A stretch of DNA of 64,000 nt from NCBI GenBank assembly GCA_002708715.1, contig PAPB01000028.1, positions 1 to 64,000 of the forward strand, given 5' to 3'. A model generated the notes under the pieces. That model did no database searches. It saw nothing but the letters and a program-made list of their open reading frames with translations, and had not been told where the DNA came from. This DNA comes from Fidelibacterota bacterium. Lineage in GTDB: Bacteria; Fidelibacterota; Marinisomatia; Marinisomatales; UBA1611. This document shows positions 1-64,000 of this stretch, one piece after another (positions within the stretch are counted from its first letter, which is position 1; the number at the start of each line of letters is the position of its first letter). Position numbers and translations under genes: made by a program.

Positions 1-8
1 AAAGAAAT

Positions 9-1004
9 TTAAGGTCTCTCCACTCTATATGGGATTGACCAAACATTTGTATTGTATCCGCCATTGGAAACTAATATGGTCGCAAGATCAACTGCCTCTA
101 TGAATGTTCGGAACACACCCCGTACCTGACCTGGTCCTGGACCGTGAACCCTCATGCCTCCTGAATGTATATTATCATTCATCGCCTGATCAAAAAACAA
201 ACCTGAATCGCGCAAATGTCGCCTTCCCCTCTCTTCTCTATTCCTTCCATAATTCAAGAATACCCACTCACCTACTCCAGTACTATCTGTGGTGTATTCT
301 GGGCCATTATTGATAACATTTGCATAGGCGACAACTCTGCTGAAAGAAGTAAATACCGGTAAAGATTCCCTATCGATGTAGAGATCACCCAATTCATCTG
401 AAGAAAAAGAGTATAGCAATTCATCTACTTCTAAGTTATCTGTTAGAGAATAAAATGATAGGTCGACTAACGTGACCTTATCTCCAGAACCACCTACCAT
501 AGGAGTCAATGCATCGATTTTCCATCTATATCCGTCTGGACTTGCAGGATCATCCACTTTAATAAACCTTACCTTTCGGTTAAGGACTGTTGTGAATTCT
601 TTAGAAAAACTAAGAGAGTCGATCTCATTTTGATTGGTATCAATTGCAATCGCAATGAATTCGCCATTTACCGTATGGGTAATTAGTCCAATAGCAGTAT
701 CTTGACCAGTTTCAAATTCAACGGTCCTTTCACGATCGATTAGTTGTCTTCCAAATCGTAACCTATATCCTTCTCCAAAAGATAATGTGTCACTGAAAGT
801 ACGCGTCATACCTTCGGTCTCAAGTCCAATATCATGATCAAGGTCCATATCACCACCAGAATCAAATCCATCTACACCTACAGCCTCATCCTTATCGAGA
901 AGAGCTAAAAGTATGGATTCGATATCCTCTACTGCTGATGGACTGTCCATACATCCATTAATGAGAAAAATGGAAAGGGATGTTGCGATGATATTTTTTT
1001 TCAT
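9..1004 (-). CDS. Hypothetical lipoprotein, last gene of ECF sigma operon
   Basis: A 331-residue protein of unrecognised family. It begins with a lysine-containing n-region and a hydrophobic stretch ending in a lipobox (FLINGC, Cys18), so it is probably a lipid-anchored envelope protein. An Asp/Glu/Gly-rich segment follows (about residues 40-60), and the rest looks beta-rich and soluble. A strong AAGGAG ribosome site lies before the ATG. It sits 13 bp after the Spy-like gene and probably shares the transcript of the ECF sigma gene, so a role in envelope stress or surface sensing is plausible. The function is unknown. Confidence 0.75.
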   Translation of the reverse strand: MKKNIIATSLSIFLINGCMDSPSAVEDIESILLALLDKDEAVGVDGFDSGGDMDLDHDIGLETEGMTRTFSDTLSFGEGYRLRFGRQLIDRERTVEFETGQDTAIGLITHTVNGEFIAIAIDTNQNEIDSLSFSKEFTTVLNRKVRFIKVDDPASPDGYRWKIDALTPMVGGSGDKVTLVDLSFYSLTDNLEVDELLYSFSSDELGDLYIDRESLPVFTSFSRVVAYANVINNGPEYTTDSTGVGEWVFLNYGRNREERGRRHLRDSGLFFDQAMNDNIHSGGMRVHGPGPGQVRGVFRTFIEAVDLATILVSNGGYNTNVWSIPYRVERP

Positions 1005-1017
1005 TTCTTTCTCCTTT

Positions 1018-1533
1018 TTAAAATCCGCGACGTCCGCGTTTACGACCTATTTTTTTATTACGTTTCTTTTTTCCTTTTTTCCCTTTTCCATCTCGTATCT
1101 CTTCTCTCATTTCCATCATCATTCTCTGCTTAAAAACACCAAGCCTGATCATCTGATCAGGTTCCAAAATATTATCAAGACTTAATACGAACTCTGATTC
1201 TAGCTCGATTCGTTTTTGACGTAATTTGGAAACCTCTTCAATAGTCTTCCTCACATCACTCTTGCTTAGCTTCTCTCTATCTATTTCCCCAATCATTTCT
1301 CTCTCTTGCTTTCCTATATCTTCTAAACTCTTTCGATGTTCTCTAAATCTTGGAAAAAAATTTTCTGCTTGTTCAGTTGATAACTCCAAATCATCTGTAA
1401 GACGCCAAATAATCATATTCTCCATCTTTTCAGACCTATCATTGCGTCTTCCTTTTTTATATTCTCTATCTACCCAGTCCTTTTCTTGGGCAACGATACC
1501 AGTTAAAAAACTTAAAAATAAAATATACCTCAT
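1018..1533 (-). CDS. Spy/CpxP/CnrX-like periplasmic protein with basic tail
   Basis: A 171-residue protein with a short signal peptide (about residues 1-15) and a long charged helical body. The segment around residues 48-56 (LELSTEQAE) resembles the LTxxQ motif of Spy/CpxP proteins and heavy-metal sensors, which are all-helical periplasmic chaperones or stress sensors. The last 25 residues are almost entirely Lys/Arg/Gly, which is unusual for the family and could bind nucleic acid, anionic lipid or LPS. The ATG overlaps the stop codon of the upstream gene (TAATG), indicating translational coupling. In CnrYXH-type systems a protein of this fold works with an anti-sigma factor and an ECF sigma factor, which matches this order. 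The fold is inferred from a short motif. Confidence 0.65.
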   Translation of the reverse strand: MRYILFLSFLTGIVAQEKDWVDREYKKGRRNDRSEKMENMIIWRLTDDLELSTEQAENFFPRFREHRKSLEDIGKQEREMIGEIDREKLSKSDVRKTIEEVSKLRQKRIELESEFVLSLDNILEPDQMIRLGVFKQRMMMEMREEIRDGKGKKGKKKRNKKIGRKRGRRGF

Positions 1534-1928
1534 TAGGATTCCCCCTTCCTTGCTGCAAGCTGTTCTATTAATTCAACTGTCTCCCAAACGTATCCTTCAT
1601 CTAGAAGAAAGTATGCCATGTCATTGTAATAATCTTGATCATAATCAAGAGAGTCAATCATTATATTCCAAAAGTCAGTCTCTAATAAATTATCTGTACT
1701 ATCCACAAAATAATTTTCAATTTTAGATTCAGGAGCACCAAACTCTGTGATAATAAGTAAAAGGACTGTAAATACAAATGCCAAAGATGTAAATAGTGTT
1801 TGACGGTTAGTATTGGATGTTTGTATTCTAGAATGCAATTTTGCTAGAAAATCATCACTGTTTATATGTACATCTTCTTTATTTTCCATTATTATTTTTT
1901 TTTCAAATTTATTCATCATTAAGCGCAT
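1533..1928 (-). CDS. Putative single-pass anti-sigma factor
   Basis: A 131-residue protein with about 45 soluble N-terminal residues, one hydrophobic segment (about residues 46-62) and an acidic C-terminal domain of about 65 residues. This is the topology of an anti-sigma factor with a cytoplasmic sigma-binding part and a periplasmic sensor part. No zinc-binding HxxxCxxC motif is seen. It overlaps the 3' end of the ECF sigma gene by 20 bp and the Spy-like gene by 1 bp, so the three are translationally coupled. The role is inferred from topology and position. Starts at codons 4, 5 or 14 are also possible. Confidence 0.6.
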   Translation of the reverse strand: MRLMMNKFEKKIIMENKEDVHINSDDFLAKLHSRIQTSNTNRQTLFTSLAFVFTVLLLIITEFGAPESKIENYFVDSTDNLLETDFWNIMIDSLDYDQDYYNDMAYFLLDEGYVWETVELIEQLAARKGES

Positions 1929-2433
1929 CTTTTAGCGTCCTAAGAGCATGGTGAAAATTTACCTTAGCAGTACCCTCCGACATTCCTGTGATATTGGATA
2001 TTTCTTTGTATGGAAGTTCCTCGGCAATTCTCATTACAACAACACTTCGCTGTTTTTTTGGCAAATTTGATATAGCATTCCATAATTCTTTTTTGATCCA
2101 TCCTTTTTCCACACTTGTATCAATCTTTTGCTGATTAAGAATTTGATCAAGATGTAAAAACCTCTTCCATTTATTGCGAGTAAACCATGAGTTTACAGTG
2201 TTGAGATTAGTCCGATACAAATATGTTGAAAAAGCTGATTGAAATTTAAAATTCTTAAGAGTCTTAAATAGTTTAAAAAAAACATCTTGAGCTAAATCCT
2301 CTGCTACCATCTTATCTCTAGTGATAGTATAAAAAAACCCAACTGTATTAGATAAATATCTTCGGACAAGTCTGTCATATGCAGTTTGGTTTCCATTTTG
2401 GTATAGTTTAATAAGTTCATGATCTTTTTCCAT
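1909..2433 (-). CDS. ECF-type RNA polymerase sigma factor (RpoE-like)
   Basis: A 174-residue protein of standard ECF sigma length. Region 2 lies at about residues 10-85 and includes the typical AEDLAQDVFFKLF stretch near residue 44. Region 4 lies at about residues 115-172, with a helix-turn-helix reading LPYKEISNITGMSEGTAKVNFHH in two parts. It should direct RNA polymerase to stress-type promoters. It is the first gene of a four-gene run with a putative anti-sigma factor, a Spy-like periplasmic protein and a lipoprotein. A possible autoregulated ECF promoter lies just upstream. Confidence 0.95.
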   Translation of the reverse strand: MEKDHELIKLYQNGNQTAYDRLVRRYLSNTVGFFYTITRDKMVAEDLAQDVFFKLFKTLKNFKFQSAFSTYLYRTNLNTVNSWFTRNKWKRFLHLDQILNQQKIDTSVEKGWIKKELWNAISNLPKKQRSVVVMRIAEELPYKEISNITGMSEGTAKVNFHHALRTLKDALNDE

Positions 2434-2450
2434 GTCATTCCATACAATAA

Positions 2451-2473
2451 GACTCTAAAATATGCTAAAGGTT
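2451..2473 (-). promoter_or_regulatory. Candidate ECF-type promoter for the sigma operon
   Basis: Read on the minus strand, AACC (2473-2470) is followed 16 bases later by GTC (2453-2451). This resembles the -35 AAC and -10 GTC cores of ECF sigma promoters. It would leave a leader of only about 10 bases before the sigma ATG at 2433. The motif is short and found by eye, so the call is weak. Confidence 0.3.
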
Positions 2474-2565
2474 AAAAAATATTTTCAATTAACACTATTC
2501 ACATTTTATTGGAATAATAATATTGATTATTTTCTATGTGTTAATATTTAAACCAATTCAACTGT

Positions 2566-5547
2566 ATGACAGCATCTAAGCAAATATTTAAAGCAAATAA
2601 AAGACAAAATGCTGCAATATACCGCCAACCATCACCACTAATGATTTTAGCTGGTGCTGGTACTGGAAAAACATTCACGCTCCAGAACAGAATAGTTCAT
2701 CTCATTAAGCATTATAAAATAAACCCAAAACATATTTTAGCTATAACATATACTGAAAAAGCAGCTAAAGAGTTAAAAAGTCGGATAATAAGTCAAATTG
2801 GATCTAAAGCTCAAACTATGACAGTAAATACTTTCCACTCATTTTGTTTTAAAATCCTAAAAGAATTTGGTAATGAAACTATACCACAACTGCTAGAAGA
2901 GAGTGAAGCAATCCACTTATTTTTAGAGCGTTTTGATAGTCTTGGGCCATTCCAATCCGATGAATTTCCAATGAACCCAAGACGAGCAATCAATGAAAGT
3001 TTTATCCCCTTTTTTAATAGATTAAAAGATGAACTAATAGATCCAGTAAATATGGATATCCCGATACCAGATGAACAAGGACACATTACAGAAGAGATTG
3101 CCAATCAATTAAAAGATTTGCAAAGAATATATCCTCAGTTTCAAATATGGAAAGAGAAAATGAATGTACTTGATTACGGGGACATGGTTCTTTTAGCCTA
3201 TAAACTTTTATCTACAAAAAAAGACATATTGCAAAATGTTCAAAATCACTTCCGTCATATTATTATTGACGAATTCCAGGATAATAATTTTGCCTTAAAT
3301 GAAATTATTACTCTTATCGCAGGTAAAAGAAAATTTATTACTGTAGTGGGTGATGACGATCAAGTAATTTATAGTTTTAGAGGTGCGAGTTCTTATAATA
3401 TTCATTCTTTTCAAAAATTATATCAAACTCATGAAAATTATAAATCTATTTCACTCGAAGATAACTATAGATCATCACAAGCAATACTAGACATAGCTAA
3501 TGCCAGTATATCTAATAATAATAATCGTATCTCAAAAACATTAGTTTCAGGAATTAATAATCAATCTATTAAACCAATTCGATTTTGGGGAAATAAAACA
3601 GAACAATTAGATTTTATCAATAATGAAATTATCAAACTCTCTTCAGATAATTTTTCTTTTAGTGATATATCAGTACTATGTCGGACTAGAAGTCAAACAA
3701 ATATAATAATAGAGTCCTTACAAAGTGCGGGGATTCCTGTTATTGAAAATAGATTAGGTCTATTTAATTGTTCACCAGTCCAAGATATCATAGCATGGTG
3801 CCAACTAATTTGCAAAGGTGCATTTCAAGATTCTGCACTTTATCGAATAATTGTCAAACAATATGGGTACAAGATCGCACACAACATCTTTTCTAATTAT
3901 GATAAACGAGCGTTAAAACCCAGATATGATCTTATAAAAGATGATGACAAGCTTCTCTGTAAATATCCTGAATTAAAAGTTATGATTAAAAATATTACTT
4001 ATTTCCAATCTATAATGCTAAAAAAATCTGCAGGAGAGATAATTTGGGATATTGCTAAACATCTAAAAACACTACAGAATAAAGCAAAACATTATTCATT
4101 TGATGATCACTATGATTTATTAAATATAGGTGATTTTTTAAAAAGAGCTCAAAGTTTTTCTCATCGAAATAAGAAGAAAAATAGTATAATTGTATTTAAT
4201 AAATATCTTGAAGCTATCATGCAATCTGGAGGGCTACCTTCAATATCACCAAGACCGTACAGAAAATATCAATGTGTCAATGTTAGTACTATTCATAGCG
4301 TAAAAGGTGCTGAATTTCCAATAGTATTTCTACCATTTCATAGATCTGCAAGTTTCCCATTAAATTACAGATCAGAAAAACTCATTAAAAGACCACCAAA
4401 TAAATGGCTTCCATATAATTATGATTCAGAACTATCTCAAAAAGAGCAGCACATTCAAGAAGAAAGGAGACTATTTTATGTTGCAGTCACGCGCGCTAAA
4501 GATCAATTATATTTACTTGCACCAAAAAAAGCAACATCACCATTTATTAAAGAACTACCGGATAACCTCATGGATGACATAACAATTTCTAATTCTAATA
4601 GTAAATCCATTACAAAACACACTCAATTAAGAGTAAAATACGAACAACAGCTACAAAGAGCTCTTTCTAGAGAAGAATATCAAAAAGTAAAAGATATTTG
4701 TAAAGTTTTAGAAATATTAAAAGTCTATGAATCTGGGAAAAAAATAAAACTAGGTAACACTAATTGGGAACAACAGTTAAAAAATGAATTAAAAAATGAT
4801 ATTGTACAATCAAAAAATGAAGCAATACATCTGTCCGCAAGTGCTATAGAAACATATGAAAACTGCCCTTTAAAATATAGATTGAGCAAAATTGATGGAA
4901 TACCACAGACTGCCAATAAACCCGAACTAGTTTTTGGTAATATTATTCATAAAGTTTTACAAAGGTTTCATCGACCAGATGCAGAAGTCTCAAAAAACAG
5001 AATCTTACGAATATTAAATGAAGAATGGAAAAATGATGAATTTGACTATTCTGTTAGAGAAGCGAAGTTTAAAGAGCAAGGTATTGAAATGTTATCTGAG
5101 TATGTACGCTTTGTAAAAAATAACACACCTAATGTATTAAATAGAGAAAAACCAATTGAGTTTAACATTGGTCATATAAACATTAAAGGTGTTATAGATC
5201 GAATTGATAGGGTATCAGATGGGACAGAAATTGTCGATTATAAAACTAGTAGAGCCACTTCACCAGCAAAATCCAATCTACAGCTAGCTATATATTCAAT
5301 GTATTTAGAACAAACTACTGAAAAAGAGATTAATGGTATACCATTATCTGCTAAGCTCCATTTTTTGCGAGAATATGAAAAGCCTATAAAAAGTCATTCT
5401 TTTAATAATGAGCAACTAGCAAATGTCCAAGAAAAAATAATAAGTGTAGCATCAGGGATTGAAAATAAAATTTTTAACCCTAAAAAAGGGAAGCATTGTG
5501 ATTGGTGCGACTACAAATTTCTTGCGTGCCCAGAATGGGAAGACTAA
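2566..5547 (+). CDS. UvrD/Rep-type DNA helicase fused to PD-(D/E)XK nuclease with Fe-S staple
   Basis: A 993-residue protein. The N-terminal part is a superfamily 1A helicase with Walker A AGAGTGKT (residues 29-36), Walker B DEFQD (235-239), a GDDDQVIYSFRGA motif III region, a TIHSVKGAEF motif and VAVTRAK near residue 645. The C-terminal part, from about residue 755, is a RecB/AddB-like nuclease with GVIDRID and the catalytic D891-Y-K893. Cys767 with Cys978, Cys981 and Cys988 matches the four-cysteine 4Fe-4S staple of AddB-type nucleases. It probably unwinds and degrades DNA ends in repair or in removal of foreign DNA. No AddA/AddB or RecC/D partner is adjacent. There is no obvious ribosome site before the ATG. 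It is the only plus-strand gene in the first 16 kb. Confidence 0.92.
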   Translation: MTASKQIFKANKRQNAAIYRQPSPLMILAGAGTGKTFTLQNRIVHLIKHYKINPKHILAITYTEKAAKELKSRIISQIGSKAQTMTVNTFHSFCFKILKEFGNETIPQLLEESEAIHLFLERFDSLGPFQSDEFPMNPRRAINESFIPFFNRLKDELIDPVNMDIPIPDEQGHITEEIANQLKDLQRIYPQFQIWKEKMNVLDYGDMVLLAYKLLSTKKDILQNVQNHFRHIIIDEFQDNNFALNEIITLIAGKRKFITVVGDDDQVIYSFRGASSYNIHSFQKLYQTHENYKSISLEDNYRSSQAILDIANASISNNNNRISKTLVSGINNQSIKPIRFWGNKTEQLDFINNEIIKLSSDNFSFSDISVLCRTRSQTNIIIESLQSAGIPVIENRLGLFNCSPVQDIIAWCQLICKGAFQDSALYRIIVKQYGYKIAHNIFSNYDKRALKPRYDLIKDDDKLLCKYPELKVMIKNITYFQSIMLKKSAGEIIWDIAKHLKTLQNKAKHYSFDDHYDLLNIGDFLKRAQSFSHRNKKKNSIIVFNKYLEAIMQSGGLPSISPRPYRKYQCVNVSTIHSVKGAEFPIVFLPFHRSASFPLNYRSEKLIKRPPNKWLPYNYDSELSQKEQHIQEERRLFYVAVTRAKDQLYLLAPKKATSPFIKELPDNLMDDITISNSNSKSITKHTQLRVKYEQQLQRALSREEYQKVKDICKVLEILKVYESGKKIKLGNTNWEQQLKNELKNDIVQSKNEAIHLSASAIETYENCPLKYRLSKIDGIPQTANKPELVFGNIIHKVLQRFHRPDAEVSKNRILRILNEEWKNDEFDYSVREAKFKEQGIEMLSEYVRFVKNNTPNVLNREKPIEFNIGHINIKGVIDRIDRVSDGTEIVDYKTSRATSPAKSNLQLAIYSMYLEQTTEKEINGIPLSAKLHFLREYEKPIKSHSFNNEQLANVQEKIISVASGIENKIFNPKKGKHCDWCDYKFLACPEWED

Positions 5548-5575
5548 GTATGTTACATAAAATAAATATCGTTCT

Positions 5576-7213
5576 TTACTCTTCTACTCTTGTCAAATCA
5601 GCAAGATGGTATGATTTTTTACTCTTTGGTTTTATTGGGATTATTGCATCCATAAAACCATTACGTTTAACATTAACTTCACCTTCATAATTGATTGGCA
5701 TACCAACAATATGTAACTCCCCAACTATTTTTGCCACTGCGAATAATGATTCATCAACATAAAGTCTATATATGTCATCCTTGGTAGGAGTAAAAGGATC
5801 AAAATATATTACTACCTCTCTCCCCTTAATTAAATCTTGATCTGCAATGAATGTCTTTATTGATTTAGCTCCCTCATTTAAGTTAAGCGTATCACTATCT
5901 GCAAATAGATTTACATAGTGTTTCCCTGGAAATCGTTCTTGTGTGTTAGCATAACTATTCCTTAAATATTTTCCTAATGGCAAATCTAAAATTGTCACTG
6001 AATTATTTCCTTTATTAATTAAGTACTCATATGGCTCCGATTCAATCTGCAAATTATTATTATTTTTATTACCCCATATAACTAATGTATCAGATTCATC
6101 ATTTAATTTTAGAAGCTCAAAACCAACACCATTCCAAATATTCATAATAGATATATCACCAAATAATCTAGGAGGCGGACACCCATTTAAATCTGGATTG
6201 CTGTTTGCCTCACCAGGAATTTGAGGACAGGCATCATCATCATCAAAGATGCCATCTCCATCAGTATCTTTTGGTGGTGGAATATATGGCAATGATACAT
6301 GAATCTCATTTAAATCACCTGCTATAACTTTAAAATTGGTTTCAAAATATTTTTCATTATTTTTTAAGAAAGCTTGAAATTTATACTCACCAGCTAAAAA
6401 AGTTGTATTCTCATCATAATCACTTATTAGTCTGTAGTCATCCGAAGCATATTTTGATAGAATATCATTATGGGTTTCAAAAAAATTTGAAGGTATTGTA
6501 ATAGTGTGAAATGGAGCATAATCAGATTTCTTAGTATTTTCAAAATTAGTACCTACGACTGTTCGCAGTGGTCTAATTGATATATCATCCCATCTAATTC
6601 TATTTCTACTAGTTGAATCAACTCTAACATATACAGAACCAACAAACGGCATTATAATCTTTGCCATCAAGGGCTTAATAATATCATTAATCTGAGATCT
6701 AAGATTAGTAATTGATTCAAAATTTAAAGCAAACGATTCTGATGAAATTATTTTTTGAGTTGAAACATCAATAAGCTTTAGATCTATTTCATATTGTGAT
6801 GCTAATGTATTTATTTCTCCAATAAAAATAAAATCTGTACGCTTAGGATAATCGTAAGATTTAACAAGTTTAATAAAATTGTCTGTCTTAATTCGATTTT
6901 GAATTGATTCACCCGCTATATTTAAATGAGGATTTTTAGCTACTGCTGATGTCACCATTGCAGAAACAAGTTTAGGATCCAAAGCCTTTCCAAAGGCTAG
7001 ATTTTCACTTAAAGTTATATCCTTTTTATTAAAATTAGGAAATTGAATAAGTTTATTTTTACTCTCATCTTGCTCACCTCCATGTAAAAGTATAGATGTT
7101 GTATCATAGCTAACAAAATGATATATATATATCATAGGTGGATCAGAGACACTAAAAGCTTGTGCCATTATATTTGTCATTATAAATAATAGAATAATAA
7201 AGATGCTTTTCAT
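5576..7213 (-). CDS. Secreted TSP3-repeat protein with CsgG/FlgO-like N-terminal domain
   Basis: A 545-residue exported protein with a signal peptide (about residues 1-18, ending AQA). Residues about 50-200 look like a CsgG/TolB-N/FlgO-type fold: a conserved-looking strand (DFIFIGEINT) is followed by IDLKLIDVSTQKII, the typical 'ligand strand - LVD - tG' pattern. A calcium-binding thrombospondin type 3 repeat follows near residues 315-345 (DTDGDGIFDDDDACP, with two Cys and PDLNGCPP). The C-terminal 200 residues are beta-rich and unassigned. It is 28 bp behind a lipoprotein containing the same kind of CsgG-like repeats, so the two probably act together at the cell surface. It has an AAGGA ribosome site. 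Confidence 0.65.
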   Translation of the reverse strand: MKSIFIILLFIMTNIMAQAFSVSDPPMIYIYHFVSYDTTSILLHGGEQDESKNKLIQFPNFNKKDITLSENLAFGKALDPKLVSAMVTSAVAKNPHLNIAGESIQNRIKTDNFIKLVKSYDYPKRTDFIFIGEINTLASQYEIDLKLIDVSTQKIISSESFALNFESITNLRSQINDIIKPLMAKIIMPFVGSVYVRVDSTSRNRIRWDDISIRPLRTVVGTNFENTKKSDYAPFHTITIPSNFFETHNDILSKYASDDYRLISDYDENTTFLAGEYKFQAFLKNNEKYFETNFKVIAGDLNEIHVSLPYIPPPKDTDGDGIFDDDDACPQIPGEANSNPDLNGCPPPRLFGDISIMNIWNGVGFELLKLNDESDTLVIWGNKNNNNLQIESEPYEYLINKGNNSVTILDLPLGKYLRNSYANTQERFPGKHYVNLFADSDTLNLNEGAKSIKTFIADQDLIKGREVVIYFDPFTPTKDDIYRLYVDESLFAVAKIVGELHIVGMPINYEGEVNVKRNGFMDAIIPIKPKSKKSYHLADLTRVEE

Positions 7214-7241
7214 TTTAACGTCCTTGTATTAGGAATAAATT

Positions 7242-8828
7242 TTAGTTGATATTACTTAGCTCACTAACTTGGATTATGTCACCTGTATTTATATCAATTA
7301 GCCTGATACCTAAAGCGATATTTTTATAATCAGGGTGTGTAGGTGACAATTTCTCATAGGGAATTAAGTTATTATAGACTATCAACATATCAACTCCAAA
7401 CTCCTTTAGTTGGCCCCAGTCATCTAAATAAAGTGGATTCAAATTGAATACTTTTTCATCATACATCCATGGTCTTTTAAGATACAGTGTTTTCAATTTT
7501 TCATAAGTTGGAATCTTTCGTTCTACAAGAGCAGTCATCATACCCTCTTCAATAATTAAATTCATTTCATTAAAAGACGATTGGCTTTGAAAGTACTTTT
7601 CGGACTCCACAGCTTGTTTATCTCCATCTATAATTAGAACCTTTTTATTTTTTAATAATGAGATATCAACATTAGCTTTAAATTGACTAACAACGGCATC
7701 ATGATTTTCAATAATACCTTCGTCTATTCTCCCATTAAAAACAAAAGCATTAGAATAGATTATTCTACCATTATTTTTTACATCAATTATTTTCAGATAT
7801 AATCCATTATCTGGGATATGCCGATACATCATTAACATATTACAATTAGTTTCACTATAAAACTCAGACCACTCTTCATATAATAATGGACTTGTATTAA
7901 ACACGATATTTTCATAAACAGAAGGATATTTTAATTTGAAACCTTTAGTCTTTTCCATGATAATAGGATCATTATCTTTATATTTCTCATTGTGGATTAA
8001 ACCTGTAATAATAGCATTTTCAATACCCATTGTCCTTTTGGATGGTTGATTATTATAATTACCAGAAATATTTAAGATATCCGTATTCAATAGTCCCATC
8101 CTAACATTCTTTTGAAAAATCGCCCTAGGTAAATCTCCTATGTTTTTAACAATATCATAGGTCTCATTAAAAGAATTAATCTCACCTTCAGCTAGCCAAT
8201 CTATTTGGTCTCCTATCGTTATCATTGCTGAAGTCAATACTTTCATAGATTGTAAATCAATCATTCGTAAATAAACAACAACTGCAAGGTCACTATCTGA
8301 AAAATCTATGATTTGATATGTGAGAAGATTAGGTGCCCTGATTTCATTTTCGATTAAAGATAAATCATTTAAATTTAGCCCATGCATGTAAAAAGCATCT
8401 TCAGGAGCCGTTCCAACAAATTCAGAAGGATCTCGTGGACTTATGTGGTCTAACTTTTCCGCCACAGTTAAACCTTTACGAACCAAACCATCAATAAATC
8501 CATTCTCTAAAGCCATATCCCATTTATCAAGTTGGCCATAATTATTTCCAATAGGTAACTCATCGACTCTAGCTAAATACACCCTTGATTTCCACTTTCC
8601 ATCAGGTATATGACCTAAAAACTCATTAAAATTTGTATGGAGTGTGATTTTTCTACCAAGATCATGAATATCTATAAACTTTTGTGCTTGAATATTTTCT
8701 GTATCTTCAATATTCACAACCGAAGGAAATCCATCTTGTTCCTTTGCTACTTGTGGCGGTGTGCAACCTATAAAATAAAAAATTATTATACAGGTTATAA
8801 AAACAAATTTGCGTATAAAAAAGGTCAT
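7242..8828 (-). CDS. Lipoprotein with three CsgG/FlgO-like repeats
   Basis: A 528-residue protein with a lipobox (FYFIGC, Cys22). Three internal repeats are visible. The helical halves are at residues 103-126, 264-283 and 421-445, with shared patterns such as ENGFIDGLV, ENAIITGLI and EEGMMTALV. The strand halves are at 183-201, 341-361 and 504-523 (LRMIDL, LKIIDV, LRLIDI-like). This is the pattern of CsgG/FlgO/LpoB-type lipoprotein domains, which form periplasmic or outer-membrane assemblies. It overlaps the upstream regulator by 4 bp (ATGA) and has a good AAGGAG site, so it is probably co-transcribed with the regulator. The fold assignment is by pattern only. Confidence 0.65.
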   Translation of the reverse strand: MTFFIRKFVFITCIIIFYFIGCTPPQVAKEQDGFPSVVNIEDTENIQAQKFIDIHDLGRKITLHTNFNEFLGHIPDGKWKSRVYLARVDELPIGNNYGQLDKWDMALENGFIDGLVRKGLTVAEKLDHISPRDPSEFVGTAPEDAFYMHGLNLNDLSLIENEIRAPNLLTYQIIDFSDSDLAVVVYLRMIDLQSMKVLTSAMITIGDQIDWLAEGEINSFNETYDIVKNIGDLPRAIFQKNVRMGLLNTDILNISGNYNNQPSKRTMGIENAIITGLIHNEKYKDNDPIIMEKTKGFKLKYPSVYENIVFNTSPLLYEEWSEFYSETNCNMLMMYRHIPDNGLYLKIIDVKNNGRIIYSNAFVFNGRIDEGIIENHDAVVSQFKANVDISLLKNKKVLIIDGDKQAVESEKYFQSQSSFNEMNLIIEEGMMTALVERKIPTYEKLKTLYLKRPWMYDEKVFNLNPLYLDDWGQLKEFGVDMLIVYNNLIPYEKLSPTHPDYKNIALGIRLIDINTGDIIQVSELSNIN

Positions 8829-11434
8829 AGAGACTCCTTAATATTAAAATCTATTATATTTTTATAAGGGATTGAATACTTTTCTTTCATCTTTGTTGTG
8901 TAATTTTCACTAAAATCATTGTAAATCTTAAAAGACATAGCCTCTTTCTTATTCATCTTATTGGCAAAGACTACATAACGCATACCAAAATCATCAAATT
9001 CATTCCAATAAAGCATTTGGTTTCCAATCCATTCTAATTTGTCCCAATTTTTGTTCAGAATAAGTACTTCCCCATATTCTTTAGCATAACGATTAATCTT
9101 ATTGTAAAGCTCTAAACGAAAAGATTTAACCCAATTTAAATTCATATTCGGCAGTAAACCATCTTTTCCATATATCATTATAGGGTCATCTAATGATTTA
9201 CTTTCTATTGTAAATGGACGTTCTAATATTTTAATCATATTCCTAAAATCTATAAAAAGTTCTTTGTCATTGATAAATTTAATTTTTTCATTATCACTTA
9301 TTAATAAATATTCATATGGTGCTATAATTTTACGAATACGACTTATTGCAACAGCCCTACTATTTCTAGCACTTTCTAAGTTTACATTTGGCCAAAATAA
9401 ATCATGGATTTTATTAATTGAGACTCCATTTATTCCATTTATTACAATATAAATAAATAATTCTCTGGCTTTAGCAGATTTCCATTCTTTAGAATCTAGT
9501 AGATTCCCATTTTTCCATATTTTAAAACCATTTAATAAAGATATTGTAATACCTTTATCTAGTATATATTGAGAAATATCTATATGTTGCGTTTTCTTAT
9601 TATTTATCAAATCAATAGGATGTGGAGATTCTTCCACATAATTTTGATTTTTATTAAAGAAAAATCCACAAACAGCTAACAATATTATTGCGATGATAAT
9701 AAATCGAGCATAATTCTTTTCGTAATTAGTTAATCTAATTATGGGGAGATGTATGGTGTAAAATTCTAAATAATCTTTATCTTCTTTTTTATTTAAAACG
9801 ACTATTAATAACTCATCTCTAAAGTCCAAACTTTCAAAGTGAACTATATTTACATTATTCATTTCATTTATATTTGAAGATAGCTGAACATCAAAATATT
9901 CAAAATTTCGCGATTCAAATGAAGAAACAGCCATTTTAGTGGTATTATTAACATAAAGATTTAGATTCTCATTATCCCTGTTATCACTTAAAATTTTAAA
10001 AATAGTTTTATGTTTAGAAGACAGTGCAATTTTTTGAAAATTTGATTTATAATCTTCAACAATTTGAGTGCTATCTATCCATAGTTGATTAAACTCTAAA
10101 TTATTAATATCAATAAGCCATAAATCATTGAGTCTTCTAAATCCTTGCTGTTGCTTACCACTTTCATTGCCTTGACCACCATATAAGTAATAATTACCAG
10201 TTTCTTGATCAAATACTAAACTTGACTTACATCTAGGAAAAAAGTTTTCACCATTTTTAATTTTATATTTTGTTTTATCCCACTTAAAACTTTGATCATT
10301 ATATTTTTGTAAAATGTTTTTTTGCTCATACCATCCATAGCCACCAAGTGAATATGTATCTCCATTTTGATAGTTGTGCAGAATATTACTTGTATAATAC
10401 AGACCATCTGATTCAAAATTATCCATAAAATTATCCCAAGAATTAGTTTTTTTATTGTAGGATGATATTCGGCTGCCTCCACCACCATGCATTGCAAACA
10501 CTTTTTTTGTTATGGGATTATAATGATACAAATAATTATCATTGGGTAAATAGGAGAATGGAAATACTTCTGATATTTCTTTTTTATTTATATCATAATG
10601 ATATAATGAATCACCTAATAGGTAAATAACATAATTATTTTCAATATCATTACCTATAAATTTAAACTTATTTTTATAAATCCTTTGGGTGTGAATTTTA
10701 TTCCAACGAGTGTGTAATTCCTTAATCCACGTCCCATTCGTAACACTTCCATCCCAAGAATTACCATTATCATAATTAGAATGTACAATTGCTCCGTTAT
10801 TTTCATCTAATGGCCATGAAATAGTTTCATTATTATCACGATTAAATATTATTTTTTTTATCGCCATTCGTGGAGGCTCAACAACAAACGAAGTTCCTCC
10901 AAAATGAAATTGCATTTTATTAGGTATTGGTGTTTTTTCTTTATACCATATAATATTTTGATCATCAAATGAAAGACCAATTCTTTGATTTTCTATTTCA
11001 AAATATAAGACTACTTTTTTCCATTTTCTCCAGCCTTGATCTTTATCCAATACTGGAATTGAAATAATTGAAGGCCGATCCTTATAAGTAAGTTCTATAT
11101 AGCTTGTGTCTTTACTTTTATAATCTGAATATGATAAAACAAATACATGGGGGTCAGTATCATTACCAGCACTAACAATAAAGCCAAATGGATTTTTTTT
11201 CCATAAAAATATGTCAAATTCTAACCTAATATTATTTTTAAAAGAAATAACATTATCTGAAGGAATCTTTAATGACGTTACTTCCTTATATTCTTTTGAA
11301 ACATCATATATTGAATTAAATAATAATCCATCAATATGATCTGCATCAGCAAAGCAAATTATAAACAATAAAAAGTGTGAAATCTTAAAATAATAACTCA
11401 AAATATTAAATACAATTAAAAAGTAAATTTGCAC
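8825..11434 (-). CDS. Membrane-bound Kelch-sensor/SARP-type transcription regulator
   Basis: An 869-residue one-component regulator with a GTG start. A signal or anchor segment (residues 15-30) precedes a LamG/concanavalin-like region (about 60-245) and Kelch-like beta-propeller blades (about 255-560, e.g. GGYGWYE and LYGGQGN). A single TM helix follows (577-594). The cytoplasmic part holds a winged-helix DNA-binding domain (about 628-730, with AKARELFIYIV and the SRAVAISRIRKII recognition region) as in SARP/OmpR-type regulators, then a BTAD-like helical domain (738-869). The topology suggests an extracytoplasmic signal is passed directly to DNA, as in ToxR/CadC. The two CsgG-like genes downstream are the obvious candidate targets. 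Confidence 0.8.
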   Translation of the reverse strand: MQIYFLIVFNILSYYFKISHFLLFIICFADADHIDGLLFNSIYDVSKEYKEVTSLKIPSDNVISFKNNIRLEFDIFLWKKNPFGFIVSAGNDTDPHVFVLSYSDYKSKDTSYIELTYKDRPSIISIPVLDKDQGWRKWKKVVLYFEIENQRIGLSFDDQNIIWYKEKTPIPNKMQFHFGGTSFVVEPPRMAIKKIIFNRDNNETISWPLDENNGAIVHSNYDNGNSWDGSVTNGTWIKELHTRWNKIHTQRIYKNKFKFIGNDIENNYVIYLLGDSLYHYDINKKEISEVFPFSYLPNDNYLYHYNPITKKVFAMHGGGGSRISSYNKKTNSWDNFMDNFESDGLYYTSNILHNYQNGDTYSLGGYGWYEQKNILQKYNDQSFKWDKTKYKIKNGENFFPRCKSSLVFDQETGNYYLYGGQGNESGKQQQGFRRLNDLWLIDINNLEFNQLWIDSTQIVEDYKSNFQKIALSSKHKTIFKILSDNRDNENLNLYVNNTTKMAVSSFESRNFEYFDVQLSSNINEMNNVNIVHFESLDFRDELLIVVLNKKEDKDYLEFYTIHLPIIRLTNYEKNYARFIIIAIILLAVCGFFFNKNQNYVEESPHPIDLINNKKTQHIDISQYILDKGITISLLNGFKIWKNGNLLDSKEWKSAKARELFIYIVINGINGVSINKIHDLFWPNVNLESARNSRAVAISRIRKIIAPYEYLLISDNEKIKFINDKELFIDFRNMIKILERPFTIESKSLDDPIMIYGKDGLLPNMNLNWVKSFRLELYNKINRYAKEYGEVLILNKNWDKLEWIGNQMLYWNEFDDFGMRYVVFANKMNKKEAMSFKIYNDFSENYTTKMKEKYSIPYKNIIDFNIKESL

Positions 11435-11464
11435 ATAATGAAAGAGAATGAAAAGAAATAGATA

Positions 11465-11896
11465 TTAATTATTAATTATCATTTGATATTCTAATCTTCC
11501 AGTAAATTTTTTTCCATCAAAAATTACCTTTTTGGGATTACCAATAACATTAAGTGAATCTAAACTAGTAAAGATAAAATCATTTAGAATAATAGCATTA
11601 AATACCGTATCACCCAGATCATTAATCAAATATAAAAAATTTGAATCAGATGCTGCAATATTTACATCTTTAACAATAACCGTTGTAAGTAATAAATTCG
11701 CAGGATTCGTTGAAAATAACAAACCCCATTCTTTGTTATCTGTATAATTATCGCCTAGAATAGATAATGAGAAATAATCAGATTCATTAATAACTGCTGG
11801 AATGTTTTCAAGCAATCCATCGCTATACTCTGGCGGCTTTACGCAACCATGTATTAAAAACATCATTACAATACTTAATTGAACTAAATACTTCAT
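11465..11896 (-). CDS. Small lipoprotein of unknown function
   Basis: A 143-residue protein with a clear lipobox (FLIHGC, Cys18) and a short beta-rich body. It is not assigned to a family. Its ATG overlaps the rmuC stop (ATGA), so it is translated from the tldD-tldE-rmuC transcript, and the Kelch/SARP regulator follows 30 bp downstream. It may be an accessory of the regulator and CsgG-like cluster, but nothing in the sequence proves this. Confidence 0.7.
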   Translation of the reverse strand: MKYLVQLSIVMMFLIHGCVKPPEYSDGLLENIPAVINESDYFSLSILGDNYTDNKEWGLLFSTNPANLLLTTVIVKDVNIAASDSNFLYLINDLGDTVFNAIILNDFIFTSLDSLNVIGNPKKVIFDGKKFTGRLEYQMIINN

Positions 11897-12987
11897 CTAT
11901 CTATTTCCATATTCTCTTCTTTCTGACCTAATTGTAATTCTAAAATTTTTCCCATTGGCTTTTCTAATTGATTGCGTCTTGTAGAAATTAATTTATCGAA
12001 ATGATTATTTAAAGTATCTAACGTACCTTGAAATTTTTTCATTTGTAATAAATATTCATTCCATTGCTGCTTAAATATCCCAACATGTTCTTGCATTTTC
12101 CCTGCTTTTTTCTCCATCGAAAAATTAGATATGGCCTGTCGTATCAATGATAACACAGCATACAATGTTATTGGCGAGCAAAGAATAATTTTTTGCTCAA
12201 GGGAAAAGTCAATTAAAGATACATCTTCTTGATTTAAAAATGAGTATATACTCTCATTTGGAATAAATAATAACACATAATCAACTGTTCCTCCACCTGG
12301 ATCAATATACGATCTTTTCGATACTTCTTTTATTCTATTTCTGACATCTTTTAAAAATGCTTTTTTCTCCGTTTCTTTTTCTTTATCAGTATCAGATGAT
12401 AAATATTTTTCATAGTGATTTAATGGAAATTTAACATCCATGTTTAATGTTTTATCATCTGGCAAGAAAAATGTAAAATCAGGTCTATCTTTACCCGCCT
12501 GAGTTTGTTTGTCATAATTTATTCCTTCAGATAGTCCAATAAAATTTAGAATGTCCTCAACCATGCGCTCACCCCACTGTCCACGAGCCTGCGAACTAGA
12601 TAAAATCTGACGTAACTGACTCGTTGTATCTGATAGTTCTCCGACTCTCTTTCTAGATTCTTCCATCTGTGATTTTAGAGCTACAGTATTTTCAGACAAA
12701 TTTTTCAAATCACTGTTCATCTGTTTTAACGCTGAATCAATCAATTCTTTCTTTTTATCTAGGTTTTCATCATTTTTACCCAATACTGATGAAAATTTAT
12801 CTTCCGCTAATTCAATAAATTTTTTTTGATTTGTAAGAAGAGCTTCGTTAGATATATCATTAAAAGCTTGTTTTAAATATTGCTCTCCTTTTTTCATTGA
12901 GTCTAATTCGTTTTGACGTAGGATCCATATAATTGCACCACCAACAACAAAGCCTATAAAAAAAAAGATTATACCAGATATTTCCAA
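11893..12987 (-). CDS. rmuC: DNA recombination protein RmuC
   Basis: A 364-residue RmuC-family protein. An N-terminal TM helix (residues 4-23) is followed by a coiled coil (about 25-115). The RmuC core includes SSQARGQWGERMVEDIL and DRPDFTFFLPDDKTLNMDVKFPL (each read as separate short motifs), with a nuclease-like fold. RmuC limits inversions at short repeats and is thought to cut DNA structures. The start is TTG; no ATG lies near enough to keep the TM helix. It sits 7 bp after tldE and overlaps the next lipoprotein by 4 bp. Confidence 0.95.
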   Translation of the reverse strand: MEISGIIFFFIGFVVGGAIIWILRQNELDSMKKGEQYLKQAFNDISNEALLTNQKKFIELAEDKFSSVLGKNDENLDKKKELIDSALKQMNSDLKNLSENTVALKSQMEESRKRVGELSDTTSQLRQILSSSQARGQWGERMVEDILNFIGLSEGINYDKQTQAGKDRPDFTFFLPDDKTLNMDVKFPLNHYEKYLSSDTDKEKETEKKAFLKDVRNRIKEVSKRSYIDPGGGTVDYVLLFIPNESIYSFLNQEDVSLIDFSLEQKIILCSPITLYAVLSLIRQAISNFSMEKKAGKMQEHVGIFKQQWNEYLLQMKKFQGTLDTLNNHFDKLISTRRNQLEKPMGKILELQLGQKEENMEIDR

Positions 12988-12994
12988 AAGCTTA

Positions 12995-14317
12995 TCACAA
13001 AGTTAATGCAAAAGAGTTAACAAGTATACCAGGACAAGTTGTTGCCCCCAAAGATCTCTTACCATAAGTACTGGTTTCAGGAATCACTGTTAATTTATCT
13101 TCAACTTCAACCAATTGATCCCCAAAAAACCTATAAAAAGAATCATCAAACCTCATGGTCTCAATTGGTGCTACAATCTCACCTTGCTCTACCCAAAAAC
13201 ATGCGTAGCGTGTTAAACCAGTGATACGTCCACCTGGATTATCACTCCAATTTAAATAATGTATATTTGAAAGATACAGGCCCTTATCTAATTGTTTTAA
13301 AACATTATCATGATTTAAACTTCCAGAAGCCATTTTAGGAGATCGCAGGTATTCACCAGATTCAGCGTAATTGGAATTCAAATTATATTCTTTAGCTGAA
13401 CGAGAGCTAACCAATGTATTTTCTAATTCACCCTTTTTAATCAATAATAGTGAATCTTGTGATACTTCTCCCTCAGAATTGAATTTAGGACAAAACCCTG
13501 GTGAAAAATCTTCTGCTATTGAAAATTTAGGAGACAAGCGAACATCTTCATGGCGCATACGTCCAAAACCACTACATCCCTGTCTAAGACTAGCCTCACT
13601 AATACCATTCCAAGAGAACATGCCCAAAAAATCAGCAACAGCTGCAGCTTCGAACCATGTTTTGTATTCACCTGTATCAATTTTAACAGGTTTACGCTCC
13701 ATTATTGCTAATTTATTTTTACTATTTTCTACATATTTTTCATATTCATTCTGATTCCAATTATTACCTGCATAGCAACCCTTAACCATCTGGTGTGATG
13801 GTGTAACGAGTGAATAATCTAGGCAATGTGATTCTGTTTCAAACCAATGTTTTTGTCCAAGACTATTGGCATTACCCCTAAACATTTTACCATTCACCCA
13901 AATACCTACAAAGTCCATTCCTTGCATAACAGGTATCAAAGCATCAACTGCATCTTTAAATGGCAATCCATTCACGGATTTAATTTCATGACTTGAACCA
14001 GAATTTTGCGGTAATACAAGAAACGGATCTTCTGGTATTTCTTTTGCTTCAAGCCTCATACGTGCTATTTCACTTTTTCCTCTTTCAAGATCGACTGACT
14101 GATTTCCAGAAACCGTAAATGCTCCATTGCAGGTTCTTCCATTAGCAATATATTTAAGTTCAATTGCTGCATCATCCACTAAACCTGTTTGACGAATAGA
14201 TGCATTGTTAAATCGAATAAACTGACTATTTTCCCCATCAAAAGAGATGACAAGATGCTCATGGTCATCAATACAGGAGAAAAGAGCTTCACTTAAACTG
14301 TTAAATATCATTTCCAT
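12995..14317 (-). CDS. tldE: TldE/PmbA-type subunit of the TldD/E metalloprotease
   Basis: A 440-residue TldE/PmbA homologue, the partner lacking the zinc HExxxH motif. TldD/E cleaves unfolded peptides and matures small peptides such as microcins. The C-terminal half contains the family motifs around GGRITGLTRYACFWVEQGEI and the GSLNHDN stretch. An upstream in-frame ATG at 14356 exists, but I place the start at 14317: GGAGGTG lies 5 bases upstream and the ATG overlaps the tldD stop as TAATG, so the two subunits are translationally coupled. This fits their equal stoichiometry. Confidence 0.93.
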   Translation of the reverse strand: MEMIFNSLSEALFSCIDDHEHLVISFDGENSQFIRFNNASIRQTGLVDDAAIELKYIANGRTCNGAFTVSGNQSVDLERGKSEIARMRLEAKEIPEDPFLVLPQNSGSSHEIKSVNGLPFKDAVDALIPVMQGMDFVGIWVNGKMFRGNANSLGQKHWFETESHCLDYSLVTPSHQMVKGCYAGNNWNQNEYEKYVENSKNKLAIMERKPVKIDTGEYKTWFEAAAVADFLGMFSWNGISEASLRQGCSGFGRMRHEDVRLSPKFSIAEDFSPGFCPKFNSEGEVSQDSLLLIKKGELENTLVSSRSAKEYNLNSNYAESGEYLRSPKMASGSLNHDNVLKQLDKGLYLSNIHYLNWSDNPGGRITGLTRYACFWVEQGEIVAPIETMRFDDSFYRFFGDQLVEVEDKLTVIPETSTYGKRSLGATTCPGILVNSFALTL

Positions 14318-15759
14318 TATACACCTCCAAATACTTGGATATTTCCAAATAAGCATGCTGGAGAAGCATGCCCAACTCTAATAACCTGATTCGGCTCCCC
14401 TTTGCCACAATTTGGCGTACCATATATACCAAATGTATCTGCATTACCAACGCCCTTTAAACTATTCCAAAATGGTATAGAGATTCCTCTATAATTAGGA
14501 TTTTTAACTACCTGAGTTAATCTACCATTCTCAATTAATCTTCCGTATTCACATCCAAACTGAAATTTATTTCTGTAGTCATCTATTGACCAGGATTTAT
14601 TACTTTCCATATAGATACCATTTTCAACAGAACCTATTAAATCATCAAATGAAGACATACCTGGCTCCAAGTTAATATTTGCCATACGATCTATTGGAGC
14701 TCGGTTCCATCCACTAGAGCGAAAATTAGCCACACCGTCTAATCCTGATCGGATCTGACTCTCTTGGCCTCCAAGGCCTCTTAAAAGCGTACCTTCTTTA
14801 ATTAAATATTCTTTACTTGCTTTCAATCCTCCATCATCAAATGCATATGAAGCAAATTCTGACTCTAATGTGGGATCAAAGGTAATATTCATTAAATCAG
14901 ATCCATATTTTAATTTTCCAAAATCATCTAATTTAACAAAACTCCATCCTGCATAATTTCTCTCATCTCCGAGAATTCGATCAACCTCCAACGCGTGCCC
15001 TATACTCTCATGAATTTGTAACATCATTTGATCTGGTGCGATGACAACATCCATTTCACCAGAGGGACACTCAACTGCAGTAAGGAGCTCTAGTGCCTGT
15101 TCACCAATACGATTAGCATTGGAAAGGATCTCATATTTATCAAAAAACTCAACGCCCATTTGGCGACACGTCCCTCTCATTCCACCAAACGTTCGTGTTT
15201 GCTGATTAGAGCCATCAGCAGCAGTAGCACTAAGGTCAAATTCTAGCATTAAAAACTCTTGATTGATATCACTCCCATTGGAACTAATAAACCGAGAACT
15301 AGTTTCTATAATCTGACATAAAGAAGATGCACTGACAATTTTATCAGATACCTTAAGATTATTATAAGCACTCAGCAATAATTGATTCAAACTTCCAGCT
15401 GAAAGGGATTCTCTATCTTTAGAATATGGAGAATGGTATTCACCTTTAAAAGGTGGACGAGCTTTTAAATCAAAAGAAAAGACAGAATATTTTGAAGCCA
15501 TTTTTGCTTGTCTATAGGCTCTTACGGCAGCATCTGCTATACCTTCATTAGTCATATTCGGTGTACCATAGTATCCAAACTGACCATCAACTAACACTTC
15601 GACCATCACACCATGGGTGGCATATCTTCCATTAGCTACAGGAACACCATCTCTAATCATTCGAGGAGTGTGAGCTTCATATACCTCCCGCATCCCAACC
15701 CAATCTGCTGGAACATCTATTGCACCTAATAATTCTTGAAGATTAATATTTAATTTCAT
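14317..15759 (-). CDS. tldD: TldD metalloprotease subunit
   Basis: A 480-residue protein, the usual TldD length. The zinc motif HESIGHALEVDR is present, together with ILGDERNYAG and the C-terminal CGKGEPNQVIRVGHASP region typical of TldD. With TldE it forms a heterodimeric cytosolic protease that degrades unfolded peptides. It is the first gene of the minus-strand run tldD-tldE-rmuC-lipoprotein-regulator-CsgG-like genes. Confidence 0.95.
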   Translation of the reverse strand: MKLNINLQELLGAIDVPADWVGMREVYEAHTPRMIRDGVPVANGRYATHGVMVEVLVDGQFGYYGTPNMTNEGIADAAVRAYRQAKMASKYSVFSFDLKARPPFKGEYHSPYSKDRESLSAGSLNQLLLSAYNNLKVSDKIVSASSLCQIIETSSRFISSNGSDINQEFLMLEFDLSATAADGSNQQTRTFGGMRGTCRQMGVEFFDKYEILSNANRIGEQALELLTAVECPSGEMDVVIAPDQMMLQIHESIGHALEVDRILGDERNYAGWSFVKLDDFGKLKYGSDLMNITFDPTLESEFASYAFDDGGLKASKEYLIKEGTLLRGLGGQESQIRSGLDGVANFRSSGWNRAPIDRMANINLEPGMSSFDDLIGSVENGIYMESNKSWSIDDYRNKFQFGCEYGRLIENGRLTQVVKNPNYRGISIPFWNSLKGVGNADTFGIYGTPNCGKGEPNQVIRVGHASPACLFGNIQVFGGV

Positions 15760-15945
15760 GATTTTTCTCTGTATTTAACCTAAAAATAAAACAATAAAAC
15801 GATAACGGAAAATAAACCTAACCAATATGAAAAAAAATTATTTCTATTAATTCTCACATAATAAAAATCTTTACTAAAAAAGAATATAAAAATAAAATAA
15901 TTATACCATAATATGACTATTTGACGTATTAAAAATAAATATAAA

Positions 15946-15974
15946 ATTTTATATGCCAAATTTGCATATAAAAT
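15946..15974. promoter_or_regulatory. 29-bp inverted repeat between tldD and hsp20
   Basis: Two perfect 11-bp arms (ATTTTATATGC and GCATATAAAAT) flank a 7-base centre (CAAATTT). It lies 83 bases before the hsp20 ATG and 187 bases before the tldD ATG in the 298-bp divergent intergenic space. It could be an operator for either gene, for example for a heat-shock repressor, or a hairpin. It is not a CIRCE element. The rest of this gap is AT-rich with no other feature that I recognise. Confidence 0.45.
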
Positions 15975-16057
15975 AATCATAATTACATACAATTAAATAT
16001 GGCATTGATTTTGAGACATAAAATTGAAAATCAAATAAACAAATAAAGGAGTCAAAA

Positions 16058-16489
16058 ATGACGTTAGTAAAATGGAAACAAAACTCATACAATGAATTAG
16101 ATTCAATGGTTAAAACAATATTTAACACCGATTGGAACTTCCCATCGCAAAACATACAAGAATGGGCACCACCAGTTGATATAAAAGAAACGGATAAGGT
16201 TTTTATAATAAAATCTGATATTACGGGACTTACAAAAAAAGATATAAAAATAAACATCAAAGATAGATTATTAACTATTTCAGGTGAACGGCAAGAAGAT
16301 GTAAATAACAGTGATGATTATTACCACTATCGCGAAAGATCAACTGGGAAATTTCATAGATCTTTCAACCTTCCTGAATCAATAGATGAAGATAAAATTA
16401 AAGCAAACTTTAAAAATGGAGTATTGATAATTGAAATTGAAAAACATGAAGATATTCTTCCAAAAGAAAAAGAAATCAAAATAAACTAA
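16058..16489 (+). CDS. Small heat-shock protein Hsp20 (alpha-crystallin family)
   Basis: A 143-residue Hsp20. The alpha-crystallin domain runs from about residue 38 (WAPPVDIKETD) to about 130 and includes DITGLTKKDIKI, LTISGERQ, GKFHRSFNLPESID and the conserved KANFKNGVLIIEI. An ATP-independent holdase, it binds unfolding proteins in the cytosol. The start is supported by AAAGGAG 6 bases before the ATG. It is a single-gene unit with a dyad upstream and a GC-rich hairpin just downstream. Confidence 0.96.
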   Translation: MTLVKWKQNSYNELDSMVKTIFNTDWNFPSQNIQEWAPPVDIKETDKVFIIKSDITGLTKKDIKINIKDRLLTISGERQEDVNNSDDYYHYRERSTGKFHRSFNLPESIDEDKIKANFKNGVLIIEIEKHEDILPKEKEIKIN

Positions 16490-16496
16490 GAAAGTA

Positions 16497-16520
16497 AGGT
16501 GGGGGCTTATGCCCCCACCT
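16497..16520 (+). terminator. Hairpin terminator after hsp20
   Basis: A perfect 10-bp GC-rich stem (AGGTGGGGGC / GCCCCCACCT) with a TTAT loop lies 8 bases after the hsp20 stop. No T-run follows on the plus strand, so it is either a non-canonical terminator or an mRNA 3'-end stabiliser. It also lies downstream of the converging NOX-like gene. Confidence 0.6.
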
Positions 16521-16558
16521 CTTAAACTACAAAGATTTGAAAATAAATCTATAAATAC

Positions 16559-18046
16559 TTAAAAGCTATTTTTCTTAATAGGTATTTTTAATTCTCTACA
16601 AGAATTTTTAAGCGCATTATAGTACTTACGAGGACCACTATAGAATACGCTGCAATTCAAATCAGAAAATTTTTTTCGAGACTCTGTAAGCTTATCACTC
16701 CAGTTGGGCAGACCAAAATTAGTAATATCCCAAAGATTATCAATTAGAGATACCTTTGTACTTTTATCAACCGCATTAGTTGCTATATACATAAGTTTCT
16801 CATTAAAAGAATCTGGGGATTTATCCACAAAATATATATGATAATTAAACATATCAGAATCATCATTTATATCTTGTAGAAGTTTAGTAAACCATTCAAA
16901 ATATACGTGATCCTCAATAATCCAATGAAGGTCTATTCTTTTAAGTAAAATTTTATTGGAATCATTATTTAAACGTAAAGCAATATCCTGAAGTATTGGA
17001 GCTATGCGTGAGATTCCATGGCCAGCTCCTACTAAAACAGCATGCTCAGTATCTATTATTGATTCACTCGATTCGCCATAGGGTCCATCTAGCCTAATCA
17101 TCCAATCAAGAGCGGCGTCTTTTTCGATAACTCTAAGAGTCTTATCATACAGTTCTTTGGACCACCTATCATTTGATTTTACATGCAAAACCAAATGTCC
17201 CTCACTATTCCTTTGAATAATATTAAAAGGATACCACTCAGTCGAAGAAATCTCTTTACAATTTATATATACATAATCACCAGGTTTATAATGAAAATTA
17301 TCTGATACTGATACTGATAATTCTAGAACTTTTGAAGGAAGCAAACTAACAGATTCTAGTTTAACGTTCTTCCGATTCTTTTTTCTATTCATTAAAACAT
17401 TATAAAAAAAAATAAATCTTGGAATTAAAAGCCACTTAAATACACTTATATCTTGAACTTGTATACTTTTTTTTGGTTTATTTTTTTTCGAACTAGATGT
17501 ATTAGCTTTTAAAAGTGCATCTTCGTATCTATCAGGAATAAGCCAATTCACAGGGTTAACCGCAAAACCTTCAATAAAATCTGGATAATCATGTGCAACA
17601 TTTAAAAACTCATCAAAATCTATTGTGTCGCTATGATCCAGATCAGCCCTTTTAAAAAAATCCTCGACAAGTAAATCTAGTTGAAACTCATCAAAGTCTA
17701 AGCTATTCTCAATAAAGCTTTGCTTAATCAATATTTTTAGCTCTTCCCTATCTATATAGCCACTATTATCAAGATCATGAAGTTCAAAAGCAAAACGAAT
17801 TTTTTCTTTTTCATCTCCATAGATTACAGATTCAATAGTGCCCATAAACTCATTATAATCAATAGATCCACTGCCATCTTTATCAAAAATATCAAACAAT
17901 CTATCAGAGATATCCTTGTTGGACAATTCAAGACCATTTTGAAACTCTTCTCGATCTATTAACTGATCATCCCCAGCTATTTCACGAAACTTATTTTTCA
18001 AGTCAATTAAAAATGGTCCTGCAAGTTTTTTTGATTTATTTATCAC
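16559..18046 (-). CDS. EF-hand/NADPH-oxidase-like FAD/NAD(P) protein lacking the heme membrane domain
   Basis: A 495-residue protein with a GTG start. The N-terminal part has three good EF-hand loops (residues 55-66, 91-102, 135-146) and one degenerate hand near 25-36. The C-terminal part resembles the dehydrogenase half of NOX5/RBOH enzymes: a single hydrophobic linker (about 202-218, FKWLLIP as before the FAD domain in NOX), PGDYVYINC (255-263), WYPFN (271-275), DGPYG (320-324), GAGHGIS (340-346), WIIEDHVYFEWF (375-386), FYSGP (468-472) and a terminal Phe. The six-helix heme ferric-reductase domain that should lie between is missing; only about 55 residues link the halves. Key positions differ from typical NOX (HPFT to YPFN, GITPF-like to GISRI, CGP to SGP). 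It could be a calcium-regulated soluble reductase or a non-catalytic sensor. Confidence 0.8.
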   Translation of the reverse strand: MINKSKKLAGPFLIDLKNKFREIAGDDQLIDREEFQNGLELSNKDISDRLFDIFDKDGSGSIDYNEFMGTIESVIYGDEKEKIRFAFELHDLDNSGYIDREELKILIKQSFIENSLDFDEFQLDLLVEDFFKRADLDHSDTIDFDEFLNVAHDYPDFIEGFAVNPVNWLIPDRYEDALLKANTSSSKKNKPKKSIQVQDISVFKWLLIPRFIFFYNVLMNRKKNRKNVKLESVSLLPSKVLELSVSVSDNFHYKPGDYVYINCKEISSTEWYPFNIIQRNSEGHLVLHVKSNDRWSKELYDKTLRVIEKDAALDWMIRLDGPYGESSESIIDTEHAVLVGAGHGISRIAPILQDIALRLNNDSNKILLKRIDLHWIIEDHVYFEWFTKLLQDINDDSDMFNYHIYFVDKSPDSFNEKLMYIATNAVDKSTKVSLIDNLWDITNFGLPNWSDKLTESRKKFSDLNCSVFYSGPRKYYNALKNSCRELKIPIKKNSF

Positions 18047-18133
18047 AGATGTTTTCCATGTTAAGATTGATATACATCCCCTAATTTATCGAAAGCATTT
18101 TAATCTAAAAGAGAACTTTTTAAGGCTATTTAA

Positions 18134-19090
18134 ATGATTCATAATAATATTTTATCAACCATAGGCAATACACCTGTAGTAAAATTAAATAAAATTGGCT
18201 CAAAACTACCATGTGAGTTATATGCAAAATGCGAATTTTTTAATCCAGGTGGATCCATAAAAGATCGTATTGGCTGGAAAATGGTAGAAGATGCAGAAAC
18301 AGAAGGAAGAATTAAACCTGGTGACACACTCATTGAGCCAACCTCTGGAAATACTGGACAAGGTATCGCACTGGCTGCTGCAGTAAAAGGCTATCGCTGT
18401 ATTATTACTATGCCTGAAAAAATGAGTCAAGAAAAACAAATTGCTCTTGAGGCTCTTGGAGCTAAAATAGTAAGGACACCTACTGAGGCAGCATTTGATG
18501 ACCCTGAAAGTCACATTGGAGTTGCAAAAAAACTACAGAGTGAAATTAAAGATTCTCATATACTCGATCAATATGGAAACCAATCCAATCCTGATGCACA
18601 TTACCATGGAACAGCACAAGAGATCCTTGATGAATTTGGCTCAGATTTGCACATGGTCGTAATGGGTGTTGGAACAGGAGGCACAATAACAGGTGTCGCA
18701 AAACGCCTAAAAGAAGCGATACCAAATATCATCATTGTAGGAGCAGACCCTGTTGGGTCCATTCTTGGCGGAGGTAATAAAGTTAAACCTTATCTTGTAG
18801 AGGGCATTGGATATGATTTTTTTCCAGATGTCTTAGACAATAACCTAGTTGATAAATACGTAAAAACTGAAGATGAAGAATCATTTCTCCTAGCCAGACG
18901 CCTTATCAAAGAAGAAGGACTATTATGCGGTGGATCATGCGGAAGCGCAATGGCAGCCGCTCTACAATCAGCAGAAAAACTTGATCGTAATCAAAAATGT
19001 CTTGTTATTCTTCCAGATGGGATAAGAAACTATATGACCAAATTTCCGAATGATGAATGGATGAGATCAAAAGGGTTTAAAACTGATTAA
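18134..19090 (+). CDS. Cystathionine beta-synthase-type PLP enzyme (catalytic core only)
   Basis: A 318-residue fold-type II PLP enzyme. The Schiff-base lysine is Lys43 in GGSIKDR. PTSGNTG binds the substrate and cofactor phosphate, GTGGTITG the PLP phosphate. [25 protein letters not shown] and [13 protein letters not shown] are features of cystathionine beta-synthase rather than plain CysK. It would condense serine or O-acetylserine with homocysteine or sulfide. The N-terminal heme module and C-terminal CBS domains of eukaryotic enzymes are absent. The next gene's frame overlaps its 3' end. Substrate choice between homocysteine and sulfide cannot be settled by eye. Confidence 0.88.
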
Positions 19091-19127
19091 AATTCGGTTA
19101 TTTTTAATAATTCTGTCTGCATTTTTT

Positions 19128-20948
19128 GTGCTATGGGTAGCCCCTGTCATCTATTTTAACTTTTCATATCCAGAGACTGAATGGGACTGGGATAGAATTG
19201 ACACACAAGACATCCACTTTCCTAAATCATTTGCATGGGGAACCGCGACTGCGGCCCATCAGGTTGAGGGAAACAATACAAACAACAATTGGTATCAATG
19301 GGAGAATGAAGTAGATGAAGACAACCTTCCACGGATTCATAATGGAGACAAATCATCCATAGCCGCTGATCATTGGAAAAGGTACCCTGATGATATCAAA
19401 CTAATGAATGAATTAGGTGTTAACCACTATCGATTTTCTATTGAATGGTCGAGGATTGAGCCTGAAAGAGGAGTCTTTAACCTAGATGCCATTAACCACT
19501 ATCGAGACCTATGTGACTCTCTTCTGAAAAATAACATTACCCCAGTAGTTACCCTCCACCACTTTACTCATCCTATATGGTTTGAAGAACTTGGCGCATT
19601 TGAAAAACAAGAAAATATAAAATATTTTATAAAATACTCTGAATATGCATTTAATAATCTCCAAGACCTAGTTCCTATCTGGTGTACCATCAATGAGCCA
19701 TCCGTATTTGTCTCTCAGGGGTATTTTAACGGGATATTTCCTCCAGGAAAAAAAGATCCAGTATTGGCTGCTACAGTTCTGGAGAATCTTCTCAATGCGC
19801 ATACAAAAGTCTATAAACATCTAAAAGAATTGAAAGGAGGAAGCAAAGCCCAGATTGGTCTTGTGAAAAATATATTTCAATTTGATCCACTCAGAAGGTG
19901 GCACATTCTTGACTGGATATTTAGCAATGTTTTAAATAATGTTTTTACTAATTCATCTATAGACTTTCTCAAGACAGGTCATTCTACTTTTTCCCTGCCA
20001 GGGATGGTACATAAAGAAATGATAAATCCTGATGCGGTAGGAGCACTTGATTTTATTGGACTCAACTATTACTCAAGGATGCATGTGATAGGCCAAGCCA
20101 GTCTTGCAGAACCTTTTTTATTTGAAAAACGTGAAAAAGATATCCAAACGGATATGGACTACGCTTTATACCCTGAAGGATTTTATAAAGCGCTCCACAC
20201 AATAAGTACCCTTGAAAAGCCTATATATGTTACTGAAAATGGTGTTGCAGATCATGGAGATAGTATTCGGACACTATTTATCAAACGCTACCTCTATGCA
20301 CTAAATATGGCACTCAAAGATAGGCTCGATATCAGAGGATATTTCTACTGGACCCTGATGGATAATTTTGAATGGGCAGAAGGCTATAAAATGAAATTTG
20401 GCCTCTACGAAGTAGACTTCAATACCCAAAAACGTACTCTCAGAAAGAGCAGTAAACCATTTATTGATATGGTTAAAAAAAGAGGCGCTGATGAGCGTGG
20501 ATATATAGTAGGCATAGGTGACGATGCTCCAGATTTCACCATGGAATATACAACAGGTGAAAGAGTCACTCTATCACAGTTAAAAGGCCAGGTAGTGGTT
20601 CTACAATTCACCGCTAGCTGGTGTTCGGTGTGTAGAAAAGAGATGCCACACCTTGAGAAAGATGTCTGGCAAGCATTCAAAGATAAAGGAGTCAAACTAA
20701 TTGGGATAGATAGGGATGAACCTCTGGAGACAGTAATTAAGTTTCAAAAAGATATGGGTACTACATACCCTCTTGCTCTTGATCCTGGAGCTAATATTTT
20801 TGGATTATTTGCTGATAAAAACTCTGGAGTTACCAGGAATATTGTTATTGATCAACAAGGGAAAATTGTTTTTCTAACCAGATTATTTGATCATAATGAA
20901 TTTAATAAAATGATAGAGGTAATTGATAATTTGGTTAACTCAATTTGA
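19128..20948 (+). CDS. GH1 beta-glycosidase fused to TlpA/thioredoxin-like domain
   Basis: A 606-residue protein counted from GTG at 19128. Residues 30-446 are glycoside hydrolase family 1: FAWGTATAAHQVEG, acid/base Glu190 in TINEP, DFIGLNYYSR, nucleophile Glu370 in YVTENG, and the WTLMDNFEWAEGY aglycone segment. Residues 460-606 are a thioredoxin/AhpC-TSA-like domain with WCSVC (498-502) and GVTRNIVID where TlpA proteins usually have the cis-Pro loop. Both halves look intact. The frame is open upstream to 19065 and encodes a basic-hydrophobic stretch, so translation probably starts at CTG 19083 (AAGGG at 19071-19075), giving a signal anchor. It would then be an envelope beta-glycosidase with a thiol-redox module. 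It probably shares a transcript with the upstream cystathionine beta-synthase-like gene and overlaps the converging LPP20 gene by 9 bp. Confidence 0.88.
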   Translation: MLWVAPVIYFNFSYPETEWDWDRIDTQDIHFPKSFAWGTATAAHQVEGNNTNNNWYQWENEVDEDNLPRIHNGDKSSIAADHWKRYPDDIKLMNELGVNHYRFSIEWSRIEPERGVFNLDAINHYRDLCDSLLKNNITPVVTLHHFTHPIWFEELGAFEKQENIKYFIKYSEYAFNNLQDLVPIWCTINEPSVFVSQGYFNGIFPPGKKDPVLAATVLENLLNAHTKVYKHLKELKGGSKAQIGLVKNIFQFDPLRRWHILDWIFSNVLNNVFTNSSIDFLKTGHSTFSLPGMVHKEMINPDAVGALDFIGLNYYSRMHVIGQASLAEPFLFEKREKDIQTDMDYALYPEGFYKALHTISTLEKPIYVTENGVADHGDSIRTLFIKRYLYALNMALKDRLDIRGYFYWTLMDNFEWAEGYKMKFGLYEVDFNTQKRTLRKSSKPFIDMVKKRGADERGYIVGIGDDAPDFTMEYTTGERVTLSQLKGQVVVLQFTASWCSVCRKEMPHLEKDVWQAFKDKGVKLIGIDRDEPLETVIKFQKDMGTTYPLALDPGANIFGLFADKNSGVTRNIVIDQQGKIVFLTRLFDHNEFNKMIEVIDNLVNSI

Positions 20949-21491
20949 TGATGAGGTATCCATATTCTCAAATTCACGATCCATCGCATCAAATGCATTT
21001 CTTGCCTTAAATTCATTGTAAAGAGCCGTTTCTCTTTTAGCTGCGTCTCTAGTTGCTTTCTTTGCTTCTTGCGCTGCAGCACTCGCATCGTAGGTTACCA
21101 TCACATAAGTAGTACCATTCATTACATCAGTTCTATCAACAACAATTCCTTTCAACACATTCTGAGAGGTTGTTTTTGTAACTGTCTCTGTATATTCAAG
21201 AGCCTCTGCATCTTCTCCTATACCAGACTCTGACATAAAGTCTTTTACTGTCTGTGTAACTTTAGACTCTACTTGTGAAGAAATCTCTGCCATCGCTCTA
21301 TTGGTAGCTACTTTTTTTGCAAGACTGAGACTTTGCTTTTTAGCTTCTCCCACGCCTACAAAACGATCTTCAAATTTTGGTGGATTAAGGTACCAGTCAG
21401 GCATATCTTTTTTTGAAACAGGTTTTGTACCTGAACAACCTGCCATAAAGATGAGTATAACAGGAAATAAAATATTTTGATATTTAAACAT
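20940..21491 (-). CDS. LPP20-family lipoprotein
   Basis: A 183-residue lipoprotein (FMAGC, Cys19). The sequence PDWYLNPP, then FVGVGEA and an alanine-rich helix with RAMAEIS, matches the LPP20/FlgP family of outer-membrane lipoproteins. The C-terminal third is a charged helix. It is the last gene of the caspase/lipoprotein run but is separated by 133 bp and has its own AAGGA ribosome site, so it may also have its own promoter. Its 3' end overlaps the converging GH1 fusion by 9 bp. Confidence 0.85.
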   Translation of the reverse strand: MFKYQNILFPVILIFMAGCSGTKPVSKKDMPDWYLNPPKFEDRFVGVGEAKKQSLSLAKKVATNRAMAEISSQVESKVTQTVKDFMSESGIGEDAEALEYTETVTKTTSQNVLKGIVVDRTDVMNGTTYVMVTYDASAAAQEAKKATRDAAKRETALYNEFKARNAFDAMDREFENMDTSSSN

Positions 21492-21624
21492 GAGTCATCC
21501 TTTTAGTCTATTTTATTTTTTAAAAATTGAAAAAATTTTAATACTTCTAATAACTATATTACAATTTAGGATTGGAATAAACAATTATTCGAAGAATTAA
21601 TTTTCAAATTACTATATTTATAAA

Positions 21625-22638
21625 TTACTTTGATATATGGTACATGTTCAGTGATTCAATCCGCTCATCCATGGGTATACTATTTAACCATCTCTGTAAG
21701 GACAAAAAATTATTATCATCCTTAGAAAATGGTATTATTTCTTCACCAATACGTGGAATCTGTTCAGGAAGCGGAATATCTTTTTTAGTACAAATGACAT
21801 ATACGCTCTCTGAAGTTATTGGACGTCCTGGGAGTGATCCCACAATAAATGATATATATTGTTTTATAGATGGATCAGGTATTATCAGTGTCTCCCTAGC
21901 TTGAATTTTATTATCAGTCATATAATCATTAGGAAACATTAATATTGAATTATTGTCAGCCATTAGATTAAATATATATACATAAGAATCTTTTGTTGGA
22001 GTAACAAATATTTCAAGTTCATCACCCTCATTGAGCATATTTTTTTTTAATTTTGCATCAACTAAATATTCCACATCACGCTTTCCCGTTACTGGCTCTA
22101 CATAAAAATCATAATGCAAAAAGTATTGATAGACTTCATCGTTTTTAGTGTCAATTTTTGAATCAATTTCCTTTTCATTGGTTATTATTCCCGATACAGT
22201 ACTTTTAAAAAATCCAGACCATGCAGTTTTCGAAAATTCCTCATTTCCCACTTCACTTATTACATCGCTCATTAGTTGAGTTATTTCTACTGTTGTACCA
22301 ACTTTTTTACTGATTGCATCATTCCTCATTTCTGTAATTAGATCCATCTTAGCATCTTTAAAAGAAGTATTTGAATTAAAATATTTATCTTTTTTTATAG
22401 AGATCCACCCTAGCGTACCAGTATTATATCTTTCCTTTGATTGTTTATCAATATCCTCTATTAAATACTTCGAAGTACCCAAATTATTTTCAATACCGAA
22501 ACTACTTTCCGAATTCTCGAATTCTTTAAATGCTTTTTCAGCCTTGATTTTGTTTTTATCTGGTTTTGGTGCGACCATTTTATTGGTACAACCAAAGTAG
22601 AACAAAACACAAAAAAATAAAATGTTCTTATTCAACAT
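21625..22638 (-). CDS. DUF4384-domain lipoprotein
   Basis: A 337-residue lipoprotein (FYFGC, Cys16). Residues about 60-185 form an LPP20-like helical/strand domain. Residues about 195-290 match DUF4384: NEGDELEIFVTPTKDSYVYIF, LMFPNDYMTDNKI and ETLIIPDP (read as short motifs). DUF4384 is often found with caspase-like proteases and pathway lipoproteins in other bacteria. Here the caspase-like gene lies three genes upstream in the same strand run. The exact role is unknown. Confidence 0.8.
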   Translation of the reverse strand: MLNKNILFFCVLFYFGCTNKMVAPKPDKNKIKAEKAFKEFENSESSFGIENNLGTSKYLIEDIDKQSKERYNTGTLGWISIKKDKYFNSNTSFKDAKMDLITEMRNDAISKKVGTTVEITQLMSDVISEVGNEEFSKTAWSGFFKSTVSGIITNEKEIDSKIDTKNDEVYQYFLHYDFYVEPVTGKRDVEYLVDAKLKKNMLNEGDELEIFVTPTKDSYVYIFNLMADNNSILMFPNDYMTDNKIQARETLIIPDPSIKQYISFIVGSLPGRPITSESVYVICTKKDIPLPEQIPRIGEEIIPFSKDDNNFLSLQRWLNSIPMDERIESLNMYHISK

Positions 22639-22683
22639 GGAAAAACATCCAACCTAATATGATAAATTCATAAAAAGAAACTA

Positions 22684-23988
22684 TTAGTATATTGTAAAAG
22701 GTTCAGACACATACTCATCCTGCAGGTTATATCCAATAATTACCATTGTATAACAGTTCGATGGTACGATCTCACTTGATTGGGCAGGAAGCGTAAAATC
22801 ATAAGAACCGTCAGAATTAAATACAAGCCAAGACCCAAAATCATATACCGTATTCCCATTTAATCGTAAAACAGCTCCCCCTTGCTGACCAACTGAATAT
22901 AAACTAGAGTATAAACCCGCTGTATATGTATCACCGAAATTATAAATGTTTTGTTCTGGGTTTACGTAAGTGAATGTTGTCCCCGTAGTACTATGCGGTA
23001 TATTACAATTATCATTTGGAGGATCACCACCCTGACTAGAAGTTATTGAGAAATAGCTATTGCTGTAGTCTTGAATATCTGAGTCAGATGTAGAATATAT
23101 GCGAACTCTGTAATCATCTCCTAGTGTTAGGGTTGATGGAATATTCCAAGAAAAAACACCATCATTGGCACTGGAACTAGAAATGGAATTCACGTAACTA
23201 TCCCCTGAGTATAATTGAATACCAATATAGCCAGATACATTAGTGCTGCTCCAGGTAATATCCTGTGTAGAACCAAGAACCCAAGACTCACCACCATCAG
23301 GAGAACTAACTGTGATAGAATTTACACTACTAGAACTTATTGAAAAATACTCACTAAAATCCCCAAGGCTTAAGTCATTTAGAGAATACACAGCAACTTG
23401 ATAATTATCTCCAGACGGAATATCAATTGGGATATTCCAAGAATAAGAGCCATCATTTGCACTAGAATTGGAAATCCTGTTATAATAAATGTCATCTTTA
23501 TACAACTCAATTCCGATATTGCCAGATACATTAGTACTACCCCATGAAATATTATGCGTAGAGCCAGCTACCCAAGAATCACCAAATGTCGGAGAATTAA
23601 CATTTATCTCACCATCACCACCAAAATATTGCTTTATATATATATCTAATTCAATTTTTTTAAAATTTCCTACCAAATCAGTAACAATCACCTCAATTCT
23701 GTGTTCACCAATAGTCTGCATGGAAAAATTGGCCGACCATGGTTCTTCTGTCATTTTTAATGAAACTAGTGAGGAATCACTTTGATATACAATAACATCA
23801 ATATCTTTAATTTGATCATTATCACTGGCACTAAGAATCAACGTAAATACTTGACCAATTTCTTCATTATTAGTGGGTGAAAGTATCTCAACCTCTGGAG
23901 GAAATATATCTAGAATCTCAGGGCACCCTGAAAAAAATAGAGTAGATGTAAATAATACATAGAATGGATATTTTTTAAAAATTTGCAT
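22684..23988 (-). CDS. Lipoprotein with Ig-like and two KNH-type repeats
   Basis: A 434-residue lipoprotein (FFSGC, Cys22). An Ig-like domain (about residues 30-118) is followed by two tandem repeats of about 95 residues (about 124-220 and 222-318). Each has 'SP..G.SWv.GSThnIsW.StNVSG', 'SSANDG.(Y/F)SWNIP' and an ending FSI, as in Kre9/KNH-type surface domains. A C-terminal beta-sandwich (about 325-434) is unassigned. It is probably a surface-exposed structural or adhesive lipoprotein. It lies between the DUF4384 lipoprotein (45 bp) and a related larger repeat lipoprotein (40 bp). Confidence 0.75.
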   Translation of the reverse strand: MQIFKKYPFYVLFTSTLFFSGCPEILDIFPPEVEILSPTNNEEIGQVFTLILSASDNDQIKDIDVIVYQSDSSLVSLKMTEEPWSANFSMQTIGEHRIEVIVTDLVGNFKKIELDIYIKQYFGGDGEINVNSPTFGDSWVAGSTHNISWGSTNVSGNIGIELYKDDIYYNRISNSSANDGSYSWNIPIDIPSGDNYQVAVYSLNDLSLGDFSEYFSISSSSVNSITVSSPDGGESWVLGSTQDITWSSTNVSGYIGIQLYSGDSYVNSISSSSANDGVFSWNIPSTLTLGDDYRVRIYSTSDSDIQDYSNSYFSITSSQGGDPPNDNCNIPHSTTGTTFTYVNPEQNIYNFGDTYTAGLYSSLYSVGQQGGAVLRLNGNTVYDFGSWLVFNSDGSYDFTLPAQSSEIVPSNCYTMVIIGYNLQDEYVSEPFTIY

Positions 23989-24028
23989 TAGATAAAGCTA
24001 AACTTATTATAGTCTTATTACTGACTCC

Positions 24029-25774
24029 CTATGGAAATGAAATATTATCAACCCGTAGATACCGTGACGACCCGGAATACCACCAATACCATTGAAAACT
24101 GTAGGTACCTGCGTCAACGGGCACTTCAACCAATTGCCATTCTTCACTATAAGGATTCATATGTTCAGCCATATCTTGATCATCAATGAGAAATCTAAAG
24201 TAATAATCACTATCTGTTTTAGCAAAAAATCTTAGCACACCAGAGTTGACTGTAACAGTTTTTGAAAGGGACCCTTCACCATCCCACACAGCAGATTTAG
24301 CACCACCATATGCATCCAAACTATCAACAGTGCAATTAACACCAAAATTCCAATCTACTAAACTTTCTCCTGTTTCAAATCCCATATCATAATCAAATAT
24401 TACTGTGTCTGCAATTGTAAAAGTAGCGTCAGACTCATCGAACCAGTCATCCCTAGTCACACTTTGAATTCTAATTTTACAAACATCATTTGTACCTTGG
24501 ACAGACGGAACGTCCCATTGAAAGTAACCATCATTATCTATATCACCCCATGTTGGATTTTCTATTTCATACCAACTATCACCACCAAAAAGAGAGTAAA
24601 GGATCTTAACATCATTTGCATCCCCTCCTGATTCCCATAAAATCATGCGTTTGGTTCCTTTTTGAAAAGTCTCACCTCCATTTGGTTGTATAATCCGATA
24701 AAAATTTGAATCTGTTTCCATAGTGAAATAAGCATCACTAATTTTGTAAACATCTGTATTTGCTACACTCCATATGCCAATTACCCCTACAAACGAAGTA
24801 TCAATATAGTTTGGAACAGTCCAACTATAAATACCATCGTTATCTGTCTGGTCCCAATTATAATAAGGTGGATTAGTAGTGTTGTTTGAAGTTCCAACAA
24901 CATCGGTCCAATTAGCTCCTCCATCATGCGAGTAACCAATATAGACTTCATTACCCCCAATGTCACCCTCGGTATTCCATAATATATCAAATTCCGTCAG
25001 CTCATGCCACTCTTCACCTCCGTTTGGCTCAAGTATGTTAATTATATTACTTTGGCTATTACCTGCACTAATTGTAAAAGGTTGATCAGATTCATCAATA
25101 TAATCGTAAAAACCTACTGATTGCCAGATTCTTATTTTTACAAAAGGGTTATCCACATAGACCTCTGGAATTTCCCATGAATAGATGGAATCACTATATA
25201 CATATGAATATATTGTCGTATAAGAATTTCCATTATCTAGGCTGTATTGTACTGCTAGATTATCATATTCATCTGCAGGATGCCCGCTTTTCTTAAATCT
25301 TATATTTTGGGTAGATAATTCATCCCATATTTCCCCCCCATTTGGACTAATAATCTGGAGATAGGAACTATCTGCTATAATAGAAAAAAAACCAGAGGAG
25401 TCTTCTTGCTCTACATCATAACTATCACTATTATATGTTCTTAAATATATTTTACAGGAATCTAAATCTCCTCGTCTACCCCGAATACTTGGGAGATTCC
25501 AAGAATAATTAGACTCATCTGTCCCATAACTACTATTTAATTGGTATGGTGTATTATTTTCCGCATCAAAATCACTGCAAAAATAAAAAATATGCACATC
25601 CTCATTAATGTTTTCCCATCTAATTTGAATACTTTCTCTTTCGTTAAAAGCCTCACCTCCCACTGGAAATAATAATTCAAGTTCTGTATTAAATAATACA
25701 TCACACGAATTTACATGTAGCGTAATTACAAGCAGCATGAAAAGATATAATGAATTGTTGCGTTTAAATTTCAT
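24029..25774 (-). CDS. Lipoprotein with four KNH-type repeats and C-terminal jelly-roll domain
   Basis: A 581-residue protein with a signal sequence and probable lipobox (HVNSC, Cys24). Four repeats of about 100 residues each start with a 'P(N/V)GGE' turn (PVGGEAF, PNGGEIW, PNGGEEW, PNGGETF) and end with 'ESD..FTI'. Each has a central 'YSWxxP' motif. The final 110 residues look like a carbohydrate-binding-module-type jelly roll (DMGFETG... LRVDNISF). It is related to the neighbouring 434-residue lipoprotein by domain type. It is probably surface-exposed and lies 11 bp after the caspase-like gene. Confidence 0.75.
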   Translation of the reverse strand: MKFKRNNSLYLFMLLVITLHVNSCDVLFNTELELLFPVGGEAFNERESIQIRWENINEDVHIFYFCSDFDAENNTPYQLNSSYGTDESNYSWNLPSIRGRRGDLDSCKIYLRTYNSDSYDVEQEDSSGFFSIIADSSYLQIISPNGGEIWDELSTQNIRFKKSGHPADEYDNLAVQYSLDNGNSYTTIYSYVYSDSIYSWEIPEVYVDNPFVKIRIWQSVGFYDYIDESDQPFTISAGNSQSNIINILEPNGGEEWHELTEFDILWNTEGDIGGNEVYIGYSHDGGANWTDVVGTSNNTTNPPYYNWDQTDNDGIYSWTVPNYIDTSFVGVIGIWSVANTDVYKISDAYFTMETDSNFYRIIQPNGGETFQKGTKRMILWESGGDANDVKILYSLFGGDSWYEIENPTWGDIDNDGYFQWDVPSVQGTNDVCKIRIQSVTRDDWFDESDATFTIADTVIFDYDMGFETGESLVDWNFGVNCTVDSLDAYGGAKSAVWDGEGSLSKTVTVNSGVLRFFAKTDSDYYFRFLIDDQDMAEHMNPYSEEWQLVEVPVDAGTYSFQWYWWYSGSSRYLRVDNISFP

Positions 25775-25785
25775 ATAACCCCTAT

Positions 25786-28479
25786 TTAATATTTTAAAAT
25801 GACTCCAGCTTTATCCCCAGAGAACGTAGGATTTTGCTCCCTGGTAAAATTACTTAGTTCATTTACCTTAGACGATACTTTATCAGAAAGATACACCTCC
25901 ATCTCACCATTGGTAATCTTTTTATCTTGATTTTGATCGGCCTGTCCTTGAAGACCTGCAAGTACATAATAGGTAAAGACCCCATGTCTTGCCTTTGGAT
26001 ACCAGGAGCTTACCTGGTCATTTCTTGATGAAGAGAAAACATTCAATCCTGACATGGATGGGGCCTTAACCTTGAGCAGTGCAGGGCTAATTTTTTTGTA
26101 CAGCATTCCACTCTCTGATTTACCGCTAAAACATGCATCCATAACCAGCGTAACCTGATTTGATTTTACAGGTAGACTACCAAGATTTTCGATAAGTACT
26201 TCCAAGGGGTATCCCTCAAACTCTATATTACCCATACTCGCTCCTGCTGGTACAATGTATGCCTCATTTGTATTGAGATCTGGCGCACCATGACCTGAAT
26301 AGAAAACATATACTTTTGCATTGTCACCGATTCGTTTTACCTGTTTAAATAACTGACCTTCTTTATTTTCTCGGGTTCCAAATATGCGATTAAAGTCTGA
26401 TAGTTTCGCATCGGTAAGTTCAATAATATTACTAGTTGGGATTCCAATAGTTTTGGTAAGATAAGATTTAAAAACTCTACTGTCTCTGTCAGCGTAGTCT
26501 ACTTGGGGAATATCTCGATTTTCATAATTTCTGTTTCCAATAACAACCGCAAAACCATTTTTTAATTTATTATTAGTATTAGGAGCGATATCTACATTTA
26601 TCCACTCGTCATCAGAAGTAACATTTGTGCCAAAGCCCGAAGAAGAGGAAACACCCATGGCAACTTGGGTTGCTGCGGCTTTATATATCTCTAATGGTAT
26701 TGTCTGTCTTATACCAGAAAAATTTGCCATACCCAACAAAACTTTTAGATCAAAAGGACCAACATCAGCGTTCCACCTTACATCAATGGGTATCATCTGT
26801 TTGCGAGCAATCTGTCGTGCTGGTATTTTCCCTATAGTTAATTCCTGCATACCACTGTATCTTGATAAAGATTTAATTTCAATTCCATTATGTTTAGCAT
26901 CAAGATTAAGAGTAACATCTTCCGCATCAAGATCACCATCATTCCTTGCTAAAATTTCTAGTTCTATTTTTTCTCCTTGTTCTATTAAACCATTTTGATT
27001 GCCACGAGACCCTGCTGTTGTCCCATCATGAATAACATAATCAAATGAGAGCTTAGGAGTCCTGTATGCACAATCAACTGTAATTGGTTTTACAAAGTTT
27101 ATTATTTTTCTCTCATCTGTTATAGTTACAGAAAATTTAAATGATTCTTTTTTGTAGGTAACTGGTACCCTAAACCCAATTGGAATAGATTTCATAGCCG
27201 ATGGGCCAATTGCACCTATAAATTCACTACCATTAATAGGTAGTACTCCTAATCCTGCAACTGTCACATCTGTACTAACTCCATATGCTGGACCTTCACC
27301 AATATTTTTCAATTCAAATAAGATTTCAACAGATTCTCCGTTCTCGATTAGGTTATTACCATTACCATCTGCCAAACCAATATTCCCATCATTAATTGAC
27401 CAATTTGTTATTTCCAATTTAGGCGGAAGAAATTTTTTGGTTGGAATAAGAGAAGAAATAGGTCTGGCGTCATTCCCTTTGATATCAGAAACATAAAAAA
27501 CTAATTCCTCATTTTGATTTATAGTGTTCTTTTTACCTTTCAGTAAAAATGTAAAATTTTCTCTTCTACCTGGTAAAATATCACCTAACGATGTAATATT
27601 ATCTAAAATTGCAATAGTTTTTGGTGTTTTAGTAAGTTCAACCTTTACACCTCTACCAACTCCATCTCCTTGATTTTCAACATCCCCTGTAATACGAGCC
27701 GATTCATAAGCATCAAGGCTTCCATTTCCATCATCATCAATAAAGTCATTTATTACTAAATTTAAGCTTGGAGGATCAAGACTTTCTTGAAGTCTGTAAT
27801 TAAAACTTTCAGTATTTGAATTAATGCCTCCATTAAACGATAGATTTTTTGCGTCATAGATTCCAGGAATAGTTAGATAGAAAACTAATTCCATGCTCTC
27901 TTTTGGTCCTAAACTATATGAACCTTTGAGGGACCTTTTCCCTCCCTTAGTTTTTTTATTATCTATTTTTAATTCAGGCTCCACTCCTCTTGATGCAATA
28001 CTCTTAAGCTCTAGTATAGGTTTGATATTTTTTATCTTTTTATTTGATATATTTTCTATAGACATCACCATCTTACCCATTTCACCAGCAAAAATCTTAG
28101 AGCTTAATTGATCGGATCCCATTGGATAATACATAATATACACATCTATTTTATCTAGATTATTATCGAATAATTTTACGATTCTATGTTTTACAAAATT
28201 TTTATATACAAATCTACTAAGACCCAATAATGCCACGTCTCTGCCTAAAACAACATAGCCGGTTTCCATAATCTTATATGAAACGTATCCTGTTAGGCCT
28301 AGATAAGGTATCTCTAGAAGACTTATCCCCTTTTTATTCTCATTTTGGTAATCTCTATTTGCCCTAATTATTTTCTTTACTGGACTATTATTTTTAAAAT
28401 TAGAATCGCCAAGCAAAATTAATGGGCATAGAAGATTCAAACATAAAATGATAATGGTATAATTTTTAATAGCGCGCAT
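25786..28479 (-). CDS. Secreted caspase-like (C14) protease with CARDB/Ig-like repeats
   Basis: An 897-residue protein from ATG at 28479 (a GTG lies one codon upstream). A signal peptide (about residues 8-25) is followed by a variable region and three Ig/CARDB-like repeats with a shared 'GNG..IE.GE.iel...N.G.g.A..v' pattern (about 235-600). The C-terminal caspase domain (about 640-897) has the catalytic His in YSGHG (His730) and Cys in DACFSG (Cys783). An EF-hand-like loop, DQNQDKKITNGE, follows as in many bacterial caspases. The dyad appears complete, so it should be active outside the cytoplasm. It lies upstream of three lipoprotein genes. Whether it acts in processing, regulated lysis or another pathway is not shown by the sequence. 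Confidence 0.9.
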   Translation of the reverse strand: MRAIKNYTIIILCLNLLCPLILLGDSNFKNNSPVKKIIRANRDYQNENKKGISLLEIPYLGLTGYVSYKIMETGYVVLGRDVALLGLSRFVYKNFVKHRIVKLFDNNLDKIDVYIMYYPMGSDQLSSKIFAGEMGKMVMSIENISNKKIKNIKPILELKSIASRGVEPELKIDNKKTKGGKRSLKGSYSLGPKESMELVFYLTIPGIYDAKNLSFNGGINSNTESFNYRLQESLDPPSLNLVINDFIDDDGNGSLDAYESARITGDVENQGDGVGRGVKVELTKTPKTIAILDNITSLGDILPGRRENFTFLLKGKKNTINQNEELVFYVSDIKGNDARPISSLIPTKKFLPPKLEITNWSINDGNIGLADGNGNNLIENGESVEILFELKNIGEGPAYGVSTDVTVAGLGVLPINGSEFIGAIGPSAMKSIPIGFRVPVTYKKESFKFSVTITDERKIINFVKPITVDCAYRTPKLSFDYVIHDGTTAGSRGNQNGLIEQGEKIELEILARNDGDLDAEDVTLNLDAKHNGIEIKSLSRYSGMQELTIGKIPARQIARKQMIPIDVRWNADVGPFDLKVLLGMANFSGIRQTIPLEIYKAAATQVAMGVSSSSGFGTNVTSDDEWINVDIAPNTNNKLKNGFAVVIGNRNYENRDIPQVDYADRDSRVFKSYLTKTIGIPTSNIIELTDAKLSDFNRIFGTRENKEGQLFKQVKRIGDNAKVYVFYSGHGAPDLNTNEAYIVPAGASMGNIEFEGYPLEVLIENLGSLPVKSNQVTLVMDACFSGKSESGMLYKKISPALLKVKAPSMSGLNVFSSSRNDQVSSWYPKARHGVFTYYVLAGLQGQADQNQDKKITNGEMEVYLSDKVSSKVNELSNFTREQNPTFSGDKAGVILKY

Positions 28480-28526
28480 CACAAATATTAAAAAATATTC
28501 ATCATAATAAAAAAAAATAAAATTAA

Positions 28527-29774
28527 TTACGGTAACAGTGAATCATAGTAGTCATCAACACTGTCGTAATCCATTTTCCCAACAAAATTAGAAAATACAA
28601 AATAGCTAACTAAATAATTCATATCAGTCACCCAATTAGGTAAAAACTTTGGTTTCTGTAAAAATCCATCTTCTCTCATCCGAAGAAGTATAGGTATATC
28701 ATCAAGATCAACCTTGCCAGAAAATAACACCTCAATCGCATCTTTATTTCCTCTTAAAATAGCTGATCTAAAAAAATTATGAACCCTTACCAAACCATCC
28801 AAATACACAATATCCTTTGTAAAAGGAGCTCCTCCGCTTAATACCCCTCCTCTAAACACCCTTCTCGCATCCTCAAAGGCCTGAGTCTTCTTACCAGCCC
28901 TTTTTAAGAAAAAACGATATACCTCAATAAAATCTGCACCATCTATAGCCATTTGGATTGCTATAACTCTATCTGAGATTCTATACATTCGATTTACATC
29001 AATACAGCCCGTTATAAATTCAGAAAATACTGCAAGACCCTCTTGAGTTTTAGTGATTGAACCATATTTAGCACCAAGAATTTTTAAATCTTTTTGAAGG
29101 CGTCCATTTAAAGTGGTTGCAACATGAGTAAATGCCTCATGATTTACCAATTGCTCCACATCCTTACTTGTAAAGGTTGCACCTTTCCTTAATCGGATTC
29201 TTTTTGAACTGGCAGTGGCCTTAGCTGATAAATTGTCTTTGATCAGCACCTCTGGACTTTGGGATCCAAACACAGGAGTTATTCTTGATTCAATTTCTTT
29301 TTTAACATCAGCAATAGTAATAGTCTTACTACGTAATGACTTAGAGAAACGTTCAAAATACGAATCAATTAATGATTCAAATTGTCTTGCAAGATCAATC
29401 GTGGATGTTTTACCATCTCTTAAAAAACCGCTTGGAGAACCATATATTTTTTCAGAATTTTGAAAGAACTCTTTTGTTCCACAGGAATTTAATAGGTCAA
29501 CGCTTGACCTAATATCATTTGCTTTGGATCGTAACCAGTGATCATATGGAGTATCACCAAATACACTTTCAATACTTGTTAATTTATTTAGTATATCTCC
29601 TGAGTCAAATTTTAAATATTCTACTTTAGGAAGCTTTTCAGACTTGGTTCTAAAAAATTTAAAACGAACATTGTCTGGCCATACTAAATGACGAAGAATT
29701 TTGACTCGCCTACTTATTTCATAAAGACTAGAGGATATCTGCTTTATTCTTATTGAATCTTTTTTACTGATCAT
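28527..29774 (-). CDS. DUF1704 (MATCAP-like) QEGLA-motif metallopeptidase
   Basis: A 415-residue protein of the DUF1704 family, called 'flavohemoglobin expression-modulating QEGLA motif protein' in many genomes and related to the MATCAP tyrosine carboxypeptidases. The zinc motif HEAFTH is at residues 212-217 and TQEGLAVFSE supplies the third ligand (QEGLA at 244-248). No signal peptide is seen, so it is probably cytosolic. It is 10 bp after rimO and 44 bp before the caspase-like gene. The bacterial substrate is unknown. Confidence 0.88.
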   Translation of the reverse strand: MISKKDSIRIKQISSSLYEISRRVKILRHLVWPDNVRFKFFRTKSEKLPKVEYLKFDSGDILNKLTSIESVFGDTPYDHWLRSKANDIRSSVDLLNSCGTKEFFQNSEKIYGSPSGFLRDGKTSTIDLARQFESLIDSYFERFSKSLRSKTITIADVKKEIESRITPVFGSQSPEVLIKDNLSAKATASSKRIRLRKGATFTSKDVEQLVNHEAFTHVATTLNGRLQKDLKILGAKYGSITKTQEGLAVFSEFITGCIDVNRMYRISDRVIAIQMAIDGADFIEVYRFFLKRAGKKTQAFEDARRVFRGGVLSGGAPFTKDIVYLDGLVRVHNFFRSAILRGNKDAIEVLFSGKVDLDDIPILLRMREDGFLQKPKFLPNWVTDMNYLVSYFVFSNFVGKMDYDSVDDYYDSLLP

Positions 29775-29784
29775 GCAATTAAGA

Positions 29785-31086
29785 TTATACTATTTTACCA
29801 ATCAATTCATATTCATTTGCGTCCTGTATTTTCACATTAGCAAAGGTTCCAACATCAGCCTTACCCTTGACATGGACAATATTATCAATCTCTGGCGAAT
29901 CAAATTCAGTCCTTCCTACGCTTATATTTTCGCTGCCTTTATCAATAATAACCTTTAAAACTTTACCAATAAAAGACTCATTCTTTTCCAGACTAATATC
30001 TTGCTGAATATCCTGGAGTAGATTCTTTCTTTGATCTTTTGTTTTACGATCTACATCATCCTTTAGATTTGCAGCTTCTGTTCCTTCCTCTTCGGAATAT
30101 GTAAAGATACCTAAACGATCAAACCTTACTTCTTCAATAAAGTTTCGAACAGATTCGAAGTGATCGTCTGTCTCACCTGGATAACCAACAATGAGAGTGG
30201 TTCTCAGTGCTATATCTGGAACTGCCTCTCTCAACCTTGAAATACGATTACGAATACCATCTCGTCCGAGTCCTCTTTTCATAGACTTAAGTATATCATC
30301 CGCTGCGTGCTGGATAGGCATATCAATGTAATGACAAACTTTATCACACTCAGCTATTGAATCAATTATTCTCTGAGAGAGATGAGCGGGATGTGCATAG
30401 TGGATTCTTATCCATTCAATATCCTTTATCGTATTTAATTCTTTTATTAAATCACTGAGATATACCTTCGTATCTAGATCCCACCCATATGAGGTGCTAT
30501 CCTGAGCAATGACGAGTAGTTCTTTTGTTCCATTTTTTGCTAGTTGCTCTGCCTCTTGCATAATTGCTGGGATAGTACGACTTTTTTGAAGACCTCTCAT
30601 TAGTGGGATACTACAAAAAGTACAACCATTATCACATCCTTCTGCAATTTTTAAGTAAGCGTAATGCTTAGGAGTCATTAACGATCGAAAAAATAACGGA
30701 TCATCTCTTGAAAATTCTTTTCCTGTTAAGAATGAGACGATCTGCTGGTGATCATTGCTACCAAAAATTTGATCTATTTCAGGAATTTCTTCTTTTATTT
30801 GGTTTGGATACCTCTCTGATAAACATCCCATAACAACCAATTCTTTTAGATTCCCAGTTTTTTTTAATTCAGCTGCCTCTAAAATAGTATTTACAGATTC
30901 CTCCCGAGCAATATCAAGAAATCCACAAGTATTAACAATGATAGTCTCTGCATCCTCTGGGTATTTTGCAATATCGATATTAGTTTGTTTGAGACCACCT
31001 AATAAGATCTCCGAGTCTACAAGGTTTTTTGCACAGCCCAGACTAATAATATTTACTTGCTTTTTATTTATTATTCTATTTTTCAC
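29785..31086 (-). CDS. rimO: Ribosomal protein S12 methylthiotransferase RimO
   Basis: A 433-residue radical SAM methylthiotransferase. The UPF0004 domain has SLGCAKNLVDSE and VNTCGF; the radical SAM cluster motif is EGCDNGCTFCSIP; a C-terminal TRAM domain follows (ESFIGKVLKVII). The sequence SLGCAKNLVDSE and the IPLMRG stretch mark RimO rather than MiaB. It adds a methylthio group to an Asp of ribosomal protein S12. The start is GTG. It is 2 bp after ftsY. Confidence 0.96.
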   Translation of the reverse strand: MKNRIINKKQVNIISLGCAKNLVDSEILLGGLKQTNIDIAKYPEDAETIIVNTCGFLDIAREESVNTILEAAELKKTGNLKELVVMGCLSERYPNQIKEEIPEIDQIFGSNDHQQIVSFLTGKEFSRDDPLFFRSLMTPKHYAYLKIAEGCDNGCTFCSIPLMRGLQKSRTIPAIMQEAEQLAKNGTKELLVIAQDSTSYGWDLDTKVYLSDLIKELNTIKDIEWIRIHYAHPAHLSQRIIDSIAECDKVCHYIDMPIQHAADDILKSMKRGLGRDGIRNRISRLREAVPDIALRTTLIVGYPGETDDHFESVRNFIEEVRFDRLGIFTYSEEEGTEAANLKDDVDRKTKDQRKNLLQDIQQDISLEKNESFIGKVLKVIIDKGSENISVGRTEFDSPEIDNIVHVKGKADVGTFANVKIQDANEYELIGKIV

Positions 31087-31088
31087 AG

Positions 31089-31976
31089 TTAATTATTTGT
31101 TAACAAATTATCAATATATTGAATTGAATTAAAAACAGCTAAGTCTTCAATAGTTTCTCCAGTTCCAATAAAATTAACTGGAATACGTAAATCATCATAT
31201 AGAGGGAAAACAATCCCTCCCTTAGCAGTTCCATCTAATTTTGTAATAATAGCTCCATTAATATCTATATATTCATTGAATTCTTTTGCCTGCACAAGAG
31301 AATTTTGTCCAAGACTCGCATCTATAGTAATAAGTGAAATTTTTGAAAAAACGGAAAACCTATTAGTAATCACTCTATTAATTTTATCTAATTCTCTCAT
31401 CAAATTAGAACTAGTATGTAATCTTCCAGCTGTATCAATAATAACTAAATCACTTTCATGCGCGATAGCAGACTCCAAACCATTAAATACAACAGATGCT
31501 GGTTCAGATGTCTCTTCATTACAAACAAGCTTACATCCAACTCGTTCACTCCATATTTTGATCTGATCCACAGCAGCTGCGCGATAGGTATCTGCAGCAA
31601 CCAATGTAATTTTATAGCCTAATTTTTTATAATAATAAGCAAGCTTCGCCGAAGTTGTAGTTTTCCCACTACCATTAACTCCAACAACTAATAATACAGT
31701 TTTTTCATTATTTAAATCTAATTCAGAATTCTCGGGTAACATTTTTAATAAAGAAGATCGGATAGCTTCACCCATATCTGTTTTATCATAAATTTTGGAT
31801 TGAATTATATCTATAATATTTTCAGCTATATCATAACCAATATCAGTTTCTATCAAAAGTTCTTCAATAGTGTCCAATTCATCTTGAGAAATATTATCTT
31901 TTTTAGATAAAAAATTAAAAATTTGTAAAAAATTCGTTCTTGATCTGTTAAGTGCGCTAAAAATACTTTTAATCAT
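31089..31976 (-). CDS. ftsY: Signal recognition particle receptor FtsY
   Basis: A 295-residue FtsY without a long acidic A domain: the N domain (about residues 1-80, with LIETDIGYDIAENII) is followed by the GTPase domain with GVNGSGKTTTSAKLA, DTYRAAAVDQIKIW, DTAGRLHTSSNLM and TKLDGTAKGG. It receives SRP-ribosome complexes at the inner membrane. I prefer ATG 31976; a TTG six codons upstream (31994) is also in frame. It overlaps the pgsA-like gene by 8 bp. Confidence 0.96.
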   Translation of the reverse strand: MIKSIFSALNRSRTNFLQIFNFLSKKDNISQDELDTIEELLIETDIGYDIAENIIDIIQSKIYDKTDMGEAIRSSLLKMLPENSELDLNNEKTVLLVVGVNGSGKTTTSAKLAYYYKKLGYKITLVAADTYRAAAVDQIKIWSERVGCKLVCNEETSEPASVVFNGLESAIAHESDLVIIDTAGRLHTSSNLMRELDKINRVITNRFSVFSKISLITIDASLGQNSLVQAKEFNEYIDINGAIITKLDGTAKGGIVFPLYDDLRIPVNFIGTGETIEDLAVFNSIQYIDNLLTNN

Positions 31977-32556
31977 GATGAGAACGAATTGCAATAATAA
32001 ATTGTTTTAGATATTGAGCCATACTAATTATAAGCAATAATGTAGCAACATATATCGAGGTCATTTTTAACCATGGGAGAGCACTAAAATCAAATATATG
32101 AAGGAATATTCCTAATGTACTAATTCCTGTCGCCCACTTACCCCACCAATTAGCATGCAAAATCATATATCCATAATTAATGCAATAGATAGCAAACCCA
32201 GCTATGATTACATGCCTTAACAAATAAAAGGAGAAAAACCATATAGGGAACTGATTTGTACCTACCAGATAGACAAGTATCGAAATAATAACAATAAAAT
32301 CAGCAGCAGGATCAAGCCACTTTCCAAAATGTGTTACAGCCTTAGCTCGCCTAGCAAAATAGCCATCTAAAGCATCTGAAAGAATAGCAATTAATATGAA
32401 AATACCTGTAGTCCAATTCCATAATGGATAAGCCATCGAATAAATAATTGGGATTGTTAAGAATGCTCTAAATAAACTTATAAAATTTGCCAAAGTTAAA
32501 ACTCGGGTCGGATCATTTATTATTCTATCTTTTAATTTGATTTTTTGCTTTGCCAT
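31969..32556 (-). CDS. pgsA: CDP-alcohol phosphatidyltransferase (PgsA-like)
   Basis: A 195-residue membrane enzyme with the CDP-alcohol phosphotransferase motif D-x2-DG-x2-AR-x8-G-x3-D-x3-D, read as DALDGYFAR...FGKWLDPAAD. About five TM segments. Most likely it makes phosphatidylglycerol phosphate from CDP-diacylglycerol and glycerol-3-phosphate; the motif alone does not fix the alcohol acceptor. It lies 1 bp after kdtA within an envelope-biogenesis run. Confidence 0.85.
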   Translation of the reverse strand: MAKQKIKLKDRIINDPTRVLTLANFISLFRAFLTIPIIYSMAYPLWNWTTGIFILIAILSDALDGYFARRAKAVTHFGKWLDPAADFIVIISILVYLVGTNQFPIWFFSFYLLRHVIIAGFAIYCINYGYMILHANWWGKWATGISTLGIFLHIFDFSALPWLKMTSIYVATLLLIISMAQYLKQFIIAIRSHHD

Positions 32557-32557
32557 A

Positions 32558-33841
32558 TTAATCAGCTATTAATGCATCAATAATTTTTTCAGTTGAACCT
32601 ATATTTTTTAAAATAACTTCACTTGAAGCAGAACTTGAATTCTCAAATAAAACTTTATTATTAAATAATTCCATGAGTGTAGTTTCAAATTTTATACTAT
32701 TGTATACGCAGAATCCGCCTCCTAATTCAAGCATTTGTTTTGCCTCATCAAAATCTTCATACCTTGGACCAAATATTACTGGTAATCCAGCAATAGCAGG
32801 CTCCATAATATTATGTATACCTGTTGAAAATCCACCTCCAATATAGGCAACCTGACCGTACCAATACAGACTTGACAATAATCCTATTTTACTAACAATA
32901 ATAATATTTTTATTTGAGGAAGTGATATCAATCAAATCTGCAAATACAGTTGATTCATATCCTAAACTCAAATACTTAGATTGAATTCTTGCAATATTTT
33001 TTTGGTTAGGCTCATGAGGAGCATGCAAAATTTTAAGGTCTGGTACTTTTTTGAGTAGATTAACTAAACCTGGTATTATTTGTTGATCATCTTCAAAATG
33101 AGAGCTTCCAATAATAATATATTTATCTCTATCTGATAATATCTTACGATCTTCAGGAATAAAATTTTTAGATGTTTTATATACCGTATCATATCTTGGG
33201 TTACCTAAGGCTAAAACATTAGGGATGACCACATCACCAAGAATATCTGTATATAATACCTTATCTTTTTCAGTAATCGTATATATACTATTAAATGATC
33301 TATACAGTGATCGAAAAAAATTTTTAACTATTGGAATATTTTTTATAGAATTTTCTTTAGCCTTTGCGGCAACAATACTTAAATCAATATTTTTAGATTT
33401 AGACATCCATAAAAGATTGGGCCATAAATCATATGAAGCAAAAATTATTTTTTTAGGTTGCACATATTTTAATGCTCTTCGAATAATCCAAGGAAAATCA
33501 AAAGGTAAATAAAATTTTAAATTAATAGCATCACTAGCTGCATTATCCATACCTGAGGGTGAAGAGAAACTTAGTATATTAATATATTGCTTCTTCCTTT
33601 CTTTACACCCTTCAATAATAGGTTTTATTTGATAAAATTCACCTAAACTTGCAGCATGGTACCAGTAAACCTTTCTATCTGTATTATGAACTTTAAAATA
33701 TTCTTTTAAAATATTAATGGAATTAAACCTCCCAATCATTCCTTGTCTTAACTTATTTTGAAATATTGCAAGAAAAGAGCATATAAGAAAAAGTGATGGG
33801 TAAAAAAGGCCGTTATATAATAAATACCAAAATATTCTCAT
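32558..33841 (-). CDS. kdtA: 3-deoxy-D-manno-octulosonic acid (Kdo) transferase KdtA/WaaA
   Basis: A 427-residue GT30 enzyme, the usual WaaA length. An N-terminal membrane anchor (about residues 7-27) precedes HAASLGEFYQIKPI, LPFDFPW, YDLWPNLLW and a C-terminal Rossmann half with LHAPHEPNQ and YIGGGFSTGIHNIMEPA. It transfers Kdo to lipid A precursor, direct evidence for an LPS outer membrane. It abuts the GT9 gene (1-bp overlap) and the pgsA-like gene. Confidence 0.95.
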   Translation of the reverse strand: MRIFWYLLYNGLFYPSLFLICSFLAIFQNKLRQGMIGRFNSINILKEYFKVHNTDRKVYWYHAASLGEFYQIKPIIEGCKERKKQYINILSFSSPSGMDNAASDAINLKFYLPFDFPWIIRRALKYVQPKKIIFASYDLWPNLLWMSKSKNIDLSIVAAKAKENSIKNIPIVKNFFRSLYRSFNSIYTITEKDKVLYTDILGDVVIPNVLALGNPRYDTVYKTSKNFIPEDRKILSDRDKYIIIGSSHFEDDQQIIPGLVNLLKKVPDLKILHAPHEPNQKNIARIQSKYLSLGYESTVFADLIDITSSNKNIIIVSKIGLLSSLYWYGQVAYIGGGFSTGIHNIMEPAIAGLPVIFGPRYEDFDEAKQMLELGGGFCVYNSIKFETTLMELFNNKVLFENSSSASSEVILKNIGSTEKIIDALIAD

Positions 33842-34845
33842 TATAATTCTGCTTTCAATATACTTTCTATTACATCTGATGGTTTAATTAAATCCATACA
33901 TAGTTGCGTTTTCCTATAGCAAGGAAATTTCCCATTTTGAGAACACGGCCTACACCAAATATCTTTTTCAATTTCAATTGAATTATCTAAATGAACTCCA
34001 GCACCAGTTTGCCTTGATGTTGGGCCTAAGATCATTGACACGCTTTTACCCAATGCTTCGGCTGCATGTAAAAGTCCAGTATCACTTCCAATAATATATT
34101 CAGCATTAGAAAGAATAGCTAACGCAAGCCTTAAATCTGTTTTGCCAATAAGATTTATTGATTTGTCTACTTCTAATGAAATATCTTCACAAATTTTATC
34201 TGTTTTTGAACCAATAAGTACACATGGTAAATCTATTTGATTTAATGTCTCAATATAATTACTAACAGACCATTGCTTCTGCTTCCAGGCAGCACCAGGC
34301 ACTACCGCAATGAATTGGTCAAAAACACCTTTTGATATAAGCATACTTTTTGCCATAGCTTTTTCATGTTGACTTACAAAAAGAGAAGTTGGTGGTATCT
34401 TATCTCCAACTTTCCAAATTGCACCGATATGTTCATGAAACATTTTTAATGAAGAGAAAGAAGAATTAAATCTATTAAAATGAAAAAAAAATAATAAAAA
34501 TCTATTTATGCGGGGTTTTTTTATTTTATAATTAGTCCCTTTACTTCTTAATAATAAAATATTAGATCGAATAGAATTATGTAAATCAAAAATAAAACTA
34601 TATTCTTTTTTCTCTATATATTCACATAAATCCCATATCTCTTTTAGAGTTTTTTTTCTTTTAATTGATAATAAAAAGTCAATATCAGGATGTAATTCTA
34701 AAATAGGAGCATAATCATCGAGGGTTAAAAATGTAATTTGGGCATCTGGATATGCATTACGTATTGTTTTAAGAGGAGAGGTTGATTGTACAATATCACC
34801 AATTGAACTAAATCTGACAACTAAGACTTTTTGATCAAATTTCAT
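33841..34845 (-). CDS. Glycosyltransferase family 9 (heptosyltransferase-like)
   Basis: A 334-residue GT9 protein: VRFSSIGDIVQSTSPLKTI at the N-terminus, AVVPGAAWKQKQWS in the middle, GSDTGLLHAAEALGKSV in the donor-binding half and a Cys-rich tail (WCRPCSQNG, CYRKTQLCM). These enzymes add heptose from ADP-heptose to the LPS core. The stop overlaps the kdtA ATG, and kdtA pairs with it functionally. Acceptor specificity (WaaC, F or Q) is not clear. Confidence 0.92.
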   Translation of the reverse strand: MKFDQKVLVVRFSSIGDIVQSTSPLKTIRNAYPDAQITFLTLDDYAPILELHPDIDFLLSIKRKKTLKEIWDLCEYIEKKEYSFIFDLHNSIRSNILLLRSKGTNYKIKKPRINRFLLFFFHFNRFNSSFSSLKMFHEHIGAIWKVGDKIPPTSLFVSQHEKAMAKSMLISKGVFDQFIAVVPGAAWKQKQWSVSNYIETLNQIDLPCVLIGSKTDKICEDISLEVDKSINLIGKTDLRLALAILSNAEYIIGSDTGLLHAAEALGKSVSMILGPTSRQTGAGVHLDNSIEIEKDIWCRPCSQNGKFPCYRKTQLCMDLIKPSDVIESILKAEL

Positions 34846-34850
34846 TAGAA

Positions 34851-35843
34851 CTATTTAACTCGTGAAACATTAAAAGTGATAATTTTTATTAATGAATCTT
34901 TTATTATTGAATCTGGATAATGTGATATTGCATCTTTAGCTAGTTCAGAATATTCATTCATTTTTTTTATAGAATATTCTATACCTCCAGCATCCGTTAC
35001 CAGACCAAGAATGTCTGATAAATTTTTCTTATTCTTTCTTTTTATACTTAATAGTTTATTTAATTGACGTTTCTCACTTCTAGACATGTTTGCTTCGGCA
35101 TATATTATAGGTAACGTAATCATATTACTTTTTACATCATTATTACCATTTTTACCTGTATCGTTTTCACTTCCAACTATATCAAATAAATCATCTTTAA
35201 TTTGAAATGCAATGCCCAGATTATATCCAAAATTATAAGTTGATTTTATATCAATATTATTTTTTGTTGTGGTAATTGCACCTAATTCACAACTTGTAGC
35301 AATAAGAGAAGCAGTCTTTTGACTAATCATATCAAAATAAGTATCCTCATCCATCGATCTTGTAATACTTTTTTCAATTTGTAGAATTTCACCAGCGCTC
35401 AATTTTTCAGCAGTTATTGAGATCCTCTCTAAGGCTTCAAAATCTTTCAATCGTATCATATTAATTAAAGCTTTACTCAATAAAAAATCTCCCATTAAAA
35501 CAGATAATTTGTTTTTCCACACAAAATTTAATGAAGGCATTCCTCTTCTCAAGGTTGCTTCATCAACAACGTCATCATGAATTAAAGTAGCTACATGTAA
35601 TAATTCCATCATAGCTGCCGCTCTATATGTATTAATTGTAGGTTCACCACATAGCCTTGCAGAAAGAATTGTAAGAGATGGTCTAATATTTTTACCTCTA
35701 TTTCGAATCATATATTTTGCAATAGAGTTTATCAAACGAACGTCTGACTTGATTGCTCTGTCATACTCTATTTCAAAAGTACTTAGATCATCCATTATTG
35801 GAGACATTATCTCTTGTAGATAATCTTTTCGTTTATTTATCAT
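34851..35843 (-). CDS. Polyprenyl diphosphate synthase (IspA/IspB family)
   Basis: A 330-residue trans-prenyltransferase. The first Asp-rich motif is LIHDDVVDEATLRRG and the second is QIKDDLFDIVG; GKNIRPSL binds the diphosphate. The length and the residues before the first motif suggest a long-chain product for quinones rather than farnesyl diphosphate, but this is inference. It sits 5 bp before the GT9 gene and 35 bp after tatC. Confidence 0.92.
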   Translation of the reverse strand: MINKRKDYLQEIMSPIMDDLSTFEIEYDRAIKSDVRLINSIAKYMIRNRGKNIRPSLTILSARLCGEPTINTYRAAAMMELLHVATLIHDDVVDEATLRRGMPSLNFVWKNKLSVLMGDFLLSKALINMIRLKDFEALERISITAEKLSAGEILQIEKSITRSMDEDTYFDMISQKTASLIATSCELGAITTTKNNIDIKSTYNFGYNLGIAFQIKDDLFDIVGSENDTGKNGNNDVKSNMITLPIIYAEANMSRSEKRQLNKLLSIKRKNKKNLSDILGLVTDAGGIEYSIKKMNEYSELAKDAISHYPDSIIKDSLIKIITFNVSRVK

Positions 35844-35878
35844 TTTTAAAACTACTTTTTAATAGTTATTCAATTCAA

Positions 35879-36607
35879 TTACGTTCTTTTTCTATTTACA
35901 ATCCATGAAACACCAATACTTGCTTCATAAAGTAAAGCTAATGGAAAAGACATAATCAACATAGATACTGGATCAGGAGGAGTTATAAATGAAGAGACTA
36001 CTAATATTGCTATAATTGAATGTCGTCTATAATGTCTCATGAAAGCTGGTGTTAGAATACCAATAGAAGATAAAATAAGTGATATCACAGGAAGCTGAAA
36101 AATGATACCAGCTCCTAATAACAACCAAGTTAAAAAACTAAAATAATATTGTATTGAAAAATTATTTTGAACATCGGGATTGCCAATGCCACTAAAAAAT
36201 TCCAAAGAATAGGGGACAATAACAAAATATCCAAAAAGTACTCCCCCAACAAAAGATGTAAATCCAAAGAATACTACTGGAAAAACAAATCTTTTTTCAT
36301 TAGCTAAAAGCCCAGGAGCAATAAACTTCCATGTTTGATAGATTAGATAAGGTAATGAAATAATAAATCCTGAAATAAAAGAAATAAACCATTTAATTAA
36401 AAACATACCTTGAACTGTTAACACCTGAAGTTTAATAGGATGGGTGGTTATTTTTGTTGGGTTCAATAAAATATTTAAGATTATATCAATATTACTAAAT
36501 GAAATAATCGATCCTATTGCAATCGCTATGAGAGACCTTACCAGCCTCCATCTGAGTTCCTCTAGATGGTCTAAAAAACCCATATCTTGATTATTTTTTT
36601 TTAACAA
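35879..36607 (-). CDS. tatC: Sec-independent translocase subunit TatC
   Basis: A 242-residue protein with six TM segments. The TatC signature MGFLDHLEELRWRLVRS is at the N-terminus, with SFITPPDP near the C-terminus. It recognises twin-arginine signal peptides and exports folded proteins. The listed start is TTG; ATG at 36583 gives a shorter protein beginning at MGFLDHLEEL and is also possible. No tatA/B gene is in the window. It is 2 bp after meaB. Confidence 0.97.
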   Translation of the reverse strand: MLKKNNQDMGFLDHLEELRWRLVRSLIAIAIGSIISFSNIDIILNILLNPTKITTHPIKLQVLTVQGMFLIKWFISFISGFIISLPYLIYQTWKFIAPGLLANEKRFVFPVVFFGFTSFVGGVLFGYFVIVPYSLEFFSGIGNPDVQNNFSIQYYFSFLTWLLLGAGIIFQLPVISLILSSIGILTPAFMRHYRRHSIIAILVVSSFITPPDPVSMLIMSFPLALLYEASIGVSWIVNRKRT

Positions 36608-36609
36608 TC

Positions 36610-37545
36610 TTATTGCTTTTCCAGAAGTTGTTTTGCCATTAGATGGGGTGGCAATACAATCTTATCTAATGATTTTGTAGCTTGATTAAGTTGATTAATT
36701 TTATCAGTGTTCCAAAAAGAATTTTCTAAGTTAAGCCTTATAAGGCTTAGTACCCTTTCTTTGTATCTGTGAAGACGACGATATTCTAAACTACCATTAA
36801 TGCTCATGGATTTTAATAAGTTTTGAATCCCTACAAAAAGTTCTATCACACCATCCTTTTTTGTTGCAATAGTGTTAAAAACTGGCGGCTCAACATTATC
36901 TGCTTTTTTTACAGTATGTAAAATATTTTTTAGAATCGTAGCAATTCGATTTGCGCCATTTCTATCTGATTTATTAATTACAAATAAATCTGCAATTTCC
37001 AATAGGCCTGCTTTCATAAGTTGTATTTCGTCTCCTGACTCTGGTACGAGAATAACAATACAAATATCAGCTACATTCATAATATCATGCTCGCCTTGTC
37101 CTACACCAACAGTCTCATAAAAAATAATATCCTTACCACTCGCGGCTAACACATCTCCAATTTCTTGAGCCTTATTGGAAAGCCCACCCAAATTACAATG
37201 ATTACCCACACTACGGAGGAACACACGATCATCCCAAGAATATTGATTCATCCTTACTCTATCGCCAAGTAATGCACCACCAGTAAATGGACTTGTAGGA
37301 TCTACAGCCACGACTCCTACAGTTTTATTATTTGCTAAATAAGTCTCAATTAAAGCATTTGTTAAAGTACTTTTTCCTGCACCTGGTGGTCCGGTAATAC
37401 CAATACGTATAGCATTGGAAGCATTTGCATGTACCTCACTTAAAAATGGTTCAGGAGGAGTTTGGTGATTTTCAATAAGCGTTATAGCTCTTGAAATCGA
37501 TCCATGGTTATTATCTAAAATACCATGGATAAGACTCTGAGGCAT
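36610..37545 (-). CDS. meaB: MeaB/ArgK-type P-loop GTPase
   Basis: A 311-residue G3E-family GTPase. The P-loop is GITGPPGAGKSTLTNALI (residues about 49-66), with VAVDPTSPFTGGALLGDRVRM in two parts and the guanine motif NKSD. MeaB protects and reactivates adenosylcobalamin-dependent methylmalonyl-CoA mutase and related mutases. No mutase gene is in the window, so the partner must be elsewhere. It lies directly after crp and before tatC with gaps of 0-2 bp. Confidence 0.94.
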   Translation of the reverse strand: MPQSLIHGILDNNHGSISRAITLIENHQTPPEPFLSEVHANASNAIRIGITGPPGAGKSTLTNALIETYLANNKTVGVVAVDPTSPFTGGALLGDRVRMNQYSWDDRVFLRSVGNHCNLGGLSNKAQEIGDVLAASGKDIIFYETVGVGQGEHDIMNVADICIVILVPESGDEIQLMKAGLLEIADLFVINKSDRNGANRIATILKNILHTVKKADNVEPPVFNTIATKKDGVIELFVGIQNLLKSMSINGSLEYRRLHRYKERVLSLIRLNLENSFWNTDKINQLNQATKSLDKIVLPPHLMAKQLLEKQ

Positions 37546-38229
37546 CTATGAATCAAACTCCTTAATAAAATTTTTATAATCTAAGATTATTAGTTCTCTA
37601 CCATGACGTTCAATATATTTTTCTTCTGCTAGTAGCCCCATAGCTCTAGATACTGTTTCTCGTGATGTGCCTGCCATATTTGCAATATCTTGTTGTATTG
37701 GTACTTTAGGTACAGTTACCTTGCCATTCCTAATCATTCCCTGTTCATCTGCAAAACGTATAATGCATAGGGCGATCCTTTTTTCTGCATCACTAAGTGA
37801 AAGACTTACTATTTGTCTATCACTTTTTCTCAATCTGGATGTCATTTCTTTCAATAGCTGAATAGCAATCTGAGGATAATTATGCAATACTTCTAAAAAG
37901 TCATGACGATTAAGTATAAGAACCTCAGTTTTTTCTAAAGCAATTACATTTGCAGATCTAGCCTCACCATCAAGCAAGGACATTTCTCCAAAAAAATCTC
38001 CAGCATTTAACATTGCGAGGATAACTTCTCTTCCATCCTTACTTAATCTTGTAATTTTAACACTTCCTTCAACTACAAAAAATAAATTTTCGCCTTCAGA
38101 TTCTTCTAAAAATATTAAATTACCATTCTCAAACTTTTTAGAGATCATTTTATCGGCAATATACCCTAACTCTTCATCCTTTAAATCCCAAAAAAGTGAT
38201 ACAGCTTTTAATAGTTCTGTCTTGTTCAT
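37546..38229 (-). CDS. Crp/Fnr-family transcription regulator
   Basis: A 227-residue regulator. The N-terminal cyclic-nucleotide-binding fold (about residues 15-125) includes GDFFGEMSLLDGEARSANV, close to the cAMP-binding PBC motif. The C-terminal winged helix has MAGTSRETVSRAMGLL (about 185-205). No N-terminal Cys cluster of FNR is present. It heads the long minus-strand run that includes meaB, tatC and the LPS genes, and its start lies 183 bp from rpsT on the other strand. Confidence 0.95.
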   Translation of the reverse strand: MNKTELLKAVSLFWDLKDEELGYIADKMISKKFENGNLIFLEESEGENLFFVVEGSVKITRLSKDGREVILAMLNAGDFFGEMSLLDGEARSANVIALEKTEVLILNRHDFLEVLHNYPQIAIQLLKEMTSRLRKSDRQIVSLSLSDAEKRIALCIIRFADEQGMIRNGKVTVPKVPIQQDIANMAGTSRETVSRAMGLLAEEKYIERHGRELIILDYKNFIKEFDS

Positions 38230-38352
38230 GTTCTAAAGATACCAATCATATATATATAATCAAATTTTTTAACGAATTATTAAACTAATTATATATTACA
38301 CTGAATCATATATAAATTCATAGTAATTTGATTATAAAAGTAAAAAGGATCA

Positions 38353-38380
38353 TTGACAGGGGAATTATTACAAGTGTAAT
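38353..38380 (+). promoter_or_regulatory. Sigma-70-type promoter of rpsT
   Basis: TTGACA at 38353-38358 and TGTAAT at 38375-38380 are separated by 16 bases. They lie 33 bases before the rpsT ATG. A short dyad (TATTACA-AG-TGTAATA, 38366-38381) covers the -10 and could bind a regulator. The consensus -35 supports an E. coli-like housekeeping sigma factor. Confidence 0.6.
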
Positions 38381-38412
38381 ATTGCCAGCTTTAATACAAA
38401 GGAAAACTTTTA

Positions 38413-38667
38413 ATGGATAGACATCCTCAACAACTAAAAAGAGAAAGACAAGATAAAAAGAGACGTGCTAGAAACGTAGATAGTCTTTCTAGATTGCGCA
38501 CACATATTAAAAAAGTCTTAGAATCTAGCTCAAAATCTGATGCTGAAAAAATCTACAGAACTACAGTTAGTATAATTGATAAAGCTGTAAGTAAAAATTT
38601 AATTCATAGCAAAACGGGTGCTCGAAGAAAAGCTCAGATTACCCGTCATATGAATTCTTTAGATTAG
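38413..38667 (+). CDS. rpsT: 30S ribosomal protein S20
   Basis: An 84-residue basic helical protein: QLKRERQDKKRRARN at the N-terminus, LRTHIKKVL, then KGLIH-like KNLIHSKTGARRKAQI (short motifs), all typical of S20. It binds 16S rRNA early in 30S assembly. It is a lone plus-strand gene with its own promoter, diverging from crp and converging on guaB. Confidence 0.97.
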   Translation: MDRHPQQLKRERQDKKRRARNVDSLSRLRTHIKKVLESSSKSDAEKIYRTTVSIIDKAVSKNLIHSKTGARRKAQITRHMNSLD

Positions 38668-38675
38668 AATAATAT

Positions 38676-40145
38676 TTAACTATCAGATACCTGATAGTTA
38701 GGTGCTTCTTTTACAATCCTAACCTCATGGGGATGGTTCTCTTTTATCCCCGCTGTAGTAATTTGAGTAAATACAGACTTATTTCCAAATTCAATAATAT
38801 TTTCACAACCACAATAGCCCATAGAAGATCTTATTCCTCCAATCAACTGATGAATGGTATTACGAACGGGCCCTCTATATGGTACCATTCCTTCGATACC
38901 TTCTGGTACTAATTTATTGGCATCCGCCCCTTCTTGAAAATATCGATCACCACTGCCCTTTTTCATTGCACCCATTGAACCCATACCTCTATATGATTTA
39001 TACTGACGCCCTTCATAGAGTATTGTCTCTCCTGGACTCTCATCCATGCCAGCTAAAAGGCTACCAAGCATAACTGAATTTGCACCAGCGGCTAAAGCCT
39101 TAGCCAAATCACCACTATAACGTAATCCACCATCAGCAATAACTGGTATATCTTCATTCCTAGCTACGTCAACAGAATCAATAATAGCAGTTAATTGAGG
39201 AACACCTACACCTGCTATTACTCGTGTCGTACAACTAGCGCCTGCGCCAATTCCTATTTTAACGCAGTCTACTCCTGCATCAATTAAGGCCTTAGTACCT
39301 TCACCAGTTGCTACATTTCCAGCAATTATCGATAACTGAGGAAAATCTGATTTTAATAATTCAATTGATTTTAATACCCCTTTTGAATGCCCATGCGCTG
39401 TATCTATCACAACAACATCTACATCTACCCTTAATAATTCAGCAGCACGCTCATAAGAGTCTTCAGATACACCAATCGCAGCACCAACCCTAAGCCTACC
39501 ATTATTATCCTTGCAAGCATTAGGATAATCTTCATTTTTTTGAATATCTTTTACTGTTATAAGTCCTGTAAGATTATGATTATCATCAACAACCAATAAT
39601 TTTTCAATTCTATGCTTTTGTAATATTTCTTTTGCTTTATTTAATGATGTTCCTACTGGGACTGTCACAAGATTATCACAAGTCATACGCTCTGACACAT
39701 TTAACATTTCATTTGTCTCAAACCTAATATCTCTATTAGTAATAATGCCTTTTAGCATTTCATTCTCAACAACTGGTAGACCACTTATTCTATACTCAGA
39801 CATAATCTTTTTTGCTTCAGCTATCGTAGCATTTTGATTTACAGTAATAGGATTTTGAATCATACCACTCTCTGATCTTTTAACCTTATCAACCATATTA
39901 ACTTGGTCTTCAATATCTAAATTTTTATGGATAACACCTAAACCTCCTGTCCTTGCAAGAGCTATTGCCATATCACTCTCGGTGACTGTATCCATAGCAG
40001 CACTTAATATGGGTATATTTAAATCAATATTTTTTGTTAGTTTTGTTTTCAAACTAACATCACGAGGGAGCACATTTGATTTTTGAGGCACTAATAAAAC
40101 ATCATCAAATGTAAAAGACTGCTTAAATGGTGGTCTATTTTTCAC
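38676..40145 (-). CDS. guaB: Inosine-5'-monophosphate dehydrogenase
   Basis: A 489-residue IMPDH. The TIM barrel starts with [19 protein letters not shown]; two CBS domains (about residues 95-205) are inserted. The catalytic Cys is in [17 protein letters not shown], followed by [19 protein letters not shown] and the flap region near [10 protein letters not shown]. It converts IMP to XMP, the committed step to GMP. The start is GTG. It is the last gene of the long 53339-38676 run, 2 bp after hutH. Confidence 0.97.
38677..38700. terminator. Hairpin shared by converging guaB and rpsT
   Basis: A perfect 10-bp stem (TAACTATCAG / CTGATAGTTA) with a 4-base loop covers the last codons and stop of guaB and lies 9 bases after the rpsT stop. 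It could end transcription in both directions. No long T-run follows on either strand, so this is a weak call. Confidence 0.4.
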
Positions 40146-40147
40146 TT

Positions 40148-41674
40148 TTACTCCAACGTTAAAACTTCAGAGATAATATCTAATATTGTTCCAGATCGAA
40201 CAAATTTAGTGACGCTATTAATTTCATTATACAACGATCGATCTCCACTTTGAAAAGAACAATATTTATTTAATGCTTTCAATATAGGTTTAGTCCCATG
40301 ACCTGCATCTAAATCTGAAGAACAAATATAATAAGCTGCACCTGCTACAATCAATTCTATTGATAATATTTTATCAATATTTTTTTGTATACCCATCAGC
40401 TTATATCCTGCCCAAGGCGCCATACTTACTATATCTTCTTGTCCACCAGACGTTGGCATTGAATCTATACTCGCAGGATGAGATAAAGTTTTATTTTCAG
40501 ATGCAAGAGCAGAAGCGGTAACATGCGCAATCATATACCCAGATTCTATGCCTGGAGTTTTTGTTACAAAGGGAGGTATTTTATCTTTAATACCCTTCAT
40601 GAAATAATGAATTCTTCTTTCTGATATTGCACCAAGTTCTGAAAAAGAGATTGCAAGTGAGTCTAAAGCCAATGCTACATGTTCAGCATGAAAATGTCCA
40701 GAACTGACAATGTTATTATTATCAAAAATTAAAGGATTATCGCTAATACTATTTATCTCATTGTTAATTATTTTTGCAGAATTTGCAAATATATCTCTAC
40801 AAGCTCCATGAATATGAGGTATACAACGAAAGCTATAAGGATCTTGTACTTTCCCACAATTGTTATGCGATTTTACTACTCCACTGTTATTTAATAATCT
40901 ATATACATTATTCGCACTAGATCTTTGTCCTAAATGCAGTTTAAGAGTATGAATTTTTTTTTGAAAAACTTTTCTACTTGAAAAACTATTTTCTACAGAG
41001 ATTGCGCCAGCAATATCTGCAACTTTTAATAACCGCTCACCATTAATTAAATTATTAATTGCAATCGCGGTAGATACTTGAGTACCATTAATTAGACTGA
41101 TACCTTCCTTTGGCTTCAGTGACAAGGGTCTAATTCTTACTTTACTTAATGCTGCCGTTGTTTTAATTCTTTCACCTTTACAAAAAACTTCACCTTCGCC
41201 TATTAGTGCTAGAGCCAAATGTCCTAATGGTGCTAAATCACCACTTGCACCAACTGACCCTTTTTCAGGAATAACAGGTAAAATATCTTTATTTAAAAAT
41301 TGTATAATTTTTTTAGCTAATTCTATACTGACACCACTATATCCTTTAGAAAAAGTAAGTAATTTCAAAAAAAGTATTGTACGAACAAGACCTAAACTCA
41401 TTGGCGCACCAGTGCCAGATGCGTGACTCCTGACTAAATTCATTTGAAGTTTTGCTATATGAGGAGAATCAATTGTGATATGGCTAAGATTACCAAATCC
41501 AGTATTAACTCCGTAAATGGATTTACCTTTTTTGAGGGCATTTATTAAATGATTATGAGATTTTATAATTCTCTTTTCTGATTTACTAGAAAGTAAAACT
41601 TTTACAGGACCTTTGTAAAAAGGATAAAAATCTTTGTAGGTACGATTTTTATTTGAAACAAGTAGGGTTTCCAT
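40148..41674 (-). CDS. hutH: Histidine ammonia-lyase
   Basis: A 508-residue MIO enzyme from ATG 41674 (a TTG lies one codon upstream). The Ala-Ser-Gly that forms the MIO electrophile is at 143-145 in [12 protein letters not shown]. Tyr54 (YGVNTGFG), His84 (SHASG) and the [20 protein letters not shown] and GGQEDIVSM segments match histidine rather than phenylalanine lyases. It releases ammonia from His to give urocanate. No hutU, hutI or hutG is nearby; it stands between dinG and guaB. Confidence 0.92.
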
Positions 41675-41722
41675 CAACTAATTTATAGAGTCTTATCTAT
41701 TGATTCCAATGATAGAAAATTG

Positions 41723-44533
41723 TTATTTAATTGAATAAAATTCTGAAAAAGTATGCATTTCTACTGGCAATGATTGACTGAAAATTTCACCATATCTTTT
41801 TACAACTATACGATTATCTAAACATAAAAATTTTCCTGCATCATAGCTCGTTCTTATAAGCCTTCCAAAACCTTGTCTAAACCGAATTGCAGCTTCAGGA
41901 AGACTGTACTCCATAAAGCTATTTCCACCCATTTTATTAACATATTCCGAGTATGATTTGATTAAAGGTTCACTTGGGACATCAAAAGGCAACTTAACCA
42001 AAACTAAAATTTCTAATAAGTCCCCAGGCAAATCCACTCCCTCCCAAAAACTATTTGTACCAAATAATATTCCGTTTGGATTTTGATGCATACCTTTTAT
42101 AATTGCTGGTTTTGAAGCTCCTCTTGTTTGAGCAAAAAGAGGCAAATCCCTTCCATCTTTTTTCGCTCTTAATTCTTTAGCTGTATCACTTAAAGCTTTA
42201 ATTGATGTAAATAGGACCATTATCCTTTTATTAAATGTCTTATGTAAATAATATACTAATTCGGAAATCGCTTTTGAATCGTTTGATATTTCACGAGCTC
42301 CTCCATATTGATAATAGCTTACTTGTTCATTATAGAAGAAAGGACTTAAAAAATCTTTTGTCAAGACATTGCCATAATCTCCAAGCCCAATTCTTCCAAG
42401 AAAATAACTAAATGAGTTTTGTACCTTTAATGTTGCAGAAGTTAGAATGCAATTTTCTAATTGATTAAAAAAAGAAGTATGTAAAGTATCTGAGACATCT
42501 ACCAAAGAAGCATGCAATGATATTTGTAGTATTTGATTCTCACTACCTCGGCTTCTATATTCTCCTTCCATCCAATAAACCCACTCAGAATTTTGGTTTT
42601 CAGTTAAATGAACTATTGTATTCAATAAAACAGTGGACGTCTCTAAACCTTGTTCTATAATATTATGCAATACTGTATAGTCAGATCTTTTTGGATCCAT
42701 TTCAAGTATCATCTTTTTCATTTTATCCAAAATAGAAAAAATTATTTCAAAACTTTTTTTCAATGAATCTAAGCTTAGTTTAGTAGAAGCATATATTTTA
42801 TCAATATTCCCAAGTATTGGCTTGTCTTGATATGCTTTGGTAGGAGAATATCTATGCTGGTTATCATCAACAAGATCCGTCATAAAACTTTTTAAATATT
42901 GCGATGCATTTTGAACAGCAGCCTTTAATTCTTCTCTACTGTTTTTAACATCGCTATTTATTTCAGATATATTATTTAATATATTGTTCCAACGATTAGA
43001 TCTAGGATGAGATGGATCCAAAGTTTGTAATTGATAGGTGACTTGCTGCTCATTCCATTCAACTTTAAACTGATCATACGCCGCTTTAACTAAATTATGG
43101 GCCTCATCAACAATCACCGAAGAATAGGAAGGTAAAAGACCTTCCTGAGATACATTTGTCATTAGCAGCGAGTGATTTGCAACAATAATGTGTGCCTGAA
43201 AAATATTTTTTTTAAGATTTCCATAATAGCATCCTCTATGCCGATTGCAAATTTCACTAGTACAAAACCCAGTATCACTAGATATTGCAGATTTAAGCCA
43301 ATTTCTCCTTGTGTTTAAAAAACCCGAGCACTCCGCAATATCTCCAGTTTTAGTCCAAAATAACCAAAATACGATTGGAATTAAAGCCTCAAGGTCAATA
43401 TGATCTAGAGTTTTTGCATCAGATATAAGCCAATTGAACCGAGTCTTACAGATATAATTTTTTCTACCTTTTAGCATCACTGCTTTTATAGGGACATCTA
43501 AAGCAGTAGAGAGCAAAGGTAAATCTTTATGAAATAATTGATCTTGCAAATGTTTTGTATTGCACGCGATAATAACAGGGCCATTTTCTTCTACATTTCC
43601 ACTCTCTTTAATTGCACCAAAAAGATATGCCATTGTTTTACCTAGACCAGTACCAGCCTCCAATACACCAATTTTACCATTTTCTGATAATATATCGTTA
43701 ACTAGTTGAGCATACTCTTTTTGATTTGGCCTACTTTCAAAATTTGGATGTACATTGGATAGAGTTCCACTTTCACCAAAAACATCATCTGCAGAAAGTG
43801 ATTGGATATCCCTTTTACCATTGTGGCTGTATATATTAGTCTGGCATTGTGGAATGTTTTTTTGTTCAATCATTCCTTTTTTTAAATCGCCTTGTTTTAT
43901 TAATGTATTTGCTAAATTAACATAAAGCTGAATGTTTGGTATGTCTGTGCCTTGAATAAGGGAATTTACTTTTGATATCAATTCTAATGGATATCCAGCA
44001 ATTTCATTTATTAATTCTAAAAAAATTTGGCCTGTATTTTCCGTATCATTCTCAGCTCTATGCGCACCCTCAGAAGATAAACCATAATAGTCTGATAAAG
44101 CACTTAAATTAAAAACTGGCTGATCAAACAAGAGACTCCTCGCAAGTTGAAGGGTATCATACTTAATAAAATTCTTTTCTTTTTTTCCATGACGTAAACA
44201 AAGTTGAGAAAGAAATTTTTCATCAAAATGAATATTATGAGCAACAAGAGGTATATCATCTAAAAAATTTAAAAACTCATCAATTATTTTTTCTTCATTA
44301 GGAGCCTTACTTACCATTATGTTAGATATACCTGTAATATCTGATATAATAGCTGGAATATTGCGTCCAGGATTTACTAAGCTTACAAAACGATCTACTA
44401 TTTCACCATTTTCAAACCGAATAGCAGCGATCTCTATAATTCTATCATTTATAGGGTCTAATCCTGTTGTTTCAAAATCAAATGCAGTAAAAGATGACAG
44501 GTCTAAAGATTGAAGTAATTTTTGAGTATTCAA
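41723..44533 (-). CDS. DinG-family helicase with N-terminal DnaQ-like exonuclease
   Basis: A 936-residue protein with a TTG start. The N-terminal DEDDh exonuclease has DFETTG (Asp19, Glu21), AHNIHFD and HRAENDTE (His158, Asp163). The C-terminal XPD/DinG helicase has EAGTGLGKT (about 292-300), VDEAHN and a final RFRQGFGRLIRT box. Cysteines in the YICKTRF, AECSGF and FCTSEICNRHRGC segments may ligate an Fe-S cluster, as in DinG/XPD. It should unwind or degrade DNA in repair. The same fusion occurs in Bacillus DinG. Confidence 0.92.
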   Translation of the reverse strand: MNTQKLLQSLDLSSFTAFDFETTGLDPINDRIIEIAAIRFENGEIVDRFVSLVNPGRNIPAIISDITGISNIMVSKAPNEEKIIDEFLNFLDDIPLVAHNIHFDEKFLSQLCLRHGKKEKNFIKYDTLQLARSLLFDQPVFNLSALSDYYGLSSEGAHRAENDTENTGQIFLELINEIAGYPLELISKVNSLIQGTDIPNIQLYVNLANTLIKQGDLKKGMIEQKNIPQCQTNIYSHNGKRDIQSLSADDVFGESGTLSNVHPNFESRPNQKEYAQLVNDILSENGKIGVLEAGTGLGKTMAYLFGAIKESGNVEENGPVIIACNTKHLQDQLFHKDLPLLSTALDVPIKAVMLKGRKNYICKTRFNWLISDAKTLDHIDLEALIPIVFWLFWTKTGDIAECSGFLNTRRNWLKSAISSDTGFCTSEICNRHRGCYYGNLKKNIFQAHIIVANHSLLMTNVSQEGLLPSYSSVIVDEAHNLVKAAYDQFKVEWNEQQVTYQLQTLDPSHPRSNRWNNILNNISEINSDVKNSREELKAAVQNASQYLKSFMTDLVDDNQHRYSPTKAYQDKPILGNIDKIYASTKLSLDSLKKSFEIIFSILDKMKKMILEMDPKRSDYTVLHNIIEQGLETSTVLLNTIVHLTENQNSEWVYWMEGEYRSRGSENQILQISLHASLVDVSDTLHTSFFNQLENCILTSATLKVQNSFSYFLGRIGLGDYGNVLTKDFLSPFFYNEQVSYYQYGGAREISNDSKAISELVYYLHKTFNKRIMVLFTSIKALSDTAKELRAKKDGRDLPLFAQTRGASKPAIIKGMHQNPNGILFGTNSFWEGVDLPGDLLEILVLVKLPFDVPSEPLIKSYSEYVNKMGGNSFMEYSLPEAAIRFRQGFGRLIRTSYDAGKFLCLDNRIVVKRYGEIFSQSLPVEMHTFSEFYSIK

Positions 44534-44544
44534 TTAGTCGACTG

Positions 44545-45759
44545 CTATGAAAAAAGGATTTTAAAATAAAAAAGAGGGCTAGAGAGTTCATCTTTTGGAA
44601 TTTCATTAGATAGCATACCTGATATTATTTCCTGAACCTCTTTATTTCTAGATGCTCTATTAATAACAAAGTTCAATAAAAAACTAGATCTAGATAAAGA
44701 TTGTAATTTTGTACTGGTTCGCAACTCTTTTCCTATCTCATCCCATAGTAGCAGGTCATACATTTTCAGCATATTCTCAGAATAGTCTCCTGATTGCTTT
44801 GCTTTTCGTACAACAGATATAGCATATTTTGCGGAGACCATAGCATTACCAATACCTTCCCCTGTAAAGGGATCAATTAATCCAGCAGAATCTCCAAGCA
44901 ACATATAACCATCTCCATGATTTTTTCTATGAACACTTCCCATTGGCAGGTTCCATCCTTTTGGATTTTCTAATGGTTTTGCATTTGAGAATCTCTCTTT
45001 GAAATATTTTGATAGAGTTACTTCATTTAAAATATTTCTTAAAGTTCTGTCTTCTTTTTTTGCATCATTCTTGCTTAAACCGATACCAATATTTGCTTTG
45101 TTATTTCCAGCAGGGAATAACCAAAAGTATCCAGGTTTAACTTCGCTTATATAGTGAAGTTCAATCTGATTTGAAAGTCCAGTTATACCTTCATAATAAC
45201 ACCTTATCGCAACTGCCGTATTATCCATGTCCCTCTTATAAGTTTTTGACTTTCTTGCGATAACAGAATTTGCACCATCACATCCTAAGATAATTGGAGC
45301 CTCAATTATCTTTTCAATTCCTTCATTATCGACTCCACAAATACCGATAAGTTTGTTTTTTTCATAGATTAAATCTTTAACCTTAAAGCCCTCAAGTGTA
45401 TCCGTAACGCTTTTGGCTTTATTAAATAAATAATTATCAAAAATTTCTCTAGGGATCACAAAACCTTTAGTAATATGATTGTTATTTTTATTACCCTTAA
45501 GATGAACATCAAATTGACTATGGTTGGGTCCACCAAATGTAATTCTATTTATCTCAGAACCGTTTAACTTTTCGACTTCACTAATTAAATTTAGCTCTTC
45601 CATAATACGAACACTTTTACCAGATAATGCATCCCCACAAATTTTATCTCTAGGGAATATAGCTTTATCAAGAAGAATACAATTTAAATTATATTTGTCT
45701 GCATAAAGAGCAGCTGTAGAGCCAGCAGGACCAGCCCCGACAATTATCGCATCATACAT
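44545..45759 (-). CDS. Geranylgeranyl reductase-family FAD oxidoreductase
   Basis: A 404-residue flavoprotein. The FAD fold starts with IIVGAGPAGSTAAL, followed by KICGDALSG (residues about 40-48) and a second motif DSAGLIDPFTGEGIGNAM, characteristic of this family. Members reduce prenyl double bonds of quinones or lipids, or act as monooxygenase-like enzymes. A polyprenyl synthase is elsewhere in the window but not adjacent. The substrate is not determined. Confidence 0.88.
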   Translation of the reverse strand: MYDAIIVGAGPAGSTAALYADKYNLNCILLDKAIFPRDKICGDALSGKSVRIMEELNLISEVEKLNGSEINRITFGGPNHSQFDVHLKGNKNNNHITKGFVIPREIFDNYLFNKAKSVTDTLEGFKVKDLIYEKNKLIGICGVDNEGIEKIIEAPIILGCDGANSVIARKSKTYKRDMDNTAVAIRCYYEGITGLSNQIELHYISEVKPGYFWLFPAGNNKANIGIGLSKNDAKKEDRTLRNILNEVTLSKYFKERFSNAKPLENPKGWNLPMGSVHRKNHGDGYMLLGDSAGLIDPFTGEGIGNAMVSAKYAISVVRKAKQSGDYSENMLKMYDLLLWDEIGKELRTSTKLQSLSRSSFLLNFVINRASRNKEVQEIISGMLSNEIPKDELSSPLFYFKILFS

Positions 45760-45761
45760 AT

Positions 45762-46571
45762 TTATTCTTCTAAAAAGTCTACACCAAAAGATGGAAATAC
45801 AATGCCATATCGAAAATAATTTATTGTCCTAATAATAAAAAATAAACTGCATAGTGGGATTAAAAACCAAGGCACACGAACACATAAAAACATTGCAAAA
45901 GAAAATAAAGGAAAAAATCTGGCTCTTTGTAAATGTCGAACGTGATTAGGCCAAACTAATGTAATTAATGGAAATGGTACTGAAACTGAACCGGCTGTAC
46001 TTATAATAGGATCATCCAAATAGATACCTAACACCACAGAAAAAAGCATCAATAATAAAGAAAAGGAAAAATATTCGATTTTATTATTCCAATCAAAATG
46101 ATTCCACTCACCTTTGTTTTCATCTAAAATTAATGGAAATTGAAAAACTAAAAGTCCAGATAAAAATGCTAATGAATAAGGAATCAAACCAATAAAATTT
46201 GGTAATAACCCACTTACCCCAATGTTTCCAAAAATAAGTAGTAGGTATGATACAATTGTATGAATTAAAATTTCTCTATTACTAAGAATTTTTGATCCAA
46301 CTTCCCATAAATTATTTGGTTTTAATATAAATAAATATAATATTGAAATAATTATAATTTTCATTAAGCCAATAGCCCAACCTTGCCATGACCAGTAAAC
46401 AAATCGTTCGTTTATATCTATCCCAACAACAGTACCCGCGACGACTAGAGTCCATAAAGAAAATAATCTAAGCAATCCCATAGAGTCCATTTTCTTACCT
46501 AGATCAACAAACAAAGAATTTAATCGATTAAAATAGTTTGATTTTTTAGGAAATAAACGAGCGATAATCAT
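45762..46571 (-). CDS. Integral membrane protein of unknown family
   Basis: A 269-residue protein with about seven hydrophobic segments spread over its length and short, partly charged loops. I do not recognise the family. It lies 2 bp before the flavoprotein gene and 3 bp after the NSS transporter gene, so it is translated from the same mRNA. No catalytic motif is apparent. Confidence 0.7.
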   Translation of the reverse strand: MIIARLFPKKSNYFNRLNSLFVDLGKKMDSMGLLRLFSLWTLVVAGTVVGIDINERFVYWSWQGWAIGLMKIIIISILYLFILKPNNLWEVGSKILSNREILIHTIVSYLLLIFGNIGVSGLLPNFIGLIPYSLAFLSGLLVFQFPLILDENKGEWNHFDWNNKIEYFSFSLLLMLFSVVLGIYLDDPIISTAGSVSVPFPLITLVWPNHVRHLQRARFFPLFSFAMFLCVRVPWFLIPLCSLFFIIRTINYFRYGIVFPSFGVDFLEE

Positions 46572-46574
46572 AAA

Positions 46575-47948
46575 CTATCCAATGATTGGATTTCCTGTTA
46601 AAATTGCAATCACTTCATTTGTTATAATAAAACCAACAACTAATGCTGAAATGATAAAAAGAGCCTTCACAAGATTTGGTTCAAGATTTTTATTTTTCAT
46701 ACCAGTAATCAATTCTTTTATAAAATCATTAACTCCCCATTTTAATAATATAAATAAAGCTGTGAGCATACCACCAATTGGCAACATATACTTAGATGAT
46801 AGATAATCTAAAAAGTCAAAAAAGGAAATATTGAAAATTGTATTAAAATCATTAAAACCACCCATTGACATTGAACAAAAAATTCCCACCAAAGTCACAA
46901 TTGATCCAAAAATAACAGTCGCTTTTTCTCGACTCCATTCTTTCTCATCTATAAAATATGCAGTAATAACTTCTAATATTGATATAGCCGATGTAAGTGC
47001 TGCCATAAACAACAAGAAAAAAAATAAAGATCCCCATAATATTCCACCCGCTATTTGAGGGAACATTGTTGGTAGTGCGACAAAAATTAACCCTGGACCT
47101 GAATCTGGATTAGCACCCAATGCAAATACCGTGGCAAAGATTGCCACTCCTGCCATTATTGCAATAAGAGTATCTAAAAGAATAACCCATAAAGCAGAAG
47201 ATAAAAGATTTTGATCTCTTTTTAGGTAGCTACCATAGGTAATCATTGTCCCCATTCCTAGACTTAATGTAAAAAATGCGTGTCCTAATGCTAAAACAAC
47301 ACTTGATGCATTTAAATCTCCAAATTTTGGTTTAAATAAAAACTCTAACGCCATAGACCCATTGGGAAGTGTTAAACCTCTAACCATTAATAATACCAGA
47401 ATAAATAAAATAGCTGGCATCATAATTTTAGCCCATTTTTCAATACCACCTTTAACACCTTTAATAATCACCATAATTGTTAGGGCCATAAAAGCGATTT
47501 GCCAAAATACAGGATTGATGGGATTTGAAATAAAAGATTTAAATTGCTGACCAGCCAATTCTGGATTTCCTGAAAAATCCATAAAACCGCCTGATAAAGA
47601 AAGCATTGCATATCTAAGTGTCCAACCACCAACAACACCATAGAAAGAGAGGATAACAAATGCAGCGCATACACCTAAAACACCCACAAATTTCCAATTT
47701 GTATTTGGAGCTAAAGTTTTAAATGCACCGACAGGACTTAATTGAGTTTTACGTCCTATTACAAATTCAGCTATTACAATTGGTAAACCGACTAATAAAA
47801 TACATAAAAGGTAAACCACTGTAAAAGCAGCCCCTCCATTTTCACCAGCCATATGCGGATATTTCCAAATATTCCCTAAACCAACTGCCGATCCCGATGC
47901 GGCTAGAATAAATCCAATTTTAGAGCCCCATTGCTCTCTATTTTTCAT
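46575..47948 (-). CDS. Sodium-dependent NSS-family (LeuT-like) transporter
   Basis: A 457-residue transporter with about twelve TM segments. The TM1 signature GFILAASGSAVGLGNIWKYP and the GENGGAAF segment mark the neurotransmitter:sodium symporter family, which co-transports amino acids or other small amines with Na+. An upstream in-frame ATG (47963) is disfavoured because GGAGGAG lies within it, 4-7 bases before ATG 47948. It overlaps the DUF5683 gene by 11 bp. The substrate is unknown. Confidence 0.93.
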   Translation of the reverse strand: MKNREQWGSKIGFILAASGSAVGLGNIWKYPHMAGENGGAAFTVVYLLCILLVGLPIVIAEFVIGRKTQLSPVGAFKTLAPNTNWKFVGVLGVCAAFVILSFYGVVGGWTLRYAMLSLSGGFMDFSGNPELAGQQFKSFISNPINPVFWQIAFMALTIMVIIKGVKGGIEKWAKIMMPAILFILVLLMVRGLTLPNGSMALEFLFKPKFGDLNASSVVLALGHAFFTLSLGMGTMITYGSYLKRDQNLLSSALWVILLDTLIAIMAGVAIFATVFALGANPDSGPGLIFVALPTMFPQIAGGILWGSLFFFLLFMAALTSAISILEVITAYFIDEKEWSREKATVIFGSIVTLVGIFCSMSMGGFNDFNTIFNISFFDFLDYLSSKYMLPIGGMLTALFILLKWGVNDFIKELITGMKNKNLEPNLVKALFIISALVVGFIITNEVIAILTGNPIIG

Positions 47949-48387
47949 ATACTCCTCCCTCATTATTTTCCTTATCTAAAGAACTATTCATCAGCGTGTC
48001 AAAGGAATTCAAATGTGCATCCACCACAGCATCAATCATAGAATAAACATATATGATGCCTATCCACCAAGCATATTTATTCCTTTTTTCTAGATATCTG
48101 TTTCGATTAAGTGGCAAGCTACTATCATAATTATTATAACTTTCTAAATTATTAGACCATGCAGATATAGCAGAAGCTTCTATTGCGATTATCATTGCTG
48201 ATTTCAACCATTTACCATTATAAGCCTGCCCCATACCTGGAATTAAAGAAAAGTAAAATGCTTTTTTAGGATCTTTTTGTTGATTCGTTTTATCATCATT
48301 TGCAACTGCAATATTCAACAATAAAATATATACTCCTATTTTAAGAAATATTATATACTTATCTGGACGCAATACACTCAATTTCAA
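47938..48387 (-). CDS. DUF5683-domain membrane protein
   Basis: A 149-residue protein. A hydrophobic N-terminus (about residues 13-30) is followed by KAFYFSLIPGMGQAYNGKW, the typical DUF5683 opening, and two further hydrophobic segments. The function of the family is unknown. The first listed codon is TTG and overlaps ridA by 29 bp; TTG codons at 48381 or 48372 are alternatives. The 3' end overlaps the transporter start. Confidence 0.75.
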   Translation of the reverse strand: MKLSVLRPDKYIIFLKIGVYILLLNIAVANDDKTNQQKDPKKAFYFSLIPGMGQAYNGKWLKSAMIIAIEASAISAWSNNLESYNNYDSSLPLNRNRYLEKRNKYAWWIGIIYVYSMIDAVVDAHLNSFDTLMNSSLDKENNEGGVYEK

Positions 48388-48739
48388 CCAATGCTCCGAG
48401 AGGCAACTTGGATACTTCTACAGTTGATCGTGCAGGAAATGTCACACTGCCAAAAAATTCTTTAAAAACATCATTCACAATTGAAAATTGATCCAGGTTA
48501 ATTAAAAATACTGTTAATTTTATTATATTACTCTTACTTAATCCTGCATCGCATAAAATTAAATCAATATTTTTCAAGACCTGTTTAATTTCAGATTCCA
48601 TGCCTCCTTCTACTAAAGTACCATTCACTGGATCAAGTCCTACTTGGCCACTAGTGAAAATAAAATTATTAATTTCAATTGCCTGGTTATATGTTCCAAC
48701 GGCTTTTGGTGCGTTAGGAGTATGAACTACTTTTTTCAT
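48359..48739 (-). CDS. ridA: RidA family imine/enamine deaminase
   Basis: A 126-residue YjgF/RidA protein. AVGTYNQAIEINNFIFTSGQ and the C-terminal FPARSTVEVSKLPLGALVEIE carry the conserved Arg and Glu of the active site (each a short family motif). RidA hydrolyses reactive 2-aminoacrylate formed by PLP enzymes. It is 5 bp after the DUF296 gene. Confidence 0.95.
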   Translation of the reverse strand: MKKVVHTPNAPKAVGTYNQAIEINNFIFTSGQVGLDPVNGTLVEGGMESEIKQVLKNIDLILCDAGLSKSNIIKLTVFLINLDQFSIVNDVFKEFFGSVTFPARSTVEVSKLPLGALVEIECIASR

Positions 48740-48744
48740 TATTT

Positions 48745-49176
48745 TCAGAATCTATTATCGAGACAGATACAAGGTAATCCAACTTCCTCATTTAATTCAC
48801 GGTAACCATCTCCATCAAATTTTCTTAAAAAAAATTCACCTACAGCTGCTACCGTAGTCTCAAACAAATGTCCACCTAAGGTTTTCATTTCATGATTAGA
48901 TAAAACCACATGAGCATGCACAAAAGATTTGTCATCTTTTAATGTGACATTACCTTCAAAACTTACCAACTCAAGTACTCCTAAAAACTCTTTTTTTATA
49001 TAGGTCTTTGCAACAATATCATATGCACCTATTTCAGTCTGTTTTACAGCTCCTATGCCAGAGATCTTTCCATTCTTAATACCTTGAGAATTACAAAATT
49101 TTGTAATTGTATCCATCACTTTCTCATTTTTTTCAACATAAATAAAATAATCTTCACCTATTTGTTTATATTGCAT
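48745..49176 (-). CDS. DUF296/PPC-domain protein
   Basis: A 143-residue protein matching the plant-and-prokaryote-conserved (PPC/DUF296) domain: GKISGIGAVKQTEIGAYD, FEGNVTL, HAHVVLS and GGHLFETTVAA. The His residues of the HAH and GGH motifs are often metal ligands. In plants this fold occurs with AT-hooks; here it stands alone. The biochemical function is unknown. It directly follows alaS. Confidence 0.9.
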   Translation of the reverse strand: MQYKQIGEDYFIYVEKNEKVMDTITKFCNSQGIKNGKISGIGAVKQTEIGAYDIVAKTYIKKEFLGVLELVSFEGNVTLKDDKSFVHAHVVLSNHEMKTLGGHLFETTVAAVGEFFLRKFDGDGYRELNEEVGLPCICLDNRF

Positions 49177-51759
49177 CTATATTTCCTTTAAAATATTCAT
49201 AATCATATTCTTTGTCTTTCCCATCGCTTTGACTAGTAAATCATTGTTTTTTCCCCCAGCTGTTGCCATATGGGGTTTTCCTCCTCCTCCACCTTCCATA
49301 AATACACCAATTTTCTTTGCTAACTCACCCGCAAGTATACCACTTTTATTAAGTTGTTTAGTTACTATAACCAATGCCATGGGTTTCTCTTTTCCTTTTG
49401 AAAAAAGAGCGACAATACCACTTGCAATTCTATTAAAAACCTGATCTCCAATTGATTTAAGTTCATCCATACTGTCAACAGCTACTTCCTTTACAACGTA
49501 TATATTGTCTTCAATACGTTCTAAATTACTTAGAATTTCAGAGTCTAAATTAGGACGTGATCTATTTTTTAGTTTTTTTTCTAATTCTTTCTTTTCATTA
49601 ATTAAATTATTTACTCTATCAATAATCTCTAAAGTGGAAACATTAAATTGCCTTTGAAGACCATTTAAAATCAGAGCATTATCTTGAACTTCCCTTAAAG
49701 CTGAATCACCAGTTAAAGCAACAATCCTTCTTACCCCTGATGACAATGATGACTCCTCTATAATTTTAAAAAGTCCTATATCACCAGTTCGTACCACATG
49801 AGTTCCCCCACATAGTTCCATTGAATAATCACTTACTTTTACAACACGTACCGTGTCCCCATATTTTTCACCAAACAGCGCTTCAGCACCTTGGCCTTTT
49901 GCCTCATCAAATTTTTGAATGGATACATCTAATTCAACATTAGAAATAATCTGATTATTAACTAATCTTTCAATTTCCTTTATTTGATCCTCTGTAATTT
50001 TTTCAAAGTGAGTTAAATCAAACCTAAGATAATCAGGATGCACTAGGGATCCAGCCTGATTAACATGTTCCCCTAGAATAATTTTTAGAGCCTTATGCAT
50101 CAGATGTGTAGCTGTATGGTTCCTCTTAATAGAGTCTCTTCGGGCTACATCAACCTTACAATGAACTGCAGCATTGCCTACATTTATTTTACCAGTACAA
50201 ATATGAATTATGGATTCATTTTCTTTTTTTACATCTAGTACTTCAAGAGTTACATCATTCCCAATAATAGAGCCTGTATCACCTATCTGGCCACCTGATT
50301 CAGCATAAAACGGAGTCTGATCCAAAATCACATAAACTTTTTTTTCAGATCCTACAGCATATCTTATAATTTTCGATTCGCTATTTACACTATCATAACC
50401 AATAAACTGTGAATCATATCCATCGGAGACATCTAGCCAATTCAATTCATCTGTGGATACTTTAAACTTACCTGACGCCTTTGCTTTTTCCTTTTGCCTT
50501 CGCATAGATTCATTAAAAATTTTTTCATTAACGACAAGATTATTTTCTTTTGCCATAAGTTGAGTCAAATCAAGAGGAAACCCATACGTATCATATAATT
50601 TAAAGGCATCTTCACCACTGATTTCTGATCCTTTTATTCCAGAAATAATTTTCTTAAAATGATTTAAACCTCGATCCAATGTATGGTTAAAAGATTCTTC
50701 TTCTGACCTAATGACATTTTCAATATGAGTTTGCTTATCGATAACCTCGGGAAAGATCTCTCCCATTATTTCACCGACTACTGGAACCAACTTAAACATA
50801 AATGGCTCTTCAAAGCCTAGGCTTTTCCCAAATCTTGCGGCTCTTCGTAAAATTCTTCTCAGAACATATCCTCTGCCATCATTAGATGGTAGTGCTCCAT
50901 CTGCTATAGAAAAACATAACATTCTAATATGATCGGCAATAACACGATGAGGAATAGGGTCGCGATCGTATGATGAATTTGCCCATTCTTGAATTGCATA
51001 AATAATTGGTTGGAAGAGATCCGTATCATAGTTACTCGTTTTATCTTGCAACACAGCAGCAATCCTTTCTAAACCCGCTCCTGTATCCACATGCTTTGAG
51101 GGTAATTCTACAAGTGATCCATCTTCAAGTCGATTATTCTGTATAAAAACTAAGTTCCAAAGTTCCCAGTATTCATCAGAAGAATTCACACCAGAGGCAT
51201 TTTGCGACTCTGGACTATTGCCTATATAATAGTGGATTTCTGAACAAGGTCCACATGGTCCAGTCTCACCCATTTCCCAAAAATTATCTTTTTTTCCACA
51301 ACGGATTACACGCTCAGGTTTAATATCTGTAACCTCTGTCCATAACTGAAAAGCTTCATCATCATCTTTATAAACTGTGGCCCAAAGACGGTCTCTATCT
51401 AATCCCCAATTATTAGTAAAAAGTTCCCATGCCCATTCAATCGCTTCTTTTTTATAATAATCACCAAAAGACCAATTACCAAGCATTTCAAAAAATGTAT
51501 GATGAAAAGTATCAACACCCACCTCCTCTAGATCATTATGTTTACCAGATACGCGAATACATTTTTGACTATTTACTGATCGTAAATGCTCGGGCTGTAT
51601 TTGATCTAAAAAGATTGGCTTAAACTGATTCATACCCGCATTTGTAAAGAGGAGAGTCGGGTCATCAATTGGGACGACTGGCGAACTGCGTATAAAACTG
51701 TGATCTTTTTCTTTAAAAAATTCTAAAAAAGAATTACGAATTTCTTTTGAAGTTTTCAT
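49177..51759 (-). CDS. alaS: Alanyl-tRNA synthetase
   Basis: An 860-residue enzyme of normal AlaS length. The class II catalytic core begins with SFLEFFKEKDHSFIRSSPV and includes FTNAGMNQFKPIF and DTGAGLERI. The editing domain has NHTATHLMHKAL and SMELCGGTHV; the C-terminal domain ends with EGGGGGKPHMATAGG. It charges tRNA-Ala and clears mischarged Ser or Gly. Its ATG overlaps the stop of the upstream outer-membrane protein gene by one base. Confidence 0.98.
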   Translation of the reverse strand: MKTSKEIRNSFLEFFKEKDHSFIRSSPVVPIDDPTLLFTNAGMNQFKPIFLDQIQPEHLRSVNSQKCIRVSGKHNDLEEVGVDTFHHTFFEMLGNWSFGDYYKKEAIEWAWELFTNNWGLDRDRLWATVYKDDDEAFQLWTEVTDIKPERVIRCGKKDNFWEMGETGPCGPCSEIHYYIGNSPESQNASGVNSSDEYWELWNLVFIQNNRLEDGSLVELPSKHVDTGAGLERIAAVLQDKTSNYDTDLFQPIIYAIQEWANSSYDRDPIPHRVIADHIRMLCFSIADGALPSNDGRGYVLRRILRRAARFGKSLGFEEPFMFKLVPVVGEIMGEIFPEVIDKQTHIENVIRSEEESFNHTLDRGLNHFKKIISGIKGSEISGEDAFKLYDTYGFPLDLTQLMAKENNLVVNEKIFNESMRRQKEKAKASGKFKVSTDELNWLDVSDGYDSQFIGYDSVNSESKIIRYAVGSEKKVYVILDQTPFYAESGGQIGDTGSIIGNDVTLEVLDVKKENESIIHICTGKINVGNAAVHCKVDVARRDSIKRNHTATHLMHKALKIILGEHVNQAGSLVHPDYLRFDLTHFEKITEDQIKEIERLVNNQIISNVELDVSIQKFDEAKGQGAEALFGEKYGDTVRVVKVSDYSMELCGGTHVVRTGDIGLFKIIEESSLSSGVRRIVALTGDSALREVQDNALILNGLQRQFNVSTLEIIDRVNNLINEKKELEKKLKNRSRPNLDSEILSNLERIEDNIYVVKEVAVDSMDELKSIGDQVFNRIASGIVALFSKGKEKPMALVIVTKQLNKSGILAGELAKKIGVFMEGGGGGKPHMATAGGKNNDLLVKAMGKTKNMIMNILKEI

Positions 51760-53339
51760 TAGAACGAGAAACTGGTTTCAATACTAGTCATATTAATCAT
51801 TTCACCTTCACCATCCACTTTACCGTCACCGTTGAGATCTTTGAATGTCCTTCTAAATACATAGTTCAATACCATTCCATTCCCCAAATTAAGGCCAATA
51901 TTATAGCCAGTGATAGTAGACTCGGAATATTCAAAATCAAAAGGATTTGGGACATTTCTTTGTTGATAAAACCATGTCGCTTTTTCAATTTTGCTTATTG
52001 ATTTTTTTAATTTTAAAACTGAAGTAAAACTTTGATTAGAAGATTTTTGAAAACCATTCTGTTTATCATACATCTCACCATTTAAACTCTGGAAAGTCAT
52101 TCCAGCATCAAACAGCTTACCTAAATCTAGGCTAAGTGAAGAGAAAAATCCATTCTGCTTACCATAGACACCTAACTTTTTAGATTTTGTGATTATTATT
52201 CCTTGGTTTCCTGATATACTCTGAAAAGTTGCTCTCTCTATTTCATAGGATCGATCAAAATAACCAAATTCAAATTTACCTTTTGGAACCATTCGAAATT
52301 CAAAATTAAACTTTGCTGGACCAAACCCAGCACCCAATCCAAGGGGGATTAAACCATACCCTGCATCTTCGATTTGCCCATCAGGATTTTTAGTTTTACC
52401 CAGTAGCGCTGCATATTGAGCATAAAAATGTATTGTTACAGGGCCCTCTTTTAGTATCGGAATCCCAGCATCGAGTGCAAATGCATGAAAAGACTCAGTT
52501 GTCTTATTTATATTAATTGGATCAACTTTGGTCACAATAGAATCATCTAAGACTATTATAGTATCCATATCCCATCCTGGGATATTACCATCAAGTGTAT
52601 CCGTGATCCCATCACCATCAACATCCCACTCATTATCCATATTATCAGCTAAACCATCACCATCGGTATCTAACCAATACAATTTATCTTCAGGGAAATC
52701 ATCAACAAGATCAGGAATGCCATCTCCATCCTTATCACGAAGACCTAAGTATTGATTCCTATCACCTACCCAAGATATACCTAGATTAAAACCATAGGGA
52801 ACAGGTGCCGAAACTCTCAAACCAGTAAGACCAAAGTTTTCTTTAAAATCATTTGTAAAAGCATGAATATTAGTTCCAAATGCATTAGTCTTGAACTCCA
52901 TACCTACTTTTCTAACCTGAGGGTATAGAAGAGTATTGCTATAGTTATTTAATAGAATACCATAGCCCATAGATACATTATCTAATGCGCCAATCCTAAA
53001 ATAGTTGTTATCCCAACGATTTCCATATCTTATATAGTATATTTTATCAATAAGTGTATTTTTTACTTTTTCACCTGACGAAAAATCCCATCCATCATCA
53101 TATATATTACCATCCTGGTCAATATAGAGCACCATGTCAAATGCAACTGCTAACTTGCCAAAAGGTAGAACGGGCCTAAGTGCAATTTGATTCCAAATTT
53201 TCCCATCAATCGTAACAGCACCAAATGCACCTTGTAGTGATTTATTCTGGGAATCTATATCTATATCTATATCGTCTGATTGGGGTAGTAAAATGTTTAC
53301 AGCAAAAAAGATACTGATTATTATGGATTTAAATATCAT
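51759..53339 (-). CDS. Outer-membrane beta-barrel-like protein with TSP3-type calcium repeats
   Basis: A 526-residue protein with a signal peptide (about residues 1-20). A DIDIDID stretch follows, encoded by a short hexanucleotide repeat. The body has alternating beta-strand patterns and ends in Phe (SIETSFSF), as outer-membrane barrels often do. Three DxDGDG repeats (about residues 200-245) and a later DLNGDGKVDGEGE are calcium-binding type. It is the first gene of the run that continues through alaS to guaB. The ligand or transport role is unknown. Confidence 0.7.
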   Translation of the reverse strand: MIFKSIIISIFFAVNILLPQSDDIDIDIDSQNKSLQGAFGAVTIDGKIWNQIALRPVLPFGKLAVAFDMVLYIDQDGNIYDDGWDFSSGEKVKNTLIDKIYYIRYGNRWDNNYFRIGALDNVSMGYGILLNNYSNTLLYPQVRKVGMEFKTNAFGTNIHAFTNDFKENFGLTGLRVSAPVPYGFNLGISWVGDRNQYLGLRDKDGDGIPDLVDDFPEDKLYWLDTDGDGLADNMDNEWDVDGDGITDTLDGNIPGWDMDTIIVLDDSIVTKVDPININKTTESFHAFALDAGIPILKEGPVTIHFYAQYAALLGKTKNPDGQIEDAGYGLIPLGLGAGFGPAKFNFEFRMVPKGKFEFGYFDRSYEIERATFQSISGNQGIIITKSKKLGVYGKQNGFFSSLSLDLGKLFDAGMTFQSLNGEMYDKQNGFQKSSNQSFTSVLKLKKSISKIEKATWFYQQRNVPNPFDFEYSESTITGYNIGLNLGNGMVLNYVFRRTFKDLNGDGKVDGEGEMINMTSIETSFSF

Positions 53340-53498
53340 TTATTTACATATTAGGTTTCATAAAATTAGGGTTCGTCTTTAAACTGGACAAAGGGTAATT
53401 AAGCATATCATAATTTTCTTATATTCAATAAAATTAGGTATTCAATTTTTAAACTATCTAATAGTAGTAAGTGTTTGTGACAAAAAAATAATTAATAG

Positions 53499-54104
53499 AT
53501 GCTATATAAGTTAATCTTTAACCTTTTGCTTATCTGCTGTACCGCAGGATACTCTAAAGGATACCATTTAAATTCTATTCAAATTGTTTCTAAATCCAAT
53601 GGAATTATTGTTTCGCTTAAAACCGATTCACTTCCAAACGAAAACAATATATCCGCATGGCAAGCAAATTCAGGTTGGTTCTACATTACTCTTTATGAAG
53701 GCAAATTACATCAGACAAAAAAACTAGAAAAAGAGATTGATAATGATATCATTGATTTCCAAATAATCGAAACAAAAGAATCTCTTCAAATTGGTTTAAA
53801 AGTTAAAGAACCAATTGAAAATTTTGATTTTAGCTTCTCTGATAAAAAAAGCACTATTGTTGCCTCACTACATTACTCAACCACATATTTTGCACAAATG
53901 AAGTCTGAGAATATGAACAATAAAATAAGGAGAAATAAAGGTATACCTTATGGGATTCGAACATGGCTAAATATAACTGGAACTGGCCTAATCATTTCTG
54001 GAATAGTAGAAAATGAAAGTAATTCTACTAATCAAAAAACAATTTCAGGACTTACTATTCTTGTCACAACATTTTTATTGGATAAAATTTTAAAGGATTT
54101 TTAA
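53499..54104 (+). CDS. Secreted or membrane-anchored AMIN-like protein
   Basis: A 201-residue protein with a signal peptide (about residues 1-19). Residues about 25-125 look like an AMIN-type beta domain (SNGIIVSLKTDS, GWFYITLYEG, FDFSFSDKKSTIVASL), which often binds cell-wall or secretin components. Near the C-terminus there are two short hydrophobic segments. The assignment is tentative. The stop overlaps the ATG of a tiny membrane-protein gene. Confidence 0.55.
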   Translation: MLYKLIFNLLLICCTAGYSKGYHLNSIQIVSKSNGIIVSLKTDSLPNENNISAWQANSGWFYITLYEGKLHQTKKLEKEIDNDIIDFQIIETKESLQIGLKVKEPIENFDFSFSDKKSTIVASLHYSTTYFAQMKSENMNNKIRRNKGIPYGIRTWLNITGTGLIISGIVENESNSTNQKTISGLTILVTTFLLDKILKDF

Positions 54105-54211
54105 TGAGTTACATGCTATTTTTTTCAATATTTTGGGCCATAGCGTTTATATGTATGGGACTATATTTGCGTTTAAAATATAAAAAGAAATTTGATGAAC
54201 TTGATAATTAG
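54104..54211 (+). CDS. 35-residue single-pass membrane protein (CcmD-like size and topology)
   Basis: ATG at 54104 overlaps the previous stop (TAATG) and the frame ends with TAG at 54209-54211. The product has a hydrophobic segment (about residues 4-22) followed by a basic KYKKKFDEL tail. Its size and layout resemble CcmD-type heme-exporter proteins, but no ccm genes are near and the match is only of type. It overlaps the next gene by 17 bp, which favours real, coupled translation. Confidence 0.5.
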   Translation: MSYMLFFSIFWAIAFICMGLYLRLKYKKKFDELDN

Positions 54212-55844
54212 CTTTCTTCTTTTTGGGCTCTTAGAGGCATCTAGCTATGAAAAATATATCTCTACTAAGCAATCATATAGTTTATTATTAAATGCTACCG
54301 AACGTATACATGCTACTCCACACATCACTAACCTGGTAAGAAATGGTTCAGATAATATAGATATATATAATCCAAGCAAATTAAAACAATTGGGATTAAA
54401 AATTGAAGATTTGCATATCGTTTCCGCAGAACCAAATAATCTAGATGAATTTTATGATACTGAACATTTTAGAATTTATTTTACTACACAAGGAGATAGT
54501 GCTGTAGAGGATATGAATTATGTATATAATATGGCTCAAGTTTATGAGACTGTATACTCCTTCTTTATTGATTCATTAGGGTATAACCCTCCAGTAGTAG
54601 ATCCTAATGTAAATCATAATCTTTATGAGATCTATATTGAGAGACTTCCTTCTTACTATTTTGGGATCACATACACAAAGAATACTAACGTTGCAAACTC
54701 TGCATGTGCAAGCTTTATAAAAATGCGTAATAACTATACTGGCTCACAATTCAGTGATCATACCGAACTTGAGAATATACAAGTCACGGCAGTCCATGAA
54801 TTTTTTCATGCGATACAATTTAGCTATAATTGTTATGAAAGAATATGGTTCATGGAAGCAACTGCAGTATGGAGCGAGGATGAGCTTTATAATGATATTA
54901 ATGATCTATATCGTTATATACCATCGTGGTTTTCTAATACTAATAAAGCAATTGATGATGAAAGTAGTCACATGTACGGATCATTTATTTATTTCCAATA
55001 TATTGATGAACACTTAGGGGGACCTGGAACAATAAAATCATGTTGGGAGCAATCACAAGAAATGGCAAGCCCGATTCATGATAAAAGCATCGATGCTATT
55101 AATGCTGCATTGGTTAATCATGGATCATCTTTTGAAGACGCATATCTAAGAATGAGAATAGCAAATAGAATAATGAATTCTAATGCAGGCATTTATTCCT
55201 ATGATGAAGCAGATGGATATTTATCTGTAGGGAGTTATCCTTTAAGTGAAGATATTTTCTTTCAGGAAGGCATTAGTAAAACAGAGGGATACCAAGGCCT
55301 TGATCTTTATGAAAGCAAATACTATAGCATCTATTCTTCTAGTCCCATCAATATAGAGATGTCTCCCTATGATGAAAAGTTATCCATGATATCGATTGTT
55401 AAATATATTAATCAAGAAGTATGGTCTGTAAGATCCGGTAATACAATCAATATTGATACAGATATAGATATTGATTGGATCTCAATTATTATTTCAGCAT
55501 TAGATTATAATGGAAATAACTGGGATTACATATTAAACCTAAATGATGGCTACTCTGAGGATTTTACTTTATATCATCCATATCCTAATCCATCTTTTGG
55601 CAAACCAATTACAATTGATATGCAAATAATTAATTCACAGACTATATCTACTACTATTTATAATATTTTAGGAAAAACGGTTTGGAATACAACAAAACAA
55701 TATACAGAACCAGGATTTACTAGATTAATATGGGATGGCCAAAATAATAATGGCGCAAGAGTTGCAAACGGGTTATATATTGTAAAAGCTGAAGGATTGA
55801 AAAAAAATATGATCTATAAGATAATTTACCTAAAAGAAGAATAA
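54195..55844 (+). CDS. Secreted HExxH metalloprotease with C-terminal sorting domain
   Basis: A 549-residue protein from ATG 54195 (a TTG lies one codon upstream). A signal peptide (about residues 1-15) is followed by a metalloprotease domain with HEFFHAIQF (His201-Glu202-His205) and the downstream WFMEATAVWSEDELY, as in the MXAN_6640-like family. The final 90 residues are a T9SS/FlgD-like sorting domain (YHPYPNPSFGKPITIDMQI and NGLYIVKAEG). It should be exported and attached to or released from the outer surface. It converges with a lipoprotein gene 7 bp away. Confidence 0.85.
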   Translation: MNLIISFLLFGLLEASSYEKYISTKQSYSLLLNATERIHATPHITNLVRNGSDNIDIYNPSKLKQLGLKIEDLHIVSAEPNNLDEFYDTEHFRIYFTTQGDSAVEDMNYVYNMAQVYETVYSFFIDSLGYNPPVVDPNVNHNLYEIYIERLPSYYFGITYTKNTNVANSACASFIKMRNNYTGSQFSDHTELENIQVTAVHEFFHAIQFSYNCYERIWFMEATAVWSEDELYNDINDLYRYIPSWFSNTNKAIDDESSHMYGSFIYFQYIDEHLGGPGTIKSCWEQSQEMASPIHDKSIDAINAALVNHGSSFEDAYLRMRIANRIMNSNAGIYSYDEADGYLSVGSYPLSEDIFFQEGISKTEGYQGLDLYESKYYSIYSSSPINIEMSPYDEKLSMISIVKYINQEVWSVRSGNTINIDTDIDIDWISIIISALDYNGNNWDYILNLNDGYSEDFTLYHPYPNPSFGKPITIDMQIINSQTISTTIYNILGKTVWNTTKQYTEPGFTRLIWDGQNNNGARVANGLYIVKAEGLKKNMIYKIIYLKEE

Positions 55845-55851
55845 TAGGTGA

Positions 55852-56721
55852 TTATATTGATTCAGACACTTTTCTAATTTCTTTAAGGATCTCCATATAT
55901 TCTTTCTTACCATTTTTATAACGCTTGACAAATTGGGGAGGCATTTGCTTTTTAGGGATTAACACTACAGTTCCTCCCAACTCCTTACTTGCGATACTCT
56001 CTATATTTAATAAAAATTTCTCAAAGGATTCTAACTTTACTCTGTAGGACTCGAAAGTTTTCGAAACTTCTATTATCCTATTTGAATATAATGATCCAGG
56101 TTCAATAAATAGAGCGTGATTTAGTTTTTCATTAAAACGATCTATGTTTTCTTTTTCAAGTTTTCTTCTATATTGTAATTCATAGATTGATTGTTTGAGT
56201 GGTTTACACTCATCCTCAATATACATCAAGATTTGTTTAGTAGACTTAAATGCTTTTTTAAGTTTCTTAATATTTTTATAATAGTCACCTTGTTGATCTT
56301 TAATGCTTTCCCTTTTAGACTGAATTAAAAATCTATAACTGACAGTAGTATCCTTCGGCACATCATCTAGACTATCAGACCCTGTTTTTTTCATTCTTCT
56401 TACCAATGAATATATATCTTTATAAAGACTATCAATATTACTCACACTTAATTTTATTGACTCATAAGGAGAATCAAGTTTCTCATAAATACGAAAATCT
56501 TTTTTTAAATAATATTTTAATTGAGGCCGCATGATTTTGTTTAAATCTTTCATTTCTTTTTTTACTTTAAGACGCCACTCTTTGGTATCTAATATTCGGA
56601 CATCTAGAGATTGGATATCATTAAACTTAAATGGTTTTGTTTTCCCCAAACAGTTCATAAAAAAAAATAGGATTCCTACTAACGTAAAAATCCTAAAATT
56701 AATTAAAAATTGTTTTATCAA
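55852..56721 (-). CDS. Coiled-coil lipoprotein of unknown function
   Basis: A 289-residue protein with a TTG start. The lipobox is FFFMNC (Cys24). The mature part is mainly charged, long helices, probably coiled coil (about residues 50-230), and ends in a Lys-rich region. I do not recognise the family. It lies 2 bp after the glutaredoxin gene and 7 bp from the converging metalloprotease gene. Confidence 0.7.
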   Translation of the reverse strand: MIKQFLINFRIFTLVGILFFFMNCLGKTKPFKFNDIQSLDVRILDTKEWRLKVKKEMKDLNKIMRPQLKYYLKKDFRIYEKLDSPYESIKLSVSNIDSLYKDIYSLVRRMKKTGSDSLDDVPKDTTVSYRFLIQSKRESIKDQQGDYYKNIKKLKKAFKSTKQILMYIEDECKPLKQSIYELQYRRKLEKENIDRFNEKLNHALFIEPGSLYSNRIIEVSKTFESYRVKLESFEKFLLNIESIASKELGGTVVLIPKKQMPPQFVKRYKNGKKEYMEILKEIRKVSESI

Positions 56722-56723
56722 TC

Positions 56724-56960
56724 CTATAATTTTCCTTCTCGTTCCATTTTTAAGAGATCATCAAAACCACCAATTGTTTTTCCTTCTATTACAATTTGAG
56801 GTACTGTTCTGCCGCCTGTTTTTTGAAAAAGATCATCTCTAGACCAATCTATTTTTTCTATATCAATTTCCTCAAATTTTAAGCCTTTATCATCTAATAG
56901 CCTTTTAGCCATTTTACAAGGGCCACACCATGATGTTGTATATATTTTTATATTAGTCAT
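56724..56960 (-). CDS. Glutaredoxin (GrxC-like) with CGPC active site
   Basis: A 78-residue protein from ATG 56960 (a GTG lies one codon upstream). The thioredoxin-fold active site CGPC (residues 12-15) is followed by RTVPQIVIEGKTIGGFDDL, the cis-Pro and glutathione-binding GG-FDDL motifs of glutaredoxins. The usual class I sequence is CPYC; CGPC is thioredoxin-like. It could reduce disulfides or mixed glutathione disulfides in the cytosol. The ATG overlaps the C25-like gene's stop by one base. Confidence 0.92.
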   Translation of the reverse strand: MTNIKIYTTSWCGPCKMAKRLLDDKGLKFEEIDIEKIDWSRDDLFQKTGGRTVPQIVIEGKTIGGFDDLLKMEREGKL

Positions 56961-59900
56961 CACTTAAGCATTAATATTTTTTGGATTCCTATTTTTTTAT
57001 CAACTTTGACTACCGTAAAATATGTACCTGACCCTAAAGTCATTCCTAAGTTATTCTTTCCATTCCATGAAAAATTATAATGACCATTAACAAGTACTCC
57101 TTGATAAATATTTGCAACCTGTCTTCCTAAAATATCTATAATGGTAATAGTTACATCTGCAGTATTTTCAACCATTAAATCAAAACTCGTCGTAGGGTTG
57201 AATGGATTAGGATAAGGAAGACCTAACCTAAATTGCTCTGAAGTAATTCTTTCATCGATACCCAATGGTCCAACATAATTATCTGGCGATTGAGTTGTAA
57301 ATCGAATTACTCGGCCATCTTCTAAAGGTGCTGCTCCAGGTGAATAAACATTATTGAAAACATATTGTAGACCATAATCCTTATCAGGCGCTTCTATTCC
57401 AACTGTAGAGTAATTTTTAGTCACATCTACATCATCAATATGTAGATATTGAAAATCAATCACCCCGTCACCAGTTTCAGTAGGAATAGAACTCTGATCA
57501 TGGAAAATAATTTCAAAAGTTTCTTCCGTCATTTCATCATAACCATTAAGAGCTCTTGACCATTCTATAACAAATCTTCCATTCGATTGATCATACCATG
57601 AATAAACGTTTATCCACTTATCAATGTTGCCATCACCATCAGTGTCAATAGTTTCAAGATCATCTGAAAATGGAGCTAATAAAGCTTTTGGTCCCATATA
57701 CATCGGGATAGACATATTCCAAAAATAATCAATGTCACATGGAACAAATGAGGCCCAACCATTTGAATTAATTGTTATGTTCTCATATGTAATCCCATGG
57801 TATTGAAATGGGAAAGGCATTTCAAGATCAACATGATCATCATCGTCTAATTGATAATGTACCCCATTACTTCCACCATAATTTGGATCTAACTCAACCC
57901 AATCAAACACTGGTGTAGCATCAAAACCAATATCTGTATTATCGTATGCCCAATAACCATAATCATCAGGAGCCAAAGGATAATTTGCAGTTGGTGGTTC
58001 AATATGAAGAGGCACATTTTGAATAAAAAACGAATTTTCATTTTTTATAAACTCTACACGAAAAGTCACATCGCTTCCATAGGCTATATTATCTAAAAAT
58101 ACATTATAATTGGTTTCATGATTTGTTGAAATAAAAGGTGGAAAGTTTGACAGTAAATCTGATGCCCCATTTAAATTTACAGTAGCGCCTTCAGATAAAG
58201 CTGATAGCTGAACCCCCACACCTTCATAAGCTCCATCAGTATAATTGGTCACTACAAGGTTTGGACTTAATTCTGATCCTGGTAGACCAGAATTTACAAA
58301 GTCTATTCCAAATACTGGTTTTTCAACTTCTATTGCAAAATTGAACAAAATACTGCCATCAGGATTTTGAAGTCTGGCAACGACACTTCCTCCGACATCA
58401 GTACTAAAACAAATAAAGTTCACGGTTGGTAATAAAACAGATGAGTTTCCAGAGATTGATGGAATATCTAGAGAAAATAAATTAGGCTCTACACTACCAA
58501 TAAATGATAGCTCACTTTGTATCGGTTCCGTTGGAGTATCAGTAGTGTTTTTAAGACTTATGGTCATGCTAATCACCTCAGAGAGTACTGGCTTCACATT
58601 TCCATTTTCAGTGGAATAATTAATATCATCTATAATAATAGTACTATTATTATTTTCAATTGCGACTACGGAGTGCCCTTGTATAAATCCACCTTTATTT
58701 GCATAAATGTCAAGGCTTGCCAAACCATCAACGTTTAATGTAGTAAGAAACCGTCCGTTATGATCTGTAATACCTTTAGCAAGTAAATCACCATCACTCA
58801 TCACACTAATTACAGTCCTATCAACTGATTGATTATCTGATGAAGATACCATTATCTCAAGAAATCCCTCTGAATTATAGAGTGGCTGGATATTAAAAAT
58901 AAATTCGCGAGGAGTGTCTAAATACACTTGCAATGATGGATCACCTAAAATATTATATACATTAGCATAAAATTCTTGTGCTTCACCTGGACCATTTTGG
59001 GCAGGAAATTCCTTTACTAAGCCAGACTGACCAGCCTGCATGGCAGGACCAAGTTCAACAACACCATGATTAAGCATTGCATCATACATATAAGCATTAA
59101 TTACATTATTATATTTAGTACTGGTATGTAAATCAGATGGACCTATAAAAGCGACACCTCCTTTAGGAACTGTAGGTGTACCACCTCTTATTACAGCTTC
59201 GGCAAGACAAGGATCAACATTATTTGCAAAATCATTCGAATTACAAACATAACTGAAAAACACAGGGGTCAACCAACCATTATTTAAATTATTTACATCA
59301 TCTACATGAAATTCAGGATAGTGCCAACCATTTGCATCACCCCAACCTCGATAATTAACGATACCAACTCCCTCATCTATGATTGACTTAATGTAAGGTG
59401 CTCCCTGTTGTATTGGAGGATAGAAAACAGTGTCTATTTCATTAAAACCATATTCTAATAATTCATCCCTCAGCCAATAAGATGTCCACTTAGGAGTAAT
59501 GGGTATAGGGTAGGTATTAGCATAATTTCCCGCTACAATGAGACCTCTATCTAACCAATTTTGATTAAAAGCAAGAGGATCTCTTACATATTGTATTGTT
59601 TTTGACATTATTACAGCCAAATCTGAAAGTGAATCAATAGATAATCTTCCTATAAATACATCAGGAATAACATCCTCGCCTAAAATATGAGTGTATTGTT
59701 GATCTGTAACATCATTCTCTGGTCCATAATAGAAAGAAGGGAACTCAGCAAAACCATCTACATCTCCAATAAGTAATACATATTCAAGCATAGCATCCAT
59801 AGATAAAATATCTTCTATAGTATTTTTTATTTCAGCAGCAGACCCTCCTGCTTCTGAAATTGACCTAACATATGTATCAAAACCTTGAGATTTTTTGAAG

Positions 59901-60139
59901 GAAATAAACTCATCTAAATATGGAGTAACTCCATCTGGAGCTATAATCAAATAGCTTCCTCTTTGAGGATTGATTTGTGAAGCTAAAATGTCATATTCAC
60001 TCATAACCATATTAACAAAAGATAGAGGTATCTTTTGCGCTACTATTTGTTCTTTTGAATTCCCTCGAAATGATAATTCTCCTCCGAGCAAAATAGTTAC
60101 GCCTATGACAATTATAACTAGTTTTTTAAAATAATACAT
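56960..60139 (-). CDS. Gingipain-like (C25) secreted protein with T9SS sorting domain
   Basis: A 1059-residue secreted protein with a signal peptide (about residues 7-22). The C25 fold (about 60-400) includes YVLLIGDVDGF, PDVFIGRLS, NYRGWGDANGW (263-272), FFSYVCNSNDF (294-304) and AVIRGG. Cys299 aligns with the gingipain catalytic Cys, but the position expected to be His in a GHG motif is Trp266. Ig-like, beta-sandwich and a C-terminal LPYPNPFNPTT sorting domain follow. It could be an inactive protease relative or use another His. It overlaps the M14 gene by 22 bp. Confidence 0.85.
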   Translation of the reverse strand: MYYFKKLVIIVIGVTILLGGELSFRGNSKEQIVAQKIPLSFVNMVMSEYDILASQINPQRGSYLIIAPDGVTPYLDEFISFKKSQGFDTYVRSISEAGGSAAEIKNTIEDILSMDAMLEYVLLIGDVDGFAEFPSFYYGPENDVTDQQYTHILGEDVIPDVFIGRLSIDSLSDLAVIMSKTIQYVRDPLAFNQNWLDRGLIVAGNYANTYPIPITPKWTSYWLRDELLEYGFNEIDTVFYPPIQQGAPYIKSIIDEGVGIVNYRGWGDANGWHYPEFHVDDVNNLNNGWLTPVFFSYVCNSNDFANNVDPCLAEAVIRGGTPTVPKGGVAFIGPSDLHTSTKYNNVINAYMYDAMLNHGVVELGPAMQAGQSGLVKEFPAQNGPGEAQEFYANVYNILGDPSLQVYLDTPREFIFNIQPLYNSEGFLEIMVSSSDNQSVDRTVISVMSDGDLLAKGITDHNGRFLTTLNVDGLASLDIYANKGGFIQGHSVVAIENNNSTIIIDDINYSTENGNVKPVLSEVISMTISLKNTTDTPTEPIQSELSFIGSVEPNLFSLDIPSISGNSSVLLPTVNFICFSTDVGGSVVARLQNPDGSILFNFAIEVEKPVFGIDFVNSGLPGSELSPNLVVTNYTDGAYEGVGVQLSALSEGATVNLNGASDLLSNFPPFISTNHETNYNVFLDNIAYGSDVTFRVEFIKNENSFFIQNVPLHIEPPTANYPLAPDDYGYWAYDNTDIGFDATPVFDWVELDPNYGGSNGVHYQLDDDDHVDLEMPFPFQYHGITYENITINSNGWASFVPCDIDYFWNMSIPMYMGPKALLAPFSDDLETIDTDGDGNIDKWINVYSWYDQSNGRFVIEWSRALNGYDEMTEETFEIIFHDQSSIPTETGDGVIDFQYLHIDDVDVTKNYSTVGIEAPDKDYGLQYVFNNVYSPGAAPLEDGRVIRFTTQSPDNYVGPLGIDERITSEQFRLGLPYPNPFNPTTSFDLMVENTADVTITIIDILGRQVANIYQGVLVNGHYNFSWNGKNNLGMTLGSGTYFTVVKVDKKIGIQKILMLK

Positions 60140-62427
60140 TTTTTAATAGCCTGTTCTTTTAATGTTTCCACTTGAATAAAATAAACACCTGAGCTTAGTA
60201 GTAATCCATTTACCTTATTCAGATCTAAATGGATATTATGCTTACCTGATTTGAGGTTAAAATAATCTCTTGAAAGGACACTTTGACCTAGTAAATTATA
60301 AACTTTTATATAAACGTTCCCACCAGAAAAATTTGTAAGACCAAACTCAAATTTCCCGTAAGATGGATTGGGAAATAAGGAATTAATTTTTAAAGGTATC
60401 TTAGGAAAATTCATACTCTGAACTTTTTGGACACCTAAATAATTATCAAAAACAGAATAAAGTTTTAATGATTCTATTTCCCAACCTCTATAGTTTACTG
60501 TCTCATCTTTTAAAAATTCTAAGCGTATTTTCACATTTGAAAATAAACTATCATTCTCAGCACTTAAAAAATCATCTTCAAAAATGCTCCAATTATGTCC
60601 AGTCCAAAGTTTAGAGACTAGAATGTTATCATCGACATCTGTAATAGCAATTTTTATCGAGTCATAGTCCCACTCCGTCTCATATCTATGAGATACAGAT
60701 AAAACCAAACGATTACTCCCACTTACATCTATAATATCAGACTCAATCCATTGTAACCCATTGGAAGAATCACTATTGGAATAGTAAATATTGTCTTGGG
60801 ATTTTAAAATATTATTATTTTCTACACACCAGGGACCAATACTGTTTTCAATTATCAATTCATTATTTAATAAAATAGGTATATTAGATCCATAATAAAC
60901 ATTCATCTCTTTATTTGCATTAATAAAGATTGTTTTCTCCCAAGGGATATAATCACCGCTCATTGCAAATTCAAAATGGTATTCACCCTCTGCTAAATCA
61001 AAATAATTATCTCCAGAGGAAATTTCAATCTGCTCTTCTCTAAATTCATTTGATAAAACTCCACTTACTGTATGGCTTGATAAATCTTCATGAACCAATC
61101 TGATATTAACCTGATAATTTTGCACAGGATTCAAATAAATATTATGCTCTGTGATACCACTGTTATTTGCTACAAGCGAAATACTCTGTTCGTAATAACC
61201 GTCTGCTCTAAATGAAAAGTTATAAGTACCTACTTCTAAAATACGCCTAAAGCGCCCAAATTCATTGGTTACCCTAGGTTTTAGAATAGAACCAGTATTT
61301 TCTAAAACCTCAACAATAACACCTTCTATTGGTTGATTAGTATTTGCATCAAAAACTCTACCTGTGACCTGAGCAGCATCTGCGTAATAACCAATAGCCC
61401 TATCCATCAGGTAAATCATAGCAGGTTTATTTCTATCTATAGTATCTTCGATAAGTGCACTATCTGGCTGAAGATTTGAGGTGCCACATTCCACAAGGTA
61501 TTGCATACATCCAGTTTCTCTATAAAACCAATCATGTAATTTCCCGTTTCGAGAACCACTAAAAACCGATAAATAAGTGCTAGTACCATCTTCTGTACTA
61601 ATATTGCCTGCAAAATGATCTGCAATAGATTTCATAACTCCTAAATCTGGAGATTCTTTGACCTCCTCCCACTTCCATGAGGTAAATACTTTTTCTGATA
61701 GGTTACCTGATCGTGAGCTATGCCATACAATAGAAAATACAAAATCGTTCTCTAAAGCAAGATCCCTAATTGCCTGTGCTTCACCCTCAGAGAAAGGTTC
61801 TTCACCTTTATAATAGTCATAATGAGAGGCGTAGTCTGAATTATCTGGCTCAAGAAAAGTATCTCCGAATGCCCAATTAAAACTAAAATTTCTATTTAAA
61901 TCAACTCCATCTATATCATTACCAATAGAAGGATCATAATCGAATTCATTATTTGGGAAAGGACCGCTGGGAGATAAGTCTCTTTTATTTTTTCTGTAAC
62001 TTAAATCTAATCCATCATGGACAACATTGAGTCCTTCAGGATTAGCAGTAGGTATTAACCAAATATCTAGATATTGTTTTAAAATATTCATGTGAGATAG
62101 AATACTAGGATCTGGAAATAGTAAATCATTTATTAAATCAATAATAATCTCAACACCCAGTATCTCCTCGGCGTGTACTTGGCCTATAAAAAGCACCCTA
62201 GGCTCATCCTCTTTAATATCTGCATTGTCTGAAATTCTCACAGCAAGAATTGGTATATTTTCTTGAGTGGATACACCAATGGTATCTAAGTGAAACCAGT
62301 CGTCAATCTCTTCAATTTGATTTAAAGAATCTAAAAGACTATATATTTCATCTACAGAATGGTAACGCTCATCCAGAGACTGCCCAACAAGAAATGAAAG
62401 AAATAATATACTGAAAATAAACTTCAT
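60118..62427 (-). CDS. M14 zinc carboxypeptidase with CarboxypepD-reg and T9SS sorting domain
   Basis: A 769-residue secreted enzyme. After a signal peptide (about residues 1-16), the M14 catalytic domain has HAEE (His85, Glu88), IPTANPEGL, DGVDLNRNFSFNW, the third zinc His in WHSSRSG and the catalytic Glu in LVECGTSN. A carboxypeptidase-regulatory-like domain follows (about 353-425, TGRVFDANTNQPIEGV). The C-terminal sorting domain has LFPNPSYGKFEFGL. It removes C-terminal residues from peptides outside the cell. It lies 3 bp after the secreted propeller-like gene. Confidence 0.92.
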   Translation of the reverse strand: MKFIFSILFLSFLVGQSLDERYHSVDEIYSLLDSLNQIEEIDDWFHLDTIGVSTQENIPILAVRISDNADIKEDEPRVLFIGQVHAEEILGVEIIIDLINDLLFPDPSILSHMNILKQYLDIWLIPTANPEGLNVVHDGLDLSYRKNKRDLSPSGPFPNNEFDYDPSIGNDIDGVDLNRNFSFNWAFGDTFLEPDNSDYASHYDYYKGEEPFSEGEAQAIRDLALENDFVFSIVWHSSRSGNLSEKVFTSWKWEEVKESPDLGVMKSIADHFAGNISTEDGTSTYLSVFSGSRNGKLHDWFYRETGCMQYLVECGTSNLQPDSALIEDTIDRNKPAMIYLMDRAIGYYADAAQVTGRVFDANTNQPIEGVIVEVLENTGSILKPRVTNEFGRFRRILEVGTYNFSFRADGYYEQSISLVANNSGITEHNIYLNPVQNYQVNIRLVHEDLSSHTVSGVLSNEFREEQIEISSGDNYFDLAEGEYHFEFAMSGDYIPWEKTIFINANKEMNVYYGSNIPILLNNELIIENSIGPWCVENNNILKSQDNIYYSNSDSSNGLQWIESDIIDVSGSNRLVLSVSHRYETEWDYDSIKIAITDVDDNILVSKLWTGHNWSIFEDDFLSAENDSLFSNVKIRLEFLKDETVNYRGWEIESLKLYSVFDNYLGVQKVQSMNFPKIPLKINSLFPNPSYGKFEFGLTNFSGGNVYIKVYNLLGQSVLSRDYFNLKSGKHNIHLDLNKVNGLLLSSGVYFIQVETLKEQAIKKCIILKN

Positions 62428-62430
62428 TCT

Positions 62431-64000
62431 CTACTTTAAGTAAGTAATCTTACCTTGTGCAATATTATGCTTTGTGTAAAATTTATAAAGATAAATTCCG
62501 CTTGATATTGGTTCCCCTTTTTGATTAGTCCCGTTCCAAAAGATTCTCTGTTTTCCGCCGAAGCTAGGTAAAATCAATCTATCATATATTTTCCTTCCTG
62601 ATAAATCATATATGCTAAATGTAATGGATTGTTTTACAGGTGCATCAAAATCAAAATATATCTGACCATTAAATGGATTAGGATAGGCAGCGTTTAAATT
62701 AAATTGATTAGGTACTTCACAGTTGGTGCAAGATGGCCTAGATGATAAAAGAGTGGCTTTCATTAATGTTTTACCATAATAGTTTGCCAAATCTTCTTTA
62801 CCTGAGCTTCTATAATCGATCCAATCAAGAAAATATTCTTCTCCAGAATGCTTAGTAATATTCACACTTTGCTGCTTATGATAAGCAATACAAATAGATA
62901 TCCCATTAACGTCAGTTGTCATTCCTTGTCCAATAATATAACCACTACCATACAAATCAACACCGTTAATTAAAAGTGGGTCAGAATTATAATACCCTCT
63001 CTCATCCTCCCAGACTATCAAAAACTCACTATCCTGCACTAGGGCAAGTTTAGGGTTGTATTGGTTAGTAGTATCACTTGAGAATTGAATACTTTGATCG
63101 CTCAAAGAACCTGACCCTAGATCTAAAACATCACCAAATATTTCAAAATCTACCCCATTACGATAATCCTCCCAGGCAATAAATGCATGTGTTTTATTTC
63201 CATTTAATTCAAAAGAAAAATTAACCTGATCATTATCGGCTTCAGAAATAGGTACACCCCCATCTGTCCATAGATTTTCACCATCCCAATTCAACATTTG
63301 GGCATAGATATCTGAAAAATTACCATCTTGTGACCATACTGCTAAAATACCACTATCATCAGTAACAGGCTTTACTTTTAAATTTCTAGAATCAAAAGAG
63401 CTATTACTAAGACTGTTTCCATTTGGATTCCAACCAATTTCGATATTTCCTTCAGCATCAATTTTTGTAAATTTTAAAGAAGATGCTGGCCATGCATCTT
63501 CCATCCAGAATATCATAAAATTGCCATCAGGAGTTGGAACCACAGCCATTATATAATCATCGGCGTTTGATCCAACTAATTCAATACCATCATTGTCTAA
63601 TGTAAAATTTCCATTTAGATCTAGCTTTTGATAATAAATATCATAATTAAATCCTCTACTCTCCGACCAAAAACAACCAATACCATCTGGAGTCTCAAAT
63701 AGCATCGCACTACGCATATCAAAAACTGCAGAAAGAGCGATACCTGATGGATCCCAGGCATTAGTTAGATCATCAAGCACTCTATTAATCCGAATAAATT
63801 TTGGAGAAGATGATCCATCAAATGTTGCAGTATATAGACCACTTGAAGCATCCAAAATAACTGGAGTAGAAAAATCAGTTTCCGAAGAAGAATTATCACC
63901 AAATGTAATTTGTGCACCATTAGGATATAATGCCGATAGATCAGTGAGCCTATTGCTATATATTGTTTTTGATGCACGATTATCTTCCCAAACATGTAGA
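62431..64000 (-). CDS. Secreted propeller-like protein with T9SS sorting domain (5' part beyond window)
   Basis: The frame is open from the stop at 62431 to the window edge, so this is a 3' fragment of a larger gene. A TTG at 63855 is not a convincing start, since in-frame sequence upstream continues the same repeats (e.g. LHVWEDNRASKTIYSNRL). The visible part has WD-like repeats with W(E/S)(D/E)xR and IY/YQ motifs, such as CFWSESRGFNYDIYYQKL, AWEDYRNG and VWEDERGYY. The last 80 residues are a sorting domain with AAYPNPFNGQIYFDF. It is probably a secreted or surface beta-propeller. Confidence 0.8.
   Translation of the reverse strand, partial: LHVWEDNRASKTIYSNRLTDLSALYPNGAQITFGDNSSSETDFSTPVILDASSGLYTATFDGSSSPKFIRINRVLDDLTNAWDPSGIALSAVFDMRSAMLFETPDGIGCFWSESRGFNYDIYYQKLDLNGNFTLDNDGIELVGSNADDYIMAVVPTPDGNFMIFWMEDAWPASSLKFTKIDAEGNIEIGWNPNGNSLSNSSFDSRNLKVKPVTDDSGILAVWSQDGNFSDIYAQMLNWDGENLWTDGGVPISEADNDQVNFSFELNGNKTHAFIAWEDYRNGVDFEIFGDVLDLGSGSLSDQSIQFSSDTTNQYNPKLALVQDSEFLIVWEDERGYYNSDPLLINGVDLYGSGYIIGQGMTTDVNGISICIAYHKQQSVNITKHSGEEYFLDWIDYRSSGKEDLANYYGKTLMKATLLSSRPSCTNCEVPNQFNLNAAYPNPFNGQIYFDFDAPVKQSITFSIYDLSGRKIYDRLILPSFGGKQRIFWNGTNQKGEPISSGIYLYKFYTKHNIAQGKITYLK

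Follow-up and report, generated by a model that had tools for sequence, protein, structure and literature searches.

The window analyzed here, a stretch of 64,000 nucleotides from a Fidelibacterota bacterium, carries a minus-strand open reading frame (ORF) that coincides exactly with the interval 7242-8828 and encodes a 528-amino-acid protein with a signal peptide and a lipobox-like cysteine, C22. We refer to this protein, which contains three tandem repeats (R1 to R3), as the triple; the gene downstream of it is its conserved partner, and a gene for a Kelch-containing membrane protein lies upstream (Table 1). In E. coli, the Lol rule holds that the residue at position +2 relative to the lipobox cysteine (Asp versus any other) bears on outer-membrane sorting. 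Among members of the family with an intact start, the residue after the lipobox-like cysteine is T, S, N, A, I, or V and never D; the motif was scored by eye in these members, and its -3/-2 residues are atypical in some. With a lipobox cysteine, as judged by eye, and no Asp at +2, the triple has the features of an outer-membrane lipoprotein and is presumably exported, lipidated, and held at that membrane. The protein is named by no Pfam, NCBIfam, or PADLOC model (one NCBIfam line, at an E value of 0.05, falls far under the cutoff), and it matches no known defense system. Its relatives are Candidatus Marinimicrobia/Neomarinimicrobiota records, phylum Fidelibacterota, and none occurred on the plasmids and viral contigs searched. 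A promoter scan was uninformative (60 found versus 53 expected).

Table 1. Positions in the window of the triple, its repeats, and the adjoining genes
Feature	Position	Strand	Description
Triple CsgG/LpoB-like lipoprotein	7242..8828	-	528 aa; lipobox-like FIGC at residues 19-22, +2 Thr
Repeat 1 (R1)	8141..8591	-	Residues about 80-229, b-a-b-loop-a-b-b-b-a; AlphaFold2 and profile homology to R2 and R3
Repeat 2 (R2)	7665..8108	-	Residues about 241-388; AlphaFold2 and profile homology
Repeat 3 (R3)	7248..7646	-	Residues about 395-527, without the last helix; AlphaFold2 and profile homology
Most conserved loop of R3	7410..7511	-	Residues 440-473, EKLKTLYLKRPWMYxxKxFNLNPLYL; 22/34 invariant in 10 orthologs
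Conserved partner	5576..7213	-	28 nt downstream of the triple; signal peptide, CsgG/FlgO-like N-domain, TSP3-type linker, beta-rich C-part
Kelch-containing membrane protein	8825..11434	-	4-nt overlap with the triple in the window; outside the conserved unit

A preliminary description of this DNA had read three repeats in the protein, and the repeats proved real, with mutual homology above shuffled controls in both single-sequence and profile comparisons. In Smith-Waterman alignments of single sequences, for which 300 shuffles per repeat pair served as the null (mean, about 29 to 32; standard deviation, 5; maximum, 51), the two pairs involving R1 exceeded all shuffles narrowly, with scores of 53 and 52, and R2/R3 did so clearly, with a score of 91. 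This signal grew from single sequences to profiles of six and then of ten orthologs. With the 10-ortholog profiles, hhalign gave E values of 6e-8 for R1/R2, 3.9e-8 for R1/R3, and 1.1e-12 for R2/R3, and the corresponding scores of 51.6, 51.9, and 77.3 compare with maxima of 19.9, 20.5, and 22.9 over 100 column shuffles per pair. R2 and R3 are the closest pair of the three. The order R1-R2-R3 is kept in orthologs of three families, and therefore either the triplication predates the split of these families or the gene passed from one family to another.

The repeat boundaries proposed earlier (residues 103 to 201, 264 to 361, and 421 to 523) fit the cores modeled by AlphaFold2, which run from helix a1 (residues 100 to 117) to strand b5 (196 to 205) in R1, from 264-278 to 355-363 in R2, and from 421-436 to 517-521 in R3. 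However, they omit the modeled first strands (82 to 87, 243 to 248, and 397 to 401, respectively) and the last helices of R1 (211 to 228) and R2 (372 to 386), a helix that R3 does not have. In each repeat, conservation is highest in the loop after strand 2. The loop in R2 that is equivalent to the R3 loop of Table 1 (residues 288 to 322) has 16 of 35 positions invariant across 10 orthologs, and the one in R1 (residues 119 to 160) has 11 of 42 invariant and the highest mean conservation within that repeat. This pattern suggests that the loops may form a single contact surface that is used three times.

The AlphaFold2 model, built from six sequences, has a mean pLDDT of 67 and a pTM of 0.71, and much of the conserved loops lies under a pLDDT of 50. 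It places a helix at residues 40 to 63 and gives each repeat the topology b-a-b-(a)-b-b-b, to which R1 and R2 add a final helix. A Foldseek search of the PDB with this model returned at the top LpoB (its C-terminal domain; E value, 1.4e-3; probability, 1.00), GNA1162 (1.9e-3; 1.00), and LpoB again, and lower down PelC (probability, 0.84), CsgG (up to 0.75), and FlgT (0.30), as well as DUF330, TolB, and low-probability unrelated long chains. The entries whose probability exceeds 0.5 all share one fold type, and no match in the search reaches an E value of 1e-3. Thus, at moderate model confidence, all three repeats show a CsgG/LpoB/TolB-N-like topology, in line with the preliminary description, and the domains of the triple likely adopt this fold, of which the triple is a real variant.

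Membership in the Pfam CsgG family itself did not hold up as the fold did. None of the 10 orthologs exceeded the gathering score of Pfam CsgG (PF03783; best E value, 0.1), and sequence evidence for CsgG is weak. Against a CsgG profile built from proteins of the same order that were found by Pfam CsgG, the pooled repeats gave an E value of 2e-5 and a score of 35.9, compared with a maximum of 17.5 in 300 shuffles. One column-shuffle control had reached 131, which did not recur in the 300 shuffles with gap-poor columns. Separately, R1 and R3 exceeded their nulls (27 against 17 and 20), whereas R2 scored 19.3 against 17.5 with six sequences but 15 against 19.6 with ten. The part aligned to CsgG is mainly the final beta hairpin (RMIDLQSMKVL / KIIDVKNNGRII / RLIDINTGDII). 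Sequence searches reached no solved structure of the CsgG/LpoB/TolB-N fold; the solved structures that they did match (glucosamine deaminase and ATP synthase alpha) are chance matches.

The partner contributes a fourth CsgG-like domain to the pair. Its N-terminal CsgG/FlgO-like domain (residues about 20 to 195) scored 50 against the CsgG profile, compared with a null of 20 and with 8 to 14 for the remaining segments, and FlgO and LpoB matches under the cutoff were found in partner orthologs. A beta-rich C terminus appears only in a poor AlphaFold2 model (pLDDT, 39). Between these parts lies a spacer that carries the TSP3-type calcium motif DxDGDG in the window's family and is proline rich at the same position in two distant families, where the proline runs are long in the f30 genomes and shorter in G244 (L133 to L136).

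Next, we scanned 245 genomes of the phylum with profiles of the repeats and of the partner. Matches with E values near 1e-3 in ORFs of about 510 amino acids were, where read (L137 to L139), ATP synthase alpha rather than relatives, and we therefore required an E value below 1e-20. Three tandem copies in one ORF occurred in 10 of the 245 genomes, 6 in the window's family (G000, G001, G002, G004, G006, and G016) and 4 in two other families (G222, G232, G233, and G244). A full-length partner was found in exactly the same 10, always adjacent to the triple, and the overlap between the two genes is 4 nt at each of the four distant loci. In G000, G001, G004, G006, and G016, the pair is flanked by rmuC and a small lipoprotein gene on one side and by a convergent UvrD/PD-(D/E)XK gene, confirmed by Pfam, on the other. 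The same flanks with nothing between them were found in G012, G014, G017, G018, and G020, and G014 belongs to the same genus as G004, which has the module. Because near relatives have the empty site, the triple and its partner behave as a two-gene cassette that is gained or lost as a unit. In G014 (L153), the small lipoprotein and UvrD genes stand tail to tail with an overlap of a few bases where G004 (L161) carries the module. A neighbor of the module in G233 (L134, 3570-5027, minus strand) encodes a protein in which a CsgG domain at the N terminus precedes WD40 repeats.

Domains of this type had been described beforehand as usually single, which does not apply locally, since two CsgG matches were found in each of at least seven ORFs of the order. 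Two-copy CsgG/LpoB chains are thus common in this order (L031, L053, and five more ORFs), and in the two that we checked, L053 and L031, both LpoB/CsgG domains were over the cutoff and were fused to a DUF5683-type C terminus. Like the triple, these proteins have several domain copies per chain, but they differ in having two copies, full Pfam matches, and the DUF5683-type C-terminal part, and no partner gene was observed alongside them. Given two-copy versions in the same order, adding a third copy is a modest step.

Among known systems, GNA1162 (4hrv) is, like the triple, a lipoprotein with the same domain fold, but it has a single domain. CsgG and PelC are likewise outer-membrane lipoproteins of this fold whose oligomers consist of single-domain chains, in contrast to the three domains per chain of the triple, and no curli or Pel genes were recognized among the conserved neighbors of the module. 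The nearest functional precedents are the PelC ring, a lipid-anchored 12-mer on PelB (PMC12141448), and LpoB. We infer that the triple forms a physical complex with its partner and that together they serve as a two-component periplasmic scaffold or adaptor anchored at the outer membrane, in which the triple is a covalently preassembled run of domains; this is our tentative preference, at somewhat under an even chance. The triple would be exported, lipidated, and anchored at the inner face of the outer membrane, and its three domains would join in one chain the subunits or docking domains that are separate in PelC, CsgG, GNA1162, and LpoB. Its three conserved loops may then act as the repeated contact surface, with the partner docking via its own CsgG-like domain while the TSP3 or polyproline spacer carries a beta-rich C-terminal part outward. 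The earlier suggestion that a linear triple could be a built-in assembly unit is plausible. Where other systems keep this domain in separate subunits, its repeats are fused here, which offers a natural test of how lipoproteins of the CsgG/PelC/LpoB type assemble, since contacts between domains within the chain should reveal which faces are subunit contacts.

Rather than forming a scaffold, three or four triple chains could close an outer-membrane ring of 9 or 12 domains, with the partner as gate or cargo. The fold relatives do form rings, PelC as the 12-mer described above and CsgG as a 9-mer, according to the title of PMC7304575. Three domains divide both 9 and 12, an arithmetic that does not count as evidence. 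However, no extra amphipathic hairpins are visible in the AlphaFold2 monomer model, and an exporter gene conserved beside the module was not found. We consider a ring or channel subunit unlikely and regard as rather improbable its specific form, a closed ring of triple chains that the partner's fourth CsgG-like domain caps or gates. If true, such a ring would constitute a new envelope assembly, encoded by two genes, with ring subunits of the PelC/CsgG type covalently fused in threes.

A quite unlikely reading is that the triple works as LpoB does, one or more of its domains docking on a class A penicillin-binding protein and activating cell wall synthesis. LpoB (PF13036), the activator of PBP1B, is a lipoprotein with a TolB-N-like alpha/beta fold (PMC7267771) and is the top structural match. 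LpoB nevertheless has one domain and a disordered N-terminal stretch and needs UB2H, whereas the triple has three domains, and UB2H was over the cutoff in none of the 10 module genomes, compared with 3 of the 14 control genomes. The weak UB2H matches lay mostly in ORFs of about 1030 to 1057 amino acids that are probably Mfd. Furthermore, presence in 10 of 245 genomes is too patchy for a core cell wall regulator.

The upstream gene raises a further reading, in which the triple is a periplasmic ligand or stress sensor that feeds the Kelch-containing membrane protein. The triple had been noted to follow a Kelch/SARP regulator directly; the order and a 4-nt ATGA overlap are as described, and the same order recurs in G001. 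In contrast, the SARP part was not confirmed: a Pfam search of the gene product returned Kelch matches alone (Kelch_4 just under the cutoff) and no SARP/BTAD match. Nor is the neighborhood conserved: in G004, G006, G016, and the four distant genomes the module has no Kelch gene next to it, and G013, a genome without the module, has Kelch relatives. We therefore judge a sensor role very unlikely. G013 (C33, C9, and C3; L101, L105, and L106) holds three of these relatives, one with a stop, and in G011 a Kelch relative adjoins rmuC at a contig end. A part in a flagellar H ring, as with FlgO or FlgT, is scarcely credible: FlgT (3w1e) is, like the triple, a multidomain envelope protein and the partner has subthreshold FlgO matches, but the FlgT match is weak, and FliF was over the cutoff in G244 alone, which refutes the role for the other nine module genomes within the limits of their incomplete assemblies.

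Returning to the scaffold formed by the triple and its partner, the two-gene unit is a concrete, unannotated envelope module in an uncultured marine phylum (Fidelibacterota/Marinimicrobia). To judge from the sources searched, a partner-coupled triple that is invisible to Pfam and kept in three families has not been described before, and our literature search returned no paper joining Marinimicrobia and CsgG. Elsewhere in the window, genes for an LPP20 lipoprotein, a DUF4384 lipoprotein, two Ig-like lipoproteins, and a secreted CARDB-caspase (EACC1-type) protein are clustered at 20940-28482. The interval 28527-29774 has a strong match to the MATCAP tyrosine carboxypeptidase family (PF08014; E value, 1e-114), whose name comes from a microtubule function.
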